From positions 294-64,293 of the forward strand of contig JANWVM010000008.1 of the NCBI GenBank assembly GCA_025056115.1: a DNA stretch of 64,000 nt. Direction: 5' to 3'. The position numbers were made by a program, and so were the translations under genes. The notes under the pieces are model-generated. The model was given only the letters and a program-made list of their open reading frames with translations. It searched no databases and was not told the origin of the DNA. Positions 1 to 64,000 of this stretch are shown here, piece by piece (within the stretch, counting starts at the first letter, position 1; the number at the start of each line of letters is the position of its first letter). This DNA is from Gloeomargarita sp. SKYG116. GTDB lineage: Bacteria; Cyanobacteriota; Cyanobacteriia; Gloeomargaritales; Gloeomargaritaceae.

Positions 1-273
1 TACCCAGGGGTCAATGGTTTCCCCCCAGGTGAAGATGTCCACAGCCGCGTAGCCGAACTCCGGCCAGGTGTGAATGGCCACGTGGGACTCAGCGATGACC
101 ACCACACCGCTGACGCCATAGGGGCTAAAGGAGTGGAAGGAATCCGTTACAATTGTCGCCTTCGACCGGCGGACTGCTTCTAGAAGAATGTGGCAAATCC
201 GGGCTTCGTCGTTCAGTACTTCCGGGTCGCACTGGTAGAACTCGACCAGGATTTGTCTTCCGAGTGCATGCAT
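1..273 (-). CDS. speD: S-adenosylmethionine decarboxylase proenzyme-like protein (SpeD family), C-terminus cut by window edge
   Basis: Manual reverse-strand translation: [91 protein letters not shown]. It has the ESH cleavage site and HTWPE motif; GAGGAGGG RBS precedes ATG at 273. Not in the ORF track because truncated. Confidence 0.85.
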
Positions 274-501
274 GGCTACCCTCCTCAACGTGCACCCCCC
301 GCCTTGACAGCGAGGCTCAACATTGCATGTTTTGGCAGCTTCGGGAGCTACCACCCATACAACCGCAGCCCTGGTGAACGAAGGGTAGGGGGATGCCGGA
401 AGACGTTCAGAAACGAAACGCTTGGACTTCATCCCCGAGAATCGATTCACCAGCCGCTAGCGCTGCCTTGCTCGTCAGAAATACCGCCAGGGTTGGCACA
501 C

Positions 502-540
502 AAAAAAACCTCCCCTGCCGTTTTCATTGAGCAGGCCCTA
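502..540 (-). terminator. Putative Rho-independent terminator downstream of the small ORF/petE on the minus strand
   Basis: Reverse complement reads GGGCCTGC-loop-GCAGGGGAGG followed by TTTTTTT. Confidence 0.5.
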
Positions 541-610
541 CCAAATATACGAAAACTTTCAGCAAACAGCAAGTTCCTACCCCTTAAAAACCCAGACGCG
601 TCTCCAGAGG

Positions 611-760
611 TCAGCGCCGCAACCGTTTACCCATCTGCTGTCGTCGCCGCCGGTCGCGCCATTCTGCCCAGGTGAGGTAGCCCACCCCTACCGTAACACC
701 CCCCAGCAGCAGCAGGGCCAGACCAAACAGCGCCAATAAAGGCCATTCCGTTGCCATCAT
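611..760 (-). CDS. Small single-TM membrane protein, 48-49 aa, hypothetical
   Basis: Reverse strand encodes MATEWPLLALFGLALLLLGGVTVGVGYLTWAEWRDRRRRQQMGKRLRR*; hydrophobic helix, basic tail, AAGG RBS, directly downstream of petE. Confidence 0.5.
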   Translation of the reverse strand: MMATEWPLLALFGLALLLLGGVTVGVGYLTWAEWRDRRRRQQMGKRLRR

Positions 761-762
761 CC

Positions 763-1158
763 TTAGCCTTGGACAATAATTTTGCCTTGCATCCCAGCGC
801 CTCGGTGCGGTGTGCAGTAGTAGGTGTAGGTGCCGGGCGGCAAATCCGGGCCAAAGGTGATGCTGAAGCTATCGCCGGGTTTGTAGACCAAAGCTTGATG
901 GGAGAGTTTCTCGGCAAGCGCCTTATCGCCGTTGGGCACAGAACTAAAAACTACGTTATGGGGCGGCAATTTGTTATTCAGCCATTCCACTGTATCTCCC
1001 CGTTGAATCGTCAACTGCGCCGGCTGAAAGGCCAACATGCCATTGTCTGCCCCCATTTTGATCTGGTAGGTCGCTGCCCAAGCTGCCGGTTGGACCCCCA
1101 GCCCGACTAGCAAAAACACCAGGCTCGCCAGACACCACCGCAAGAACTGTCTCCACAT
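763..1158 (-). CDS. petE: Plastocyanin precursor
   Basis: Signal peptide ending AWA, then [16 protein letters not shown]...PPHNVVF...[19 protein letters not shown], the type 1 copper ligand pattern H...C..H....M. Confidence 0.95.
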
Positions 1159-1239
1159 AGACCGATTCCCCCTGCCGCTAACAAATGTTTAGATTTGTTT
1201 AAGACATTACATAATCTAGCAAATCAGCCGGGCTGGCTT

Positions 1240-1393
1240 TTCCCCGTTATGATGGTAGAGCTAACCATGGGGGAAAGTCCGGTGCAAATCCGGCGCTGTG
1301 CCGCAGCAGTGATGGGCCTCGCCCTCAGCCTGAATGCCTCATGGTTGGTTGGTCCTGTACCCACCTGCGTCGCACGGGTGGAAGGAGTTTTCT
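1240..1393 (+). promoter_or_regulatory. Cobalamin riboswitch (compact) upstream of cbiX
   Basis: GGGGGAAAGTCCGGTGCAAATCCGGCGCTGTGCCGCAGCAGTGATGGGCCTCGCCCTCAGCCTGAATGCC matches the cobalamin riboswitch core and B12 box; closing stem CTAACCATG (1261-1269) / CATGGTTGG (1340-1348). Confidence 0.85.
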
Positions 1394-2374
1394 ATGGTTG
1401 TTGCCCACGTTCACTCAGTATTCGACTTATCAGACCACTTCCCAGCGTTGCCTTACCCCCGTCCGTTGTTGCTAGTGGGTCATGGCACGCGCGATGCCCA
1501 AGGACGGGCTGATTTTCTCCGTTTTGCCCAAGAGTACGCCGCTTTGGACCCCAGTCGTCCAGTGGTTCCCTGCTTTCTGGAGTTAACCGAACCCTTGATT
1601 GCTCAGGGAATTGCCACCTGTGTCGCCGCCGGGTGGCGCGATATTTCAGTGGTGCCCCTGTTACTCCTGGCGGCGCGGCATCTGAAGTTGGACATTACCC
1701 GGGAGTTGGACCGGGCGCGGGCGCAATATCCAGGATTGCAGATTCACTACGGGCGACACTTGGGACTGGCGCCAGAAATTTTAGCCCTGTGGCAGGAGCG
1801 TCTCGCCCAGGTGGACCACCCGACCATTCCCCGCTCGGAAACGGTGGTGTTGTTGGTAGGACGGGGGGCCAGTGACCCGGATGCCAATAGCGATGTATTC
1901 AAACTGGCGCGGCTGTTGTGGGAGGGCAGTGGTTATTTGACAGTGGAAACCTGTTTTGTCGGTATCACTCATCCCCGGCTGGAAGAGGGCTGGCGGCGGG
2001 TGTGGTTGCAGCGACCCAAGCGCGTGATTGTCGTTCCCCATTTCTTGTTCACCGGCGTGCTGGTGCAAAAAATTCAAGCGATGGCCCAGCAGATGCAAGC
2101 GGAGCATCCCGAGGTGGCAATTACTTGTCTGTCGGAACTAGGTATTAACCCCACCCTGTTTGCGCTGGTGCGTCAGCGGGAGCGGGAAACCTTTGGTACA
2201 GACATGCCGATGAACTGCGATGTGTGTAAATTCCGCCAGATGGTGCTCAATGGCAACATCCATGACCATTCCCACGACCATCACCACAGCCACCATCATG
2301 ACCATGACCATCATCACGGTTATACCGACCCCTATCGAGACATTCAAGAATATCACCGGCGCATCTGGCGATGA
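1394..2374 (+). CDS. cbiX: Sirohydrochlorin cobaltochelatase, CbiX long form, His-rich C-terminus
   Basis: Tandem CbiX domains (LLVGHGTRDAQGRADF...), MxCxxC motif (MNCDVC) and HDHSHDHHHSHHHDHDHHHG tail; RBS GAAGGAG; cobalamin riboswitch upstream. Confidence 0.9.
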   Translation: MVVAHVHSVFDLSDHFPALPYPRPLLLVGHGTRDAQGRADFLRFAQEYAALDPSRPVVPCFLELTEPLIAQGIATCVAAGWRDISVVPLLLLAARHLKLDITRELDRARAQYPGLQIHYGRHLGLAPEILALWQERLAQVDHPTIPRSETVVLLVGRGASDPDANSDVFKLARLLWEGSGYLTVETCFVGITHPRLEEGWRRVWLQRPKRVIVVPHFLFTGVLVQKIQAMAQQMQAEHPEVAITCLSELGINPTLFALVRQRERETFGTDMPMNCDVCKFRQMVLNGNIHDHSHDHHHSHHHDHDHHHGYTDPYRDIQEYHRRIWR

Positions 2375-3498
2375 CGTATGACGTAATTGTGGTCGGGGCA
2401 GGACCGGCGGGTGGGAGCGCGGCCTATCATCTGGCGAAGCGGGGACGTTCCGTTTTGCTGCTGGACCAAGCCCAACTGCCCCGTTACAAACCCTGTGGGG
2501 GTGGGGTCTCGCCCCAAGTCCAGGAGTGGTTTGACTTCGATTTCACGCCCGCGATTTCCTGCGTCAGTCGGGAAATTTACTACACCTGGAAGCTGGGCGA
2601 GCCGGTGACGGTGGAACTGGTGGGTCTGGAACCGATTTGGATGGTGCGCCGGGACGTGTTCGATGCCTTCCTGGTGCGGCAAGCCCAAAAACAGGGGGCA
2701 ATCTTGCGGGACAACACAGCAGTCACCGGCATCGCTTGGCAGGGCGACGGCTGGCAGCTGCAAACCACGCGCGAACCTTTTCAAGGGCGTTATCTGATTG
2801 CCGCCGATGGGGCCAAGGGCAAGCTGGCAAGTTGGTTGGGGTTCCGAGAGCGGAAACGTCGGTTGGCAGGCGCGTTGGAGGTAGAAGTGCCGTTGCAGGC
2901 GAACCCGCACCCACGCATCTGTTTTGAATTTGGCCTGGTCAAAAACGGCTATGCCTGGAATTTCCCCAAGCGGGACGGGTTGTCTCTGGGAGTGGGAACG
3001 TTTGCCGGCGGGGGCCAAACCCAGGATTTTCGCCAGCTACTCCGCACCTATGCGGCTCATTTCCAGGTGGACTTGTCCCATGTGCGCCAGTACGGCCATC
3101 CCCTGTGCCTGTGGGACGCACCCCAGGTGTTACACACCCAAAATGCCCTGCTGGTAGGGGAAGCAGCCTGTATCGTGGACCCGTTTACCGCTGAGGGGAT
3201 TCGGCCGTCGCTGTGGACGGGGTGGCAAGCGGCAATTGCACTTGATCGAGCGTTGGCAGGCGACCAGGAGGCGCTGGCGCGTTATACCGAAACCGTCCAG
3301 AATCGCTGGGGCAAAGACATGTGGTGGGCAAAACGCTTGGCGCAGGTGTTTTACCGCTGGCCCGGCCTGGCATACCGCGTGGGGGTTAAGCGTCCAGCAG
3401 CGACCCGCAAGTTTGCCGAGTTGTTTACGGGGAAAACTCACTACGAGGCGGTGGCCCATTTGGCGTTGCAACGGTTACGCCAGGTACTGCCCCTCTGA
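2371..3498 (+). CDS. Geranylgeranyl reductase family FAD-dependent oxidoreductase
   Basis: N-terminal MTYDVIVVGAGPAGGSAAYHLAKRG Rossmann motif; KPCGGGVS and GEAACIVDPFTAEGIRPSL typical of the family. Confidence 0.85.
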   Translation: MTYDVIVVGAGPAGGSAAYHLAKRGRSVLLLDQAQLPRYKPCGGGVSPQVQEWFDFDFTPAISCVSREIYYTWKLGEPVTVELVGLEPIWMVRRDVFDAFLVRQAQKQGAILRDNTAVTGIAWQGDGWQLQTTREPFQGRYLIAADGAKGKLASWLGFRERKRRLAGALEVEVPLQANPHPRICFEFGLVKNGYAWNFPKRDGLSLGVGTFAGGGQTQDFRQLLRTYAAHFQVDLSHVRQYGHPLCLWDAPQVLHTQNALLVGEAACIVDPFTAEGIRPSLWTGWQAAIALDRALAGDQEALARYTETVQNRWGKDMWWAKRLAQVFYRWPGLAYRVGVKRPAATRKFAELFTGKTHYEAVAHLALQRLRQVLPL

Positions 3499-3539
3499 CG
3501 GTTTGCAGTAGGATGGGGGGTGGGTAACCGGCAGGTATC

Positions 3540-3917
3540 ATGTTCGGCTATTTCCAGTACGCGACTCTGCGCATTGAATTGCGGGCTAACCAGGAACAAA
3601 TTCGTCAAGCCTTCGTGGAACCAGCAGCGTTGCGGCAATGGTGGTCTGCGGGCTGGCCTTCGCAAACACCAGTCGCTGCGGGTCGGTCAGCCGAATTGCG
3701 CTGGTTTGGTCTCATTCCAATTCGGGCGCGGGTGCAACAGTTGGAGCCGGACAGACTGCAATGGCAATTCAGTGGCGGCGTGGACGGTGTGCAGACTTGG
3801 TCGTGGGGGGACGGCTGGGTACAGGTGCAATTGGCAGCCGTATCCCTTTTGCCGCTGGAAGTGGGACAGGTTTGGCAGCTCTGGCGATTGCAGGATTACT
3901 TGCGCAAACGGTCATGA
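3540..3917 (+). CDS. SRPBCC-like hypothetical protein
   Basis: 125 aa ORF; polyketide cyclase/SRPBCC-like pattern; stop overlaps the pgsA start. Confidence 0.5.
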   Translation: MFGYFQYATLRIELRANQEQIRQAFVEPAALRQWWSAGWPSQTPVAAGRSAELRWFGLIPIRARVQQLEPDRLQWQFSGGVDGVQTWSWGDGWVQVQLAAVSLLPLEVGQVWQLWRLQDYLRKRS

Positions 3918-4408
3918 CAGCAGCATCCTGGTTAACGCTGAGCCGATTGCTGGTGATTCCCGGGATTTTCGCTGGTCTAGCGCTGGGGGAACGCCACTGG
4001 GCAGCGAGCTTGTTTCTGCTGGGGGCGGTGACCGATGCCTTGGACGGTTACGTGGCACGGCGATGGCAGCAGGTGAGTGATTTAGGCAAATGGTTGGACC
4101 CGCTGGTGGATAAGTTGTTAGTGATGGCTCCCCTCTTGGCCCTAGTGGAGTTGGGGGATGTACCGGGCTGGGGGGTTTTTCTCCTGCTGGCGCGGGAGTT
4201 AACGATCACGGCTTGGCGGGCGCAATTACCGCAAGTCGCAGGCGCCAATCGTTGGGGCAAGGCCAAAACCGTTAGTCAGGTTGGAGCAGTTCTCGCCCTC
4301 ATCCTGTGGCCGGGAAACATCAGCCGGGTTTTGTTTGGCATAGCCGTTGTCATCGCCTGGGTGTCAGGGATAATTTACCTATGGCCACAACCTCAGAAAA
4401 CCAGGTAA
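3914..4408 (+). CDS. pgsA: CDP-diacylglycerol-glycerol-3-phosphate 3-phosphatidyltransferase
   Basis: [19 protein letters not shown]...[34 protein letters not shown]-alcohol phosphatidyltransferase motif DG..AR...G...D...D. Confidence 0.9.
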
Positions 4409-4989
4409 ACCCAGGGCGATTGATTGTCCTCACCGGACCGAGTGGGGTGGGTAAGGGCACCCTGCTTAAGCGTTTGTGTCAGCGCCATCCGGAATTGCAG
4501 GTGTCGGTGTCATTGACAACCCGCGCGCCCCGTCCCGGCGAAATTTCTGGTCAGTCCTATATCTTCGTCACTCGGGAAGAATTTGCTGCTGCCATTGCCG
4601 CCGGTGACCTGCTGGAATGGGCCGAATACGCAGGCAATTACTACGGCACACCTCGGCAACCTGTAGAAGCAGCGCTGCGCGACGGAAAGTGGGTGATTTT
4701 GGAAATTGAACTTCAGGGCGCTCGCCAAATCCGCCAAACCTTTCCCCAGGCCAAATTGATATTCGTCTGCCCTCCCGACTGGGAAACCCTCGAGCAACGC
4801 CTGCGACAGCGGGGGCAGGACTCGGAAACAGCGATGCAAAAACGACTCGCCCGCGCCAAGGAAGAATTACAAGCCGCACCCGAATTTGACGCTTGCATTG
4901 TCAACGATGACTTGGAAACGGCTGTGCAGGAACTAGAAAGGCATTTGGGTTTGACTGATAAGCAGGACATCTCCGCTTCGAGAGGCTAG
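4381..4989 (+). CDS. gmk: Guanylate kinase
   Basis: [21 protein letters not shown] ... [22 protein letters not shown]. Confidence 0.93.
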
Positions 4990-4993
4990 CTCT

Positions 4994-5902
4994 ATGGTTG
5001 TGACTTCCCCGATTTCTGGGTCAACCAATGTACGATTATTACAACGTTATTCGGCTGAAGAATTAATCCGGCTTTGGCAACAGATTTTTAACATCGATAT
5101 TACTCCAGAACTAAGGGGCCACATGACTATCGAACTGTACCATTGTTTAGATACAAAGCTTTATTTTTTCATGCCTGAAGATATAGCCGGCTCAGAACGT
5201 CTTTATCAGCAGTTACAAAAGCTTGACTTTTACTACATGCAGGACAAGTGGGAATACCGAAAAACAATTCAGTTGATTCAGTCCCTACCTATGCAGGGCA
5301 AAGTTCTAGAGGTTGGTTGTGGCAGGGGATACTTTTTGAAAAAATTAAGAAACTTGGGCATCAGTGCGTCAGGTATAGAAACGAACGAAAAAGCGGTATC
5401 ATACGCCCAAGGCAATAATTTGGACGTTTATCTGTACTCTCTAGAAACATGGGTACAGAAACATCCCAGAGAATATGGGGTAGTATGTAGTTTCCAGGTT
5501 CTAGAGCATATCGCCCATCCCAAAAGATTTATCGAGAATTGCCTTGCATGTTTAGGTCACGGTGGCTGGCTAATTCTGGGAGTTCCTAATGCCGACAGTT
5601 TTATACGTTACGCGGAAAACAATTTGTTGGATATGCCTCCTCATCACATGACCCGTTGGTGTCGTGATACTTTGCAGTCACTAGAAGTTTACTTCCCTAT
5701 GAAGTTGATCAATATTTTCTATGAGCCGTTAGCACCTTATCACATAGATTGGTATTCATCTATCCAAATGAACCGACTACGCAAATTTTTGAATCCACAA
5801 CAGTCATTTACGCGCAAAGCCATTTATAAACTTGCTAAATCCATCGGGAAGAAAGTCCTTGAGTTGGGAATTCAGTTAGGATTGAGAAGCTATATCCGCT
5901 GA
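4994..5902 (+). CDS. Class I SAM-dependent methyltransferase
   Basis: GKVLEVGCGRGYFLKKLRNLG motif I and CSFQVLEHIAHPKRFIENCLACLGHGGWLILGVPN; lower GC than flanks. Confidence 0.8.
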   Translation: MVVTSPISGSTNVRLLQRYSAEELIRLWQQIFNIDITPELRGHMTIELYHCLDTKLYFFMPEDIAGSERLYQQLQKLDFYYMQDKWEYRKTIQLIQSLPMQGKVLEVGCGRGYFLKKLRNLGISASGIETNEKAVSYAQGNNLDVYLYSLETWVQKHPREYGVVCSFQVLEHIAHPKRFIENCLACLGHGGWLILGVPNADSFIRYAENNLLDMPPHHMTRWCRDTLQSLEVYFPMKLINIFYEPLAPYHIDWYSSIQMNRLRKFLNPQQSFTRKAIYKLAKSIGKKVLELGIQLGLRSYIR

Positions 5903-5930
5903 CATTCGCTGCTCGCGATCTACCAAAAAA

Positions 5931-7298
5931 TTAGTGCTTCAAATTCCGAAACTGGGTGAAATGGGCATCAAAGAGCATCTTGGCGACACCGGTTGGCCCA
6001 TTGCGGTGCTTGGCAATGATCACTTCCGCAATGCCTCGGTCTGGGGTGTCGGGATGATAATACTCGTCGCGGTACAACATAATCACCACATCTGCGTCTT
6101 GTTCAATGCTACCGCTTTCCCGTAAATCCGACAGCATCGGTCGTTTATTGGTGCGATGTTCGACCCCCCGGCTCAATTGGGACAAGACAATGACAGGCAC
6201 TTGCAATTCCCGCGCCAAGGTCTTCAAGCCCCGGGTCATGCGCGACAGTTCCAGCACCCGGTTTTCGTTGCCGCTGCTGCCGCTGTCCATCAATTGCAAA
6301 TAATCAATCAACACCAGCCCCAGGTTTCCCTGTTCAGCCAGCAAGCGACGGCACTTCGAGCGAATCTCCATGACGGTAGCGCTGGCGGAATCGTCAATGA
6401 AAATGGGCAGTTGCGCGAGGGTGCTGATGGCTTGGTTGAGCTGGGGCCACTCGTGTTCCGCAATGCGACCGGTGCGCAAGCGCGTGCTTTCAATCCGAGC
6501 TTCGCTGGCGAGCAGACGGTAAACCAACTGTTCCTTGGACATTTCCAAGCTGAAGAGCGCCACGGGCAGCCGGTGGGTTGCAGCGATGTTGCGGGCAATA
6601 TTCAGGCAAAAGGACGTTTTCCCCATCGAGGGCCGACCGGCGACAATGATCAAATCCGAGCGTTGAAACCCCTGCGTCAGAGCATCCAGGTCATAAAAGC
6701 CACTGGTGATGCCGGGGGGCAACATGTCTTCGGAGCGCTGTTCAATCTCGTGCCAAATGGTGCTGACCATTTCCGCTGTCGAAACCAGTTCTTGGCGGGG
6801 TTGATTTTGGCAAACGGCAAAAATCTGTTGTTCCGCCTGGTCAAGGACTTGTTCGATGGGTACAGCCGTTTCGTAGCCCAAGCGCAAAATCTGCTGGCCT
6901 GCCTGGATCAACTGCCGCCGTAGGTACTTATCCGCCACCAGCGCTGCGTACTGGTCAATGTTGACGGCGCTGACCACTTGTTCCACTAACTGCACCAGCT
7001 TGGCCGGCCCACCCACTTTTTCCAGCAACCCCTGGTCTTGCAACCAACTGGCGACCGCCGTCATGTCGGTCGGTTTTCCCTGTAAATGCAGACTCAGCGC
7101 TGCCCGGTAGATATCCTGGTGCGCTTGAATGTAGAAAAATTCTGGCTTCAGGAGATGGCTAATGCGACTAATGGCCTCCGGGTCAAGCAAGATACCACCC
7201 AAAATCGCTTCCTCTGCCGCCACATTCTGCGGGGGTAACTGGTGGGGCGAGAAATTAAATTCTGACGTCAAGGGGTGATTGGGCGCGTCCGATACCAT
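5931..7298 (-). CDS. dnaB: Replicative DNA helicase
   Basis: LIIVAGRPSMGKTSFCLNIA Walker A, VLIDYLQLM, QLSRGVEHR; no intein. Confidence 0.95.
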   Translation of the reverse strand: MVSDAPNHPLTSEFNFSPHQLPPQNVAAEEAILGGILLDPEAISRISHLLKPEFFYIQAHQDIYRAALSLHLQGKPTDMTAVASWLQDQGLLEKVGGPAKLVQLVEQVVSAVNIDQYAALVADKYLRRQLIQAGQQILRLGYETAVPIEQVLDQAEQQIFAVCQNQPRQELVSTAEMVSTIWHEIEQRSEDMLPPGITSGFYDLDALTQGFQRSDLIIVAGRPSMGKTSFCLNIARNIAATHRLPVALFSLEMSKEQLVYRLLASEARIESTRLRTGRIAEHEWPQLNQAISTLAQLPIFIDDSASATVMEIRSKCRRLLAEQGNLGLVLIDYLQLMDSGSSGNENRVLELSRMTRGLKTLARELQVPVIVLSQLSRGVEHRTNKRPMLSDLRESGSIEQDADVVIMLYRDEYYHPDTPDRGIAEVIIAKHRNGPTGVAKMLFDAHFTQFRNLKH

Positions 7299-7355
7299 AG
7301 GGTCGGCCGGTATCTGCTCCCATTCTAGCCAACAATGCGCCCGGCCCCCAATGCT

Positions 7356-7850
7356 CTAAGGCGACTCGGAATGCAAGTACTGGTTCACTTTATCCACCAC
7401 AGCCTCCACAACATTACTTTTCTGTTGCAGTTGTATATCCATTTCCGCCTCTAGGGCTTTGACTTGCTCTGCGGGAAGCTGCAACAGGTTGATGAGCTGG
7501 GTGTAGGCTGCTTTTTCATCCTCGTTGATGAGGGGTTCATCGGGGGTGCGGCGGCTGGCTTTGATCACGGCATACCCCAATTGCAACACCAATTGCTTTT
7601 CGGTTTCGGTCTGCAATTTGGGCACCAATTCTTCCAAGGGAATGTTTTGGGTGACATAATCGTGCAATTCCTGGCGCAAACGGGCCTGTTGTTCGGCGTC
7701 CTGAGCAAACAACTGGGAAAACCGGTCTAGGATCAGATGACATTCCTCCGGGGACAACTCGCCATCACTCCAGGACATGGCCGCCACCACCCGCAGGAGA
7801 TTCATCTGCCGAGGGGAAATCGTCGGTGCTTGGTTCATTGCTGTCGCCAT
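7356..7850 (-). CDS. TerB-like (tellurite resistance B-like) domain protein
   Basis: MNQAPTISPRQMNLLRVVAAMSWSDGELSPEECHLIL...: TerB-like helical pattern with acidic D.E/E motif. Confidence 0.6.
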   Translation of the reverse strand: MATAMNQAPTISPRQMNLLRVVAAMSWSDGELSPEECHLILDRFSQLFAQDAEQQARLRQELHDYVTQNIPLEELVPKLQTETEKQLVLQLGYAVIKASRRTPDEPLINEDEKAAYTQLINLLQLPAEQVKALEAEMDIQLQQKSNVVEAVVDKVNQYLHSESP

Positions 7851-8886
7851 CTGGGGGTCTATCTTTGACCTTATCATGAGCATTTTCTCCACCGCCGGTT
7901 TCGTCGGAATTTATTTGTATTTCCACCGGTGCAGCGGACATGTTGACCTGCTGGAGCCATTCCCAATCCACCTGCGCCTCTGGCCCGGCAAGCTGCAGTT
8001 GCCATAGGCACGTAAAGGCTCCTGCTCCCTCGCCCGTTTGGGGCCACAGGCGATAACAGGGAAAGTCAGCCCAGGGAGATTGATAAGCAGCCAGAAGTGG
8101 CACAGCGATGGGTTGCAAGTCAGGAAAGTGGGTTAATAACCACTGGCCATTCGCCTCATTCTCCTCCAGGCTATAGGTGCAGGTCATGTAGGCCAGATAG
8201 CCGCCTGGTTTGAGCAATTGCACAGCATGGGCGAGGATTTTCCGTTGCCGCTGGCGATTCCAACGCACGATGCGCGGATGAAAACAGCCCGGATTCTTGA
8301 CGCCTTTGGCCAGCAGCGATTGACCCGAGCAGGGAGCATCGACAATCACCACGTCGGCGGTGTGAGCCAGGCGTTGGGCTAGGGTGGCTGGGTCTTGTTG
8401 CACGACAACGCCGGGGATGCGACAGCGTCGCCAGTTGCTCAACAACGTCCGCACCCGTTTACCAATCGGTTCATTGGCAATCAATAGCCCCGGTTGCAGA
8501 TACCGCCAGGCCAGCACACTTTTGCCCCCCGGCGCGGCGCACAGGTCAATCACCACCGGCTGAGCGACAGCAATCGCCCCTAAAACTGCCCCGGCAAACA
8601 CAGACGACATGTCCAGGCAGTAGTAATACCCCCGGTTATGCAGGGGATGGCGACCCGGTTGCACGTCGGGAGCTAGACGGTCAACCCAGCTCGGCTGCCA
8701 GGTCAGTGCCGGCAAAACTGGAAACGGCAACGGCTCCGGGCGAGGCCGACACCAAGCAATGCCGGTGGGCAGGGGTTGCGGGTCAAGCAGGGCTTGGGTG
8801 AACCGGGTCTGGGTTTCCCCATCGTCCGGCCACAACTGATTCGCCAACTTGGCTAGAAACCGAGGAACCGGCGCTGCCACCACCAT
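7765..8886 (-). CDS. RsmB/NOP2-family RNA cytosine-C5 methyltransferase
   Basis: VIDLCAAPGGKSVLAWRYL, VVIVDAPCSGQSLLAKG, YMTCTYSLEENEANGQWLL. Confidence 0.85.
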   Translation of the reverse strand: MVVAAPVPRFLAKLANQLWPDDGETQTRFTQALLDPQPLPTGIAWCRPRPEPLPFPVLPALTWQPSWVDRLAPDVQPGRHPLHNRGYYYCLDMSSVFAGAVLGAIAVAQPVVIDLCAAPGGKSVLAWRYLQPGLLIANEPIGKRVRTLLSNWRRCRIPGVVVQQDPATLAQRLAHTADVVIVDAPCSGQSLLAKGVKNPGCFHPRIVRWNRQRQRKILAHAVQLLKPGGYLAYMTCTYSLEENEANGQWLLTHFPDLQPIAVPLLAAYQSPWADFPCYRLWPQTGEGAGAFTCLWQLQLAGPEAQVDWEWLQQVNMSAAPVEIQINSDETGGGENAHDKVKDRPPDGDSNEPSTDDFPSADESPAGGGGHVLE

Positions 8887-9590
8887 TAGGGCGTTGGAGA
8901 GGTATCGGGATTCTTCTTAGAAAATCCCCACACGAACAGGAGAGCAATTAACGCCGTCGTCAGCCATTCCGGTGGGACCAATTCGGGTTTGATGGCCTTA
9001 ATCAGTAAGCGAATACCGACCAATGCCACCGTCAAATAACCCGCGTCTTGGAGATGGGTATAGATTTCTAACCAGCGGATAAATAAACCGGCCAAACAAC
9101 GCAGGGCGATAATTCCCATGACACCCCCTAACAGCACTAGCCATGTTTGTTCCGCCACCGCAATAGCCGTCGTGATGCTGTCTAGAGAAAATGCTAAATC
9201 TGTGAGGGCCAACGCTGGGATCACTTGCCAAAAGGAAGCGGCGGGATCAATGGCAATGGCAGAGTTTTTCGCTGTTTCTTCCTGACCACGACTGCGCACA
9301 TAATTCCCAAACAGCCACAGTAGATAAAGACCGCCCATGACCGAAACAATTGGAAATCGCAACACCCACGTGGCCGTTAGGATCAGCACAATTCGTAGAA
9401 TAAAGGCAAGGGCTAATCCCCAATTCAACGCCTGTTGTTCCAACTTAGGGTCGTGTAAATTTTGGACAATGGCTGCTAGGGCAATGGCATTATCGGCTGA
9501 CAGAACCGCTTCTAATAGGATGAGAATCCCGATGATGAGCAGGGTTTGCAGGCCAAATTGCTGGGGCAATTCAATCAATTGGTCAAGCAT
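8886..9590 (-). CDS. TerC/YkoY family membrane protein
   Basis: ILLEAVLSADNAIALAAIV ... LALTDLAFSLDSITTAIAV, acidic motifs in TM helices. Confidence 0.8.
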   Translation of the reverse strand: MLDQLIELPQQFGLQTLLIIGILILLEAVLSADNAIALAAIVQNLHDPKLEQQALNWGLALAFILRIVLILTATWVLRFPIVSVMGGLYLLWLFGNYVRSRGQEETAKNSAIAIDPAASFWQVIPALALTDLAFSLDSITTAIAVAEQTWLVLLGGVMGIIALRCLAGLFIRWLEIYTHLQDAGYLTVALVGIRLLIKAIKPELVPPEWLTTALIALLFVWGFSKKNPDTSPTP

Positions 9591-9689
9591 GGCGGTCAGG
9601 GGCGCAGTATTTCATAATGTAACAGATTGGTGCAACCAGCGCACATTTCCGGCAAAGTGAACTAGGGAGTTGGTTGTGGAGGTGAGACG

Positions 9690-9788
9690 ATGGGACTGTC
9701 TGACACCCAGGTGTTCGTGGCGCTGGTGGTGGCGCTGCTGCCGCTGGTGATGGCAATACGGTTGGGATTGGCGCTGTACAAGTCGTAA
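9690..9788 (+). CDS. psaM: Photosystem I reaction center subunit XII
   Basis: Manual translation MGLSDTQVFVALVVALLPLVMAIRLGLALYKS* matches the short PsaM pattern; GGAGGTG RBS. Too short for the ORF track. Confidence 0.9.
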   Translation: MGLSDTQVFVALVVALLPLVMAIRLGLALYKS

Positions 9789-9802
9789 GTCATTCGCCAG
9801 CC

Positions 9803-10360
9803 ATGCTCAAACTCTACGGGGGAACCCGCTCCCGCGCGGCTATTGTGGCGTGGTACTTGGAGGAGTTGGGGGTTCCCTACGAATTTGTGCGGTTGGATAT
9901 GGCCGCAGGCGCTCACCGGCAACCCGATTACTTGGCGATCAACCCCATGGGCAAGGTGCCGGCGGTCGTGGACGACGGTGTGGTGGTTTGGGAGTCAGGC
10001 GCGATTTTACTATACCTGGCTGATAAGCACGGGCAATTGCCAGCGACGCCGGGGGAGCGGGCCAGGGTCTACCAGTGGATTTTGTTTAGTAACTCGACAT
10101 TGATTCAGGCGCTAGCGCAGCCAGGGGAAAAGCGAGACCAGGAGCTAGGTAAACTGTTGCCGCCGTTGCAGCAGATTTTGAGTGACCAGGACTATATTAT
10201 GGGGGCGACGTTAACAGTGGCTGACGTGGCCTTGGCATCCATCTTGGGGTTTGCGGCGCAGATGTTTAATCTGGATTTAACCGCCTATCCAGCGATTGCG
10301 GCCTATCTGCAACGGTGCCAAGCGCGGTCATCCTGGCAGAAGGTCATGACTGGGAACTGA
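9803..10360 (+). CDS. Glutathione S-transferase family protein
   Basis: MLKLYGGTRSRAAIVAWYLEELGVPYEFV...NPMGKVPAVVDDGVVVWESGAILLYLADK. Confidence 0.9.
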   Translation: MLKLYGGTRSRAAIVAWYLEELGVPYEFVRLDMAAGAHRQPDYLAINPMGKVPAVVDDGVVVWESGAILLYLADKHGQLPATPGERARVYQWILFSNSTLIQALAQPGEKRDQELGKLLPPLQQILSDQDYIMGATLTVADVALASILGFAAQMFNLDLTAYPAIAAYLQRCQARSSWQKVMTGN

Positions 10361-10362
10361 CC

Positions 10363-10917
10363 ATGCGGAACGACCCCCCTGAACTGCTGGCCAAGCGGCT
10401 GTGGTATCAAGGGCGCAAGTTTTGTTACGAGGTCAACCGCCTGCGTTTGCCGAATGGCAGCGAGGGGGAATGGGATTGTGTGCGCCATCCGGGGGGAGCG
10501 TTGGCTGTGCCCGTCACGCCCGAAGGCCAGTTGGTCTTGGTGAAACAGTACCGGTTTACTGCCCAGGGTCGGTTGCTGGAATTTCCGGCAGGCACCCTCG
10601 AAGGCGGGGAAAGTCCTTTGCAGACCATCCAGCGCGAATTGCAAGAAGAAACAGGGTACTGTGCCCATACCTGGCAGTCCTTGGGGGAGTTCTTCCTGGC
10701 GCCGGGTTACTCGGATGAAATCATCTATGTTTACCTAGCGACCAACCTAGCCCCCCTGGCGCACCACCCCCAGCGCGACGCGGACGAGGATATTGAGGTC
10801 GTGTTGTTAACGCCGACGGAGTTGGCCAAAGCCATTGACCAGGGCGCAGGGGTCGATGCCAAAACGATTGCCAGCTTCTTTTTGGCCCGGCATTATTTAA
10901 GGAACTTTGAGAACTAG
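10363..10917 (+). CDS. NUDIX hydrolase (ADP-ribose pyrophosphatase-like)
   Basis: Nudix box GTLEGGESPLQTIQRELQEETGY; ATG at 10363. Confidence 0.88.
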   Translation: MRNDPPELLAKRLWYQGRKFCYEVNRLRLPNGSEGEWDCVRHPGGALAVPVTPEGQLVLVKQYRFTAQGRLLEFPAGTLEGGESPLQTIQRELQEETGYCAHTWQSLGEFFLAPGYSDEIIYVYLATNLAPLAHHPQRDADEDIEVVLLTPTELAKAIDQGAGVDAKTIASFFLARHYLRNFEN

Positions 10918-10964
10918 GGGGCTGCGCCGTAAGCCTGATACCCTATAAATCGTGAGCGTCCGAG

Positions 10965-11300
10965 GTGGCATTTATGGTGCAAATCAATGCGGTTTTGATT
11001 TTTGCGTTTTGCCTAGCGTTGGTGTTTTTCAGCCTCCAGAACATGGAACCGGTGACCGTACACCTGGTCGGCTCCTACACGGTGAACTACCCCCTGGCGG
11101 TGGAATTGATCATGGCGATGGGAGTAGGGGCGGTCTTGGCCTGGCTGTTCGGGATTTGGAACCAGTTTCAACGGTGGCTGATTGCCCGGCGGGAATTGTG
11201 GCGGCGCGACCAAAAAATTGCCTCCCTGGAACGCGATATTGAACAGTACCGGCAACAACTGTCGCTTCCCAGTTCCGTCGAAGAAACGGCTCGTTCGTGA
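10965..11300 (+). CDS. LapA family (DUF1049) membrane protein
   Basis: Two TM segments then coiled coil; FSLQNMEPVTVHLVGSYTVNYPLAVELIMAMGVGAVLAWL. Confidence 0.75.
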   Translation: MAFMVQINAVLIFAFCLALVFFSLQNMEPVTVHLVGSYTVNYPLAVELIMAMGVGAVLAWLFGIWNQFQRWLIARRELWRRDQKIASLERDIEQYRQQLSLPSSVEETARS

Positions 11301-11483
11301 CTTGGGCTGTGGGACTGGCGGGGGCAGTCATTCTACTTTGGGCATGACAGCGTCTAACGGCGCGGGAAGCGTTCGGGGAAATGGCATTTCAGGCCGCCCT
11401 CACCTGAGAGACTATCTTGGGACAGCTAGCCATGGTTTTTGATGCCGCCCTCCGGTCATCACCGCCAAGCTCGCTTGCTGGTT

Positions 11484-12596
11484 TTAGGTCAACTCACCCC
11501 CGCTTTGCCGGTGCTGTAACCCCACTGCTTGGGACAGGCTGGATAAACCATGTTCAGTTAACTTTTCCACTAAACCGGTCAAAATTTGGCGCACCACCCC
11601 TGGCCCCTGGTACACCCAGCCCGTGTAAATTTGCAGCAAACAAGCCCCCGCCGTGATCTTTTCCCAAGCGTCTGCCGCGCTGAAAATGCCTCCCACACCG
11701 ATAATCGGCAATTGTCCTTGGGTCTGGCGGTAGATGAAATGAATCAATTCAGTTGACCGGGCAGCCAAGGGTCGGCCACTCAACCCGCCGCTTTCGTGCC
11801 GGTGGCGACTCCGCAAATCAGGTGGTCGGGCCGTGGTTGTATTGGTGGCAATCACTCCCGCCAAGCGATACGCGCGCACCAAGTCCAGCAACTCCAGCAG
11901 GGTCTCTTCGGGCAAATCGGGGCTGAGCTTGAGTAACAGGGGCTTGCCATCGGTATTTTCCTGTTGCAGGTTCTCCAAAATGGGAATCAATAATGACCGG
12001 TTCTGCAATTCACGCAAGCCGGGAGTATTCGGGGAACTCACATTCACCACGAAATAATCACCCCAAGTTTTTAGTTGTCGGAAGCTGTAGAGATAGTCTT
12101 TCCAGGCGTACTCTAGGGGTGTGGCTTGGCCTTTTCCCAAATTGATACCGAGCGGAATGGTTGGTTTATGCCGAACAAATGCCCGTTGTAATTGTTCCTG
12201 TAAATGCAAAACTCCTCTATTATTAAAACCCATGCGGTTGATGATGGCCTGGTCGGCTGCTAAACGAAATAAACGCGGGCGCGGCTGACCTGGTTGCGGC
12301 TCCGGCGTCACCGTTCCCAATTCCGCAAAACCAAAGCCCAAATCAGCCCACCAACCAATCCCTAAACCATCCTTATCAAAACCCGCAGCTAGTCCAACAG
12401 GATTGGGGAAATGATACCCCCAAATTTGTTGATGTAATGCCAGATGATGATAGGTCAATTGTTGGCGCACCCAAACTTTTAACCAGTGGTCGGTGTGCAG
12501 ATTAAGCCGATGCAAGGTGTGTAGTAATGTTTGGTGTGCCCACTCAGGGTCTGTTCTAAAAAGGAGAGGGCGCCCCAAGTAGCGATAGAATGCCAT
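11484..12596 (-). CDS. pyrD: Quinone-dependent dihydroorotate dehydrogenase
   Basis: MAFYRYLGRPLLFRTDPEWAHQTLLHTL...NPVGLAAGFDKDGLGI...VNVSSPNTPGLRELQ...GVGGIFSAADAWEKI; start set at 12596. Confidence 0.93.
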   Translation of the reverse strand: MAFYRYLGRPLLFRTDPEWAHQTLLHTLHRLNLHTDHWLKVWVRQQLTYHHLALHQQIWGYHFPNPVGLAAGFDKDGLGIGWWADLGFGFAELGTVTPEPQPGQPRPRLFRLAADQAIINRMGFNNRGVLHLQEQLQRAFVRHKPTIPLGINLGKGQATPLEYAWKDYLYSFRQLKTWGDYFVVNVSSPNTPGLRELQNRSLLIPILENLQQENTDGKPLLLKLSPDLPEETLLELLDLVRAYRLAGVIATNTTTARPPDLRSRHRHESGGLSGRPLAARSTELIHFIYRQTQGQLPIIGVGGIFSAADAWEKITAGACLLQIYTGWVYQGPGVVRQILTGLVEKLTEHGLSSLSQAVGLQHRQSGGELT

Positions 12597-12701
12597 TGGT
12601 TCAGTATATAATTCTAGTTGGTTTATTTTACAGGGCGCTTCACAAACATAGGGCGCTGGGGCGAGATTAGACCAGCAGTCGTACTTTGAGGCTCTTGTTG
12701 A

Positions 12702-13259
12702 ATGGATGGGATGATGGTGCGAGGTAAGGTGCGCTTGAGATACTGGTGGCTTGGTGTTGGACTCGGTCTGCTGTGGATGCACTGGCCAGCGGCGGCCCAA
12801 CCAGAGGCCATACAACGCTTGAAAAATACAGGGGAATGTGTCAAGTGCAATTTGGCAGGCGCCGATTTGCGAGGCGTGAACTTGATCCGGGCCAATTTGA
12901 GTGGAGCTAATCTGCAAGGTGCGCGCTTGGGAACAGAAGACCGGGAACTCAACCGCACTGCTTTGAGCCGGGCCAATTTGAGCAATGCCAACTTGCAAGG
13001 AGCGGATCTGCGTAACGTCAGTCTGGACGGCGCCAATCTGTCAGGGGCCAATCTGTCAGGGGCGAATTTGACGGGCGCAAGTTTCGTAGGGGCGAATTTG
13101 ACAGGCGCTAATCTCCAGGGGGCAAATTTAACCGGCGCTGTTTTAGTCAATACCAACCTGAGCAACGCCAATTTCACAGGTGCAGTTGTGCAACGGGCTT
13201 TTATTGCTGAAGTGGTTTATCAGAGCACTCGCTGGGTGGACGGTTCGGTGCGGAACTGA
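12702..13259 (+). CDS. Secreted/periplasmic pentapeptide repeat protein
   Basis: Signal-like N-terminus, GECVKC, then many A(D/N)LxG(A)(N)L repeats. Confidence 0.85.
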   Translation: MDGMMVRGKVRLRYWWLGVGLGLLWMHWPAAAQPEAIQRLKNTGECVKCNLAGADLRGVNLIRANLSGANLQGARLGTEDRELNRTALSRANLSNANLQGADLRNVSLDGANLSGANLSGANLTGASFVGANLTGANLQGANLTGAVLVNTNLSNANFTGAVVQRAFIAEVVYQSTRWVDGSVRN

Positions 13260-13315
13260 ACACAATTGAAGATAGATTTAAGCCGGTTATCAGCAGGTTT
13301 CTGGTTAGATAAACG

Positions 13316-14242
13316 GTGTGCGGCTTTCGCCAATGGAGTTGCATTATGCGGTGGTGGTCGTGGCTGGTGGCGGCAAGCCTAGCAGGTACACCAATGGTAG
13401 TTCAACCACTGGAAGTACATGCTCAAGGTCAAACCTACAGCCCTCCGAGTAGAAGTATCAGGTGTGAATCTCTCAACCGGCGTTACAACACCTGCCCGGT
13501 GGATACACGTGGGGGTGTACGGCTGGAACGTCAACTCAGCAGCGCGCGCTGTATTGAAGGTCAAACCTGGGGCGTGAATGATCGAGGGATTTGGGTGGAT
13601 CAGGGCTGCCGCGGGGTGTTTCTCGTGACGGTCGGGCCGATCACCATGACCTGCCGTTCCCTAAATTTCAAATATCAGTTTTGCCAGGTGGACACGCGCG
13701 GCGGGGTGCAGTTGCAGCGGCAACTGAGTAATACCCGTTGTGTGGAAGGCCGAACCTGGGGCTATGACAACCGGGGCATCTGGGTGGATAAAGGCTGCGC
13801 GGGTGAGTTTGTGATTGGGGCGGCTGATCCGGGCGGCATCGTCCCTCCCCCGGCGGTGGAACGGGTTATCCAGTGTGAGTCCATCAACAAACAGCGGGTG
13901 GTCTGCCCGGTGGATACGCGTGGGGCGACAGTGACCCTAGAACGGCAGTTGAGCGGAGCGCAGTGCGTCCAGAATCAAACCTGGGGCTTTGATAACCAAG
14001 GCATCTGGGTAACTGGCGGTTGCCGGGGCGATTTTCGGGTCAGCCGCGCAGGGGGACAACTCGTGGTGTGTCGGTCACGCGATGGCCTGTATACGCGTTG
14101 TCCAGCGGATACCCGCAAGGGGGTGGAATTACAGCGCTCGCTTGGCCGGGGGCTGTGCCGCAAAGACCAAACCTGGGGGTTTGACCGGCAGGGAATCTGG
14201 GTGACCCAGGGTTGTGAAGGGGAATTTCTCGTCTGGCAATGA
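13316..14242 (+). CDS. Exported protein with four tandem DUF3011-like repeats
   Basis: Signal peptide, then four ~55-60 aa units with C...(R/F)xxC..(V/A)DTR.G..L.R.L....C....TWG.(D/N)..GIWV..GC...F. Confidence 0.75.
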   Translation: MCGFRQWSCIMRWWSWLVAASLAGTPMVVQPLEVHAQGQTYSPPSRSIRCESLNRRYNTCPVDTRGGVRLERQLSSARCIEGQTWGVNDRGIWVDQGCRGVFLVTVGPITMTCRSLNFKYQFCQVDTRGGVQLQRQLSNTRCVEGRTWGYDNRGIWVDKGCAGEFVIGAADPGGIVPPPAVERVIQCESINKQRVVCPVDTRGATVTLERQLSGAQCVQNQTWGFDNQGIWVTGGCRGDFRVSRAGGQLVVCRSRDGLYTRCPADTRKGVELQRSLGRGLCRKDQTWGFDRQGIWVTQGCEGEFLVWQ

Positions 14243-14994
14243 ACCGCACGGCCAACCTGGTCGAGATTTTTTCTGCCATTCAGGGCGAGGGGCCTTACGT
14301 AGGAGAGCGGCACCTTTTTCTGCGGTTAGGGGGCTGTGACCTGCGTTGTCGCTTCTGCGATAGCGTCCATACCTGGCGACCGGTTGCTCAGGGGCGGGTG
14401 GAGGTCACACCGGGAGCGCGAGATTTTGTAACCGTGACCAATCCGGTGACAGCAGAACAGCTACTGACCTGGCTGCAACGGCAATACGACGGGGGCAAAC
14501 ACACAGCTCTCAGCCTCACTGGCGGGGAACCCCTGCTGCACGCCGATTTTCTGGTTGAATTCTTGCCGGTGTTGACTCAGCACATCCCCTTACCCATTTA
14601 TCTAGAAACAGGCGGGCATCGGCCCCAAGCGCTGGCGCAGGTATTGCCCTGGGTGCAGATAGTAGCAATGGACTACAAACTCCCCAGCGTCAGCGGCGAG
14701 CGTCACCACACGGCCCATCAGCAGTTTTTGGCCCTAGCGGTGCAGGCGGGGGTGGACGTATTTGTGAAGATAGTGGTGGACCGCCAGACCCAGGCGTCAG
14801 AGTTGATTGATGCCTTGACAATGATTCAAGCCATTGACCCCCAGGTTTTGGTGATATTGCAACCCGTGACGCCGCGTCCAGGCAGCTTGGCTCCTACCCC
14901 AGACCAAGTGCTCGCTTGGCAACGGTTAGCGCAAGACTACGTCCACCGGGTGCGGGTGATCCCCCAAACCCATCCGTTACTGGGGCAGTTGTGA
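14239..14994 (+). CDS. queE: 7-carboxy-7-deazaguanine synthase (QueE-type radical SAM)
   Basis: EIFSAIQGEGPYVGERHLFLRLGGCDLRCRFCDS, CxxxCxxC cluster motif, LTGGEPLL. Confidence 0.85.
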   Translation: MNRTANLVEIFSAIQGEGPYVGERHLFLRLGGCDLRCRFCDSVHTWRPVAQGRVEVTPGARDFVTVTNPVTAEQLLTWLQRQYDGGKHTALSLTGGEPLLHADFLVEFLPVLTQHIPLPIYLETGGHRPQALAQVLPWVQIVAMDYKLPSVSGERHHTAHQQFLALAVQAGVDVFVKIVVDRQTQASELIDALTMIQAIDPQVLVILQPVTPRPGSLAPTPDQVLAWQRLAQDYVHRVRVIPQTHPLLGQL

Positions 14995-15162
14995 GGACGT
15001 TTGGATCACAACAGCTTCGATGGTGAGGGTGCGATTTTCAACGGCGGTAATTGCCCAGCGTAGGGGCGTACCGTAGGACTGGAGATGGGCTTGAATCTGG
15101 GGAACCAATTGCGTCAAAACGCCATCCCACTCCAGTTGCGTCGTCACCAGCGTCAGAGTCAT
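14977..15162 (-). CDS. Hypothetical protein, ~61 aa
   Basis: MTLTLVTTQLEWDGVLTQLVPQIQAHLQSYGTPLRWAITAVENRTLTIEAVVIQTSSQLPQ; convergent overlap with queE. Confidence 0.5.
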   Translation of the reverse strand: MTLTLVTTQLEWDGVLTQLVPQIQAHLQSYGTPLRWAITAVENRTLTIEAVVIQTSSQLPQ

Positions 15163-15225
15163 TGGTGGAAAAAAAACCAAGTGATGCGTTAGCCTGATCC
15201 TAGCAGTGGTTGTGTAGTACAAACC

Positions 15226-16083
15226 ATGAGTTCGACCGTCACTTCAACACCAGTAGTCGCCGCCGGGCCGAATCCCATTGCTGAGCTAGCGCAGGAAACA
15301 GGGGCCTTAACACGACGACTGCTCATCCAATTGCGGCGGCGGCCTTCAACCCTGATCGCTGGGATTATTCAGCCGATGATGTGGTTGGTCTTATTCGGGG
15401 CCTTATTTCAAAACGCACCGGCGGGCTTTTTTAGCGAAGGGGTGAACTACGCCCAGTTCTTGAGCGCCGGTATTATCGTTTTCACAGCTTTTTCCGGGGC
15501 GTTGAATGCGGGTCTGCCGGTGATGTTTGACCGGGAGTTTGGTTTCTTGAACCGATTCTTGGTAGCTCCCTTGGTCTCGCGGTTTTCCATCATTTTGGCC
15601 TCGACTATTTTTATCACCCTGCTGAGTTTGGTCCAGACGGTGGCAGTCATGTTCACGAGCTACCTGCTGGGCGGTGGATTGCCGGGCCTCAGCGGTTTCC
15701 TGTTAGTCGTCGGGGTGGTTTTGCTGCTGGTGCTGGGAATGACGGCCTTGAGTCTGGGGTTAACCTTTGCCCTGCCGGGTCATGTGGAACTACTAGCAGT
15801 GATTTTTGTGGTGAATTTGCCCTTGTTATTTGCCAGTACGGCCCTAGCGCCGCTGTCGTTCATGCCTCGCTGGTTGCAGGTGATTGCTAGTTTGAATCCC
15901 CTGAGTTACGCCATCGAGCCGATTCGTCATGTGTACCTGCATCCCCACTGGTCGTTGTCGGATGTGGTTTTAACCGCACCGTGGGGCGATATCACGCTAG
16001 GGGTGGCGTTGCTGGTTCTGACCCTGTTTGATGGGGCGATTATCCTCAGCGTGCGCGGGCTACTCCAGCGGAAATTGAGCTAG
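15226..16083 (+). CDS. ABC-2 type transporter permease
   Basis: Six hydrophobic segments; QPMMWLVLFGALF and LNPLSYAIEPIRHVYL. Confidence 0.82.
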   Translation: MSSTVTSTPVVAAGPNPIAELAQETGALTRRLLIQLRRRPSTLIAGIIQPMMWLVLFGALFQNAPAGFFSEGVNYAQFLSAGIIVFTAFSGALNAGLPVMFDREFGFLNRFLVAPLVSRFSIILASTIFITLLSLVQTVAVMFTSYLLGGGLPGLSGFLLVVGVVLLLVLGMTALSLGLTFALPGHVELLAVIFVVNLPLLFASTALAPLSFMPRWLQVIASLNPLSYAIEPIRHVYLHPHWSLSDVVLTAPWGDITLGVALLVLTLFDGAIILSVRGLLQRKLS

Positions 16084-17056
16084 GCGGGGCAGCAGGCAGT
16101 TGGGATTGGCGTTGGCCACTGACCACGCTAGCTCCCACAAAAGCACCCACCAATGCACCTACTGTCACTGCCGCCAGCCACACCACAAAATTCGGCGCTT
16201 GACGGTTGGCTTGTTCCACTTTTTTCTCCAAGGCTTTGAGCTGTTCGACGACGGCATCGGTGCGGGGTATATGACCAAGGGCCTGGTCTAAATGCTGCAT
16301 GGCGTTGGTCAGTTGATTCAATGTCTCAGCAGTTAGTTGTTGCGTTTCGAGTTGGGATTGCATCGTGTTTAACCGTTCATTGAGCGCGTGTATTTCTAGG
16401 GACAGGTTTTGTTGCAGGCGGGACAAGGCTGTTGTCATCTCCTGCAGATGGGGCGATAAGGTATCAGCAGGCGGACGGTGATGCAGCTCTTGCAACCGCG
16501 CTTCTAGGGTTTGCAATTGGGCAAGGATTGGCATCAGGTCGGGTGGCGCAGGTAATTCATGCAGCCAAGCTGGTTTTTGTTGCAATTGCTGGTTGAGTTC
16601 TGCCAGTTGGGCTTCGATGCGCAGCCAATGATCGACTGGAGCCTGCTCCGTAACCGCAACGCCTACGTGGCCGGGGGAGGAAGCAATCATCGGTAGGACA
16701 GCGTTGATGCGTTCTTCCAGTTGCTCTTGGGTGAACTGTTTCGCCAAAAAATCAAAGCCCACAAACGGATAACCGAATTTGTTCACCACTTCGTCATAGC
16801 TACTGGAAATAATAATCACCGGCGTGTCGGCAAATTTGGGATTGGCTCGCAGCGCTTGATAAACGTCGTAGCCGTTCATGCCAGGCATGATAAAGTCCAG
16901 CAAGATCACGTCAGGGTTAATCTCTTCTGCTTTCGCCAAACCTGAGGGGCCGTCCTTGGCCTCATACACTTCAAAACGGTCACCTGATAATTGCTCAACC
17001 AAGGATTTGCGAATTAGAATACTGTCGTCAATCACGAGAATCTTGTACTTTGGCAT
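16046..17056 (-). CDS. Response-regulator receiver protein with long coiled coil and C-terminal TM segment
   Basis: KILVIDDSILIRKSLVEQL...VILLDFIMPGMNGYDVY...IIISSSYDE...FLAKQFTQEQL; Gln/Leu-rich coiled coil; TM NFVVWLAAVTVGALVGAFVGASVV. Confidence 0.8.
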   Translation of the reverse strand: MPKYKILVIDDSILIRKSLVEQLSGDRFEVYEAKDGPSGLAKAEEINPDVILLDFIMPGMNGYDVYQALRANPKFADTPVIIISSSYDEVVNKFGYPFVGFDFLAKQFTQEQLEERINAVLPMIASSPGHVGVAVTEQAPVDHWLRIEAQLAELNQQLQQKPAWLHELPAPPDLMPILAQLQTLEARLQELHHRPPADTLSPHLQEMTTALSRLQQNLSLEIHALNERLNTMQSQLETQQLTAETLNQLTNAMQHLDQALGHIPRTDAVVEQLKALEKKVEQANRQAPNFVVWLAAVTVGALVGAFVGASVVSGQRQSQLPAAPPSSISAGVARAR

Positions 17057-17108
17057 GAGGACACCCCTCGAATAACCCTTGGTTTAGTTTTACCAGAGGT
17101 TTGGCAAT

Positions 17109-17882
17109 TCAGGTGTTAGCTTCACCACAGCAGCGGACGGGAATCCCCTGTTGATGCAGATAGGCTTTGATTTCGGCAATGGTCAACTCCCCGTAGTGCA
17201 GTAGAGATGCCAACAGGGCAGCAGCAGCTCGACCGTGAGTCAACACATCGGCAATGTGCTGGCAATTTCCCGCCCCTCCAGAGGCAATCACCGGTACAGG
17301 CACCCGTTCTGCAATTGTTTGCGTCAAACGCAAGTCATAACCGGCTTTGGTGCCGTCCGCATCCATGCTAGTCACCAGAAGTTCGCCAGCCCCCCGCTGC
17401 ACCACCTCTTCCGCCCAGGCGATGGCATCTTTGCCCGTATCCTCGCGTCCGCCGCGCACCCACACCGTCCAGCGGTCCCCCACCCAGCGGGCATCAATCG
17501 CAATCACAATACACTGCCGACCAAAGCGTTCACTCGCCTGGTTCACCAACTCCGGGTTGCGCACCGCCGCTGAATTCAGACTCACTTTATCCGCGCCCGC
17601 CCGGAGAATGGCTTTGATCATTTCCAAATCGCCAATGCCGCCCCCCACGGTCAGTGGGATAAAGACTTGACTAGCCGTGCGTTCAATGACATCTAAAAGC
17701 GCATGGCGACCTTCATGGGTAGCACTAATGTCTAGAAACACCAATTCATCGGCACCAGCTTGGTCGTAGGCTTGGGCAAGCGCGACTGGGTCTCCCGCAT
17801 CTCGCAGGTTGACAAAATTAACCCCCTTAACGACCCGCCCTGCGTGGACATCCAGGCAAGGAATGATTCGTTTGGCCAACAT
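17109..17882 (-). CDS. hisF: Imidazole glycerol phosphate synthase subunit HisF
   Basis: [40 protein letters not shown] ... [14 protein letters not shown] ... VIASGGAG. Confidence 0.95.
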
Positions 17883-17920
17883 AATCCTCACTATAGCAAG
17901 GGCTATAATGAAGATCGCCT

Positions 17921-18000
<80 letters not shown>

Positions 18001-18089
18001 TTTGATGGAGCTAGAGGTGTTTGGTTAGCAGAGAGCATGTAAGTATGTTGTATGAATGTAACAGCGATTTTGCCAGTATTTTAGTTTTA

Positions 18090-18295
18090 TAGCCAAGCTG
18101 CTTCAGTTCGTCAGAAGGATGAGCAAAAAACCAAGGACGGGGCTGCGCCCTGCGACCCTTAGACAGGACAAACAGAAATGACTCAGCTATATGGCCAGAC
18201 CACTTTAGTTTGTCTTAGGAGACAACTGAAAAAACCAGAACGGGGCTGCGCCCTGCGACCCAGGGAATAGCAACCATAAATAGCCTAGCTATACA
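18090..18295. repeat. Imperfect ~100 bp tandem duplication with identical 22-nt core ACGGGGCTGCGCCCTGCGACCC
   Basis: Core at 18137-18158 and again at 18240-18261, 103 bp apart; similar flanks (TTCAGTTCGTC.../TTTAGTTTGTC..., AAAAAACCA). Confidence 0.65.
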
Positions 18296-18324
18296 ATCTG
18301 GGTGATGGATGTGAGTCAACGCCG

Positions 18325-18666
18325 ATGCGCTTCCTGTTTCGCTTGATCGGTTTGGCCTTAGTGCTTTACGGTCTCTACGTCCTAGGCGAAAACATTTTTA
18401 TTACTACCCGACCGTCTCCCTTCATCTGGCGAGGGGTAGCTGCCGATGGCGCGGTGCTGGCTTTGGTGGTAGGTGTACTGATGCTGGTTTTCTTGCCAAG
18501 GGACGCCAAAAGTTGGGGTTTGATCCCTATTGTTGCGGCGATTGTGTTAATTGTCGCTAGCGGTTATGCTGTGTTGGAACCCACCACGCTTTGGCAACTG
18601 TTTGTATCACTACTGGCGATTACTGCAGGGTATTCTCTACTGACAACAGGACGTTTGCCCTTGTAA
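18325..18666 (+). CDS. Hypothetical multi-pass membrane protein
   Basis: 113 aa ORF, ~4 hydrophobic segments. Confidence 0.55.
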   Translation: MRFLFRLIGLALVLYGLYVLGENIFITTRPSPFIWRGVAADGAVLALVVGVLMLVFLPRDAKSWGLIPIVAAIVLIVASGYAVLEPTTLWQLFVSLLAITAGYSLLTTGRLPL

Positions 18667-18670
18667 CAGG

Positions 18671-20251
18671 CTACAACTTCGGCAATGGACACGTTGCAGG
18701 TGCGGCTTTGGGTGTAAACTCAACATCTGGGCCAACGAGCGTGTAGTTTTCTGCTTGGCCGTAAACACGATGCCCTGGTAAATTGACCTGGCTTAACTCT
18801 TTAGTCTTGATGAGTAAAAAGGGACGGGGTGAACGCGCTTGCCAAAACTCTACTAGTTTTTCTTTGGGATGGGCTTCGATGCGCCGGCCACTGTAAAAAT
18901 CCAAGGTTCTCCGGCTGTGATGACGGGAAATATAAACGTCATAGTTGGGTGGGACAAATTCTCTCACCAATTGGGCGACGGGTTTCACAGCAAATTCGGA
19001 GTTGTTCAATTCCCAGTTCCAATAGGGGGTGGTCATCAAAGCTACGATGGATAAGTAAAAGCCCCCTGTTAATATCACCAGAAACTGCCGCTTTTGTCGC
19101 CAGAGATACCAAGTAGTTCCTGCTAGCGTCATCGTTAATATCAGCAGTACTCCGAGCAACTCTAATTGCCCTGCGATTAGCCCGTAGTAAATTCCGGCGC
19201 CAATCGCTCCCACTGTTAAGAACCCAAATACATAAGCCCACCAGCGCGGCCAGATAACTTTGCATTGCCAGATTTGAGTGATGTAGGCTCCCACCGTCAA
19301 GGCAAAAAAGGGATATACGGGCATCACATACCAGGTGATTTTTGTGGTCATCGCTGAGATAACGCCCAGAAATATCCCAGTTCCCAGTAGGCTCAATTTT
19401 GCCCAGGATTCATCCCGTTTTCGACAGGCATTGACCAACCCCAGCGGCCAAAAGAAAAACCAGGGCCAACTGTGGAAAAACAAGTGCTGCACGTAATACC
19501 AGGGGGGACCCGGTTCACCACCAACCACTTCCCAGGTGCGGGCGAGGCTTTGTTTCACCAAGTGCCCTTGGATGAACACAGGACCATAGTGAAGAAGTTG
19601 CAGCATAAACCAACTCAGCCCAGGTAACGTTCCTAACACCAATCCCACCCAAAACCCTGGCTTTTTGAGTACCTGGGGACTATCCCACAGCAAAAAGGCC
19701 AGCGCAATCACCCCCAGCGGCACCGCAATTAACCCTTTGGTCAAGGCCAGCAGTCCCAGCAGCAACCCCATCACCCAACTCCAGCGCACCTGCTGTCGAG
19801 TGAGTGCGGTGGCCACCAATAGCCAGACCAAGCCGGTGACCACTGTGCCATCCAACATCGCCAAGCGCCCGTGTCGCACCACCGGCAACAGGGTCAAAAA
19901 CACCAAAGCTGACCAGCGCGCCGCTAATTCTTGACCAAAGACTTGCCACCCCAAAACGTACATCCCTGGCACAGCCAGCGCACTCAATAAGGCCGCCGGT
20001 AAGCGGGTTGTCCAGTCGGTTATCCCCCCCAAGTGATAGGCAGCAGCGGTTAACCAATGCACCAGCGGCGGTTTGTTGAGATAGGGTTCGCCCATGCGGG
20101 TGGGGAACAACCAGTTGCCCGTGCAAAAAATATCCCGCGCCACCAGAGCAACTTGACCTTCATCCACATCCCGCAGCGGTACATTGTCCAGACGGATCAA
20201 CCACGCCACGAGCGAGAGAACCGTCAACCCCAGGAGCCACCGCCGGTTCAT
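18671..20251 (-). CDS. ArnT-like/GT39 family glycosyltransferase
   Basis: DNVPLRDVDEGQVALVARDIFCTGNWLFPTRMGEPYLNKPPLVHWL, multi-TM; start at 20251 (MNRRWLLGL). Confidence 0.85.
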   Translation of the reverse strand: MNRRWLLGLTVLSLVAWLIRLDNVPLRDVDEGQVALVARDIFCTGNWLFPTRMGEPYLNKPPLVHWLTAAAYHLGGITDWTTRLPAALLSALAVPGMYVLGWQVFGQELAARWSALVFLTLLPVVRHGRLAMLDGTVVTGLVWLLVATALTRQQVRWSWVMGLLLGLLALTKGLIAVPLGVIALAFLLWDSPQVLKKPGFWVGLVLGTLPGLSWFMLQLLHYGPVFIQGHLVKQSLARTWEVVGGEPGPPWYYVQHLFFHSWPWFFFWPLGLVNACRKRDESWAKLSLLGTGIFLGVISAMTTKITWYVMPVYPFFALTVGAYITQIWQCKVIWPRWWAYVFGFLTVGAIGAGIYYGLIAGQLELLGVLLILTMTLAGTTWYLWRQKRQFLVILTGGFYLSIVALMTTPYWNWELNNSEFAVKPVAQLVREFVPPNYDVYISRHHSRRTLDFYSGRRIEAHPKEKLVEFWQARSPRPFLLIKTKELSQVNLPGHRVYGQAENYTLVGPDVEFTPKAAPATCPLPKL

Positions 20252-22911
20252 AGGGCCAGGGAGAGCCACAGGCGACTGGAAAAGCGTTGATCCGGTAATT
20301 TTTCGTAAAACAGTTCGCCGCCCATCTGTTGCACCTGCAACCGGCACAAGAAGAGTTCCCGCATCGGCGACGTGTTCAACACACCCTTGCCCAGGGGGTC
20401 GGGATGGTCTGGGCGCAGTTGCTCCAGCAGCGTTTCGGGGATGGGGCCGTAATCGGTAATCGCGACTTCCATCAGGCCGTTGGGAACAAGTTGGCACCAA
20501 ATATCCACCCGTCCCTGCTGGGGAGAACGCTGGCACGCAAAGCGCAGCAATTCCGCTAGGATAAATTCCAACCGTTCCCCGTCCCCTAGGACCTGCGCTT
20601 TTTCTGGTCCCTGCTGATGCACGCGAAACCAAACTTGCCGTTCACTCATCAGGTCTTGCACCCGCGCCGACACCCGCCGCAATAACCCCGCTAACGGCAC
20701 CGGCTGGAGATGCAGGGACAGGTCGGGTTGCAGCCACCGGCGAGCCTGTTGTGCTTTTGCCGGCCATTGCTCAGGAATCAAGCTGCTTATCTCAGCCGCC
20801 CATTCCGGCCATAGGCATTGCCGCCACCAATCCTGGCACGCCAATTCCAAGTAGCCCTGTTGCCAGTCTTGCAACCGTTGCCTGAAGGACTGCTCCCGCG
20901 CCATGACCTGAGCCAGGACTTGCAAGAGATGAACCGTTGGGGACGGCCAAGGGTCTTGCCCGCGGTCTAGTAACATCAGCAGAGCTTGCGCCGGTTCACC
21001 AATGGGTACGGCTAAAATTCGCTCAATCCCTGGGCCAGTCAACCACCGCCGCGTTTCGGGTTCCAAATCCACGCCACTTTGCACCCAGGGTTCCGATTGG
21101 CGAATGACCTGTTGAATGAACGGATCATCATCGAGCGAAATATCTACGTCGGTTGCCACCGCAAATGGTTCCTGCTGGGGATGGGCGACCACCACTTGAC
21201 CGGTCTGAGCGCCTGCGGCCCACGTCACCAAGGCCACCTGGGGCACGTCCAAGGCTTGGGCCAGATATTGCACCAACGCCGATGGCTTCTCTACCAGTGT
21301 CAACGCCTGCGCCAGCGCTTGGTAGAGACGGGTTTGGGACGCCTGCGCCTGATGGAGGTACCATTGCCGCGCCACTACCCCCAACTGTCGCGCCACCGCC
21401 TGGGCAAATTGACGGTCCTGGAGACGCCAGTCGTAGGGTTGGGAGCAGGTTAAAACCAATAAGATTTCTGGTGGTCGTTCCGGTACCGCATTGGCAGCCA
21501 AGACAGCTTGCACCCCTTGATTCTGCAGGGTTTGCCGCCAGGTCATCAGTTTTAAGTCCGTTTGCCAGTTGGGGACAGCCAGCACGGGATGGTCGCGGCT
21601 CAAGGCTTCGTAATCGAGTTCGTATAGGGCGGCCAATGGTCCTACAATCGGTCGCTTCTTGAAACTCTGATGCACGATGTCGTAGTGACGGCTGTCAGGA
21701 TTCTGGTGCAACAACAACCAGCGGTCGCCCGGTAGATGCTGGTCGAGAATTTGTCCCGCCGTTTTGAGCGCCTGTTGCCAGTCTTGTGTGCCGTAAATCG
21801 CTTGGGCGATGCCGATATGCACCTTCTGTTCAGTTTCCAGTCGCATCAGGGTTTGGGATAAATCGGCCAGGGGCGATAGCAGCGCAATGAGTTGGGCGAC
21901 GCCCTGAACAGCCGTCTCGGCAAAGGCATCCCAGGGTCGCGGTTGACGACTCAAACAGGCGCAAAACCCCAGCAACTGTTTCGATTCAGGGGCATAGATG
22001 GGAGCGGCAATGAGGGCTTGGGCGTGGTACTGCTGCCAAAACTGGGCACCGATGGCCATCCGTTCTGCCTGGCTTGCATCGGGAATCACGACTCTTTCGG
22101 CCAGCAACAATTCTTGGTACAGCCCTTGCAGCACCGCTAGGGGGATCACGTCGTCCCGACGTAAACGGGGGGCGCTGGCTTTCAGGGTGAACTGACTGGC
22201 GCGTTCGTCGTAGGTGTACAGCAGGGTTTGGTCCGCTCCCACCGCCTGGTGCAGTTGTTCGATGACCAAGGCCAAGCGTTCGTGGTACCCCTTTTGCTGG
22301 CGACATTTGTCCATCACTTGGATGAGAAATTCCCCCGCCTGCTGGGTTTGTTGCCGTTTCTGCCGCTCCTGTAGCCGTTGCAATTGCTGGGTCAGTTCGC
22401 TGAGAAACAAACGCACCCGCAGCTTGCCATCCGGTCGCAGGGTCGCCCCCCACTCGGAAATCCCCAAAAAGGCAATGCCCATACCCCCCGGCAATGGGTA
22501 CACACTTGCCCCCACCGGTCGCCAGCGACTCATCCGATGGACCCATTCGCCCCGGCGGGCTTCTTTGTTCCAGTCGGGAATATCGAGTGGTTGTCCCTGT
22601 TCCAATACCTGTTGCCAGACATCGCCCGCTATGATTTCCAACCGCTGGCGCAATAACGTCCCTTCTTCCTTGGGGTTGGGCACCACGCCATCGCGTCCCA
22701 CCAGGGTTTTGCGCACAGGGTCGTAACTGGCCAGCCATACCCACACCTGTCCCTGGCGTCCATTGACGGCCAACGCCGCTTGCAACTCTTGGGCCAAGTA
22801 CGCCGCACCCTGATGCCAGACCTGTTCCAGGGCGGTGGTGGCCTGCAATTTCTCTATCGCTTGCACCAGCGCTTGCAAACAGGCTTCGTCATTCGACGTT
22901 GCGGCTGACAA
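20248..22911 (-). CDS. Multi-GAF sensor protein with degenerate HATPase-like C-terminus
   Basis: 887 aa with repeated GAF-like segments; C-terminal LEFILAELLRFACQRSPQQGRVDIW...VAITDYGPIPETLLEQL resembles HATPase; no convincing HisKA box. Confidence 0.65.
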   Translation of the reverse strand: MSAATSNDEACLQALVQAIEKLQATTALEQVWHQGAAYLAQELQAALAVNGRQGQVWVWLASYDPVRKTLVGRDGVVPNPKEEGTLLRQRLEIIAGDVWQQVLEQGQPLDIPDWNKEARRGEWVHRMSRWRPVGASVYPLPGGMGIAFLGISEWGATLRPDGKLRVRLFLSELTQQLQRLQERQKRQQTQQAGEFLIQVMDKCRQQKGYHERLALVIEQLHQAVGADQTLLYTYDERASQFTLKASAPRLRRDDVIPLAVLQGLYQELLLAERVVIPDASQAERMAIGAQFWQQYHAQALIAAPIYAPESKQLLGFCACLSRQPRPWDAFAETAVQGVAQLIALLSPLADLSQTLMRLETEQKVHIGIAQAIYGTQDWQQALKTAGQILDQHLPGDRWLLLHQNPDSRHYDIVHQSFKKRPIVGPLAALYELDYEALSRDHPVLAVPNWQTDLKLMTWRQTLQNQGVQAVLAANAVPERPPEILLVLTCSQPYDWRLQDRQFAQAVARQLGVVARQWYLHQAQASQTRLYQALAQALTLVEKPSALVQYLAQALDVPQVALVTWAAGAQTGQVVVAHPQQEPFAVATDVDISLDDDPFIQQVIRQSEPWVQSGVDLEPETRRWLTGPGIERILAVPIGEPAQALLMLLDRGQDPWPSPTVHLLQVLAQVMAREQSFRQRLQDWQQGYLELACQDWWRQCLWPEWAAEISSLIPEQWPAKAQQARRWLQPDLSLHLQPVPLAGLLRRVSARVQDLMSERQVWFRVHQQGPEKAQVLGDGERLEFILAELLRFACQRSPQQGRVDIWCQLVPNGLMEVAITDYGPIPETLLEQLRPDHPDPLGKGVLNTSPMRELFLCRLQVQQMGGELFYEKLPDQRFSSRLWLSLAL

Positions 22912-22952
22912 CGGTATGGACTCCGAACCCCACTCCCTTCAGCTTATCAGGG

Positions 22953-24740
22953 TCACAGCGTTGCTTCTAGCCGGTCCAGCAATTCCGCAATCGTGTCCAA
23001 AGCCGCCGTGATCGTCGCCGGTTGCGTTAAATCCACCCCCACGTACTGTCGTAGTGCTGCAATCTGGTCCTGGGAGCCGCCGCTGGCCAGCAACTCCAAA
23101 TAACCGGGGATAAAGTCCTGACCGTGCTGGCGATATTGCTGGTAACAGGCCAGGCTCACAATGCTGGACGCTGTGTACTGGTAGCAATAAAAGGGTTTGA
23201 AAAAGATGTGACTAATCCGCGCCCAGTCCACCGCGTGTTCCGGCAAAACGTCCACGGTGTCACCACACAGTTGTTGATAGAGGGCCAGCCAGGTTTGATT
23301 GACAAATTCGTGGTCAAAACTTCCTTGGGCGGCCCGTTCATGAATCGCTAATTCCAAGCGGCTAATGGTGCTTTGCCGGAACAACAAATTCAATTGGTCT
23401 TCAATCAAGCGCACCAGCAACACGCGCTGTAAATCCCGCTGGTCATGGGCTTGGGCCAGTAAATAGTCCAGCAGTAATAACTCGTTAAAGACCGATGCCA
23501 CTTCCGCCAAGACCATCGGGGGATTGCTGTTGAAATAGGTTTGGTTTTCCCCAATCCAGGCGAAATGCAACCCATGCCCGAGTTCATGGGCCAGCGTGAA
23601 CAGGGAATTGTAATCATCGGTGTACGAAAGCAGCAGAAAACTATTTTTGCCATGCACGTAGGAACAAAAGGCCCCGCCCTGTTTCCCCGGTCGCACTTGG
23701 GCATCCACCCACCGCCGCCGGAAAAATGTTTCCGCCCGTTGCCGGTACGCCGGACTGAATTGCCCCAACGCCGCCAGCAGCAGTTCCACCCCCCGGTCGT
23801 AGTCCACCTGCAAGTCCACTGGTTGCGTGGTTGGCCAAGGCGCTATCACGTCACAGGTGCGGATTTTCATCCCCAGCACGTCGCCCTTGCGCCGGTAGTA
23901 GCGTTGAAATAGGTCGTAACGCGCCGCTGTCCCCTGCATGATGGCGTTGAACACCGTTTCCGGCACTTCATCGGCCAGCAATTGCTTCGCCAGGGTGGAG
24001 GGATACCCCCGCATCTGGTTTTCCAACCGGTGGTCCTGGGCAATGGTGTTGAGGATGTAGCCGTAGAGCAGGTTGTGTTCGGCCAACTGCTCCCGGATGC
24101 TGGTGTAGGCCTGGTAACGGGTGTCGGGGTTGGGATGCATCAGCAACGCGCCCAGTTCTGCTTCCAGTTGGGCGGTTTTGCCTTCAGGCGTGGTCACGGG
24201 ACGGTAACGCAGCGACCCCTGGTGCAACGTATGCAACTGGATAAACGCCTGCCGCCCCGTCAAACTGTCCTGGTTGCGGGTTTGTTCCACCGCTTCGGGG
24301 AGTTGGTAGGGCTGGGTCAACTGTAGGCGCTCCAGGTAGTGCCGGTAAGTCGCCAGCACGGGTGAGGCGGCCAAAGCGGCGAGTTGTTCGGATGGAAGTT
24401 GTTGCAATTCCAGCGCGAAAAACAACACCTGGTTTTCGATGGCTGTAGCTGCCTGGCGCACGTGGTCCAAAACTTGCCGCGCTTGGGTATGGCGGGTGTC
24501 AGCGGCAAAGCGCAGCGCCGGATAGGCCCAGCAGTATCCCAGCCGCTCCCATAGGGCTTCCAACGTTTGCAGCGCCGTGCGCACCTGTTCGGGCGTGAGT
24601 TCCGCCACCCGCCCCCGGTACTGCTGGCGAAAGGTGGTCGCTTGCGCTTGCAGGTTCTGTAAATCCTGTTTCAAGCGAGGGTCGTCCAAGTCCTGGTACA
24701 GCGCGGACAAATCCCACTCGCGGGCGTAGGTGACTGTCAT
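22953..24740 (-). CDS. pepF: Oligoendopeptidase F (M3 family)
   Basis: HELGHGLHF zinc motif; family length and C-terminal pattern. Confidence 0.92.
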   Translation of the reverse strand: MTVTYAREWDLSALYQDLDDPRLKQDLQNLQAQATTFRQQYRGRVAELTPEQVRTALQTLEALWERLGYCWAYPALRFAADTRHTQARQVLDHVRQAATAIENQVLFFALELQQLPSEQLAALAASPVLATYRHYLERLQLTQPYQLPEAVEQTRNQDSLTGRQAFIQLHTLHQGSLRYRPVTTPEGKTAQLEAELGALLMHPNPDTRYQAYTSIREQLAEHNLLYGYILNTIAQDHRLENQMRGYPSTLAKQLLADEVPETVFNAIMQGTAARYDLFQRYYRRKGDVLGMKIRTCDVIAPWPTTQPVDLQVDYDRGVELLLAALGQFSPAYRQRAETFFRRRWVDAQVRPGKQGGAFCSYVHGKNSFLLLSYTDDYNSLFTLAHELGHGLHFAWIGENQTYFNSNPPMVLAEVASVFNELLLLDYLLAQAHDQRDLQRVLLVRLIEDQLNLLFRQSTISRLELAIHERAAQGSFDHEFVNQTWLALYQQLCGDTVDVLPEHAVDWARISHIFFKPFYCYQYTASSIVSLACYQQYRQHGQDFIPGYLELLASGGSQDQIAALRQYVGVDLTQPATITAALDTIAELLDRLEATL

Positions 24741-24755
24741 AACCCATCGCTCCGA

Positions 24756-25484
24756 TTACTTTTCCCATGATGCCGCAACCAGGGCCAGAGCGACCACCGG
24801 CGCCGTAACGCTACGGAGCACCCGCCTGCCCAAGGAAACCAACGTCGCCCCCTGCGCTCGGAACCAGGCCATTTCAGCGTCGCTCCACCCCCCTTCCGGC
24901 CCGATGCATAGCGCCAGCGGTTCCGGTTCTGGACCGAGTACATCGCGCAGGTGGGGAGCATTGGTATCCAGCGCACACACCAAACAGCGCATTGTCGCCA
25001 CTTGCGACCAGGCATCGGCCAGCGATTGGGCGGGCGCAATCCGAGGAATCCACTGGCGCCAGGACTGTTCGGCGGCTTCCGTGGCGATGCGTTGCCAGCG
25101 CTGGTGGCGTGCCGGACTGGGGTGGACTTGGGTGCGTTCGGTTAGCAGGGGAATGATCTGCCGCACACCCAATTCCGTGGTCTGGCGGATCACCTGTTCT
25201 ATCCCATCGCCCTTGGGAATTCCCATCAGAAGTGCGACGGGTGCCGGGAGTTCACAGTCCACAGGCAGCGGTTCCCCGAGTTGCGCGCGGGATGGGCCAG
25301 TTAATTGCGCCAGCCACCAGTGCCCCTGGCCGTCCATAGCGATAAAGGAGTCTCCGGTTCGCAGGCGCAGGACTCGTTCCAGGTAATGGCGTTGCCCAGG
25401 CGTAAGTTGCACCTGCTGGTCCTGGATTTGCTGGGGCTGGATGGCGAGTCGCTGGTACTGGCGTAGGTCGCGTCCATCGGGCAT
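24756..25484 (-). CDS. rsmE: 16S rRNA (uracil1498-N3)-methyltransferase
   Basis: HYLERVLRLRTGDSF, GIEQVIRQTTELGVRQIIPLLTERT, CIGPEGGWSDAEM. Confidence 0.92.
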   Translation of the reverse strand: MPDGRDLRQYQRLAIQPQQIQDQQVQLTPGQRHYLERVLRLRTGDSFIAMDGQGHWWLAQLTGPSRAQLGEPLPVDCELPAPVALLMGIPKGDGIEQVIRQTTELGVRQIIPLLTERTQVHPSPARHQRWQRIATEAAEQSWRQWIPRIAPAQSLADAWSQVATMRCLVCALDTNAPHLRDVLGPEPEPLALCIGPEGGWSDAEMAWFRAQGATLVSLGRRVLRSVTAPVVALALVAASWEK

Positions 25485-25489
25485 GGAAG

Positions 25490-26557
25490 TCAGCGCGCTG
25501 GTTGGGCAAACACGCGCACCCCTTCCGGTTTGACCCGCAGTCGCACGCGCGTTCCGGCTGGTAGGAGGGGTCCCTGGCGCACCCGTGCATGCAATTCCCG
25601 CCCCGATGGCGTGGTCAAACAGTAGCGATATTCGCGCCCGAGAAACTGCCCATCCTGGACCACCGATTCGCCGTGGTCATCGGGTTCTAGGCACACACTC
25701 TCCTGGGGAATCATCAACTCGCAAGGGCTGGCAACCGGTTCTGGCGCTGGCAAATCCGTCACCAAACCAATGTCCGTTTGCCAGGTGGCATTTCCTTGGG
25801 GCACCGCCGGCAACCAGTTCGCCTGGGTCACCAATTCCGCCACCACCCGCGACGCCGGATTTTGGTAGAGTTCCGCGGGCGTCCCGACCTGTTCAATCCG
25901 TCCCTGGTGCAACACCGCCACCCGGTCGCACACAGCAAAGGCTTCTTCCTGGTCGTGGGTGACGAAAATCCCGCCGGTGCCGGTGCGCTTGAGAATCCGC
26001 CGGATTTCGTGCCGCAGTTGTTGCCGAACCTGGGCATCCAAGTTGGACAGGGGTTCATCCAGCAGGAGCAAGCGGGGATGGGGAGCCAAGGCCCGCGCCA
26101 GCGCCACCCGCTGTTGTTGACCGCCCGAGAGCTGATGGGGATAGCGGTTGCCGTAGTCTTGCAATTTCACCAGCTCTAAAACCTGCCGGACCCGTTCTTG
26201 ACGCGCCGCTGGTGAAAGATGTCCCAGCCCAAACGCGACATTTTTCCAAACCCGCAGGTGCGGGAACAGGGCAAAATCCTGAAACACCATCCCTACCCGG
26301 CGCTGCTCGGGCGGCACCCATTGCCCGTCACCGGCGACTGGCTGACCTGCGAGCGCAATCCTACCGCTGGTGGGTGCTATAAAACCAGCAATTAATCGCA
26401 GTAAGGTGGTTTTGCCACAGCCCGACGCCCCGAGCAAGCCAAGGATTTCCCCCGGCGCGAGGGTCAAGTGAATATCCATCAAAGTGGGCTGCTTCTGGCG
26501 CGGAAACCAATAGCTCAAGCCGGTGACCTGAAGAAGTGGTGTCGCTATTGTGGGCAT
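25490..26557 (-). CDS. ABC transporter ATP-binding protein (Fe(III)/FbpC-like)
   Basis: LLGASGCGKTTLLRLIAGF, LSGGQQQRVALARAL, LLLDEPLSNLD, C-terminal TOBE-like region. Confidence 0.88.
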   Translation of the reverse strand: MPTIATPLLQVTGLSYWFPRQKQPTLMDIHLTLAPGEILGLLGASGCGKTTLLRLIAGFIAPTSGRIALAGQPVAGDGQWVPPEQRRVGMVFQDFALFPHLRVWKNVAFGLGHLSPAARQERVRQVLELVKLQDYGNRYPHQLSGGQQQRVALARALAPHPRLLLLDEPLSNLDAQVRQQLRHEIRRILKRTGTGGIFVTHDQEEAFAVCDRVAVLHQGRIEQVGTPAELYQNPASRVVAELVTQANWLPAVPQGNATWQTDIGLVTDLPAPEPVASPCELMIPQESVCLEPDDHGESVVQDGQFLGREYRYCLTTPSGRELHARVRQGPLLPAGTRVRLRVKPEGVRVFAQPAR

Positions 26558-26613
26558 TTTGGCGTCACCTTTATTGCAAAATAAGTTCAACAGATCGTAC
26601 TCCAGTGTAAGGC

Positions 26614-28218
26614 ATGGTGCATCCGTTGCGGCAATGGTCGTCGGTTTGGTTTTGGGGTGGTTTGCTCGTCGCCGGTTTGTTTCTGATCCCCGTCTTGGTG
26701 GTGCTGGCCAGCGTCTTTACGCCCCGCCCAGAGGTGTGGCAACACCTGCTGAGCACGGTTTTACCAGAGTACATCACTAATACGCTCATCCTGGCCGCTG
26801 GCGTAAGTATTGGCGTGGTAGTTATGGGGGTCGCAACGGCCTGGCTGGTAGGCGTTTGTGAATTTCCAGGGCGACGGTTTTGGGAATGGGCGCTGGTGTT
26901 GCCCTTTGCCGCGCCGGCCTATGTGCTGGCCTTTGCCTACGCGGAATTGCTGGAGGTGTTTGGGCCGGTGCAGCGCTGGTTGCGCCAGGTGACGGGCTGG
27001 CAAGTGGGACAGTACTGGTTCCCGAATATCCGGTCGTTGCCAGGGGCCATCGTGATGTTTATCTGCGTGCTGTACCCCTACGTCTATCTGCTGGCGCGGG
27101 TGAGTTTCCGGCAACAGTCGCGGGCCTTGGTAGAAGCGAGCCGGTTACTGGGGCATTCCCCCTGGGGAACCTTTTGGCGGGTGGCTTTGCCCCTGGCGCG
27201 TCCGGCGGTCATGGCGGGGTTGGCACTGGCGCTGATGGAGACCCTGGCGGACTTTGGCGTGGTGGATTATTTTGGAGTGCCGGTTTTGACGACGGGTATT
27301 TACCGCACCTGGTTCAACATGGGGGACCGCATTGCTGCTACCCAGTTGTCGGTGTGTTTACTGCTGTTCGTCTTTGCTCTCATGGCGCTGGAGTTAGCGT
27401 CCCGTCGCCAGGCCCGTTATGCCGACAAAGGGAGCAGCGAACTGGCCACCCGGATTGTGCTCAAGGGCCAAGCAGCAGTAGCGGCCTGGTGGACCTGCGC
27501 TCTGCCGGTGGTGATTGGGTTTGGCATCCCTGGCGGGGTTTTGGTGGAATTGGCGGTGCGCTACCGGCTGGAAACCTTCGACGCCACGTTTTGGGAATCG
27601 GTGCGGAATACGAGCCTGCTGGCATCCATCACGGCGGTGTTGGCCCTGGCTATTGCCCTGTTTCTCGGCTACGGGCAACGGTTGCTAGGGGGCGGTGCGG
27701 TGGCATGGCTATCCCGGCTAGCAGCAATGGGTTATGCGGTGCCCGGGTCGGTGATTGGCGTGGGCATTTTGATCACCCTGGGTTGGCTAGACCGCACGCT
27801 GGGACGGATGGTGGTGGGGGGCACCGTCGCCGCCTTGATTTTTGCCTATCTGGTGCGTTACTTGGCGTTGGCGCTGGGGTCAGTAGAAGCAGCGTTGGCC
27901 CGGATTGCGCCGGAATTGGACGAGGCTGCGCGGAGCCTGGGACATAAACCCTGGAGTGCGCTGGTGCGGGTGCATGTACCTTTGATGGCGGGAACCCTGG
28001 TGAGCGCCGCGATTTTGGTGTTCGTGGACGTGGTGAAGGAATTGCCGGCAACGATTATCATCCGTCCCTTCGGCTTCGACACGCTGGCAATTCGGGTGTA
28101 CCGGTATGCCCAGGATTCGCGGTTGATGGAAGCGTCCGGCCCGGCACTGGCGCTAGTGGTGGTGGGGATGATTCCCGTGTTGCTGCTGTGCCGCCAGATC
28201 GCCCGCGAGTCGGATTAG
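26614..28218 (+). CDS. ABC transporter permease (Fe(III)/FbpB-like, fused two-module)
   Basis: Two BPD_transp modules with EAA loops (EASRLLGHSPWGTFWRVALPLARP; EAARSLGHKPWSALVRVHVPLM). Confidence 0.87.
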   Translation: MVHPLRQWSSVWFWGGLLVAGLFLIPVLVVLASVFTPRPEVWQHLLSTVLPEYITNTLILAAGVSIGVVVMGVATAWLVGVCEFPGRRFWEWALVLPFAAPAYVLAFAYAELLEVFGPVQRWLRQVTGWQVGQYWFPNIRSLPGAIVMFICVLYPYVYLLARVSFRQQSRALVEASRLLGHSPWGTFWRVALPLARPAVMAGLALALMETLADFGVVDYFGVPVLTTGIYRTWFNMGDRIAATQLSVCLLLFVFALMALELASRRQARYADKGSSELATRIVLKGQAAVAAWWTCALPVVIGFGIPGGVLVELAVRYRLETFDATFWESVRNTSLLASITAVLALAIALFLGYGQRLLGGGAVAWLSRLAAMGYAVPGSVIGVGILITLGWLDRTLGRMVVGGTVAALIFAYLVRYLALALGSVEAALARIAPELDEAARSLGHKPWSALVRVHVPLMAGTLVSAAILVFVDVVKELPATIIIRPFGFDTLAIRVYRYAQDSRLMEASGPALALVVVGMIPVLLLCRQIARESD

Positions 28219-29105
28219 GCGCCAATGGCGGTGAAAAAATCCTGGACTTTTTGCCAGGTGTAAGGGAGCAAATCGGGCCGGTCGGCATCCAACCGCACCA
28301 ATCCCGCCTGGGCGCGAAACCAGGTGCGTTGTTGCTTGGCGAGGCGACGGGTGTGGCGGATCAGCAGGGCTTGGGCTTGTTCCAGGTCTATTGTCCCTTC
28401 CAGATAGGCGCCCACTTCCCGGTAGCCCAGCGTTTTCAGCAAGGGCAGGTCTGGCCCATATTTCTGGCGCAAAGCAGCGGTTTCTTCCACAAGCCCCTGG
28501 GCAAACATCCGCTGGGTGCGCTGGGCAATCCGTTGGGCCAGGAACTCGCTATCCAGGTACAGAAACAGCACCGGATAGGTGGGGGGTCGTTGACCTTGCA
28601 GGTGAGAAAGGGGCACGCCCGTCACGTAATAGACTTCCAAAGCCCGCAGGGTGCGCACGGTGTCGTGGGGATGGATTTTGGCGGCGCTGGCCGGGTCCAC
28701 CTGTTGCAGGAATTGATAGCGCTCCCTTTGGCTGTAGGTCGAGAGCTGTCGCCGCAAGTCGGGTTGGGGTGCCACCGGCGGAATGGTCAAGCCCTGCACC
28801 ACGGCCTGGATGTACAACCCGCTCCCCCCAACCAGCAACGGCGTCACGCCCCGGCGATGGCAATCGGCAATCAGCGCTTGGGCGGCCTGTTGATACTCGG
28901 CAACCGTCACAGCCACTGTCGGCGGTACCCAGTCAATCAGGTAATGGGGCGCCAGCATTCGTTGCGCAGGGGTGGGTTTGGCCGTGCCGATGTTGAACTC
29001 CTGATAAATCTGGCGAGAGTCAGCGTTGATAATCACACTGTTGAGCTTTTGTGCTAAAGCAATCCCCAGGTCGGTTTTGCCACTGGCGGTCGGCCCTGCA
29101 ATCAC
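28215..29105 (-). CDS. miaA: tRNA dimethylallyltransferase
   Basis: IAGPTASGKTDLGIALAQ...INADSRQIYQEFNIGTAKP; GTG start. Confidence 0.93.
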   Translation of the reverse strand: MIAGPTASGKTDLGIALAQKLNSVIINADSRQIYQEFNIGTAKPTPAQRMLAPHYLIDWVPPTVAVTVAEYQQAAQALIADCHRRGVTPLLVGGSGLYIQAVVQGLTIPPVAPQPDLRRQLSTYSQRERYQFLQQVDPASAAKIHPHDTVRTLRALEVYYVTGVPLSHLQGQRPPTYPVLFLYLDSEFLAQRIAQRTQRMFAQGLVEETAALRQKYGPDLPLLKTLGYREVGAYLEGTIDLEQAQALLIRHTRRLAKQQRTWFRAQAGLVRLDADRPDLLPYTWQKVQDFFTAIGA

Positions 29106-29202
29106 AATAAGAGCCAGGATTCCACCCCCCTAGCAAATGGCTGCTCATTTCCATTCTGCAGGAGATTTTAGGCGTTTTGTGCTAAGATTAGCTCAGATTT
29201 GA

Positions 29203-32294
<3,092 letters not shown>

Positions 32295-32477
32295 ACCGTT
32301 GGGTATCGTTAATTCCCCAGCATAACCCAGGCGCTGATGGCCCGCGATGCCTTGACGATGGCGCTAGGCTTGCTCTATGATCCACGCTGGTACAATCTGA
32401 GCGGGCGGAAAAAGCGCCTCTACAGTAGCCGGTTAGCTAGAAGGGCTAGCCGTGTCTAAATCTGAGTGGAGGTTAAG

Positions 32478-32942
32478 ATGTCTGCGCATATTATGTGGTT
32501 TCGTCGGACCGCCCGCCAGTTGAAGGTTTTAGACACCACCTACGAGTTAGACGAACTTCCCCAGTTGCAGACGCTGGTGAAAACCCGTTTGGGGGATACG
32601 TGGCGGCGCATGCAGGCACGGGGTTTAGACTTGAAAGACCCCCTGGTGTGGTGGGAACAGGTGCGTGTACATGGGATTTTAGCCCTGGAGACGAGCAAAG
32701 GCGCCCAGGAGCGCGTAGCCGTCTGGCTGGAAACCCTGGAATCGCGGGCCTACGGGGTGCTAGAGCAAGTGAAACGGGAACCCTACCCCACCCTGCGCAG
32801 CGAACTCAAGCTGGACCGGCACTGGGTGTTCTGGGTGCCCCGGTATCCGGTCGAAGCGGATGTCTGGTGCGACCTGTTCTACAGCACGATTGACCAGAGT
32901 GGCAGTTGCCAGATTATCGCGGTGCCGACGGCAGTGAGCTAG
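32478..32942 (+). CDS. Conserved hypothetical protein
   Basis: MSAHIMWFRRTARQLKVLDTTYELDELPQLQTLVKTRLGDTW...; GGAGG upstream. Confidence 0.6.
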   Translation: MSAHIMWFRRTARQLKVLDTTYELDELPQLQTLVKTRLGDTWRRMQARGLDLKDPLVWWEQVRVHGILALETSKGAQERVAVWLETLESRAYGVLEQVKREPYPTLRSELKLDRHWVFWVPRYPVEADVWCDLFYSTIDQSGSCQIIAVPTAVS

Positions 32943-32964
32943 CCAACGTGGGATAATACCGGTC

Positions 32965-33660
32965 ATGTACGTGCTGATTGCCGCCGCCGGTCAGGGCAAA
33001 CGCATGGGGCATGACCGGAACAAATTATTGTTACCGTTGCTCGGGCGACCCCTGCTGGCCTGGACCCTTGAGCGGGTGTTCCAAGCGCAACCGGCGTGGG
33101 TGGGGGTCATGGCGCAACTGGTAGACTGGCCGGATTTCCAAGCCATTTGCGACCAGTTGTCCCCGCCCGTTCCGGTGCGATTAATCCCTGGGGGCGATAC
33201 CCGCCAAGCCTCCGTTTGGAACGGGTTACAAGCTCTGCCCCCTGAAGCCGAGACCGTTTTGGTCCACGACGGCGCCCGCTGTTTAGCCAGTCCCGACCTG
33301 TTCCGGCGTTGCCAAGCCGCCCTCGCTACAGCCGTGGGGGCCATTGCCGCGATTCCCGTCAAGGACACCATCAAAATCGTCCATGACCCACCCTATATTG
33401 ACCACACCCCGGAGCGCCAGCATCTATGGGCCGCCCAGACGCCCCAGGGGTTTCAGGTCGAAGTGCTGAAAACTTGTCACCAGCGAGCTTTGACCGAACA
33501 CTGGCAAACGACTGACGATGCCGCCTTGTTGGAGCGCTATGGTTATCCTGTGCAGGTAGTCCAGGGCGAAGAGACCAACTTAAAAATCACGACCCCCGCC
33601 GACTTGCTCATCGCCCAGGCCCTGTTGACCAAGGACATCCAGCGGCAACAGCAACTCTAG
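32965..33660 (+). CDS. ispD: 2-C-methyl-D-erythritol 4-phosphate cytidylyltransferase
   Basis: AAAGQGKRMGHDRNKLLLPLLGRPLLAWTLERV, VLVHDGARCLASPDL, AAQTPQGFQVEVL. Confidence 0.93.
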   Translation: MYVLIAAAGQGKRMGHDRNKLLLPLLGRPLLAWTLERVFQAQPAWVGVMAQLVDWPDFQAICDQLSPPVPVRLIPGGDTRQASVWNGLQALPPEAETVLVHDGARCLASPDLFRRCQAALATAVGAIAAIPVKDTIKIVHDPPYIDHTPERQHLWAAQTPQGFQVEVLKTCHQRALTEHWQTTDDAALLERYGYPVQVVQGEETNLKITTPADLLIAQALLTKDIQRQQQL

Positions 33661-34635
33661 CCCTTGAGCTTGCCAGTGCAATTCTCCCCCCAAGGCTGCC
33701 AATTCTTTTTGCCAGTGGGCTAGGCTGGGATAGAGCCGACCGGTGTGAGGACTACATTGCCAACCCCCACCCCAGCGCAGCGACTCGCTCAGAGGGGTGA
33801 ACTGTAAATACAAGGCAATGACCTTTCTGTGTTCAATTTGCTTTTGGTGGGCAGCGCCTTGGATGTGGGCGCCAGGGGGTAATTCTCCCAGCAACAGGGG
33901 CATCACCTGGGCCAGCAAGTGCCGGAGGACCTCTGGTAACGGCGTCATCAGGTGCAAATCCAGGGCAATTCCCCGCGCCTGCGCCTGTTGCTGCCAGTCC
34001 TCCACTTGACTCTGGGTGGCTTGCGGCTCAAACCAGGAACGCCACTGTTCCTGGCGCGCCCGCACTTCCTGGGCAATCGCCTGTAACCCCTGCACCACCC
34101 GCAAAGGTAATTGGGGCCGGTATTTCAGCAGCAACTCCGTCCAGGTGCCAATGGTACTCAGGGGCGTGTAGACCTCATGTAGAACCGAACGCGCCCACTC
34201 TTCCGGCGGTTGCACTGTTTCAGCCAACCATTGCTGGTAAAACTCTTCTGCCAATGCCACCGATGCCAGCGGCCAATGGTCTGGTAAGGCTTGCAGTTGC
34301 GCACGCAGCCGTTGGTCTCTGACCTGAGGCAACAGGGCTTGCCAGACCTGCTGCACCACCTGCGGTATAAACGAACAACCAACCTGCCCCTTGTCGGTTG
34401 CGACTAGCGCTAGTACCCACTCGGCGGTCCGCACCAGAAACACCTGATGACCTGGGACTAGCTCCCGCCCGTCTAGCCACAGGGATGCGTGACCCACTTC
34501 CGGCGGCGCTACCAGCACCCAGGGCGACTGTTGCCCCAGCAACTGGACAGCCAACGCGACTCCTCGCTGCCAGTGGGGAAACGCCAACCCAGCCGGCAAC
34601 CGCAAGCGGCGTGGGAATAGGTCAATCAAGGCCAT
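33580..34635 (-). CDS. Degenerate sensor histidine kinase-like protein
   Basis: H-box-like VLHEVYTPLSTIGTWTELLLKY; C-terminal HATPase-like region lacks recognisable N and G boxes; antisense overlap with ispD 3' end. Confidence 0.6.
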   Translation of the reverse strand: MALIDLFPRRLRLPAGLAFPHWQRGVALAVQLLGQQSPWVLVAPPEVGHASLWLDGRELVPGHQVFLVRTAEWVLALVATDKGQVGCSFIPQVVQQVWQALLPQVRDQRLRAQLQALPDHWPLASVALAEEFYQQWLAETVQPPEEWARSVLHEVYTPLSTIGTWTELLLKYRPQLPLRVVQGLQAIAQEVRARQEQWRSWFEPQATQSQVEDWQQQAQARGIALDLHLMTPLPEVLRHLLAQVMPLLLGELPPGAHIQGAAHQKQIEHRKVIALYLQFTPLSESLRWGGGWQCSPHTGRLYPSLAHWQKELAALGGELHWQAQGLELLLPLDVLGQQGLGDEQVGGGRDF

Positions 34636-34715
34636 TCGTCACTGCACTCGCCCTAGGATCGAGCCTATCAACCCCCCGCCGCAGGCGCTAGGGCAAAAAA
34701 CCGACCGTTTTCCCG

Positions 34716-35006
34716 TTACTTGGTCGCCGTCTCCAGGGCGCGCAGGCTAGGGAAGAGAAAATGGTTTTCCTCTACGTACTGCGCCCCGAATAAGCCCTTC
34801 TCAGCCCAGAAATAACGGTCCACCGTGTGTTCATTGCGTCGGACCAGTAATAGTGCTGGTGGCGTAATCCCGTTGGCATGGATAAAGCGTCGCGCTGCCG
34901 TCACGGGTTTCTCATCGCCAGTGTCCAGAACGTATTGGGGCACACACTCCAAAATTTTCCGACCTTCGATGCGTCGCCGACTTCTGCGCTTACGTCTTCT
35001 AGCCAA
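34716..35006 (-). CDS. DUF3155 domain-containing protein
   Basis: MARRRKRRSRRRIEGRKILECVPQYVLDTGDEKPVTAARRFIHANGITPPALLLVRRNEHTVDRYFWAEKGLFGAQYVEENHFLFPSL. Confidence 0.8.
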   Translation of the reverse strand: MARRRKRRSRRRIEGRKILECVPQYVLDTGDEKPVTAARRFIHANGITPPALLLVRRNEHTVDRYFWAEKGLFGAQYVEENHFLFPSLRALETATK

Positions 35007-35254
35007 AGCGCTCTCCTCCTAACAAGTAAGGTGTGAGAAAGGATGTTTTGTAGTTGGGATTACATAACCCTAGTGCAGTATAGGGGTTCGGCACCGAGTT
35101 TTCAAGGGTTCGTTAATGAGTCGCAACAATTAGAAGAACACCCTTACCTCGGTCAATGTTGCCTGTAGTCAGCCTCATCTCTGCAACAAAAGTTAACAAT
35201 TATTAGGCCTGAAGTCGGGGTGGGGCCTGCGGGTGCCGGATAGGCGAAAGGGGG

Positions 35255-36157
35255 TCAGGGATCAAGAGGTTGGGGGATGCAGGCCCGGTTGAACCTTTCT
35301 AAAGCCAGGTGCGGATCGAGATGGTGTTCCGTCGCCGCAGCCACGAGTGCAAATAGCAATTGCCCTAGCGTTTGGGGCGTGGGGTTCTGTACGTAACTTT
35401 GCAGGGATTTGTAAATATCCAAAGTGAAGTCCGGCGGCAGCAGGTTTCGGGATTTTAGTTTCTGATAGATTTTAGCGGCGGCAATCAGGGGGGGAAAGGT
35501 GGCTATGTAATGCTGTAATTTTTCCGGTAGCGAGTGGCCTTGTTCCTGTTGCTTGATGGTTTCCCAATTCTGGCGCACCGTATGGACATCTTCAACGCTT
35601 AAATCGCCAAAGACATGGGGGTGCCGGCGGATGAGTTTTTCGCTAATTCCCTGGGCGACTTCCACCACCGAAAACTGGCCCGACTCCTGGGCAATTTGCG
35701 CCTGCAAGACCACCTGCAGTAGTAAATCGCCGAGTTCTTCTTGAATCGCAGCGGTCTGGCCGGTTTGGATGGCGTGAACGGTCTCGTAGGCTTCTTCAAT
35801 AATGTAGGGGGTTAGGCTCTGGGGCGTTTGGGCCAGGTCCCACGGGCAACCGGTTTCGGGATGACGCAGTTGCGCAACGACGTCCACCAGCTCACGGTAG
35901 CTTTCGCGCACCGGGTCGGCAATGTACAGCTGCAGGGGATAGGGCCAATTCCCCGCCTGTTCAGTCAATTGCGCGGGTTCCCCCTGGAAAAGGACGGATT
36001 CGTGGTTAAAAAGACAGACCGAGGTTGCGTAAGGGCAATGGTTGCAGATGTGGAGCAAGCTGGCCTGGTCAGGAATACTGGGGATCAGGGCTGGTAAGGG
36101 TGGCTTTTCCAGTGCGGTGAACTGGGCAACCGACAGCAGGTGCAGTGGCGGCATCAA
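35255..36157 (-). CDS. mazG: Nucleoside triphosphate pyrophosphohydrolase
   Basis: LRHPETGCPWDLAQTPQSLTPYIIEEAYETVHAIQTG...EELGDLLLQVVLQAQIA. Confidence 0.92.
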   Translation of the reverse strand: MMPPLHLLSVAQFTALEKPPLPALIPSIPDQASLLHICNHCPYATSVCLFNHESVLFQGEPAQLTEQAGNWPYPLQLYIADPVRESYRELVDVVAQLRHPETGCPWDLAQTPQSLTPYIIEEAYETVHAIQTGQTAAIQEELGDLLLQVVLQAQIAQESGQFSVVEVAQGISEKLIRRHPHVFGDLSVEDVHTVRQNWETIKQQEQGHSLPEKLQHYIATFPPLIAAAKIYQKLKSRNLLPPDFTLDIYKSLQSYVQNPTPQTLGQLLFALVAAATEHHLDPHLALERFNRACIPQPLDP

Positions 36158-36678
36158 CGTCCCATCTCCCGCTTGAGTTTTTCAAATTCCCGTTCAATTT
36201 CTAGGGCCTGGAATTCCCGTTCCACGGCATCGGGGGATGCAGTTTTGCGCTTGGGTATGGTCGTTGGGCTTTGCTGGCGCTTGGCCTGGATTTGGCGCAA
36301 CAGGGTCTCTGTCTGCTGGCGGCGCTTTTGGTTCACCTGCAATTCCGCCCAGTATTGTTTGCCCTGCTGCATGAGGGTTTCTTGGCGCTGGCGAGCCGCT
36401 GCGACTAAATCGGGACGTTTGGCCTGTTCGGCGAGCAATTGCCGTTCGTGCCACAGGCGGATGTCCTTGGCGGTGTTGCGAATCTTTTGTTCTAAGTTCT
36501 GGCGGTCGCGTTCGAGTTGCTGGAGCAGGCGGCGGGTTTGGGCTTCCTGTTCGCTTAGGGTTTCTTGCTCTAGGCGCGCGGCCATGTCGGGGTTCGCTTG
36601 CAGAAAATCGTCTAGCTTGGCAGACAAGGTGGCTTCCAACTCATCCCACCACTCCATCGCCCCCCGGCCAAACCCCAT
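36154..36678 (-). CDS. Coiled-coil protein, TIGR04376-like cyanobacterial family
   Basis: MGFGRGAMEWWDELEATLSAKLDDFLQANPDMAARLEQETLSEQEAQTRRLLQQLE... Confidence 0.65.
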   Translation of the reverse strand: MGFGRGAMEWWDELEATLSAKLDDFLQANPDMAARLEQETLSEQEAQTRRLLQQLERDRQNLEQKIRNTAKDIRLWHERQLLAEQAKRPDLVAAARQRQETLMQQGKQYWAELQVNQKRRQQTETLLRQIQAKRQQSPTTIPKRKTASPDAVEREFQALEIEREFEKLKREMGR

Positions 36679-36712
36679 AATGAAAAAAGCTCCTTGACGT
36701 TGCGCGACCCCA

Positions 36713-38041
36713 ATGTTCAATACGCATGATAGCTTATGGATTCACCAAGCCCACCTTGTCGGCGACCAGGGCCAGTTGCAGCCGTGCCATGTCGGGATTC
36801 GTGATGGGAAAATTGCCGAGATTACCATTGAAGACCGGCGCTCTGCCTACGACCAGGTGCTCGATGCCCAAGGCTGGCTGCTGTTGCCTGGTGTGATTGA
36901 TGCCCAGGTGCATTTTCGGGAGCCAGGGCTAGAGCACAAGGAAGATTTACACACGGCCAGTCGCGCGTGCGCCAGGGGGGGCGTGACGTCGTTTTTGGAA
37001 ATGCCTAACACCCGCCCGTTAACCATTGACCAGGCCACTTTGGACGACAAACTCCAGCGAGCCGCCCAGAAATCCTTGGTTAATTATGGTTTTTTTATCG
37101 GGGCGACCAGATACAACTTGGAGGAACTGAATCGGGTACAACCGACGTGTGGGATCAAGATATTCATGGGTTCTATGCATGGGGATTTGTTGGTTGATGA
37201 CCCTGAGGTTTTGGAACGGATTTTTGCTACTGGAAAACGGTTAATTGCTGTCCATGCTGAAAATCACCAGCGCATTCTGGAGCGACGCCAACAATTTGCC
37301 CAGGAATTGCACCGCCCCGATGTGCATTCGGATATTCAAGATGAGATTGCCGCATTACAAGCCACTGAACTGGCCGTGCAATTGTCCATCAAGTATCAAC
37401 GGCGCTTGCACATCCTGCATTTGTCAACCGCCCTAGAGGTGGAATTTTTACGCCAGCACAAATGCCCCTGGATCACAGTAGAAGTGACGCCCCAGCATTT
37501 GTTGCTGAATCGCTCGGCCTATTTCACCCTGGGGTCGCTGGCGCAAATGAATCCCCCTTTACGGACACCCCATGACAATGAGGTCTTGTGGCAAGGGTTA
37601 CAGGACGGCGTGATTGATTTCATGGCGACGGACCATGCGCCTCACACGCTGGCGGAAAAAGCGCGTCCCTATCCCGACTCTCCATCCGGCATGCCAGGGG
37701 TGGAAACCTTTTTGCCCCTGATGTTGACGCAGGCGAAAAAGGGGCGGTGTACCTTGGCGCAAGTGGTGCAGTGGTTATCCACCAAACCGGCCCAGGCTTA
37801 TGGCATCGTCAATAAAGGGAAAATTGCCCTGGGATATGATGCTGATTTAGTGCTAGTGGACTGGGAGCATGAGCAACCTGTGCGGCGGGAAGAACTGCAA
37901 ACCAAATGCGGCTGGAGTCCCTTTGAAGGGTGGGTGTTAACGGGTTGGCCGCAGGTGACGATTGTGGGGGGACAAATTGTTTATTATCAAGGACAATTTA
38001 ATGAAGCGGTGCGGGGAAAACCCTTGCAATTTCAAGCCTAG
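36713..38041 (+). CDS. pyrC: Dihydroorotase
   Basis: LLLPGVIDAQVHFREPGLEHKEDLHTASRACARGGVTSFLEMPNTRP...MATDHAPHTLAEK. Confidence 0.93.
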   Translation: MFNTHDSLWIHQAHLVGDQGQLQPCHVGIRDGKIAEITIEDRRSAYDQVLDAQGWLLLPGVIDAQVHFREPGLEHKEDLHTASRACARGGVTSFLEMPNTRPLTIDQATLDDKLQRAAQKSLVNYGFFIGATRYNLEELNRVQPTCGIKIFMGSMHGDLLVDDPEVLERIFATGKRLIAVHAENHQRILERRQQFAQELHRPDVHSDIQDEIAALQATELAVQLSIKYQRRLHILHLSTALEVEFLRQHKCPWITVEVTPQHLLLNRSAYFTLGSLAQMNPPLRTPHDNEVLWQGLQDGVIDFMATDHAPHTLAEKARPYPDSPSGMPGVETFLPLMLTQAKKGRCTLAQVVQWLSTKPAQAYGIVNKGKIALGYDADLVLVDWEHEQPVRREELQTKCGWSPFEGWVLTGWPQVTIVGGQIVYYQGQFNEAVRGKPLQFQA

Positions 38042-38063
38042 GTTCTGATGAGGGGAAAACGAG

Positions 38064-39785
38064 ATGACGCTTCGGATTCGCTACCGCATTTCGGCACCCT
38101 ATCCAGCGACGCACTACGTGCATATCCAGATGAACGTGGATGGCTGGAACCAGGACACGCTGGATTTGCGATTGCCCGTTTGGACGCCGGGGTCGTATCT
38201 GGTGCGGGAGTACGCCAAGCATCTGGAGAATTTTCGGGTTAATCATGGATTGCCCTGGCGCAAAGTCAGTAAAAATCACTGGCGCATCCAAACTGCGGGC
38301 GTGTCTGACATCGAAGTGCATTACGACCTGTACGCCAATGACCTATCGGTGCGCACCAATCATGTGGATGACACGCACTTATATCTCAACGGCGCTGCCA
38401 CCTTTCTTTTCATTCCCGACGCGCGTCATCTTCCCTGCGAAATTACGATTGAACCACCCTATCCCGATTGGCGGGTCAGCACGGCGCTGGAACCCTTAGG
38501 CGATTACTGCTTTCGCGCTCTGGATTACGACATGCTCGTTGATAGCCCGATTGAGGTAGGTCGGCAAGCCATTTATCCGTTTACCGTGCGGGGGATTGCC
38601 CATGAACTGGCGGTCTGGGGGACGCTCCCCGTAGATGCCCAGCCATTGCTCCAGGACATTAGCAAAATTATTGAGACAGCGGCCAATATATTTGGGGGTT
38701 TGCCCTATCAGAAATATCTTTTCTTGTTGCATTTACCCATGCAGGGGTATGGGGGGTTGGAGCATGAAAATTGCTGTTCACTCCTGTACAGTCGTCGCCA
38801 GTTGACCCGCCCTGAAGGTTACCAGCGGTTCTTGAACCTAGTGGCTCATGAGTTTTTCCACTTGTGGAATGTGAAACGCATCAAGCCCGCCGAGTTGGTT
38901 CCTTTTGATTACGACCAGGAAAACTACACGACATCGCTGTGGTTTTGTGAAGGGGTGACAAGCTATTACGACCTGGTGATTCCCTGGCGCGCGGGTCTAT
39001 ACGATGCCAAGCGATTCTTAGAATTACTCAGCGAGGAAATCACGCGCTACTACCAGACGCCAGGGCGGGACGTGCAATCTTTGACCGAAGCCAGTTTTGA
39101 TGCTTGGATCAAATACTACCGCCGCGATGCCAATAGTGTGAACAGCCAAGTGTCTTATTACCTGAAGGGAGCGTTAGTGACGCTATTGTTGGATCTGCGT
39201 ATTCGCCAGCACCACCAAAACCAGCGTTCCTTTGACGACGTGCTGCAAAAAATGTGGCGGGAATTCGGCGCAGGTCAAATGGGCTTTACACCCGCACAAC
39301 TGTACCAAGTCATTCAGGCGGTCGCTGGTCAAGACTTGCAGGATTTCTGGCGGGATTACATCGAAGGAGTCGCACCATTGCCCTTGGCGGAAGCGCTAGC
39401 AGATTTTGGGTTGGCACTGCAGGCGGTTCCTGGAAAAGCTCCTTTTACTGGTATTGCCCTAGAAGCGGGGCGAACAACTGTCAAACAGGTGCTACGGCAT
39501 TCGCCAGCATGGTGGGCGGGCATAGACGCTGGTGACGAGTTGGTTGCGGTGAATGGGCAACAGGTGCGTCCGGAAACCTGGCCGGAGTTGCTCAACCAGT
39601 GGCGACCAGGAGAGACCGTGACGGTGACGCTGGTGCGCCGGGAAGAATTGCGCCAGTATCCAGTGACGTTGCAAGCGCCAGCGCCAGAGCGGTATCAAAT
39701 TCGCCCCCTGGACAATGCCACGGATGGGCAACGGTCGCTGGGCCTAGGCTGGCTGGGAGCGGCTGGGTTCGATTCAGTACAATAG
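38064..39785 (+). CDS. M61 family metallopeptidase with PDZ domain
   Basis: HEFFHLWNVKRIKPAEL metal site, WFCEGVTSYY, C-terminal PDZ (AWWAGIDAGDELVAVNGQQV). Confidence 0.9.
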   Translation: MTLRIRYRISAPYPATHYVHIQMNVDGWNQDTLDLRLPVWTPGSYLVREYAKHLENFRVNHGLPWRKVSKNHWRIQTAGVSDIEVHYDLYANDLSVRTNHVDDTHLYLNGAATFLFIPDARHLPCEITIEPPYPDWRVSTALEPLGDYCFRALDYDMLVDSPIEVGRQAIYPFTVRGIAHELAVWGTLPVDAQPLLQDISKIIETAANIFGGLPYQKYLFLLHLPMQGYGGLEHENCCSLLYSRRQLTRPEGYQRFLNLVAHEFFHLWNVKRIKPAELVPFDYDQENYTTSLWFCEGVTSYYDLVIPWRAGLYDAKRFLELLSEEITRYYQTPGRDVQSLTEASFDAWIKYYRRDANSVNSQVSYYLKGALVTLLLDLRIRQHHQNQRSFDDVLQKMWREFGAGQMGFTPAQLYQVIQAVAGQDLQDFWRDYIEGVAPLPLAEALADFGLALQAVPGKAPFTGIALEAGRTTVKQVLRHSPAWWAGIDAGDELVAVNGQQVRPETWPELLNQWRPGETVTVTLVRREELRQYPVTLQAPAPERYQIRPLDNATDGQRSLGLGWLGAAGFDSVQ

Positions 39786-39811
39786 GGCTATGGTCACAAG
39801 GGGGGGCGGCC

Positions 39812-40042
39812 ATGCTACAGGATGCACGCGCGATTCGTTACTACCAGAAATTGACGGATGCCCTGGTGGAATTGCGGCGCCAAGGCTATTCGCTGGATGA
39901 ACTGCGGTTGTACTTAGACGGGTATCTGGCGGCCCTGCGGCATGGCACGGAATTGGAACCCTGGCTGGTGCATCGCCTAGAAGAAGACGCCGTGCGCTTT
40001 CTGTATGACCCCGCCAATTTCGACCTGACAGGGGTGCCGTGA
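39812..40042 (+). CDS. Small conserved hypothetical (DUF6761-like)
   Basis: MLQDARAIRYYQKLTDALVELRRQGYSLDELRLYLDGYLAALRHGTELEPWLVHRLEEDAVRFLYDPANFDLTGVP. Confidence 0.65.
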   Translation: MLQDARAIRYYQKLTDALVELRRQGYSLDELRLYLDGYLAALRHGTELEPWLVHRLEEDAVRFLYDPANFDLTGVP

Positions 40043-41487
40043 ACGTCGATTGGGGTCAAGTCGCCGAAGCCTTTGCCCGCGTGCTGGAACCGCGCCGGGT
40101 GGTGCGTCGCCGAGAAGAACTCCTGGTCTATGAATGCGATGGATTGACCGCCTATCGCCAGCGCCCGCCCCTGGTTGTCCTGCCCAAAACCACGGAAGAA
40201 GTGCAGGCCGCGATTCACATCTGCCGCCAGTACGGGATTCCGTTTGTACCCAGGGGCGCGGGGACGGGGCTATCGGGGGGCGCGTTGCCCGAAGAAAACG
40301 CCGTGCTTATTGTAACCGCCCTGATGCGGCAAATCCTGCAGGTGGACATTCCCAACCGGCGGGTGGTAGTGCAACCGGGGGTGATCAACAGTTGGGTAAC
40401 GCAGGCGGTGAGTCCCTGGGGCTTTTACTACGCGCCCGACCCGTCGAGTCAAACAGTGTGTTCCGTGGGCGGCAACGTGGCGGAAAACTCCGGCGGCGTT
40501 CACTGTTTGAAGTACGGTGTCACGACGAATCACGTGCTCGGGCTGAAATTGGTCACGGCGCTGGGGGAAGTGGTTGATCTGGGGGGCTGGGTACCGGAAA
40601 TGCCAGGTTACGACCTTACGGGGGTGGTGGTGGGGTCCGAAGGCACGCTGGGGATTGTTACCGAAATCACGCTGAATATTCTCAAAGTGCCCGAATGTGT
40701 GCAGGTTTTGTGCGCTGACTTTACCACAATTGCCCAGGCGGGCGCAGCGGTCTCAGCCATTATCGCTGCTGGAATTATTCCGGGTGGGATGGAAATCATG
40801 GACAACCTGAGCATTAACGCAGTTGAGCAGGTAGTGGCGACCGGATGTTACCCGCGCGATGCCGGCGCTGTCTTGCTGGTGGAGTTGGACGGGTCGCCAG
40901 CGGAAGTGGACGAAGCCATGACCCAGGTGCAACAGATTTGTCGGGAACAGGGCGCGCGCAGTTTACAGGTGGCGAAGGACCCGCAGGAACGCCAGCGCCT
41001 GTGGCAAGGCCGAAAAGCCGCCTTTGCCGCGATGGGTAAAATTAGTCGCAATTATTACGTGCAGGATGGGGTGGTGCCGCGCAGTCGCTTGCCCTGGATA
41101 TTGCAGGAAATCGAACGTTTAAGTCGCCAATCGGGCTATCGCATTGCCAATGTGTTTCACGCCGGCGATGGGAATTTGCACCCCCTGATTCTCTACGATG
41201 GCACGGTGCCGGGCGCTATAGAAGAAGTCGAGCATCTGGGTGGTGAAATTCTCAAGTTGTGTATTCAAGCAGGCGGAAGTATCTCCGGTGAACATGGCAT
41301 CGGTGCCGAAAAACGCTGTTACATGAGTGAGTTATTTAGTCCTGAAGACCTGGAAACCATGCAGCAATTGCGCCGGGCTTTTGATCCGGACCACTTGGCG
41401 AATCCCACCAAAGTATTTCCCACCCCCCGCACCTGCGGCGAACGCACCTGGGCGGCTCAACAGTTCCCCAATGTACCGGTGTTTTGA
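40039..41487 (+). CDS. glcD: FAD-linked oxidase, glycolate/D-lactate dehydrogenase GlcD type
   Basis: FVPRGAGTGLSGGALPEENAVLI, TCSVGGNVAENSGG-like motif, C-terminal GEHGIGAEKRCYM. Confidence 0.9.
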   Translation: MNVDWGQVAEAFARVLEPRRVVRRREELLVYECDGLTAYRQRPPLVVLPKTTEEVQAAIHICRQYGIPFVPRGAGTGLSGGALPEENAVLIVTALMRQILQVDIPNRRVVVQPGVINSWVTQAVSPWGFYYAPDPSSQTVCSVGGNVAENSGGVHCLKYGVTTNHVLGLKLVTALGEVVDLGGWVPEMPGYDLTGVVVGSEGTLGIVTEITLNILKVPECVQVLCADFTTIAQAGAAVSAIIAAGIIPGGMEIMDNLSINAVEQVVATGCYPRDAGAVLLVELDGSPAEVDEAMTQVQQICREQGARSLQVAKDPQERQRLWQGRKAAFAAMGKISRNYYVQDGVVPRSRLPWILQEIERLSRQSGYRIANVFHAGDGNLHPLILYDGTVPGAIEEVEHLGGEILKLCIQAGGSISGEHGIGAEKRCYMSELFSPEDLETMQQLRRAFDPDHLANPTKVFPTPRTCGERTWAAQQFPNVPVF

Positions 41488-41501
41488 GTTGAGATAACGA
41501 T

Positions 41502-42065
41502 ATGGTCATTGCCCAGAAGAAATACACGCCCCAAGAATACCTGCAAATGGAAATTGCATCCGAAATTCGCCATGAATATCGAGATGGAGAAATTATTGCA
41601 GTAGCCAACAATACACCCCATCATAACCGGCTATGTGGCGCTTTCTATGCCTTGCTTTAGATGCAATTGCGGGGTAAACCGTACGCGGTCTTCATTACCG
41701 ACCAGCGACTATGGATTCCCGCTGGCAACGTCTATACTTACCCTGACATTATGATCGTGGGGCAACCCATTGAATTGCAGGAAGGACGACAGGATACTGT
41801 TGTGAACCCCATCGTCATTGCCGAAGTCCTTTCAGATACCACGGCTGCCTATGACCGGGGGGATAAATTTGCCCTGTACCGCACAATTAACACCTTACAG
41901 GAGTACTTGCTGATTGACCAATACAGAGTTAGTGTTGAGCACTATCGAAAAACTGCCCCTAACCAATGGCTGTTTAGCGTCCATCAAGCAAAAGACGAAA
42001 CGGTGACAATAGCGAGCGTAGGTGTTGAGATTGAGCTAAACAAGCTTTACGAAGGTATACTTTAA
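41502..42065 (+). pseudogene. Uma2 family (DUF820) nuclease-like gene interrupted by in-frame TAG at 41658-41660
   Basis: MVIAQKKYTPQEYLQMEIASEIRHEYRDGEIIAVANNTPHHNRLCGAFYALL*MQLRGKPYAVFITDQRLWIPAGNVYTYPDIMIVG...EVLSDTTAAYDRGDKFALYRTI; same frame on both sides of the stop. Confidence 0.8.
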
Positions 42066-42071
42066 TTCCCC

Positions 42072-42635
42072 ATGCTATACGCCGCTGAACTTTTTTATTT
42101 AGAGAACCAAGACAATTTCCCGTTTGAAAAAGCGGTTGCCGTCACAGCTAAAACCGTTGGCCAGTGGTGCACCTATTTTCAGGCGGGTCTAATCATTCCA
42201 GATGATGCAGAAGTTCATTATGGTGAATTACCAGTTGAACCTGGACAGAAGCAGGCGTTTATTGATGAGTTACTCGCATGGATTTTTAGTCACACTGTCT
42301 CACCCGAATTATTCCATCTAATCCTTGATGATGAACCCATCACTGAAACCAGTAAAGTCCCCAAGTTTTGTCATGCTGATGACACGGGGTGTTGGGTGCT
42401 GAATTTAACAGCGTCTGAATTCACGGAACTGCAGCGGGTCTGGGTGGACAATGGTTTACCGCCGGATTTGTTTTATCCAGAGTCGGAAACCATCGTTGTG
42501 CCCTACGATGGCAAGGGTTTATTAGCGCCGCTCCTACGCCGGTTAGGGGTGACAACATCCTACACACCCCGGCAATGGCAAGCGCGTAGCCAGACCACCT
42601 TGGCCAACCGGTCGCAGAGTGAACCACAAATCTGA
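42072..42635 (+). CDS. Hypothetical protein
   Basis: 187 aa ORF with plausible start next to the Uma2 remnant. Confidence 0.55.
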   Translation: MLYAAELFYLENQDNFPFEKAVAVTAKTVGQWCTYFQAGLIIPDDAEVHYGELPVEPGQKQAFIDELLAWIFSHTVSPELFHLILDDEPITETSKVPKFCHADDTGCWVLNLTASEFTELQRVWVDNGLPPDLFYPESETIVVPYDGKGLLAPLLRRLGVTTSYTPRQWQARSQTTLANRSQSEPQI

Positions 42636-42660
42636 AGCCACTGTCTAAAATGCAGGTGGA

Positions 42661-43974
42661 GTGATCGAGCAACCAGCAGTGCTCAAGCAGGTAAAGCAGG
42701 CCACACGCTGGATACCGTTGGTGGGCCTAGCGGCTGTGATCGCTGGGGGGATTTGGTGGTGGGGCACCCGCCCACGACCGCGGTCCCGTTCGCCAGTCAA
42801 AACGGCGGTGGTCACACAAGAAACATTGCCGGTCACAGTACAGGTGAATGGAGAGGTTCGTCCAGAGCGCACGATTAACGTCAGCCCCAAAACGGCAGGC
42901 ATTGTGCGGGAATTGCGGGTGAAAGAGGGCGACCGGGTGACGGCAGGGCAAATCCTGGCGGTCATGGACGACAGCAATTTGCGCGGTCAGTTGACGCAAG
43001 CTCAGGCTCAGGTGAAAGCTGCTCAAGCCAATCTCCAGCGACTTTTGGCGGGGAACCGGCAACAGGAAATTGCCCAAGCGCAAGCACAAGTAGCAGAAAT
43101 CCAAGCCGCACTGCGACAGGCGGAATTGAATTTGCAACGGAATCAAACGTTATTCGCTCAGGGGGCGATTGCTCAGCAGGAGCTTGACCGGACACGCACC
43201 GAACGAGACCAACTGCAGGCGCGCTTACAACAAGCTCAACAACAACTGGATTTGCAGAAAGAGGGGTTTCGCCGGGAAGAGATTGCCCAAGCGCGAGCGC
43301 AACTCCAACAGGCGCAAGGGGTGCTCCAGGTGGTACAAGCCCAGTTGAACGACACCATTTTGCGAGCACCGTTTAGCGGCGTAGTTAGTCGCATTTATGC
43401 CGAACCGGGGGCCTTTGTCACACCAACCACGTCGGGAAGTACGGTGGCGTCAGCAACCTCGTCATCCGTGCTGGCGCTGGTAGGCCCTAATCAAGTCGTA
43501 GCGAAAGTACCAGAAACCGTGTTGCCCCAGATTCGCTTAGGACAGGGCGCCAAGATCATTGCCGATGCCTATCCTGACACACCCTTCACAGGACGGGTCA
43601 CCCAGGTGGCTGTGCAGTCGGTCCTCGAGCAAAACGTCAACAGTTTTGAGGTGCGTCTAGCGGTCAACGACCCCCAGAACCGGTTGCGAGCAGGGATGAA
43701 TACGTCAGTCGTATTCCAGGTCGGGACGCTCAAGAACGCTCTCGTGGTGCCCACAGTAGCGATTGTCCGGCGGGAACGACGCACAGGGGTGTTTCTCGCC
43801 ACTGACCCGCCCCAATTTCAGCCCATTCGTACAGGCGTGAGTGTGGGGGATAAAACGGTCGTTCGGGAAGGTCTAAAACCGGGCGACCGGGTGTTGCTGA
43901 GTTTTCCCAGGGGTGAGCGACCGCAAACGCAACTAGCGCCTTTGATTCCGGGGTTAGGACCACCACGCCGCTGA
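42661..43974 (+). CDS. HlyD/RND-type periplasmic adaptor subunit
   Basis: N-terminal TM, TVQVNGEVRPERTINVSPKTAGIVRELRVKEGDRVTAGQILAVMD, long coiled coil, LNDTILRAPFSGVVSRIYAEPGAFV. Confidence 0.9.
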   Translation: MIEQPAVLKQVKQATRWIPLVGLAAVIAGGIWWWGTRPRPRSRSPVKTAVVTQETLPVTVQVNGEVRPERTINVSPKTAGIVRELRVKEGDRVTAGQILAVMDDSNLRGQLTQAQAQVKAAQANLQRLLAGNRQQEIAQAQAQVAEIQAALRQAELNLQRNQTLFAQGAIAQQELDRTRTERDQLQARLQQAQQQLDLQKEGFRREEIAQARAQLQQAQGVLQVVQAQLNDTILRAPFSGVVSRIYAEPGAFVTPTTSGSTVASATSSSVLALVGPNQVVAKVPETVLPQIRLGQGAKIIADAYPDTPFTGRVTQVAVQSVLEQNVNSFEVRLAVNDPQNRLRAGMNTSVVFQVGTLKNALVVPTVAIVRRERRTGVFLATDPPQFQPIRTGVSVGDKTVVREGLKPGDRVLLSFPRGERPQTQLAPLIPGLGPPRR

Positions 43975-45227
43975 TGCTCAAGCCACAACCACCGCCTTTG
44001 AGTGGGCTGGATGTTTTAGAAATGGCCTGGCGCTCGCTGGGAACCCGACGACTGCGGGCGTTTTTAACCATGCTGGGGGTGGTCATTGGCATTGCCTCGG
44101 TGATTGTGGTGACTGCCGTTGGGCAAGGGGTGCAGTTGGCAACGGCGCGGGAAATTCAAAATCTGGGGACAAATTTGCTCCAGGTGCAGGGAACACCCCC
44201 CCGCGTACGGGGTATTGCGCAAGCGGGCGGCACCACCAGTACGTTGACGTGGGAAGATGCGCAAGCTGTTGCGGCCCAAGCGCCATCGGTACAATTGGTT
44301 GCCCCTTATCTGACGCGCCAACGCCAGGTTACCTACGGTACGGAAAACACCTTCACCTTGGTCAACGGGGTGGATGAGAACTTCTGGGAAGTGCGACAGT
44401 TTACAGTGGCCGCTGGGCGAGTCTTTACCCCAATGGAATTGGATACAGCCCAGTCTCTAGTCGTGCTGGGAGCGACAGTGGCGCGCGATTTGTTCGGGCA
44501 GGAGTCTCCTCTGGGCAAGTCGGTGCGCATTCAAGGAGACCGGTATGAGGTGATTGGCGTTTTAGCGCCCAAAGGGACGACAGGAGGGTTTGACCAGGAC
44601 GACCAGGTGTTTATCCCGCTCAAGAACATGGCTGCCCGCATCGTGGGACAGAATGCGCTCCAGGGGATTGCCATCAGTGGATTTTGGGTGCAGGTGCCCG
44701 ATGAATCGGAAATGGAAGCGGCCCAGTTTCAAATCACCAATCTCCTGCGCATCCGCCACAATATCTACCCGCCTCAACCCGACGACTTTCGCATCAATAA
44801 CCAAGGGGACATCATCAGCGCCTTTACCGCTATCACGGGCTTGTTAACAGTGATGGTGGGAGCAATTGCAGCCATTTCGTTGGTGGTGGGTGGTATCGGC
44901 ATTGCTAATATCATGCTGGTGTCGGTGGTAGAACGCACGCGGGAAATCGGCATTCGCAAAGCGGTAGGGGCAACTCAGGCGGCAATCTTACAACAGTTTT
45001 TAGCTGAAGCCGTGTTGGTTTCCCTGTGCGGGGGCGTCATCGGACTTTTATTGGGTGTGGCGTTGGCTTGGGGAGTGGCACAAACGTTACGCATCCCGTT
45101 TGCATTAGCGCCTTGGGCAATGGGAGTATCACTAGTGCTTTCGGCAGTCGTGGGGTTAGTCGCAGGTGTAGCGCCAGCGCAGTATGCTGCTCGCTTGGAC
45201 CCAATTGTGGCACTGCGGACGGAGTGA
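43974..45227 (+). CDS. MacB-like ABC transporter permease (FtsX domain)
   Basis: AWRSLGTRRLRAFLTMLGVVIGIASVIVVTAVGQGVQ...GGIGIANIMLVSVVERTREIGIRKAVGAT. Confidence 0.9.
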   Translation: MLKPQPPPLSGLDVLEMAWRSLGTRRLRAFLTMLGVVIGIASVIVVTAVGQGVQLATAREIQNLGTNLLQVQGTPPRVRGIAQAGGTTSTLTWEDAQAVAAQAPSVQLVAPYLTRQRQVTYGTENTFTLVNGVDENFWEVRQFTVAAGRVFTPMELDTAQSLVVLGATVARDLFGQESPLGKSVRIQGDRYEVIGVLAPKGTTGGFDQDDQVFIPLKNMAARIVGQNALQGIAISGFWVQVPDESEMEAAQFQITNLLRIRHNIYPPQPDDFRINNQGDIISAFTAITGLLTVMVGAIAAISLVVGGIGIANIMLVSVVERTREIGIRKAVGATQAAILQQFLAEAVLVSLCGGVIGLLLGVALAWGVAQTLRIPFALAPWAMGVSLVLSAVVGLVAGVAPAQYAARLDPIVALRTE

Positions 45228-45296
45228 TATTGAGGTGGACTTTCATACCCCCAGCCATTATAACTATGGGTAAACCCGTTGCTAGCGATCTCAACA

Positions 45297-47036
45297 ATGC
45301 CCGCTTCAGGACGTTGGCAATTTCTCAGGCAGTTGTTTAATCCGCTTAGCTGGCGGGGACTCGTAGTTACGGTGGCTGTAGCAGGAGGTGGCAGCTATTT
45401 CATGTACCGCCTCCATGACTACCACTGGAATGAATTAATGTTTCAGGTCCAGACAGTAGATTTTAATATCCTGAGTCACACACTACCAACTAAACTTTCC
45501 CTTGATCTACTGCGCGGCGACCTAGCGGAGCTGCAACGGACATTGGACAGCGGCTATGGTTATTTTGGGTTAGTGGTCACCGATGCAGATGGTCGCCAGA
45601 TCATCGCAATGTCCAGGAGCGAAGAACGTTGGACCAGAAATTTGCAGCTAGACCATCACCCCTACGACCTGCTGCTCGACCCGCCACCTACCCAACCCCA
45701 AAAGTTTTACACTAGCTATGCAGCCAAAGCGCCAACGCCCTATCCAGTTCAACCTCAAGGTCGTGTGATTGGCCGAGTCTATTACGTTAGGAGAGTTCCT
45801 CGTTCATTTATCGAAGATTTAGCGATATGGTCTCAGAATCCTTTTGAGCTGCGGGATGAACGTTTTCCCTACACGATAACAACCTTTAGCGCTGTACTTC
45901 TGTGGTTTATCAGTGTGATTGTTTTCAATGCCTACCACTTGAACCAGAGGTACTTACAACAGGAGAAAGAGCGCATTGAACAGGAGCGCCAACAGGTAGC
46001 AGAAACACTGGCTGAAAACCAAGAGCAGCTATCCCTCAGCCGGAATGAAACCCAAGAATTAAGAAATCTATTATCGATTAACCAAGATACAATTCAAGAA
46101 CTGAAGAACATATTGGCAACACTTGGCCACAGGAATGCCGAACTGGAAAATGTACTAGAGACGCTTAGCCGCAGAAATGCCGAACTAGAAAGGCTGATTG
46201 CGCAGAAGGAGTTTGAAGACCACACCCAGCGAGAAAAGATTTCCAGAATACTGACCCGCGAAAATAACTCGGTAGGAGAGCGCAATACCCGCATACTTTT
46301 GGCGCTGTATGAAGCAAATATTATACCACACTACAATCCCAAAGATAATCATTTAACCTCCGGCGGTGATCTGTCGCCCCTGAGAAGAGTTGCAAAACAC
46401 TTAGGCCAAAATTTTGATAAGTTGAGAAGAATCTATTGGGTGCTTAAAATTGCCTGTCAATCTAGGGACAAAAAGTTTAGTTATACATACCAAAAAAATG
46501 ATCATAAGAATTGTATAGATAACTTCCTCAGTATGCTCAAAACAAAAGGCCATATCACTGAACTCAGTCCTCTAGCCCAAGCCAGGGTTGTCAATGGCCA
46601 ATTACGTGATGAACCCGAGGTGATTAATTTTATTAACGGTGGATGGCTAGAGATATATATTTATGACTTTTTTACCAGGAATTATCGAGTGGGAGACGGC
46701 TGGTTAAAAAATCTAAAATATACACTCTTGGATGGACAACAAGGTGAGTTTGATTTGATTCACTCATTCCAAGACCAAATCAGTCGAGAAACTAAATTGA
46801 TTATTGTCGAGTGCAAGAGCGGCGACTATGCAGAGAAAATGGGTAAATATCAAAACATTTGTCGTGTTTTAGGGTTACCAGCTAAACAATTTATTATGCT
46901 AGCTGTTGAAGTCGAAGATGACCAATTAGAAAACCTTTCTCAAAAATACACTATGACCTTCGCTAATTTAAATCACCTGAAGCAAGCTTTTGAGTTGGCT
47001 ATAAGTTCAGACTCCCATGAGCGTAGAAGCGCTTAA
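45297..47036 (+). CDS. Two-TM membrane sensor with coiled coil and C-terminal Card1/DUF1887-like PD-(D/E)xK nuclease-like domain
   Basis: TM LVVTVAVAGGGSYFMY, periplasmic segment, TM FPYTITTFSAVLLWFISVIVFNAYHL, heptad coiled coil, winged-helix-like segment, then GGWLEIYIYDFF...GEFDLIHS...LIIVECKSGDYAEKMGKYQNI. Confidence 0.7.
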   Translation: MPASGRWQFLRQLFNPLSWRGLVVTVAVAGGGSYFMYRLHDYHWNELMFQVQTVDFNILSHTLPTKLSLDLLRGDLAELQRTLDSGYGYFGLVVTDADGRQIIAMSRSEERWTRNLQLDHHPYDLLLDPPPTQPQKFYTSYAAKAPTPYPVQPQGRVIGRVYYVRRVPRSFIEDLAIWSQNPFELRDERFPYTITTFSAVLLWFISVIVFNAYHLNQRYLQQEKERIEQERQQVAETLAENQEQLSLSRNETQELRNLLSINQDTIQELKNILATLGHRNAELENVLETLSRRNAELERLIAQKEFEDHTQREKISRILTRENNSVGERNTRILLALYEANIIPHYNPKDNHLTSGGDLSPLRRVAKHLGQNFDKLRRIYWVLKIACQSRDKKFSYTYQKNDHKNCIDNFLSMLKTKGHITELSPLAQARVVNGQLRDEPEVINFINGGWLEIYIYDFFTRNYRVGDGWLKNLKYTLLDGQQGEFDLIHSFQDQISRETKLIIVECKSGDYAEKMGKYQNICRVLGLPAKQFIMLAVEVEDDQLENLSQKYTMTFANLNHLKQAFELAISSDSHERRSA

Positions 47037-47142
47037 ACTGGTCACCTTCTTTTACAGATAGCAAGACAGCTATTCAAAAGTTCATTACTGTGGGTAATTA
47101 CTGCTAAACTGCTTTTGTACTCCGAGGCCCAAGGGATAGATT

Positions 47143-48504
47143 TCAGAATTTGCTCGCCTGTTGCAGATGAAACCGCCAATCCCGGCCAATACGCACGGTG
47201 ACATCGGAATTGAGGACACCAGTGCTATCAACGCGGACCTCGCCAAACCCAAGCGCTTCCCGCACCGCCCGCGCCGCCTGCACATTCCCTTGTTGGGCAA
47301 TAATCACTGTTTGGTTAAGGGTTTCATGCCAGGGGACTTCTCGATAAAGCCGCCGATAGCCCGCGCGCAGGAGATGTTCGGTCACGGCCGGAACCGCGCC
47401 CCGCTCACCCGTGCTGTCTTGCAACACCACTTCCATTTGGGCTAAGTTAATCTCGCTTTGCCAGGCCATATCCGTCGTTAATCCAAAATGTTGCACAGCC
47501 ACTTGCTGAATCCGCGTGGGGTCGGGAACCCAGTAACTCGCTAGACGCCCAGACCCAAACTGTCCTGGCAATAGGATCATCTGAAATTTCTCCCGCGGCG
47601 CCTGCTGGGCAAACCGCACCAATGCCACTAGCTCCTCGCCCGTCAAATTCGTATCCACGTACTGTTTGATGGCGCTAAAAATTTGGGGCAACCGGGTTAC
47701 CGTCTGGGGGGTCAAGGCCTGCTCTTGAAACGCCCGCATGAAGAGCTGTTGCCGTTGAATGCGACCAATGTCCCCTAGGCCATCCTGGCGAAACAACAGA
47801 AAATGCAGCGCCTGTCTGCCGTTTAATTTCTGAGGCCCCGCTTTGATGTTGATATACAAATGCTGGCTGTCGTCTTGATATTTCAAATCCTTGGGGACGT
47901 TAATCGTAATGCCGCCAATCGCATCAACTAACGCCTCAATCGCCATAGGATTCAGGCGCACGTAGCGGTCAATCACCACCCCTCCCAACAAGGCGCTGAC
48001 TGTTTCCGCCGCCAACGCTGGCCCTCCCTTGGCATTCGCCTCGTTTAATTTGCTGTAGGGGTCGTTTTTGATCAACACTTGGGTGTCGCGTGGCAAAGAC
48101 AGAACTGTGACTGTACCGGTGGTGGGGTCAAACCGTAGCAACATCATGGTATCGGTCAACCCCTCGAAATCATTGACCCGTTTATAGTGGCCAGCCTGCG
48201 GGTCCAATGCCAGCACCTTGATTCCCAAAAATAGAATATTCACTGGCCGCCGCAATTCCGGGACACCCCAAAACCCCTTGGTCAACGGCTCGCCAAAAAA
48301 AGTTTTCGCCTCGTCCTGGCTCAACCACTCCTGCTGAAAGGGAGTGCTATGTAAAAACCAAGCCAAACTTCCCCCAACCGCGGCAGAACCCAGGCCCAAA
48401 ACAGTAAATAATGCCAATCCCCACCAGGGCCATTGCCGCGAGCGCTCTTTTCTAGGAACCACCCGAGTCGGTGTTGGCGTAACGGACACAAACCACCTCG
48501 ACAC
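47143..48504 (-). CDS. LytR/CpsA/Psr (LCP) family protein with LytR_C domain
   Basis: TM, ILFLGIKVL...TDTMMLLRFDPTTGTVTVLSLPRDTQVLI...GQALHFLLFRQDGLGDIGRIQRQQ. Confidence 0.9.
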   Translation of the reverse strand: MSRWFVSVTPTPTRVVPRKERSRQWPWWGLALFTVLGLGSAAVGGSLAWFLHSTPFQQEWLSQDEAKTFFGEPLTKGFWGVPELRRPVNILFLGIKVLALDPQAGHYKRVNDFEGLTDTMMLLRFDPTTGTVTVLSLPRDTQVLIKNDPYSKLNEANAKGGPALAAETVSALLGGVVIDRYVRLNPMAIEALVDAIGGITINVPKDLKYQDDSQHLYINIKAGPQKLNGRQALHFLLFRQDGLGDIGRIQRQQLFMRAFQEQALTPQTVTRLPQIFSAIKQYVDTNLTGEELVALVRFAQQAPREKFQMILLPGQFGSGRLASYWVPDPTRIQQVAVQHFGLTTDMAWQSEINLAQMEVVLQDSTGERGAVPAVTEHLLRAGYRRLYREVPWHETLNQTVIIAQQGNVQAARAVREALGFGEVRVDSTGVLNSDVTVRIGRDWRFHLQQASKF

Positions 48505-48533
48505 TGTTTAACTTACACTAGCGTAAAACGCTT

Positions 48534-48869
48534 TCAAGGTAAACGACGAGTCAACCGTTGCACCAACGGCAAGGACAGGGATTCCCCGCGCCAGACCCGC
48601 AAGGTCAACCATACCTGTAGGACGAAATAGGCCGAAGTCACCAAGCTGTTGACCACCAGCGCCGGTAGGGCGAGGGATTCCTGCTGGGCTGCCGTCCCTA
48701 ACAAACCGTAGGTCACTAGCCACAGCCCAGTAAGCATAATGACGCTGCGGCTCAACTCCCGTTCCCGCGCTGAACGACTGGCATTGGTGGCCAAATTCCA
48801 CACGGCTGGTACCAAACCCACTACCGGCAGCAAGTAGAGCAACAATTTGAGACGCGATACGGGACGCAT
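48534..48869 (-). CDS. Hypothetical multi-pass membrane protein
   Basis: 111 aa ORF with 3-4 hydrophobic segments between flanking minus-strand genes. Confidence 0.6.
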   Translation of the reverse strand: MRPVSRLKLLLYLLPVVGLVPAVWNLATNASRSARERELSRSVIMLTGLWLVTYGLLGTAAQQESLALPALVVNSLVTSAYFVLQVWLTLRVWRGESLSLPLVQRLTRRLP

Positions 48870-48872
48870 GGG

Positions 48873-49601
48873 CTACTGGATAGTGGTCAAGTTCTCTGCT
48901 CCTTGCACCACCCGCGCCCGCGTGATCCGGTCTCCTTGTTTGATCCGGTCCACTACGTCCATCCCCTGGGTTACATAGCCAAAGACGGCGTAGTTGCCAT
49001 CCAGGAAACTGGTCTCGGCAAGGGTGATGTAGAACTGTGAGGAAGCGGAATTGGGGTTTTGGGAGCGAGCCATGGCTAATGCCCCCCGCCGATGCCGTAA
49101 CTTGGGCGCCTGGCGGATATTTTGCTCAGGGAAGGTACGACCATACAACGCCTGCGCCGCCCCTTCCGGTTTAATTTCTAAGGGAATCACCCGCTCCCGT
49201 CTGGTTTGGGGGTCCACAAAACCACCTGTGCCATTCCCCTTGGGGTCGCCACCTTGCACCACGAATGGTTGAGGGTCGCGCACCACCCGGTGAAATGTGA
49301 GATTGTCATAGAAACCTCGCTGCACCAAGTCGACAAAATTGCCAGCCGTTACTGGCGCGTCCTCCCCATTCACCTCCAGCGTAATCGTCTGACCGTTGAC
49401 AACCATTTCCACCACGGCTTTGCCATTCAGACAGGGATAGCCGCGCAACGGTTGCACCAATTCGGGCGGAATATTGCAATTGGTAGAAGTCATGGCAGTT
49501 GGCTCCGGCGATGGGGCTGAACGATTGAGACTGTCAGCGTTGGCTTGACACCCCATCAGCCACAATAGCACGAAAGCCACTACCAGAATGCGCCCCATCA
49601 C
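48873..49601 (-). CDS. Cyclophilin-type peptidyl-prolyl cis-trans isomerase, exported lipoprotein-like
   Basis: Lipobox-like [54 protein letters not shown]. Confidence 0.9.
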
Positions 49602-50158
49602 AACCCCTCCACCGGTACACCCAGAAAACGAGCCAAGCGGGCTGCCCGTTCCTCCAGTTCCGCTAGGGTCATCGGTCGCCCCACCTGCGTCAAGGGAATA
49701 TCCCGTTTCCCCCGCAACCGCAGGTACAACGCTCGCTTCGGATTAAACCCCTCCTTGACCTGCACCCGGATCGCCTGCACCTGGTCGAGGTCGTATACCA
49801 GTTCCACCCGCCGGTCTCTGCCCGGCCAACCCCACCGGAAAATGGTCACCTGTCGCTTGTCCTTGTCAAATTCGTTATATCCCCCACCGACATCCCAGAG
49901 AACCAGCAACCACAGAAACAAACTCAGCGCCAAGCCAACCAGGCCATAGGCTCCCATCACAATCCCCTGGGGAATAAACAACAACTGGGTGGGGTCAGCA
50001 AAGGGCAGGAGATTTACATGGGTGTAACTAGAAATCCCAGCCAGCAAAAAGCCGAGGCCCCCCAAACCCGTCACTGTAGCCCACCAGTAGTTGCTCAGGC
50101 GGCGCGTCCCTTGAATCCGCTCACGATAATAAGTTGCCGTGGACGTTTCCGTCGCCAT
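49598..50158 (-). CDS. ycf4: Photosystem I assembly protein Ycf4
   Basis: [29 protein letters not shown]...[41 protein letters not shown]. Confidence 0.92.
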
Positions 50159-50191
50159 AAACAGTTATTGGTCGGCTTTCCCTCTATCCTA

Positions 50192-50956
50192 TCAGCCTTG
50201 GGGTGGGGATGCCGTTACTTCGTTGCGGTCGTTGCGACTCGTTGGCAGTTTTCCATCGGTCGGCGGTAATTCCAAACAGTAGCCCGCACCGTAAACAGTC
50301 TTGATGTACTTGGGATGGCGGGGGTCTGGTTCCAGTTTGGTGCGCAAATGCCGTACATGCACCCGGATTGTCTCGATATCATCGTCTGGGTCGTAACCCC
50401 AAACCTCCCGCAAGATATCACTCGGTGACACAGTTTGACCGTGCCGTTGTAACAGACAGTGGAGTAAGTCAAATTCTAAATGCGTTAATTTAATCGTCTG
50501 GCCAAACCAAACAGCTTCAAATCGCTCGGGGATCAAGGTCAACGGCCCGTAACTGAGGATTTCCCCGTGCGCCGCCTGGGGTAGCCGGTCTGCCCGTCGC
50601 AGTAAAGCCCGCACCCGCGCCAGCATCTCCTGCACTTCAAAAGGCTTAGTCAGGTAGTCGTCTGCCCCCGCATTGAACCCTTCGACTTTATCTTGGGTTT
50701 GACTCAGAGCCGTCAGCATCAGAATGGGAATATTACTCGTCCGTTCGTCCCGCCGCAAGCGTTGACACAACGTCAAGCCATCCACCCGGGGTAGCATCAA
50801 GTCCAGCATGATCAAATCCGGCATTAATTGAATCGCTAACGCCTGACCCTTGACCCCGTCGTTGGCCTCACTCACGTCGTAACCCGCCAGTTCTAAATTC
50901 ACTTTCACCAGTTCTGTAATGGCGGCATCATCATCAATCACTAAAATCCGTGGCAT
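50192..50956 (-). CDS. rpaA: OmpR-family response regulator, RpaA-like
   Basis: [60 protein letters not shown]...[97 protein letters not shown]. Confidence 0.75.
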
Positions 50957-51060
50957 AATAAAACGATTACAAAAACAACTTCTTATAGATGCAAGCCGTA
51001 CACCAACGGTTTGCTCAACCCTATTATAGTAGGTTGTCAAGGCATTCTTGGTAGATATAC

Positions 51061-51702
51061 TCAGGCGTACTCCCGTCGCTGGGCTTGACTAGACTGGCGG
51101 GCACGTTGGGCGCTGCGTTTGAGGGCATCTAAACGAGCTTCGTAACGACGGCGCAACCCCTTGTTAGGCGTTTGTTCTGCCAGTAGTTTCAGAGCGCTCC
51201 CCAAGCTCTTGTAGGCGGCTGGCAAACTGTAACCATGTTGCGTGGCTAGTTGAATCGCCCGTTCATCAGCTTGAATGGCCCACTTCAGAGCATTTTGTTT
51301 CTGATGCCGCCGCCACAGGCGATATCCAGCGAATCCTGTCAGTCCTAAAGACAACAACAGCAGTAACGTATCTTGCACCCACAGTTCCCCAACAGTTCCC
51401 CCCAGGCCGATGGCCAAGGCCGCCATTTCCCAACCTTCTTTCGGCAACGTATCACTTTGGATACGGGCCACTTCATGCCAAAAGAGCAAATTGCGCTGGT
51501 CAATGGCCAGTTGTTCCCACCGCACCGGGTCAATTTGAATCTCGACTTGGTCTTTGTCCACTTCTTCGCTGGTGATCACCGGGGGATTCATTGCGGTACT
51601 GGGCACGATGGTTACCCACCCTCGCATCTCCATCGGCAATAGGCCTTGCAGACGGCGAAACTCTCCCTGGTAAGCATCAGTTGCAGCGCTGTGGGTCGGC
51701 AT
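51061..51702 (-). CDS. DUF3318-like membrane protein
   Basis: 213 aa; [57 protein letters not shown], single TM. Confidence 0.65.
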
Positions 51703-51743
51703 AAGTTTTTACTCGACTGGGCCTCTCACTATGTTAATGAATA

Positions 51744-51950
51744 TCACGACCGCAGGGCCACCACGCGGAACCCCATGGCACACTCAAAAGCGAGCGGTTC
51801 TTGCGCTTCGCCGCGTTGAGCCGGATGACCACATCCTAATCGCCCCCCTGACCATCGCGGCGTACCCATCTGACTGGCAAGCAGACAGCTCTGACAAACT
51901 ACTTCAGGTTCCAAGACTTGGTCACTCAAAATGATTCTCAGGGTTGTCAT
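51744..51950 (-). CDS. Small Cys-rich conserved hypothetical protein
   Basis: MTTLRIILSDQVLEPEVVCQSCLLASQMGTPRWSGGRLGCGHPAQRGEAQEPLAFECAMGFRVVALRS; CxxC plus two further Cys. Confidence 0.6.
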   Translation of the reverse strand: MTTLRIILSDQVLEPEVVCQSCLLASQMGTPRWSGGRLGCGHPAQRGEAQEPLAFECAMGFRVVALRS

Positions 51951-52070
51951 CCTGGTCACCCGGCTATTCATAACATCCCTGATAGTTTTTATGGTACACG
52001 AAATTCAAAATGACTGGCAGTAAGAGTGGTATCATGCCCTATGACCATGACCCACGACCGTTAGTCCACC

Positions 52071-54356
52071 ATGACCCAAGCGCCTGAACGCCCGCTAGCA
52101 ACCACTGACGCTGCCTTGGAAGCCGAACTTGACCACCGGATGAGCCGCTACGGTCTGAATCCCTGCGTCACTGCCGACACCTGGGTCCAAACCGAATGGG
52201 GAGCGCGACAGGTCAAGGAACTCATCAGCCAGCCGCACGGGACGTATGTGCATGGGAAGCTGTTCCAAACGACACCGGCGGGTTTTTTCTGTAGTGGGAT
52301 GCAGCCCGTGTTTCGGCTCCACACCTGGGAGGGTTACTGCCTGCGTTTGACCGCCAACCATCCTGTGCTCAAAGTCATTCGGCAAACGACGCAACGCCAG
52401 GACTGTGCGTGGGTTGCAGCAGCGCATCTTCAGCCGGGTGACCTCATCTGCTTGCACAACCACCGGGGGATGCCGCCTTGGTCGGGCGTAGGTACCTGGG
52501 CCCAGGGCTGGTTGCTAGGCAATTTCATGGGCGATGGTTGTTTGTCGGAATACGTACCCAGTCATGGACGGCGAGGCCATTTGCGATACTGGGGCGAACA
52601 CCAAGTCATGATGGCTGAGTTTGCCCAGGCCCTTTGTCAATCGGTTTTCCCTGATTTTTCCAGCCAAATTTTACGAAATCATCCCCAGAACTGCTACAGT
52701 GAAGTAGGAAGGGCTCGTTTATTCCATCTGGCTGCATCTTACGGATTAGGTAAAGGCCGCAAAATTATTACACCAGCCATTGAACGCGCCAGTTATGAAT
52801 TCTACCAGGGCTTTCTAGGGGGATTTTTTGATGCTGATGGCAGTGTCCAAGGCGACCAGACCAAAGGGGTCAGCGTGCGGTTAGCCCACAGCGACCTGGA
52901 ACGGTTGCGGGCGGTGCAGCGCATGTTGCTCCGGTTGGGCATTGTTTCAACGCTCTCCATCAACCGGCGTCCAGCCCATACCCGTTTATTGCCTAATTCC
53001 CAACGACAACGGGTTGCCTATCCCTGTCGGGCGCAACACGAGCTGGTCATTAGCGGTGACAATTTGCAGGAGTTTCAGCGGTTGATTGGGTTTCGTGACC
53101 CTGACAAAGCAACTCGTTTAGCCACGTTACTTGAACGATACCAACGGCACCTGAACCGTGAGCGATTTACGGCAACCGTCATGGCCTTGGTTCCAGATGG
53201 TGAAGAGCTAGTTTACGACTGCTCTGTCCCAGGCGCTAATTGTTTTGATGCCAATGGGTTGGTTGTGCATAACTGCGGCGAAATTATCGGTGCTGATTTT
53301 CACTGTAACCTATCTGAAATTCACTTAAACCGGATTGATCCCCATAACTTTGAAGAGCAGGAAAAAGCCTTTACCGCTGGCGCTCTGACAGTAGCAGCCC
53401 TGTTGCACCACCGGTTTGTGGAGCCGCGTTTTCAGTACTCGCGAGAGATTGACCCGATTGTGGGGGTGTCGTTTACGGGGTTGTTTGATTTCTTTGTGCA
53501 TGCCTTTGGCAAGGAATGGCTCCAGTGGTGGGCGGCGGGACGACCCGATAGCGAGCTGGGCTTGATTTTGCGCCAGAAGGAGGCCGACTATCTCACGTTT
53601 TGGAAAGAAGTCGTGCATCGGGTGGTGTGGGATTACTGCGACCGGCATGGGTTACGGCGGCCCAATCGCTGTACGACGGTGCAACCGGCGGGTACCAAAA
53701 GTCTGCTTACAAATGCGTCGCCGGGGTGGCATCCCCCCAAAGCCCAGCGCTACATCCGTCGTATCACATTTGCCAAAAACGACCCGGTGGCCCTGGCCTG
53801 CATGGATTACGGCTATAGCGTGGTGCCAGGTCAAGCCGATAAGGACGAGCAGGGGCACTTACTCAATGACCCCTTTGACCCGCGCTGCACCGAATGGCTG
53901 GTGGAAATTCCAGTGGCGGTCTCCTGGGCGGACATTGCCGACGAGGCGGGGGTGGACATCAGTCAATTCAGCGCCCTAGCCCAATTCGATTTCTACATGA
54001 ATGTCCAGCGCCACTACACCACCCACAACACATCGGCGACGATTGAGTTCCGCGAGCATGAGATTGAGCAACTCGCCGACCGGATTTACCAGGCGATTCA
54101 GCACGATGAGGGCTATATCAGCGCCGCATTGCTGGCCCGGTTCGATGCGCTGCAAACCTTTCCCCGGTTGCCCTTTGAACCGATTAGCAAAGAACGCTAC
54201 GAAGCGCTGATGCAACAGGTGCTCCAACGACGCAAATCGGATGACTTCGGGGCGTTGTTGCGCCAGTACGACCAACCCCAGGTGCCCTTGACGCCGGAGG
54301 TGGCCGCCTGCGAAGGGATGACCTGCGAGACACCTAGCCAGCCACCAGCGACCTAG
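52071..54356 (+). CDS. nrdJ: C-terminal half of adenosylcobalamin-dependent (class II) ribonucleotide reductase containing a complete intein
   Basis: N-extein only MTQAPERPLATTDAALEAELDHRMSRYGLNP; C-extein CGEIIGADFHCNLSEIHLNRIDPHNFEEQEKAF...TVQPAGTKSLLTNASPGWHPPKAQRYIRR. In-frame TAG at 52062-52064 just upstream of the start. Confidence 0.85.
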   Translation: MTQAPERPLATTDAALEAELDHRMSRYGLNPCVTADTWVQTEWGARQVKELISQPHGTYVHGKLFQTTPAGFFCSGMQPVFRLHTWEGYCLRLTANHPVLKVIRQTTQRQDCAWVAAAHLQPGDLICLHNHRGMPPWSGVGTWAQGWLLGNFMGDGCLSEYVPSHGRRGHLRYWGEHQVMMAEFAQALCQSVFPDFSSQILRNHPQNCYSEVGRARLFHLAASYGLGKGRKIITPAIERASYEFYQGFLGGFFDADGSVQGDQTKGVSVRLAHSDLERLRAVQRMLLRLGIVSTLSINRRPAHTRLLPNSQRQRVAYPCRAQHELVISGDNLQEFQRLIGFRDPDKATRLATLLERYQRHLNRERFTATVMALVPDGEELVYDCSVPGANCFDANGLVVHNCGEIIGADFHCNLSEIHLNRIDPHNFEEQEKAFTAGALTVAALLHHRFVEPRFQYSREIDPIVGVSFTGLFDFFVHAFGKEWLQWWAAGRPDSELGLILRQKEADYLTFWKEVVHRVVWDYCDRHGLRRPNRCTTVQPAGTKSLLTNASPGWHPPKAQRYIRRITFAKNDPVALACMDYGYSVVPGQADKDEQGHLLNDPFDPRCTEWLVEIPVAVSWADIADEAGVDISQFSALAQFDFYMNVQRHYTTHNTSATIEFREHEIEQLADRIYQAIQHDEGYISAALLARFDALQTFPRLPFEPISKERYEALMQQVLQRRKSDDFGALLRQYDQPQVPLTPEVAACEGMTCETPSQPPAT
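52164..53273 (+). mobile_element. Intein with LAGLIDADG homing endonuclease domain inside nrdJ (~370 aa)
   Basis: Starts CVTADTWVQTEWGARQVKELI (block A), dodecapeptides LLGNFMGDGCL and FLGGFFDADGSV, ends CFDANGLVVHN|C (canonical His-Asn then Cys+1). Confidence 0.9.
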
Positions 54357-54361
54357 AAACC

Positions 54362-54931
54362 ATGTCCCCCTTGCGCTTGATGGTGGGCTTGGGGAATCCA
54401 GGGGCCAAGTACGAGCGCACACGACACAACGTGGGATTTATGGCGGTGGACGCCTTGGCGGGCCGGTGGGGATTGGCGTGGCGGGAAAAATCCCAGTGGC
54501 ACGGTTGGGTCGCCGAAGGCCAAGGGATTGTGCTGCTGAAGCCGAATACTTATATGAATCACTCTGGCCAGGCGGTTCAGGCGGTCTGTCGCTGGTTCAA
54601 GTTCACTCCCCGCGAAATCCTAGTTATTTACGACGACTTGGACTTGCCCTTTGGCCGGTTGCGCCTGCGTAAACAGGGTTCTGCCGGCGGGCACAACGGG
54701 ATGAAATCCATCATTGCTCACTTAGGGACCCAAGAATTTCCCCGGTTGCGCATCGGCATCGGTCGCCCAGTGGTGGGAGAGAGCGCCCACTACGTATTGG
54801 AACCCTTCAGCCCTGAACAGCAGGCGCTTTTGCCCCGCCTCCTAAACGAAGTGGTGCGCGTTGTTGAGCTGGCGTTGCGGGAAGGACTGGACCAGGCGAT
54901 GAATATCGGCAACGCCCTGGTCATTACCTAA
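54362..54931 (+). CDS. pth: Aminoacyl-tRNA (peptidyl-tRNA) hydrolase
   Basis: LMVGLGNPGAKYERTRHNVGFMAVDALA...LLKPNTYMNHSGQAV...DDLDLPFGRLRLRKQGSAGGHNGMKSI. Confidence 0.94.
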   Translation: MSPLRLMVGLGNPGAKYERTRHNVGFMAVDALAGRWGLAWREKSQWHGWVAEGQGIVLLKPNTYMNHSGQAVQAVCRWFKFTPREILVIYDDLDLPFGRLRLRKQGSAGGHNGMKSIIAHLGTQEFPRLRIGIGRPVVGESAHYVLEPFSPEQQALLPRLLNEVVRVVELALREGLDQAMNIGNALVIT

Positions 54932-55316
54932 ACTGCAATGCGCCTTTATTCTCCCCCTCGAAGGTCTGGAGTTGCGCCTGCAACCGGTTTTGCAACCCTT
55001 GGCACACCAACTCGCACATGGGCAGGATAATCGGGTCGCTGATCCGGTAGTACACCTGTACTCCCTGGGGTTGCCGTTGCACCATCCCCGCCTGGGTGAG
55101 AATTTTTAAGTGCTTGGATACATTCGCTTGCCCCAATCCCGTCGCCGCCATGATCTCCGATACGTTTTTAGGGCCGTCCTTGAGCGCGCAGAGCACCTGC
55201 AGCCGGCTCACTTCCGATAACACTTTGAAGTAGTCGGCCACTTGCTCCAGGACCGCCACTGACATCGTCGCCATACACTGCCCCGCCATCGCTTCCTTAA
55301 CCTCAGCATAACCCAT
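54924..55316 (-). CDS. ArsR-family repressor, candidate persulfide sensor (BigR/SqrR-like)
   Basis: YFKVLSEVSRLQVLCALKDGPKNVSEIMAATGLGQANVSKHLKILTQAGMVQRQPQGVQVYYRISDPIILPMCELVCQGL; divergent from sulfur cassette. Confidence 0.75.
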   Translation of the reverse strand: MGYAEVKEAMAGQCMATMSVAVLEQVADYFKVLSEVSRLQVLCALKDGPKNVSEIMAATGLGQANVSKHLKILTQAGMVQRQPQGVQVYYRISDPIILPMCELVCQGLQNRLQAQLQTFEGENKGALQFR

Positions 55317-55334
55317 CTATGGCTTGCATAAATT

Positions 55335-55352
55335 ATTATATAGTTATACAAT
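55335..55352. promoter_or_regulatory. 18-bp near-perfect palindrome ATTATATA-GT-TATACAAT, candidate operator
   Basis: 8+2+8 inverted repeat with one mismatch, between divergent ArsR and MBL genes. Confidence 0.6.
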
Positions 55353-55383
55353 TACAATAAAGACAGAAGGGAGGGCAGAAGCG

Positions 55384-56076
55384 ATGCTATTTCGGCAGCT
55401 ATACGACCGGGAGACCTGGACCTATAGTTACCTGATTGCCGACCCGGATACGAAAGAAGCGGCGCTGGTGGACTCGGTGTTAGAGCAGGTGGAGCGGGAT
55501 GTACAGTTATTGCGGGAGTTGGGGTTGACCTTGCGTTATGCCATAGAGACCCATGTCCACGCTGACCACATCACCGGCGCGGGCAAGTTACGGGAAATCA
55601 CAGGTTGCCAGACGGTGGTGCCGGTGGGGGCCAAAGCTGAGTGTGCCGACCGGTTCATCGCCGATGGAGAGGTACTCCAGGTGGGCAAGGTTCCCATCCA
55701 GGCAATCGCCACGCTGGGGCACACCGACAGCCACATGGCCTACTTGGTCAACGGCACGCACTTGCTCACGGGCGATTCCCTGTTTATCCGGGGCTGTGGG
55801 CGGACGGACTTCCAAAGCGGCGACCCAGGATTGCTCTACGATGCGATTACCCAGCGCCTATTTACCTTGCCGGACGAGACGCTCGTGTACCCGGGACATG
55901 ACTATCGGGGTCACACAGTTTCTACCATTGGCGAAGAAAAACGCTGGAACCCGCGCCTGGCTGGGAAGTCGCGCGACGAGTTCATTGCCCTCATGAACAG
56001 CTTGAACCTGCCGGACCCGAAAAAGATTGCCGAAGCCGTACCGGCCAACGAACGCTGCGGTTTGGTGAGCGTGTAG
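55384..56076 (+). CDS. MBL-fold hydrolase, persulfide dioxygenase (ETHE1/Blh)-like
   Basis: MLFRQLYDRETWTYSYLIADPDTKEAALVDSVLEQVERD...ETHVHADHITGAGKLRE...GHTDSHMAYLV..LLTGDSLFIRGCGRTDFQSGD...YPGHDYRGHTVSTIGEEK. Confidence 0.9.
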   Translation: MLFRQLYDRETWTYSYLIADPDTKEAALVDSVLEQVERDVQLLRELGLTLRYAIETHVHADHITGAGKLREITGCQTVVPVGAKAECADRFIADGEVLQVGKVPIQAIATLGHTDSHMAYLVNGTHLLTGDSLFIRGCGRTDFQSGDPGLLYDAITQRLFTLPDETLVYPGHDYRGHTVSTIGEEKRWNPRLAGKSRDEFIALMNSLNLPDPKKIAEAVPANERCGLVSV

Positions 56077-56089
56077 GGAGGTGTAAGTC

Positions 56090-56653
56090 ATGACGCAAGT
56101 GCAAACGACCACACCAGGAATTCAGTGCTGGGATGCGGCCACCCTGAAGGCGGAATGGGACGCTGGACGGGTGTGGCTAGTGGATGTGCGGGAACCAGTG
56201 GAGTACGCCGAGGAGCGGATTCCAGGGGCGATTTGCCATCCCCTGTCCAAGTTCAATCCCGCTGAAATCAAATGCCCCGACGATAAGGTCATGGTGCTGT
56301 ATTGCCGGTCGGGGAATCGTTCCTACCGGGCAGCGCAGCAGTTACTGGCGGCGGGGTGTGAGCAGGTGACCCATTTGCAGGGCGGCATCATGGCCTGGAA
56401 ACAACAGGGCTATCCTGTGGAGCGTAACCCCAAAGCCCCCATCAGCCTGTTCCGCCAGGTGCAAATTGTGGCCGGTTCGCTAGTTTTGCTGGGGACAATT
56501 CTGGGGGCTACGGTCTCGCCTTGGTTCCTGTTGCTCAGTGGGTTTGTGGGAGCAGGGCTAGTATTCGCCGGCGTGACCAACACCTGTGCGCTGGGGATAC
56601 TCCTGGCGCAGTTGCCCTATAACAAGCGAGCAGGTCAATCGTGGCAGTCCTAG
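56090..56653 (+). CDS. Rhodanese-like domain protein with C-terminal DUF2892-like TM pair
   Basis: VWLVDVREPVEYAEERIPGAICHPLSKF...VLYCRSGNRSYRAAQQLLAAG...LQGGIMAWKQQGYPV; YCRSGNR loop. Confidence 0.9.
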   Translation: MTQVQTTTPGIQCWDAATLKAEWDAGRVWLVDVREPVEYAEERIPGAICHPLSKFNPAEIKCPDDKVMVLYCRSGNRSYRAAQQLLAAGCEQVTHLQGGIMAWKQQGYPVERNPKAPISLFRQVQIVAGSLVLLGTILGATVSPWFLLLSGFVGAGLVFAGVTNTCALGILLAQLPYNKRAGQSWQS

Positions 56654-57486
56654 TCGGCTATGCCCTAGCGATACTCATTGGCCTAAGCCTGGGGTTACTC
56701 GGGGGCGGCGGTTCAGTGCTGGCCTTACCAGTGCTGGTGTACGTGGTAGGCATTGCCCCTAAAGTCGCTGTCCCCATGACCCTAGTAGTGGTCGGTGCCG
56801 TGAGCCTGCTGGGAGCGATTCCCCATATCCGCCGGGGTAATGTCGCCGGGCGGGCCGGAGTGGTGTTTGGCGGTGCGACGATGGTGGGAGCCTATGGAGG
56901 CGCACGCTTGGCCACCTTGCCGTTCATCACCGATACGGTCCAGATGACCCTGTTTGCCGTGGCAATGCTGGTGGCAGCGGGGTTGATGATCCGGCGTCGC
57001 CCTCCTGCTCCTGAACTCACCGGCCCCTATGTCCCGCCCGTTTGTCCCTACTGCTGGTTGTGGTTGCCGACGGAAGGGTTGCTGGTGGGTATGCTAACTG
57101 GACTGGTAGGCGTGGGCGGCGGTTTTGCCATTGTGCCGGCGTTAGTGTTACTGGCCAACATCCCCATGAAACAGGCGATTGGCACGTCGTTGTTAATCAT
57201 TGCGGCTAATTCCCTAGCCGGTTTAGCGGGTTATCTAGGGCATGTGCATCTGGACTGGCATTTGACGGTCAATTTCACGCTTTTGGCCGGCATCGGAACA
57301 GTGGCAGGAGCTTATTTGGCGCAGTTTATCCATCCGGCCCACTTGCAAAAAGGGTTTGGGTATTTTCTGTTGGCAATTGCTGCACTGGTGCTCTGGCAAA
57401 ATCAACAACCCCGCAAGCAAAGTTATGTGCCGCTAGTTGCACCCGCTGCGCGGGCTAATCCGTTTGGGCCAAGTGCTGGCGGATAG
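56641..57486 (+). CDS. TauE/SafE family sulfite/anion exporter
   Basis: LGLLGGGGSVLALPVLVYVVGIAPKVAVPMTLVVVGAVSLLGAIPHIRRGNV...GLVGVGGGFAIVPALVLLANIPMKQAIGTSLLIIAANSLAG. Confidence 0.9.
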   Translation: MAVLVGYALAILIGLSLGLLGGGGSVLALPVLVYVVGIAPKVAVPMTLVVVGAVSLLGAIPHIRRGNVAGRAGVVFGGATMVGAYGGARLATLPFITDTVQMTLFAVAMLVAAGLMIRRRPPAPELTGPYVPPVCPYCWLWLPTEGLLVGMLTGLVGVGGGFAIVPALVLLANIPMKQAIGTSLLIIAANSLAGLAGYLGHVHLDWHLTVNFTLLAGIGTVAGAYLAQFIHPAHLQKGFGYFLLAIAALVLWQNQQPRKQSYVPLVAPAARANPFGPSAGG

Positions 57487-58108
57487 TTTGACGTAAGGTG
57501 CGCAGGGCTTGGCTACGCCCCATTTGAGCACTATTGTTCAGCACATCCTGCACCCATACTTTCACCGGCAATCCTGGAGATATCGGGCTTTCACCTACAG
57601 GTTGATAGACACCGTTTCGTAACAAGTAAATCTGCAATTCGCCATCTGCATAAACCCAAAGCTCCGGCACGCCTAAACGAATGTAGGCTTCCAGTTGGGT
57701 TTTCGATGTCACATCCACTTCCAAGACTAGGTCAGGGGGTGGGTCAATGGTTAAATCAAAGCGATCTTTCCCAATAACCTGTCGGTAGTTTTGGATATAG
57801 AAACAGTCATCCGGCTCGACGCCACAGTCCATCTTTTGGTTCTTGAATGTGCTGGAACCAAAACACTCGCAGTCAATGCCCAACTCTTCCAGCAGCAGTT
57901 TCACAATATCACTAAGTATTGACTTCAGTCGCTCATGTTTAGGTAAAGGCATTCTGATCTCCAGCACACCATCAACATAGGCAATACGACTACCACGCTT
58001 TTCACCCAATTCGGTCAGGATAGCGTCAAAGTCGGTCCAATCTAGGCCGCGAATGACCAAACGTTGACCAGGGGGAATCTCTAATTGGTGCAGTTGCAAG
58101 GTTACCAT
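57455..58108 (-). CDS. Uma2 family (DUF820) nuclease-like protein, intact
   Basis: YVDGVLEIRMPLPKHERLKSILSDIVKLLLEELGID...EPDDCFYIQNY...PPDLVLEVDVTSKTQLEAYIRLGVPELWVY. Confidence 0.88.
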   Translation of the reverse strand: MVTLQLHQLEIPPGQRLVIRGLDWTDFDAILTELGEKRGSRIAYVDGVLEIRMPLPKHERLKSILSDIVKLLLEELGIDCECFGSSTFKNQKMDCGVEPDDCFYIQNYRQVIGKDRFDLTIDPPPDLVLEVDVTSKTQLEAYIRLGVPELWVYADGELQIYLLRNGVYQPVGESPISPGLPVKVWVQDVLNNSAQMGRSQALRTLRQTIRQHLAQTD

Positions 58109-58166
58109 AGACGGTTTGTACCATCAGTAGCAACATTCTACCGTTTCTTACAGCGTGTCACTTCCA

Positions 58167-59732
58167 CTACTGTAGTTCACCGCCCAAATCCAACGATAGC
58201 TGCTGCACACCGGCGACCTGTTCATAGTATTTTTTCCAGCGCTGGTGATAGCGTTTGATAGCCTCTTGAGTCCACTGCGCCCGTTGTAATTCCAGACCGC
58301 CTTCGGCTTGCAGTCGTTGACGGATACGCTCACGGATTTGTTGAATGATTAGCCCATTTTGTTGTCGAGTTTTAGACCAATCCAGCATGGGTGGGGGGTA
58401 GTTAGCAACCGTCACTTTGCCCCAATCCTCTGGTCGAATGGCACGTAACTCCGGCACCCAGTAATGAATAAATTGCCAGTTTTCATCCCGTTCACGGGCG
58501 TTGCGCTCAGGGTTATAAATGCGAAAACCGGGGGATAGGGGATTGGTAATCCCTGCTTGACTTTGCCATTGCCAGTGGTCAATCGCTAAATCCCCATCAA
58601 TCAAATACTGCATATAGTGCCGCGCCCCATGATGCCAAGAAATCCCACAATTGATAGTTAAAAACGTGGCGCACATGGCCCGCATCCGAAAATTCATCCA
58701 CCCCATGTGCCGTAACTGCCGCATACTGGCATCTACCAAGGGAAATCCGGTCAACCCTTGTTGCCAGCGCCAGAATAATTCCTGTTTTTCCGGCGGTAGG
58801 GGTTCGTCGGTGTAATAATCGTCAAATTCAGGGTAGAGATTTTGATGCACCAGGTGGGGATTATCGTATAAACGTTGACTGGCTGAATCGCGCCAGCGCA
58901 ACCGGTCCCGAAACGCTCTCAGAGATAAAACCGCCCGGTGATGATCTGGATAGGCATGGCGTTTTTGCTGCACTGCTTGATAGACTTGCCGGCTACTAAT
59001 GGTGCCAAAGGTTAGATGGGGTGAGAGATGGGATGTACTGCCCTGCTGGGCTAACCAAGGGCGAGAAAGTCTCCAGTGATAACCCTGAAAACGGCGCTCT
59101 AAAAAGGATTTCAGCGTGGCTTGCGCTTGAGATTCTCCCCCTTTGAACCAGGAATTTGGCGCGCAATTTAAGTGAAAGGTTTGGGGAACGTCTGCCAGAG
59201 CGATTTGGGGTGTTTTTAAGGTAAGCGGCGGCGTTGCTAAACGTTCAGGGGTTGGATACAACGGTTGATTTTGATAGTCATAGTATTTCTCCAACCAATC
59301 ATCCCCATGACCGTTGGGGTCCAGGAAAAAGTTGGTGCATTCGGTAAACTTTAAATTATTTTCCCGATAGAATTGGGTGACGGCCTGATCCCGCTCCAAA
59401 CCATAGGTCACTTGAATATCACGGCTGAAGAATAGGTGGGGAACATAATCCTGGGCAAGTAATTCTCGGGTCAGTTGCTGAATGATATCAAAACTATGGC
59501 CATGAAACACATATAATTGACTACCCCGTTTCTGGAGTTGTTGATCTAAATCGGCGAGAGATTCCAACAAAAATTGCACGCGGTGGGCGCTAATTTCTGG
59601 TTGCTGGTAAAACCAAGGGTCAATGATGAAAAAGGGGAGCATGATACCTTGGCTTCCCCGCCAGACAATCTCGTTATCCCGCAGGCGCAAATCCCGGCGA
59701 AACCACACCAGGTTGATCGGTTGCATGGGCAA
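58167..59732 (-). CDS. Cryptochrome/photolyase family protein
   Basis: INLVWFRRDLRLRDNEIV...LSPHLTFGTISSRQVYQAV...LRWRDSASQ...GFPLVDASMRQLRHMGWMNFRMRAMCATFL...LIDGDLAIDHWQWQSQAG. Confidence 0.9.
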   Translation of the reverse strand: MPMQPINLVWFRRDLRLRDNEIVWRGSQGIMLPFFIIDPWFYQQPEISAHRVQFLLESLADLDQQLQKRGSQLYVFHGHSFDIIQQLTRELLAQDYVPHLFFSRDIQVTYGLERDQAVTQFYRENNLKFTECTNFFLDPNGHGDDWLEKYYDYQNQPLYPTPERLATPPLTLKTPQIALADVPQTFHLNCAPNSWFKGGESQAQATLKSFLERRFQGYHWRLSRPWLAQQGSTSHLSPHLTFGTISSRQVYQAVQQKRHAYPDHHRAVLSLRAFRDRLRWRDSASQRLYDNPHLVHQNLYPEFDDYYTDEPLPPEKQELFWRWQQGLTGFPLVDASMRQLRHMGWMNFRMRAMCATFLTINCGISWHHGARHYMQYLIDGDLAIDHWQWQSQAGITNPLSPGFRIYNPERNARERDENWQFIHYWVPELRAIRPEDWGKVTVANYPPPMLDWSKTRQQNGLIIQQIRERIRQRLQAEGGLELQRAQWTQEAIKRYHQRWKKYYEQVAGVQQLSLDLGGELQ

Positions 59733-59783
59733 GCTGGCGACCGTCCACCTTTATCATAGAAATCACTGTGTGCGTATGGCTGC

Positions 59784-60710
59784 ATGAAAGAGCGGGGGCA
59801 TTTGCTGACGGAGCAGCGCTATCCAGGGAGCGCCAACCTGGACCAGTGTTCTTTGGAAGAAATTCTACGCATCATTAACCAGGCGGACCAGCAAGTGCCC
59901 TTGGTGGTGGGACAAGCCATTCCGGCGATCACCCGCGCCGCAGAAATCATCTGGCGACAATTGGCCCAGGGACATCGCTTGTTTTACCTGGGAGCGGGCA
60001 CCAGCGGGCGTTTAGGAGTCTTAGATGCAGCAGAATGTCCACCCACCTTTTCAACGGACCCAGAAATGGTGCAGGGGATTATTGCTGGCGGCGAAAAGGC
60101 TTTACAACAGGCCGTAGAAGGCGCAGAAGATGACAGCGAACAGGCTATTTGCGATTTGCAACGGCGGGGATTTCAAAAAGGGGATGTACTGTGTGGAATT
60201 GCTGCAGGTTCAACGACGCCTTATGTGTTAGCTGGATTAAAGTATGCTCATGATTTGGGCAGTCCCACAGTCTTTATCACCTGCAACCCGGAAGGGGCAC
60301 AACTTGTCACAGTCGATCAGGTCATTGTTTTACCTGTAGGGCCAGAAGTACTCACGGGTTCGACGCGCATGAAAGCAGGAACAGCGACTAAATTGGTGCT
60401 CAATATGCTAAGTACAGCAGTGATGGTGAAACTGGGCAAAGTCTATGGAAATTTGATGGTGGATTTGCGGGCAACCAATCAAAAGTTATGGGAAAGAGGA
60501 ACCCGGTTTGTCCAGTATTTAACGGGGTTAGAACGGGATGCAGCCTATGAACTGCTGGTGCAAGCGCAGGGCCAGGTGAAAACAGCAGTGGTCATGCACC
60601 ATCGAGGTGTGAGTTTTGAGCAAGCCCAACAATTACTGACGGCAGCGCAGGGGTATTTACGGCGGGTCATTGGGGATGTGGCGATTGACGGCAGTGCAAC
60701 GACTCAATAA
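59784..60710 (+). CDS. murQ: N-acetylmuramic acid 6-phosphate etherase
   Basis: LTEQRYPGSANLDQCSLEEILRIINQAD...LFYLGAGTSGRLGVLDAAECPPTFSTDPEMVQGIIAGGEKALQQAVEGAEDD. Confidence 0.94.
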   Translation: MKERGHLLTEQRYPGSANLDQCSLEEILRIINQADQQVPLVVGQAIPAITRAAEIIWRQLAQGHRLFYLGAGTSGRLGVLDAAECPPTFSTDPEMVQGIIAGGEKALQQAVEGAEDDSEQAICDLQRRGFQKGDVLCGIAAGSTTPYVLAGLKYAHDLGSPTVFITCNPEGAQLVTVDQVIVLPVGPEVLTGSTRMKAGTATKLVLNMLSTAVMVKLGKVYGNLMVDLRATNQKLWERGTRFVQYLTGLERDAAYELLVQAQGQVKTAVVMHHRGVSFEQAQQLLTAAQGYLRRVIGDVAIDGSATTQ

Positions 60711-61809
60711 ACGCATCGTAGCTGGTTTAATGTCGGGGACATCAATGGACGGGATTGATGTGTGTTTGTGCGAGATTCAAACGCATCCCTGGCAATGCCG
60801 CTGGCTAGCTGGGCGTACCATTCCCTACCCTGAATCCCTACGTTTTTCCTTGCTCCAATCCCCCGTGACGCTTGCCCAAATTGCCCAGTGGCACCGCCAG
60901 ATTGGGGAAGCTTTTGCTGACGCCTTAGCACAAGTGTTGATGGATTTTCCCACCGAATTGCATTTAATTGGCAGTCATGGCCAAACGGTTTATCACGCGC
61001 ATCAACGAATGACTTTACAACTGGGAGAAGCAGCATTTTTAGCGGCACGATTTGGCTGTCCTGTGGTGTCGGATTTTCGCATCCATGATGTGGCAGTAGG
61101 TGGGTGCGGCGCGCCGCTAGTTCCCTATGTGGACGCTCGTTTATTTGCTCAAGTCAAACATCCGTTATTGGCCTTAAATTTGGGGGGAATTGCCAATTTC
61201 ACACTAGTGGTAGATGGTCAAGCTATTACAGCGTTTGATTGCGGTCCGGCCAATATGGTGCTGGATGAATTGGCGGCCCTGTTTACGCGGGGAAAGGTTC
61301 GAGTGGATTGGAATGGCGATTGGGCGCGGCAAGGTCAAGTGCGCTCAGAATGGTTGGATTATCTCATGGGGCATCCATTTATTACGCAACCGCCACCCAA
61401 ATCGGCTGGCAGGGAACAATTTGGGCCAGTTTTTGTGCAGGAGTTGATAAACCATACGAATCCTGGTTCACCCCAATCTTGGTACGACCTATTTGCGACG
61501 GTCACTCACTTTACAGCGGCTGTGGTTTTCTATCACTATCAGACTTGGATTCGACCGCATCACGAAATTGGTGAATTAGTAGTTAGTGGCGGCGGTGTTC
61601 ATAACCCTGTTCTGATGCAGGAGTTAAAACAACTATTTGCGCCCATTCCAGTTTACAGCAGCGCTCGTTACGGGATTGACCCAGATAGTAAAGAAGCCCT
61701 GGCGTTTGCTATCTTGGCTTCCGAACGGATTGATGGTCGCTCGACGAATATCCCCGCCGTGACTGGTGCAAAACGCCCTGTCTTACTCGGCAAAATTACA
61801 GAATTATGA
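60670..61809 (+). CDS. anmK: Anhydro-N-acetylmuramic acid kinase (true start probably slightly downstream)
   Basis: IVAGLMSGTSMDGIDVCLCEI...LIGSHGQTVYHA...LNLGGIANFTLV..ITAFDCGPANMVLD. Confidence 0.93.
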   Translation: MGMWRLTAVQRLNKRIVAGLMSGTSMDGIDVCLCEIQTHPWQCRWLAGRTIPYPESLRFSLLQSPVTLAQIAQWHRQIGEAFADALAQVLMDFPTELHLIGSHGQTVYHAHQRMTLQLGEAAFLAARFGCPVVSDFRIHDVAVGGCGAPLVPYVDARLFAQVKHPLLALNLGGIANFTLVVDGQAITAFDCGPANMVLDELAALFTRGKVRVDWNGDWARQGQVRSEWLDYLMGHPFITQPPPKSAGREQFGPVFVQELINHTNPGSPQSWYDLFATVTHFTAAVVFYHYQTWIRPHHEIGELVVSGGGVHNPVLMQELKQLFAPIPVYSSARYGIDPDSKEALAFAILASERIDGRSTNIPAVTGAKRPVLLGKITEL

Positions 61810-61812
61810 ACG

Positions 61813-62391
61813 ATGAAATATCGGTATTTGTTGTTCAACAAACCCTACCGGGTGCTGTGCCAGTTTCGGGACGACCAGGGGCGGGTAACGCTCAAGGATT
61901 TTATTCCCATCCCTGATGTCTATCCGGCGGGGCGGCTGGATTACGACAGCGAGGGGTTACTGTTACTCACGAATGATGGCCGTTTACAGCATCGGCTCAC
62001 GGACCCCCGCTACGGTCACCCGCGCACCTATTGGGTTCAAGTTGAGGGTATCCCGATGCCTGAGGCTCTAGAACAATTGTGTCAAGGGGTGGTCATCCAG
62101 GGCTACCGTACGCGTCCGGCGGAAGTGGCGCTGCTCCCAGACGAACCCAAACTTCCACCGCGCTATCCGCCGATTCGCTTTCGGCGTTTCATTCCCACCG
62201 CTTGGTTGCAGATGACTTTGCGCGAGGGACGTAATCGCCAGGTGCGGCGGATGACAGCAGCCGTAGGTTATCCAACCTTACGATTAGTGCGGGTCGCAAT
62301 TGGGCATTTGCAGCTAAAGGATTTAGCTCCTGGTCGCTGGCGCGAGTTGACTCACGAAGAACAGCAAAAATTGTGGCATCTCTGTAGCTGA
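61813..62391 (+). CDS. Pseudouridine synthase, RluE/RsuA family
   Basis: [14 protein letters not shown]...[44 protein letters not shown]...[17 protein letters not shown]. Confidence 0.9.
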
Positions 62392-62474
62392 GCCATCTAT
62401 GGTTGTCAGGTTGTGGATTGCAGTACGGAGCTCCACCCTTGATTTCTCAGTCATCTCAGCTACGGTACAGTTGA

Positions 62475-62903
62475 CTAAGCTGAACGGCACAGGTTCAAGG
62501 TGGCTGCCAAGAGAATTTCGATAGTTTCTGCGTGGCTGTGGTTTTGCTCAATATTTTGGATGAGCGCCTGCACACTAGCGCTATCATTAGCTGCCATGGC
62601 TTGACTCAGCATATCAATCACAGCGGGGGTTGTAGGTATTGTAGAGTGAGCGATAGAGGTTGATGGGGATGGTTCACTCAATACATGACCAATTTCTGAC
62701 GATAATTCTTGGGTATCGGTTGTTTGAGGTGAGCATCCCTGATATTTTTGCGCCTCCAGGGTTGATGGTTGATTAGCTGACTCAACAGGAGGTTCAGTCA
62801 TGTCTATGGGCAAACCTTGCTCCTGCAATTCCGGCTCAGCAGCAATCCTATTTAACCAGGCTTCCCAGTCAGCCAGAGATGGCTCGTCAGGTAGCACCGA
62901 CAT
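62475..62903 (-). CDS. Hypothetical protein
   Basis: 142 aa ORF; Ser/Thr/Pro-rich middle, no recognised domain. Confidence 0.4.
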   Translation of the reverse strand: MSVLPDEPSLADWEAWLNRIAAEPELQEQGLPIDMTEPPVESANQPSTLEAQKYQGCSPQTTDTQELSSEIGHVLSEPSPSTSIAHSTIPTTPAVIDMLSQAMAANDSASVQALIQNIEQNHSHAETIEILLAATLNLCRSA

Positions 62904-63131
62904 TCCTACTCTTTGCCCGGAGAGCTTACTCTTCTTAACATAGCAGACTTGCCGTTGGGCAGGACATGATTCTCCAGAGAAAGATATGACTCGCTTTTTT
63001 GCTGGTCAGGAGGGGCAGTAGGAAACTTGGATAAGCCATACTGATGACCAATCCTGGCGGAGGCCGCCTATACTCGAAGATGTATCTTTCATGCTCACTG
63101 ACCAGTTCGTTTGCCATAAGTTTCGTGAAGT

Positions 63132-63503
63132 ATGACCCCAGTTATTACCGCATCTGAACCAGACATTTGCAGTACGTCCGATCACCCTACCCAATCATCG
63201 GTGCCAGTTTTGGATATGTCGACAGCACAGCGTATGGCCCAGTGGCTAGGTTTTTTGGCTGACCCCAACCGTTTACGTATCCTATCCATCCTGGCAGCGG
63301 GGCCGCATTGTGTAGGAGATTTGGTGAATTTGCTCCAGATGAGCCAGTCGGCAGTCTCACACCAGTTACGCACGCTGCGAGCAATGGGGGTGGTGCAGGG
63401 ACATCGGCAGGGCCGGCACGTCATCTACCAACTCCACGATGACCATGTGTTGACCATCTACGAAACCGTGCGACAGCATTTGCGGGAACTCGAAGTGATA
63501 TGA
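63132..63503 (+). CDS. ArsR/SmtB-family metalloregulator, candidate Zn sensor
   Basis: MAQWLGFLADPNRLRILSILAAGPHCVGDLVNLLQMSQSAVSHQLRTLRAMGVVQGHRQGRHVIYQLHDDHVLTIYETVRQHLRELE; alpha-5 D-x-H-x10-H-x2-E pattern. Confidence 0.85.
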   Translation: MTPVITASEPDICSTSDHPTQSSVPVLDMSTAQRMAQWLGFLADPNRLRILSILAAGPHCVGDLVNLLQMSQSAVSHQLRTLRAMGVVQGHRQGRHVIYQLHDDHVLTIYETVRQHLRELEVI

Positions 63504-64000
63504 AACGCTATCTGTGGGGATGGGGATGCACGGGCTGGATAGCTTTGATGTCTCTGGCAGCAATTGCCCAACCATTCCGCACGGTACAGGAGCATTTCTT
63601 GGGCATTCCTGAGTCGGTGTTACCATTGGGTTCCCCAGCCAATCGTCAACGCTATTTGCAATATGCCTTGGTAGATACAGCAAATGGCTATATCCGTTAT
63701 CAGGCAAGCGACAACCCAGAACGGTTTGAATTTGCGATTTTTCGTAAAAAGAATGGGCAATATCTGGCGGCATTCAGTGTGCCTTATGACCCGGATTTTT
63801 TTGAGCGACCAGGAAAATCGCTCCTGCTCTTGCTAGACTATCAACAGGGTCAATGGCGTAATGTCACTCGGCAATTGTTACCCGTGCCATTTGATCCCAC
63901 TTTGACGTACCAGTTGCCCCGCGTGGGTCGAGACATTGTGGTGGTCAATGCCCGCAATCAACGCCTTTACCGGTTGCGCTGGCAAAATGACCGGTTTGTA
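63500..64000 (+). CDS. Exported hypothetical protein, runs off window edge
   Basis: Manual translation MKRYLWGWGCTGWIALMSLAAIAQPFRTVQEHFLGIPESVLPLGSPANRQRYLQYALVDTANGYIRYQ...; ATGA overlap with the ArsR stop. Confidence 0.7.
   Translation, partial: MKRYLWGWGCTGWIALMSLAAIAQPFRTVQEHFLGIPESVLPLGSPANRQRYLQYALVDTANGYIRYQASDNPERFEFAIFRKKNGQYLAAFSVPYDPDFFERPGKSLLLLLDYQQGQWRNVTRQLLPVPFDPTLTYQLPRVGRDIVVVNARNQRLYRLRWQNDRFV

Follow-up and report, generated by a model that had tools for sequence, protein, structure and literature searches.

Card1-type nucleases are known as cyclic-nucleotide-gated effectors of CRISPR systems. The protein studied here resembles the DUF1887 nucleases Can2/Card1 and Cdn1 in its PD-(D/E)xK module with GGW(L/F)E, ExD and ExK motifs and in the helical, wHTH-like segment that precedes it, but differs from them in lacking both a CARF domain and CRISPR linkage, in carrying a membrane sensor with a coiled coil and in scoring under the Pfam cut-off. 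VC1899, an orphan DUF1887 nuclease, is likewise found away from CRISPR and is not regulated by cA4 (PMC7969007), whereas, in contrast to our protein, it is soluble and keeps its CARF domain. On the input side, the arrangement of TM1, ectodomain, TM2 and coil is like that of sensor histidine kinases with a periplasmic PAS/Cache domain, and some members of the family described below do carry HATPase and are accompanied by a response regulator; the output here, however, is a predicted nuclease with no phosphotransfer. All of these parts are thus known, while their combination was not found in the searchable literature, of which our search had limited coverage, so that a prior listing in the 2020 CARF classification is possible.

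Here, we analysed a window of 64,000 nucleotides, the whole stretch of DNA under study, from Gloeomargarita sp. SKYG116. The focal gene is one uninterrupted frame on the forward strand (45297–47036, ATG at 45297 to TAA at 47036) encoding 579 amino acids, with the order membrane sensor, coiled coil, winged-helix-like segment and PD-(D/E)xK nuclease; an orthologous frame with 69% identity is present in a sister genome (G001; loci L002/L072). An Arg-rich, inside-facing N-terminus precedes TM1 (about residues 21–41; 45357–45419), which is followed by an extracytoplasmic domain (about residues 42–187; 45420–45857) and TM2 (about residues 188–212; 45858–45932, hydropathy 2.0). The initial annotation had proposed two membrane segments around an ectodomain of about 150 residues and a coil with an internal repeat, and this layout agrees with the peaks of family-averaged hydropathy and with the AF2 helices 16–73 and 190–257. 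The cytoplasmic coiled coil (45933–46250) contains two copies of a 14-residue unit (TLGHRNAELEN/TLSRRNAELER) that can be read directly in the sequence; at the DNA level, Tandem Repeats Finder did not detect this repeat, which is too short and diverged, and the segment matched only designed coiled coils and coil families.

The N-terminal part of about 236 residues was modelled confidently (AF2 mean pLDDT 93.6), with a long TM1 helix that reaches into the periplasmic space, then a small alpha/beta domain, and finally one long helix that combines TM2 with the coil. The two best Foldseek matches of the ectodomain were the periplasmic domain of LapD and the extracellular domain of WalK, both weak (E 0.045 and 0.048), so "PAS/Cache-like" is used here as a statement about topology rather than as proven membership. 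A sequence search of solved structures with the sensor returned no relative, and the sensor alignments show conserved ectodomain motifs, QT.DFN.L..LP...S and IGR.YY.R.

The helical, winged-helix-like segment (46251–46616) is common to DUF1887 nucleases and is also conserved with other cyanobacterial nucleases; the profile match to Cdn1 starts inside it, after the CARF domain of Cdn1. The endonuclease domain itself lies at 46617–47012. For the focal protein alone, the Pfam model Card1_endonuc gave E 1.8e-4 and 21.6 bits, below the curated cut-off of 26.4, and the scores were under this cut-off in all three members scanned, while the PADLOC CARF_PDDEXK models matched at 6e-8. A profile built from an alignment of 10 cyanobacterial relatives matched solved structures of Cdn1 (2.3e-11), Can2 (4e-10), VC1899 (3e-9) and Card1 (1.4e-8), which bears out the proposal of a Card1/DUF1887-type module. 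The motifs sit where the initial annotation had placed them (GGWLE at residue 448, GEFDL at 483, VECKSG at 504), and the Pfam, PADLOC and profile matches speak against their being there by chance.

The expected conservation of the E-D-ExK residues was also found. E452 of GGWLE (46650–46652), E484 and D486 (46746–46754) and E505 are invariant in the 10 relatives, and K507 (with E505 at 46809–46817) is kept in nine of them; in alignment numbering these are E151, E183, D185, E204 and K206. E484 and D486 are the aligned counterparts of SthCan2 E276/D278, a pair whose joint mutation leaves the enzyme inactive; E505/K507, equivalent to Card1 E308/K310, align with the ECK motif that was mutated in TsuCan2 (both in PMC7969007). 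AF2 on the nuclease half, run with a two-row alignment containing one relative, reached a pLDDT of 36, and the PD-(D/E)xK fold of the C-terminal domain is therefore a prediction from sequence.

No CARF domain was found in the focal protein by Pfam searched to E 10, the PADLOC CARF models, including CARF4, matched it only via their C-terminal parts, and the N-terminal AF2 model is not a Rossmann arrangement; the suggestion that a transmembrane sensor stands in place of CARF was thus upheld. These results bear on whether the protein could be a type III CRISPR effector that is switched on by cyclic oligoadenylate from a Cas10 encoded elsewhere in the genome. The initial annotation had seen no CRISPR array or cas gene in the window. 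In a non-exhaustive look none was noticed near the focal gene, but the absence does not extend to the genome, an assembly of 258 contigs, in which type III-B-like cas genes are present on contigs C192 and C208: Cas10/Cmr2 (6.5e-45) and Cmr4-like genes at L198:195–3227 and L199:2174–5488. These genes and the Card1-like nuclease would fit such an effector. However, the N-terminal half is a membrane sensor and, with both CARF and cas linkage missing, we rejected this reading, which we consider very improbable.

At its own locus the focal gene stands alone, between a HlyD/MacB-type pair upstream and a LytR-type gene downstream in the opposite orientation; no partner gene, no defence gene and no type III CRISPR linkage was found among these neighbours. 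Elsewhere in the window (52071–54356), a frame looks by eye like a ribonucleotide reductase at its two ends, with an apparent intein/homing-endonuclease-like insert.

CARF-less versions of this nuclease module are common among cyanobacteria, where they follow other kinds of membrane anchor. The nuclease profile had a match at E≤0.001 in 58 of the 390 class genomes; the stronger matches alone, in about 30 genomes, span most of the domain, and a TM hairpin and coil usually precede them. These TM-coil nucleases (L062, L064, L200–L210 and others) have the same nuclease and preceding segment, are membrane-anchored without CARF and resemble the PADLOC CARF_PDDEXK models; they differ from the focal protein in having a short N-terminal anchor and no ectodomain sensor. 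In two further loci (L211:2220–5495 and L216:5199–8450), the CARF-less nuclease is embedded in proteins of about 1090 aa, with SAV_2336 as the N-terminal domain and an FGE-sulfatase-like C-terminus, an architecture that resembles known cyanobacterial conflict systems.

The abundance of relatives with a simple hairpin and coil is what recommends the main rival to a gated nuclease, namely a constitutive membrane-tethered enzyme whose ectodomain only anchors it and which degrades DNA entering by phage injection, conjugation or transformation; DNA entry would also be the best-known role for placement at the membrane. A mere anchor, however, would not need the strong conservation of the sensor with its invariant ectodomain residues, and histidine kinases paired with a response regulator use the same sensor. 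We therefore regard constitutive activity as unlikely, and favour a membrane-tethered, signal-gated nuclease that is one output variant of a recombining sensor family, a reading we consider probable but not secure.

The evidence for such a family comes from the sensor profile. It detected the module in 30 of 390 cyanobacterial-class genomes (about 8%), patchily and scattered across many families, and at 76 loci of a species-level genome collection that included oxygenic cyanobacteria and Melainabacteria/Obscuribacterales; the focal protein alone gave no matches in this collection. Viral contigs and phage records contained no relatives of either the sensor or the nuclease. We found that the sensor module is an input unit carrying at least six kinds of output, including the Card1-like nuclease. 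Pfam identified NERD (1e-11), HicA (7e-14), Gp49/HigB-like (3e-10) and HATPase_c (2e-8) domains, together with a DUF2325-like output (6e-8, under the cut-off of that model), and nearly all identified outputs other than HATPase act on nucleic acids. One C-terminal domain (L131:7941–9947) had no match in Pfam or NCBIfam and represents a further output type. The focal fusion, put forward as a candidate new effector, is accordingly a real architecture, but not an isolated one. Sought in other cyanobacteria, the sensor with a Card1-like output turned up in no more than four genomes, all of the focal genus and one of them with a broken copy, which indicates that the gene is dispensable. In this copy, from genome G005 (L069:10120–10520), the gene is disrupted by a masked stretch together with a segment of about 100 bp with tatagcaat/attgctata inverted ends that resembles a small mobile element.

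HATPase-type sensor proteins were followed directly by a response-regulator gene in 8 of 8 loci, which identifies the module, at least in these proteins, as the input of a two-component system and strengthens the sensor reading of the focal N-terminus; the focal protein itself has no kinase output (DHp, HATPase) in the Pfam search. The kinase version shows that the sensor is able to drive gene regulation, and together with the winged-helix-like segment it could point to a signal-dependent DNA-binding regulator of the ToxR/CadC type, acting from the membrane with a weak or inactive nuclease fold. Such a regulator appears quite improbable to us, less so than a CRISPR effector but more so than a constitutive nuclease, since the active-site residues are conserved and most of the other outputs are nucleases or RNase toxins.

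Next to the HicA- and Gp49-type members inspected, no adjacent antitoxin-like ORF of at least 70 aa was found, so their control is presumably intraprotein. Melainabacteria sensors have a short tail, and in 35 loci the gene at the +1 position encodes a SWIM-SNF2 helicase; among L110–L156 (e.g., L132:7950–12605), the sensor without an output domain and the helicase form a conserved pair.

Closely related sensors bear different outputs, and the outputs have been exchanged. Across 53 sensors placed in a maximum-likelihood tree, with tail-only forms left out of the count (7 states), the outputs need at least 10 changes, where 6 is the minimum for 7 states. Several branches of the tree are long and single placements are unsure; the sister sensors L082 and L083 (support 100/94) carry a DUF2325-like and a NERD output, respectively. 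The focal gene itself contains a recombination mosaic. A tract at 45201–45880 shares about 93% nucleotide identity with the sister genome G001, compared with about 80% on the upstream side and about 58% on the downstream side, and the break in identity coincides with TM2. Between the focal gene and its ortholog, dS is 0.28 over codons 1–190 and saturated beyond codon 190, and the two genes upstream have dS values of 1.15 and 1.86. The simplest reading of these sequences from two genomes is that the sensor part recombined independently of the effector part, and either half may be the one that moved.

A lead on the cue comes from the Nostocales. There, the gene after NERD-type sensors encodes a lipoprotein in which Phosphonate-bd and staphylococcal nuclease domains are combined (at L100:10712–12430, Phosphonate-bd 4e-22 fused to SNase 2e-18), and an acid phosphatase gene often comes next. 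Equivalents of this lipoprotein occur at L092, L094, L095, L099, L101 and L151, with shorter open frames at L078 and L103, and the same binding-protein family is found near the HATPase-type sensors L112, L157 and L085. These genes give a hint, and only a hint because the focal locus has no such gene, that the sensed cue might be the binding protein or a nucleotide or phosphonate product, with the lipoprotein as a possible ligand partner; a search of the focal genome returned weak generic Phosphonate-bd matches only. At L158:7965–9287, the start of a sensor is fused in frame to a phosphonate-type binding protein, probably as a deletion product.

The architecture of the focal protein is well supported, and we infer dimerisation, gating, metal-dependent activity, a target and a biological role along the following lines. 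The PAS/Cache-like domain would perceive an envelope cue outside the inner membrane, and TM2 and the coiled coil would relay this signal to the cytoplasmic side. Most likely, a parallel dimer would rearrange, as happens in histidine kinases, and this would gate the nuclease in the way suggested by the kinase members. The two winged-helix-like/PD-(D/E)xK heads could then attack nucleic acids close to the membrane, with harm to the cell or to an invader as the outcome, that is, defence, altruistic death or dormancy.

The family is like polymorphic toxin systems (PMC3482391) in that exchangeable C-terminal toxin domains follow an N-terminal part that stays constant, but its members are not secreted as far as seen, the constant part is a membrane sensor, and no adjacent immunity gene is present. 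More tentatively, the sensor could mark out a class of envelope-sensing proteins in cyanobacteria, not described before, with roles in conflict or programmed death. They would resemble polymorphic toxins turned inward: one membrane receptor would have been joined by recombination to kinases, nucleases and RNase toxins and, in Nostocales, coupled to the secreted Phosphonate-bd/staphylococcal nuclease lipoprotein, possibly sensing extracellular nucleic-acid breakdown as a danger signal; this broader proposal is possible rather than probable.

If the focal nuclease is gated from the envelope, the Card1-type module would prove to be a plug-in of general use. A receptor with interchangeable two-component kinase, nuclease and RNase toxin outputs would open a direct route to the link between surface signals and self-inflicted nucleic-acid damage, and the cue becomes testable because the kinase form is a harmless reporter for the same sensor. 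Taken with its swappable outputs, the sensor suggests an envelope-triggered switch for defence or self-shutdown.

What the first reader, a model, noticed from the sequence alone, without database searches (positions are those of the whole stretch)
52071..54356. nrdJ encodes only the C-terminal half of class II ribonucleotide reductase: possible split-barrel enzyme
Seen: the host protein starts MTQAPERPLATTDAALEAELDHRMSRYGLNP and then enters the intein and NPCGEI region; an in-frame TAG lies two codons upstream, and the upstream DNA holds only short minus-strand genes. Established: in NrdJ the NPCGEI loop carries the catalytic thiyl Cys and follows ~400 residues, including the first half of the ten-stranded barrel. 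So roughly half the enzyme is missing here. Inference: the N-half may be encoded elsewhere as a separate subunit (a split at the half-barrel boundary), analogous in principle to the split NrdJa/NrdJb of Pseudomonas but at a different position. Otherwise the gene is a remnant.
Basis: partly seen in the sequence, partly recalled or inferred. Interest (0 to 1): 0.82.

Follow-up and report, generated by a model that had tools for sequence, protein, structure and literature searches.

The report
Vital DNA-building enzyme split into halves
In the cyanobacterial genus Gloeomargarita the only enzyme that makes DNA building blocks is encoded as two unlinked half-genes that cut its catalytic barrel in two, so two separate proteins must come together to form one active site.

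Summary
The window gene (52071-54356) encodes only the C-terminal half of a B12-dependent (class II, RTPR-type) ribonucleotide reductase, plus a complete intein. The N-terminal half is a separate gene on another contig (C111:106417-107602). The same split occurs across the genus (N-half in 6 of 7 genomes, C-half in 7 of 7), including two single-contig genomes where the halves lie about 0.7 and 2.4 Mb apart. The closest outgroup genome has an intact gene. The two products are complementary: the N-half ends after one helix, the C-half starts before the next, in a variable linker just upstream of the finger loop with the catalytic Cys. Both halves are under strong purifying selection and no other RNR was found in the six other genomes. 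Neither end carries a split-intein piece, and no intron was found. Most likely the two half-barrels assemble non-covalently into one enzyme. The closest precedent is phage Aeh1 NrdA-a/NrdA-b, cut on the other side of the same finger loop; cellular NrdJa/NrdJb keeps its barrel whole. The window genome's own N-half has a one-base frameshift, an assembly error or a recent mutation.

The parts
52071..54356 (+). nrdJ C-half gene (761 aa with intein, 391 aa after removal of the intein): finger loop and second half-barrel of an RTPR-type class II ribonucleotide reductase
   Evidence: conserved in 7 of 7 genus genomes
52071..52163 (+). N-extein of the C-half: MTQAPER... (start conserved in the genus) then ...ELDHRMSRYGLNP, the segment leading into the finger loop
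52164..53273 (+). 370-aa intein with LAGLIDADG homing endonuclease, inserted at LNP^CGEI; absent at this site in G003 and G004
   Evidence: Intein_splicing 34.9 bits (just below its 35.8 cut-off) and LAGLIDADG_3, intein_Cterm
53274..53285 (+). CGEI of the finger loop (with NP at 52158-52163): catalytic Cys and Glu, equivalent to C408 and E410 of L. leichmannii RTPR (1L1L)
   Evidence: alignment to 1L1L 404-410
53304..53306 (+). Cys of FHCNL, equivalent to redox-active C419 of 1L1L
54309..54326 (+). C-terminal CEGMTC, the CxxxxC redox shuttle pair (C731/C736 of 1L1L)
   Evidence: sequence
52030..52035 (+). TATCAT, -10-like element about 36-41 nt upstream of the C-half ATG, in a TATCATG context conserved in 6 of 7 genus genomes (G004: TATGATA)
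52062..52064 (+). in-frame TAG upstream of the C-half start
54362..54931 (+). pth (peptidyl-tRNA hydrolase), immediate downstream neighbour of the C-half; also next to the C-half in the two other genus loci tested

Best explanation
This is one half of a true two-gene ('split-barrel') class II ribonucleotide reductase. An intact ancestral nrdJ was broken in a variable surface linker between barrel half 1 and the finger loop, after the genus Gloeomargarita separated from its sister genus. Each half acquired its own start or stop and a promoter-like element, and sits at an unlinked place in the chromosome. The C-half precursor first splices out its intein (where present). The N-half (first half-barrel, insertion/specificity domain, one redox Cys) and the C-half (finger-loop thiyl Cys, second half-barrel, second redox Cys and the CxxxxC tail) then bind non-covalently to rebuild one ten-stranded barrel with a composite active site. 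The two Cys that form a disulfide in each turnover would then sit on different chains. Shown: both genes, complementarity, conservation, selection, no second RNR found. Inferred: assembly, activity, inter-chain disulfide.
For: N-half gene found in the same genome and in G001-G005; C-half in all 7 genus genomes; G002 and G005 are single-contig with the halves about 2.4 and 0.7 Mb apart. Sister-genus genome G007 has an intact 778-aa protein; aligned to it, N-half and C-half tile it with only a few residues unaccounted for. dN/dS 0.02-0.12 for both halves. Separate trees of the halves each place the genus as one clade sister to the intact G007/L053 protein (100/99 and 99/98 support for the genus; 100/100 for the genus plus L053), so both halves descend from one ancestral gene. 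No other RNR in G001-G006 by PF02867, PF00268 or PF13597, and no second TIGR02505 gene. The split falls in the loop between two predicted helices (388-395 and 401-408 of the intact relative), in a segment that some other cyanobacteria lack entirely. Of the 80 best nrdJ loci in GTDB genomes, 78 have the N-half in the same locus; the 2 without it are the 2 Gloeomargarita loci. N-half stop overlaps the next gene's start (ATGTTGA) in three species. Conserved -10-like elements upstream of both halves.
Against: No expression, complex or activity data. In the window's own MAG the N-half carries a single extra T about 24 codons after its ATG, which puts the first part in another frame. The rest of that gene is open and conserved, so this is an assembly error or a very recent lesion. 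N-half was not found in G006 (83% complete). Conserved -10 elements are by eye, without a statistical test.
Confidence: 0.9

Rival explanations
1. Trans-splicing restores one chain: a split intein at the protein level or a split intron at the RNA level joins the two halves.
For: The RNR gene is a hot spot for inteins and introns; cyanobacterial nrdJ genes in the set carry inteins at NIRR^S, LNP^C, H^C and QPAG^T and non-ORF insertions in the CGEI codons.
Against: N-half C-termini are short, variable tails (...LRELLLAQGS*...RSCSEDRQAPC*) without an intein N-block, and C-half N-termini (MTQAPER...) have no intein C-block. N-half stop overlaps the next gene. A promoter-like element lies about 40 nt upstream of the C-half ATG. 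Rfam finds no group I or II intron at gathering threshold in the flanks tested; that scan also found none in loci with in-gene insertions, so it is weak evidence. The joint is not at any of the intein sites seen.
Confidence: 0.04
2. The window gene is a decaying remnant of a rearranged nrdJ and another RNR does the work.
For: Own-genome N-half is frameshifted as assembled; own MAG contains class I NrdA and NrdB fragments on contigs of 610 and about 501 bp.
Against: dN/dS about 0.02-0.12 across the genus for both halves; no class I, III or second class II RNR in any of the six other genomes. The NrdA/NrdB fragments are on tiny contigs with different G+C (56% and 44%) and have no counterpart in the genus, so most likely contaminants.
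Confidence: 0.04
3. Only one half is catalytically needed, or the halves serve different functions and no longer assemble.
For: None specific; gene fission can be followed by divergence.
Against: Catalytic residues are divided over the halves: finger-loop Cys and Glu, a redox Cys and the CxxxxC tail in the C-half; the conserved NCTS Cys and the insertion domain in the N-half. Both keep high identity to the intact outgroup, and no other RNR was found.
Confidence: 0.02

Closest known systems
Phage Aeh1 NrdA-a / NrdA-b (class Ia RNR, 'genes in pieces')
   Same: Catalytic barrel divided into two half-barrel polypeptides next to the finger loop, with no splicing; reported to be fully active (PMC2988022, PMC3653736).
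   Different: Phage, class I; split by an adjacent homing endonuclease gene (mobE), genes contiguous; the cut lies just after the finger-loop Cys (NLCIE is in NrdA-a), whereas here it lies just before it. Here class II, cellular, chromosomal, unlinked, fixed in a genus, apparently sole RNR.
NrdJa / NrdJb of Pseudomonas and other Proteobacteria
   Same: Cellular class II RNR made of two polypeptides.
   Different: Split leaves the whole barrel, B12 and effector sites in NrdJa; NrdJb mainly provides thiol exchange; one operon (PMC4520616, which calls this the only split RNR found in a non-viral organism). Here the barrel itself is divided and the genes are unlinked.
Thermus phage phiYS40 nrdJ-a / nrdJ-b
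   Same: Two-ORF class II RNR.
   Different: Consecutive ORFs, 12-nt gap; NPCGE is at about residue 439 of the 797-aa first ORF, and the second is a 199-aa Cys-containing tail, so the barrel is not divided (PMC3653736).
Lactobacillus leichmannii RTPR (1L1L) and intact cyanobacterial NrdJ
   Same: Same family (TIGR02505); same catalytic motifs; N-half and C-half align to 1L1L 28-337 and 404-736.
   Different: Single chain.
Fractured genes with split inteins (including NrdJ cases from metagenomes)
   Same: RNR gene in two pieces near an intein site (from own knowledge; cited in PMC3653736).
   Different: No split-intein pieces here; the intein in the C-half is complete and contiguous, about 30 codons downstream of the start of the C-half.

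Membership tests
RTPR-type class II RNR (TIGR02505) | profile match over the whole length | tested here: met
   Met jointly by the two halves: N-half 23-347 and C-half 364-721 of 724 in G003; C-half alone exceeds the cut-off (387 vs 340 bits), N-half alone does not (300); intact G007 695 bits
RTPR-type class II RNR (TIGR02505) | finger loop NxCxE with catalytic Cys | tested here: met
   NPCGE, aligned to 1L1L 406-410
RTPR-type class II RNR (TIGR02505) | redox Cys pair in the barrel and C-terminal Cys pair | tested here: met
   C419 and C731/C736 aligned in C-half; C119 equivalent placed at invariant NCTS of the N-half by context only, alignment there gapped
RTPR-type class II RNR (TIGR02505) | B12-dependent reductase activity | not testable with these tools
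   needs expressed protein
NrdJa/NrdJb split class II RNR | split after the barrel, C-terminal Cys domain on its own chain, one operon | tested here: not met
   split before the finger loop; genes unlinked
Aeh1-type genes-in-pieces RNR | barrel divided, halves separately encoded, no splicing element at the joint | tested here: met
   Aeh1 position checked
Aeh1-type genes-in-pieces RNR | split caused by adjacent homing endonuclease gene | tested here: not met
   no endonuclease gene seen at the N-half end or C-half start; the only homing endonuclease is inside the intein
Split-intein fractured gene | intein N piece at end of the N-half, intein C piece at start of the C-half | tested here: not met

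The most novel reading that the evidence does not exclude
The first cellular ribonucleotide reductase whose catalytic barrel is built from two half-barrel proteins encoded by unlinked genes. It is the sole RNR of a whole genus, so DNA synthesis depends on correct pairing of two chains, and the active-site disulfide of every turnover is formed between two different polypeptides.
Probability: 0.75. Interest if true: 0.8.

Novelty: new variant of a known kind. Interest (0 to 1): 0.72.

Why it matters
RNR is essential and its ten-stranded barrel is thought of as two half-barrels joined by the finger loop. A natural enzyme cut at that joint, fixed in a free-living lineage with no back-up RNR found, makes the half-barrel idea directly testable: express the two halves, mix them and ask whether the barrel, the B12 site and the thiyl radical chemistry reassemble. 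It would also be an unlinked, chromosomal counterpart to phage Aeh1, and it would correct the published statement that NrdJa/NrdJb is the only split RNR found in a non-viral organism. Gloeomargarita is also (from own knowledge) the closest known living relative of plastids.

Tried and rejected
PF02867 as a probe for this protein: it barely recognises this NrdJ type, even intact (19 bits, below cut-off), so TIGR02505 was used; the PF02867 hit on contig C94 is a class I NrdA piece on a 610-bp contig. G015 (two adjacent ORFs, 397 and 437 aa) looked like an intermediate but the ORFs overlap in different frames and the protein reads through from one frame to the other, so a frameshift. G016 and L099/L118/L119/L124/L129 have breaks at CGEI, but the N-half ends just upstream in the same locus; Rfam gave no intron match at gathering threshold in the three of these scanned (L040, L119, L124), so the nature of those insertions is not settled. 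NrdR-box scan upstream of both halves: nothing, and NrdR itself is not detected in the genus. Neighbourhood comparison to tell which half sits at the ancestral place: pth, uvrA, yggS and the holin-like gene are not near nrdJ in the outgroup loci held, so undecided. The class-wide survey truncates its match list, so it was not used to claim absence of splits elsewhere; the 80-locus test was.

Full report
Observation. The ORF at 52071-54356 is as described. It starts at ATG with TAG in frame at 52062-52064, encodes 31 residues ending RYGLNP, a 370-aa intein (52164-53273; LAGLIDADG_3 and intein C-terminal signature, Intein_splicing just below its cut-off) and then CGEI and the rest of an RTPR-type class II RNR. 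TIGR02505 matches only from position 375 on in this ORF, 364 in the intein-free copy of G003.

The missing half. A TIGR02505 search of the own genome gives two places: the window gene and G000:C111:106492-107526 (-), profile positions 42-348, no stops. Among 31 genomes nearest to the window, all members of its genus with both halves show them as separate genes: G001-G005, of which G002 (3,162,419 bp) and G005 (3,049,282 bp) are single contigs with halves about 2.4 and 0.7 Mb apart as read from the coordinates. G006 (83% complete) shows only the C-half. The contig length identifies G002 as OV696605.1, Gloeomargaritales cyanobacterium VI4D9, so the genus is taken to be Gloeomargarita. G007, a Gloeomargaritaceae MAG of another genus, has an intact gene (797-aa frame, 778 aa from ATG).

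Geometry of the split. Aligned with the intact G007 protein, N-halves (388-398 aa; 370 aa readable in G000) run through ...FLELYNTDPQQARGYLRELLLA and stop after a short, non-conserved tail. C-halves (390-392 aa without inteins) start MTQAPER, a short variable stretch, then ALEAELDHRMSRYGLNPCGEI. The intact protein reads ...FLEAYGQGEALTFFRTLNPQMSEQELSHRLGRYGLNPCGEI. An AlphaFold2 model of the intact relative (mean pLDDT 74, pTM 0.79; best PDB match 1L1L, E 6.6e-24 with a modest TM-score of 0.53) has helices at 388-395 and 401-408, and the split falls between them. Several cyanobacteria (L077, L079, L088, L107, L120) lack this segment altogether (...IQWAGEAERRAQGEGRYGLNPCGE), so it is a dispensable linker. 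In 1L1L numbering the C-half begins shortly before residue 404 and carries N406, C408, E410, C419 and C731/C736. The N-half aligns to 28-337 and carries the insertion domain and an invariant NCTS Cys that by context is the C119 equivalent (inferred). Published descriptions place the finger loop between the two five-stranded halves of the barrel (PMC9669993), so the cut divides the barrel.

Is it functional? Both halves evolve under strong constraint: pairwise dN/dS 0.02-0.12 wherever dS could be estimated. Trees of the two halves independently put the genus as one clade next to the intact G007 gene, so both derive from one ancestral gene. No PF02867, PF00268 or PF13597 match exists in G001-G006, and no second TIGR02505 gene. 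The own MAG has one NrdA piece (610-bp contig, 56% G+C, less than 60% identity to anything in the plasmid collection) and one NrdB piece (about 501 bp, 44% G+C), most likely contaminants. The N-half stop overlaps the start of the next gene (ATGTTGA) in G000, G001 and G003. Conserved -10-like elements lie upstream of both halves: TATCATG for the C-half and TATAGTG for the N-half (by eye).

How special. The 80 best relatives of the C-half in one-genome-per-species GTDB contigs were fetched; in 78 the N-half lies in the same locus, and the two exceptions are the two Gloeomargarita records. Two other apparent breaks (G015, G016) are a frameshift and an insertion in place.

No splicing at the joint. 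Neither the end of the N-half nor the start of the C-half has intein blocks, and Rfam finds no intron at gathering threshold in the flanks scanned. The intein in the window gene is whole and sits about 30 codons inside the C-half; it is missing at this site in G003 and G004, so it is not needed for the split state.

Comparison. PMC4520616 states that NrdJa/NrdJb of Proteobacteria is the only split RNR found in a non-viral organism; that split keeps the barrel whole. phiYS40 is also a tail split (NPCGE at about residue 439 of 797). The mechanistic analogue is phage Aeh1, where mobE divides nrdA; the record shows NLCIE near the end of NrdA-A, so the cut is just after the finger loop, the mirror image of the present one, and that enzyme is reported as fully active (PMC2988022). 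No paper in the held library links Gloeomargarita with a split RNR (library limited to open-licence papers).

Own-genome caveat. In the window's MAG the N-half has one extra T (CGCCGGGTTCAATGGG against CGCCGGGTCAATGGG in the relative G003) shortly after FFRTYSRR, shifting the first 24 or so codons out of frame. The remainder is open and constrained (dN/dS 0.044 against G001), so an assembly error or a very recent mutation; the genus-wide conclusion does not depend on it.

Verdict. Genuine, conserved split-barrel class II RNR; assembly and activity are inferred, not shown.

Noticed in passing
window 52164-57286 against G001:C13 (L041, L131): DNA identity between the window species and G001 jumps from about 75-85% to 95-100% at or within about 50 bp of the 5' border of the intein and stays above 90% for about 5.2 kb (intein, C-half, pth and following genes), while the N-half region is about 76-84% identical. 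This looks like a recent exchange anchored at the intein, perhaps homing with co-conversion; a chimeric assembly is not excluded.
   Followed up: partly
G000:C111, about 107525 (L033 about 2527): Single extra T in the own-genome N-half gene shifts the first 24 or so codons out of frame; absent from G001-G005.
   Followed up: partly
genus-wide (G000-G006): NrdR (TIGR00244), the usual RNR repressor, is not detected in any of the seven genomes although it rings in the Synechococcus elongatus control.
   Followed up: no
L038, L045, L042, L044: Inteins occupy four different sites in the split genes: NIRR^S in the N-half (G004), LNP^C, H^C(NL) and QPAG^T in C-halves, so both half-genes remain intein targets after the split.
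   Followed up: no
G000:C94 (L001) and G000:C170 (L050): Fragments of class I NrdA and NrdB on contigs of 610 and about 501 bp with different G+C; probable contaminants of the MAG.
   Followed up: partly
G016:C1:1160814-1164772 (L040); L118, L119, L124, L129, L099: In several other cyanobacteria nrdJ is interrupted within the CGEI codons by a roughly 300-500 bp insertion without an ORF; no Rfam intron family matched at gathering threshold in the three scanned (L040, L119, L124).
   Followed up: partly
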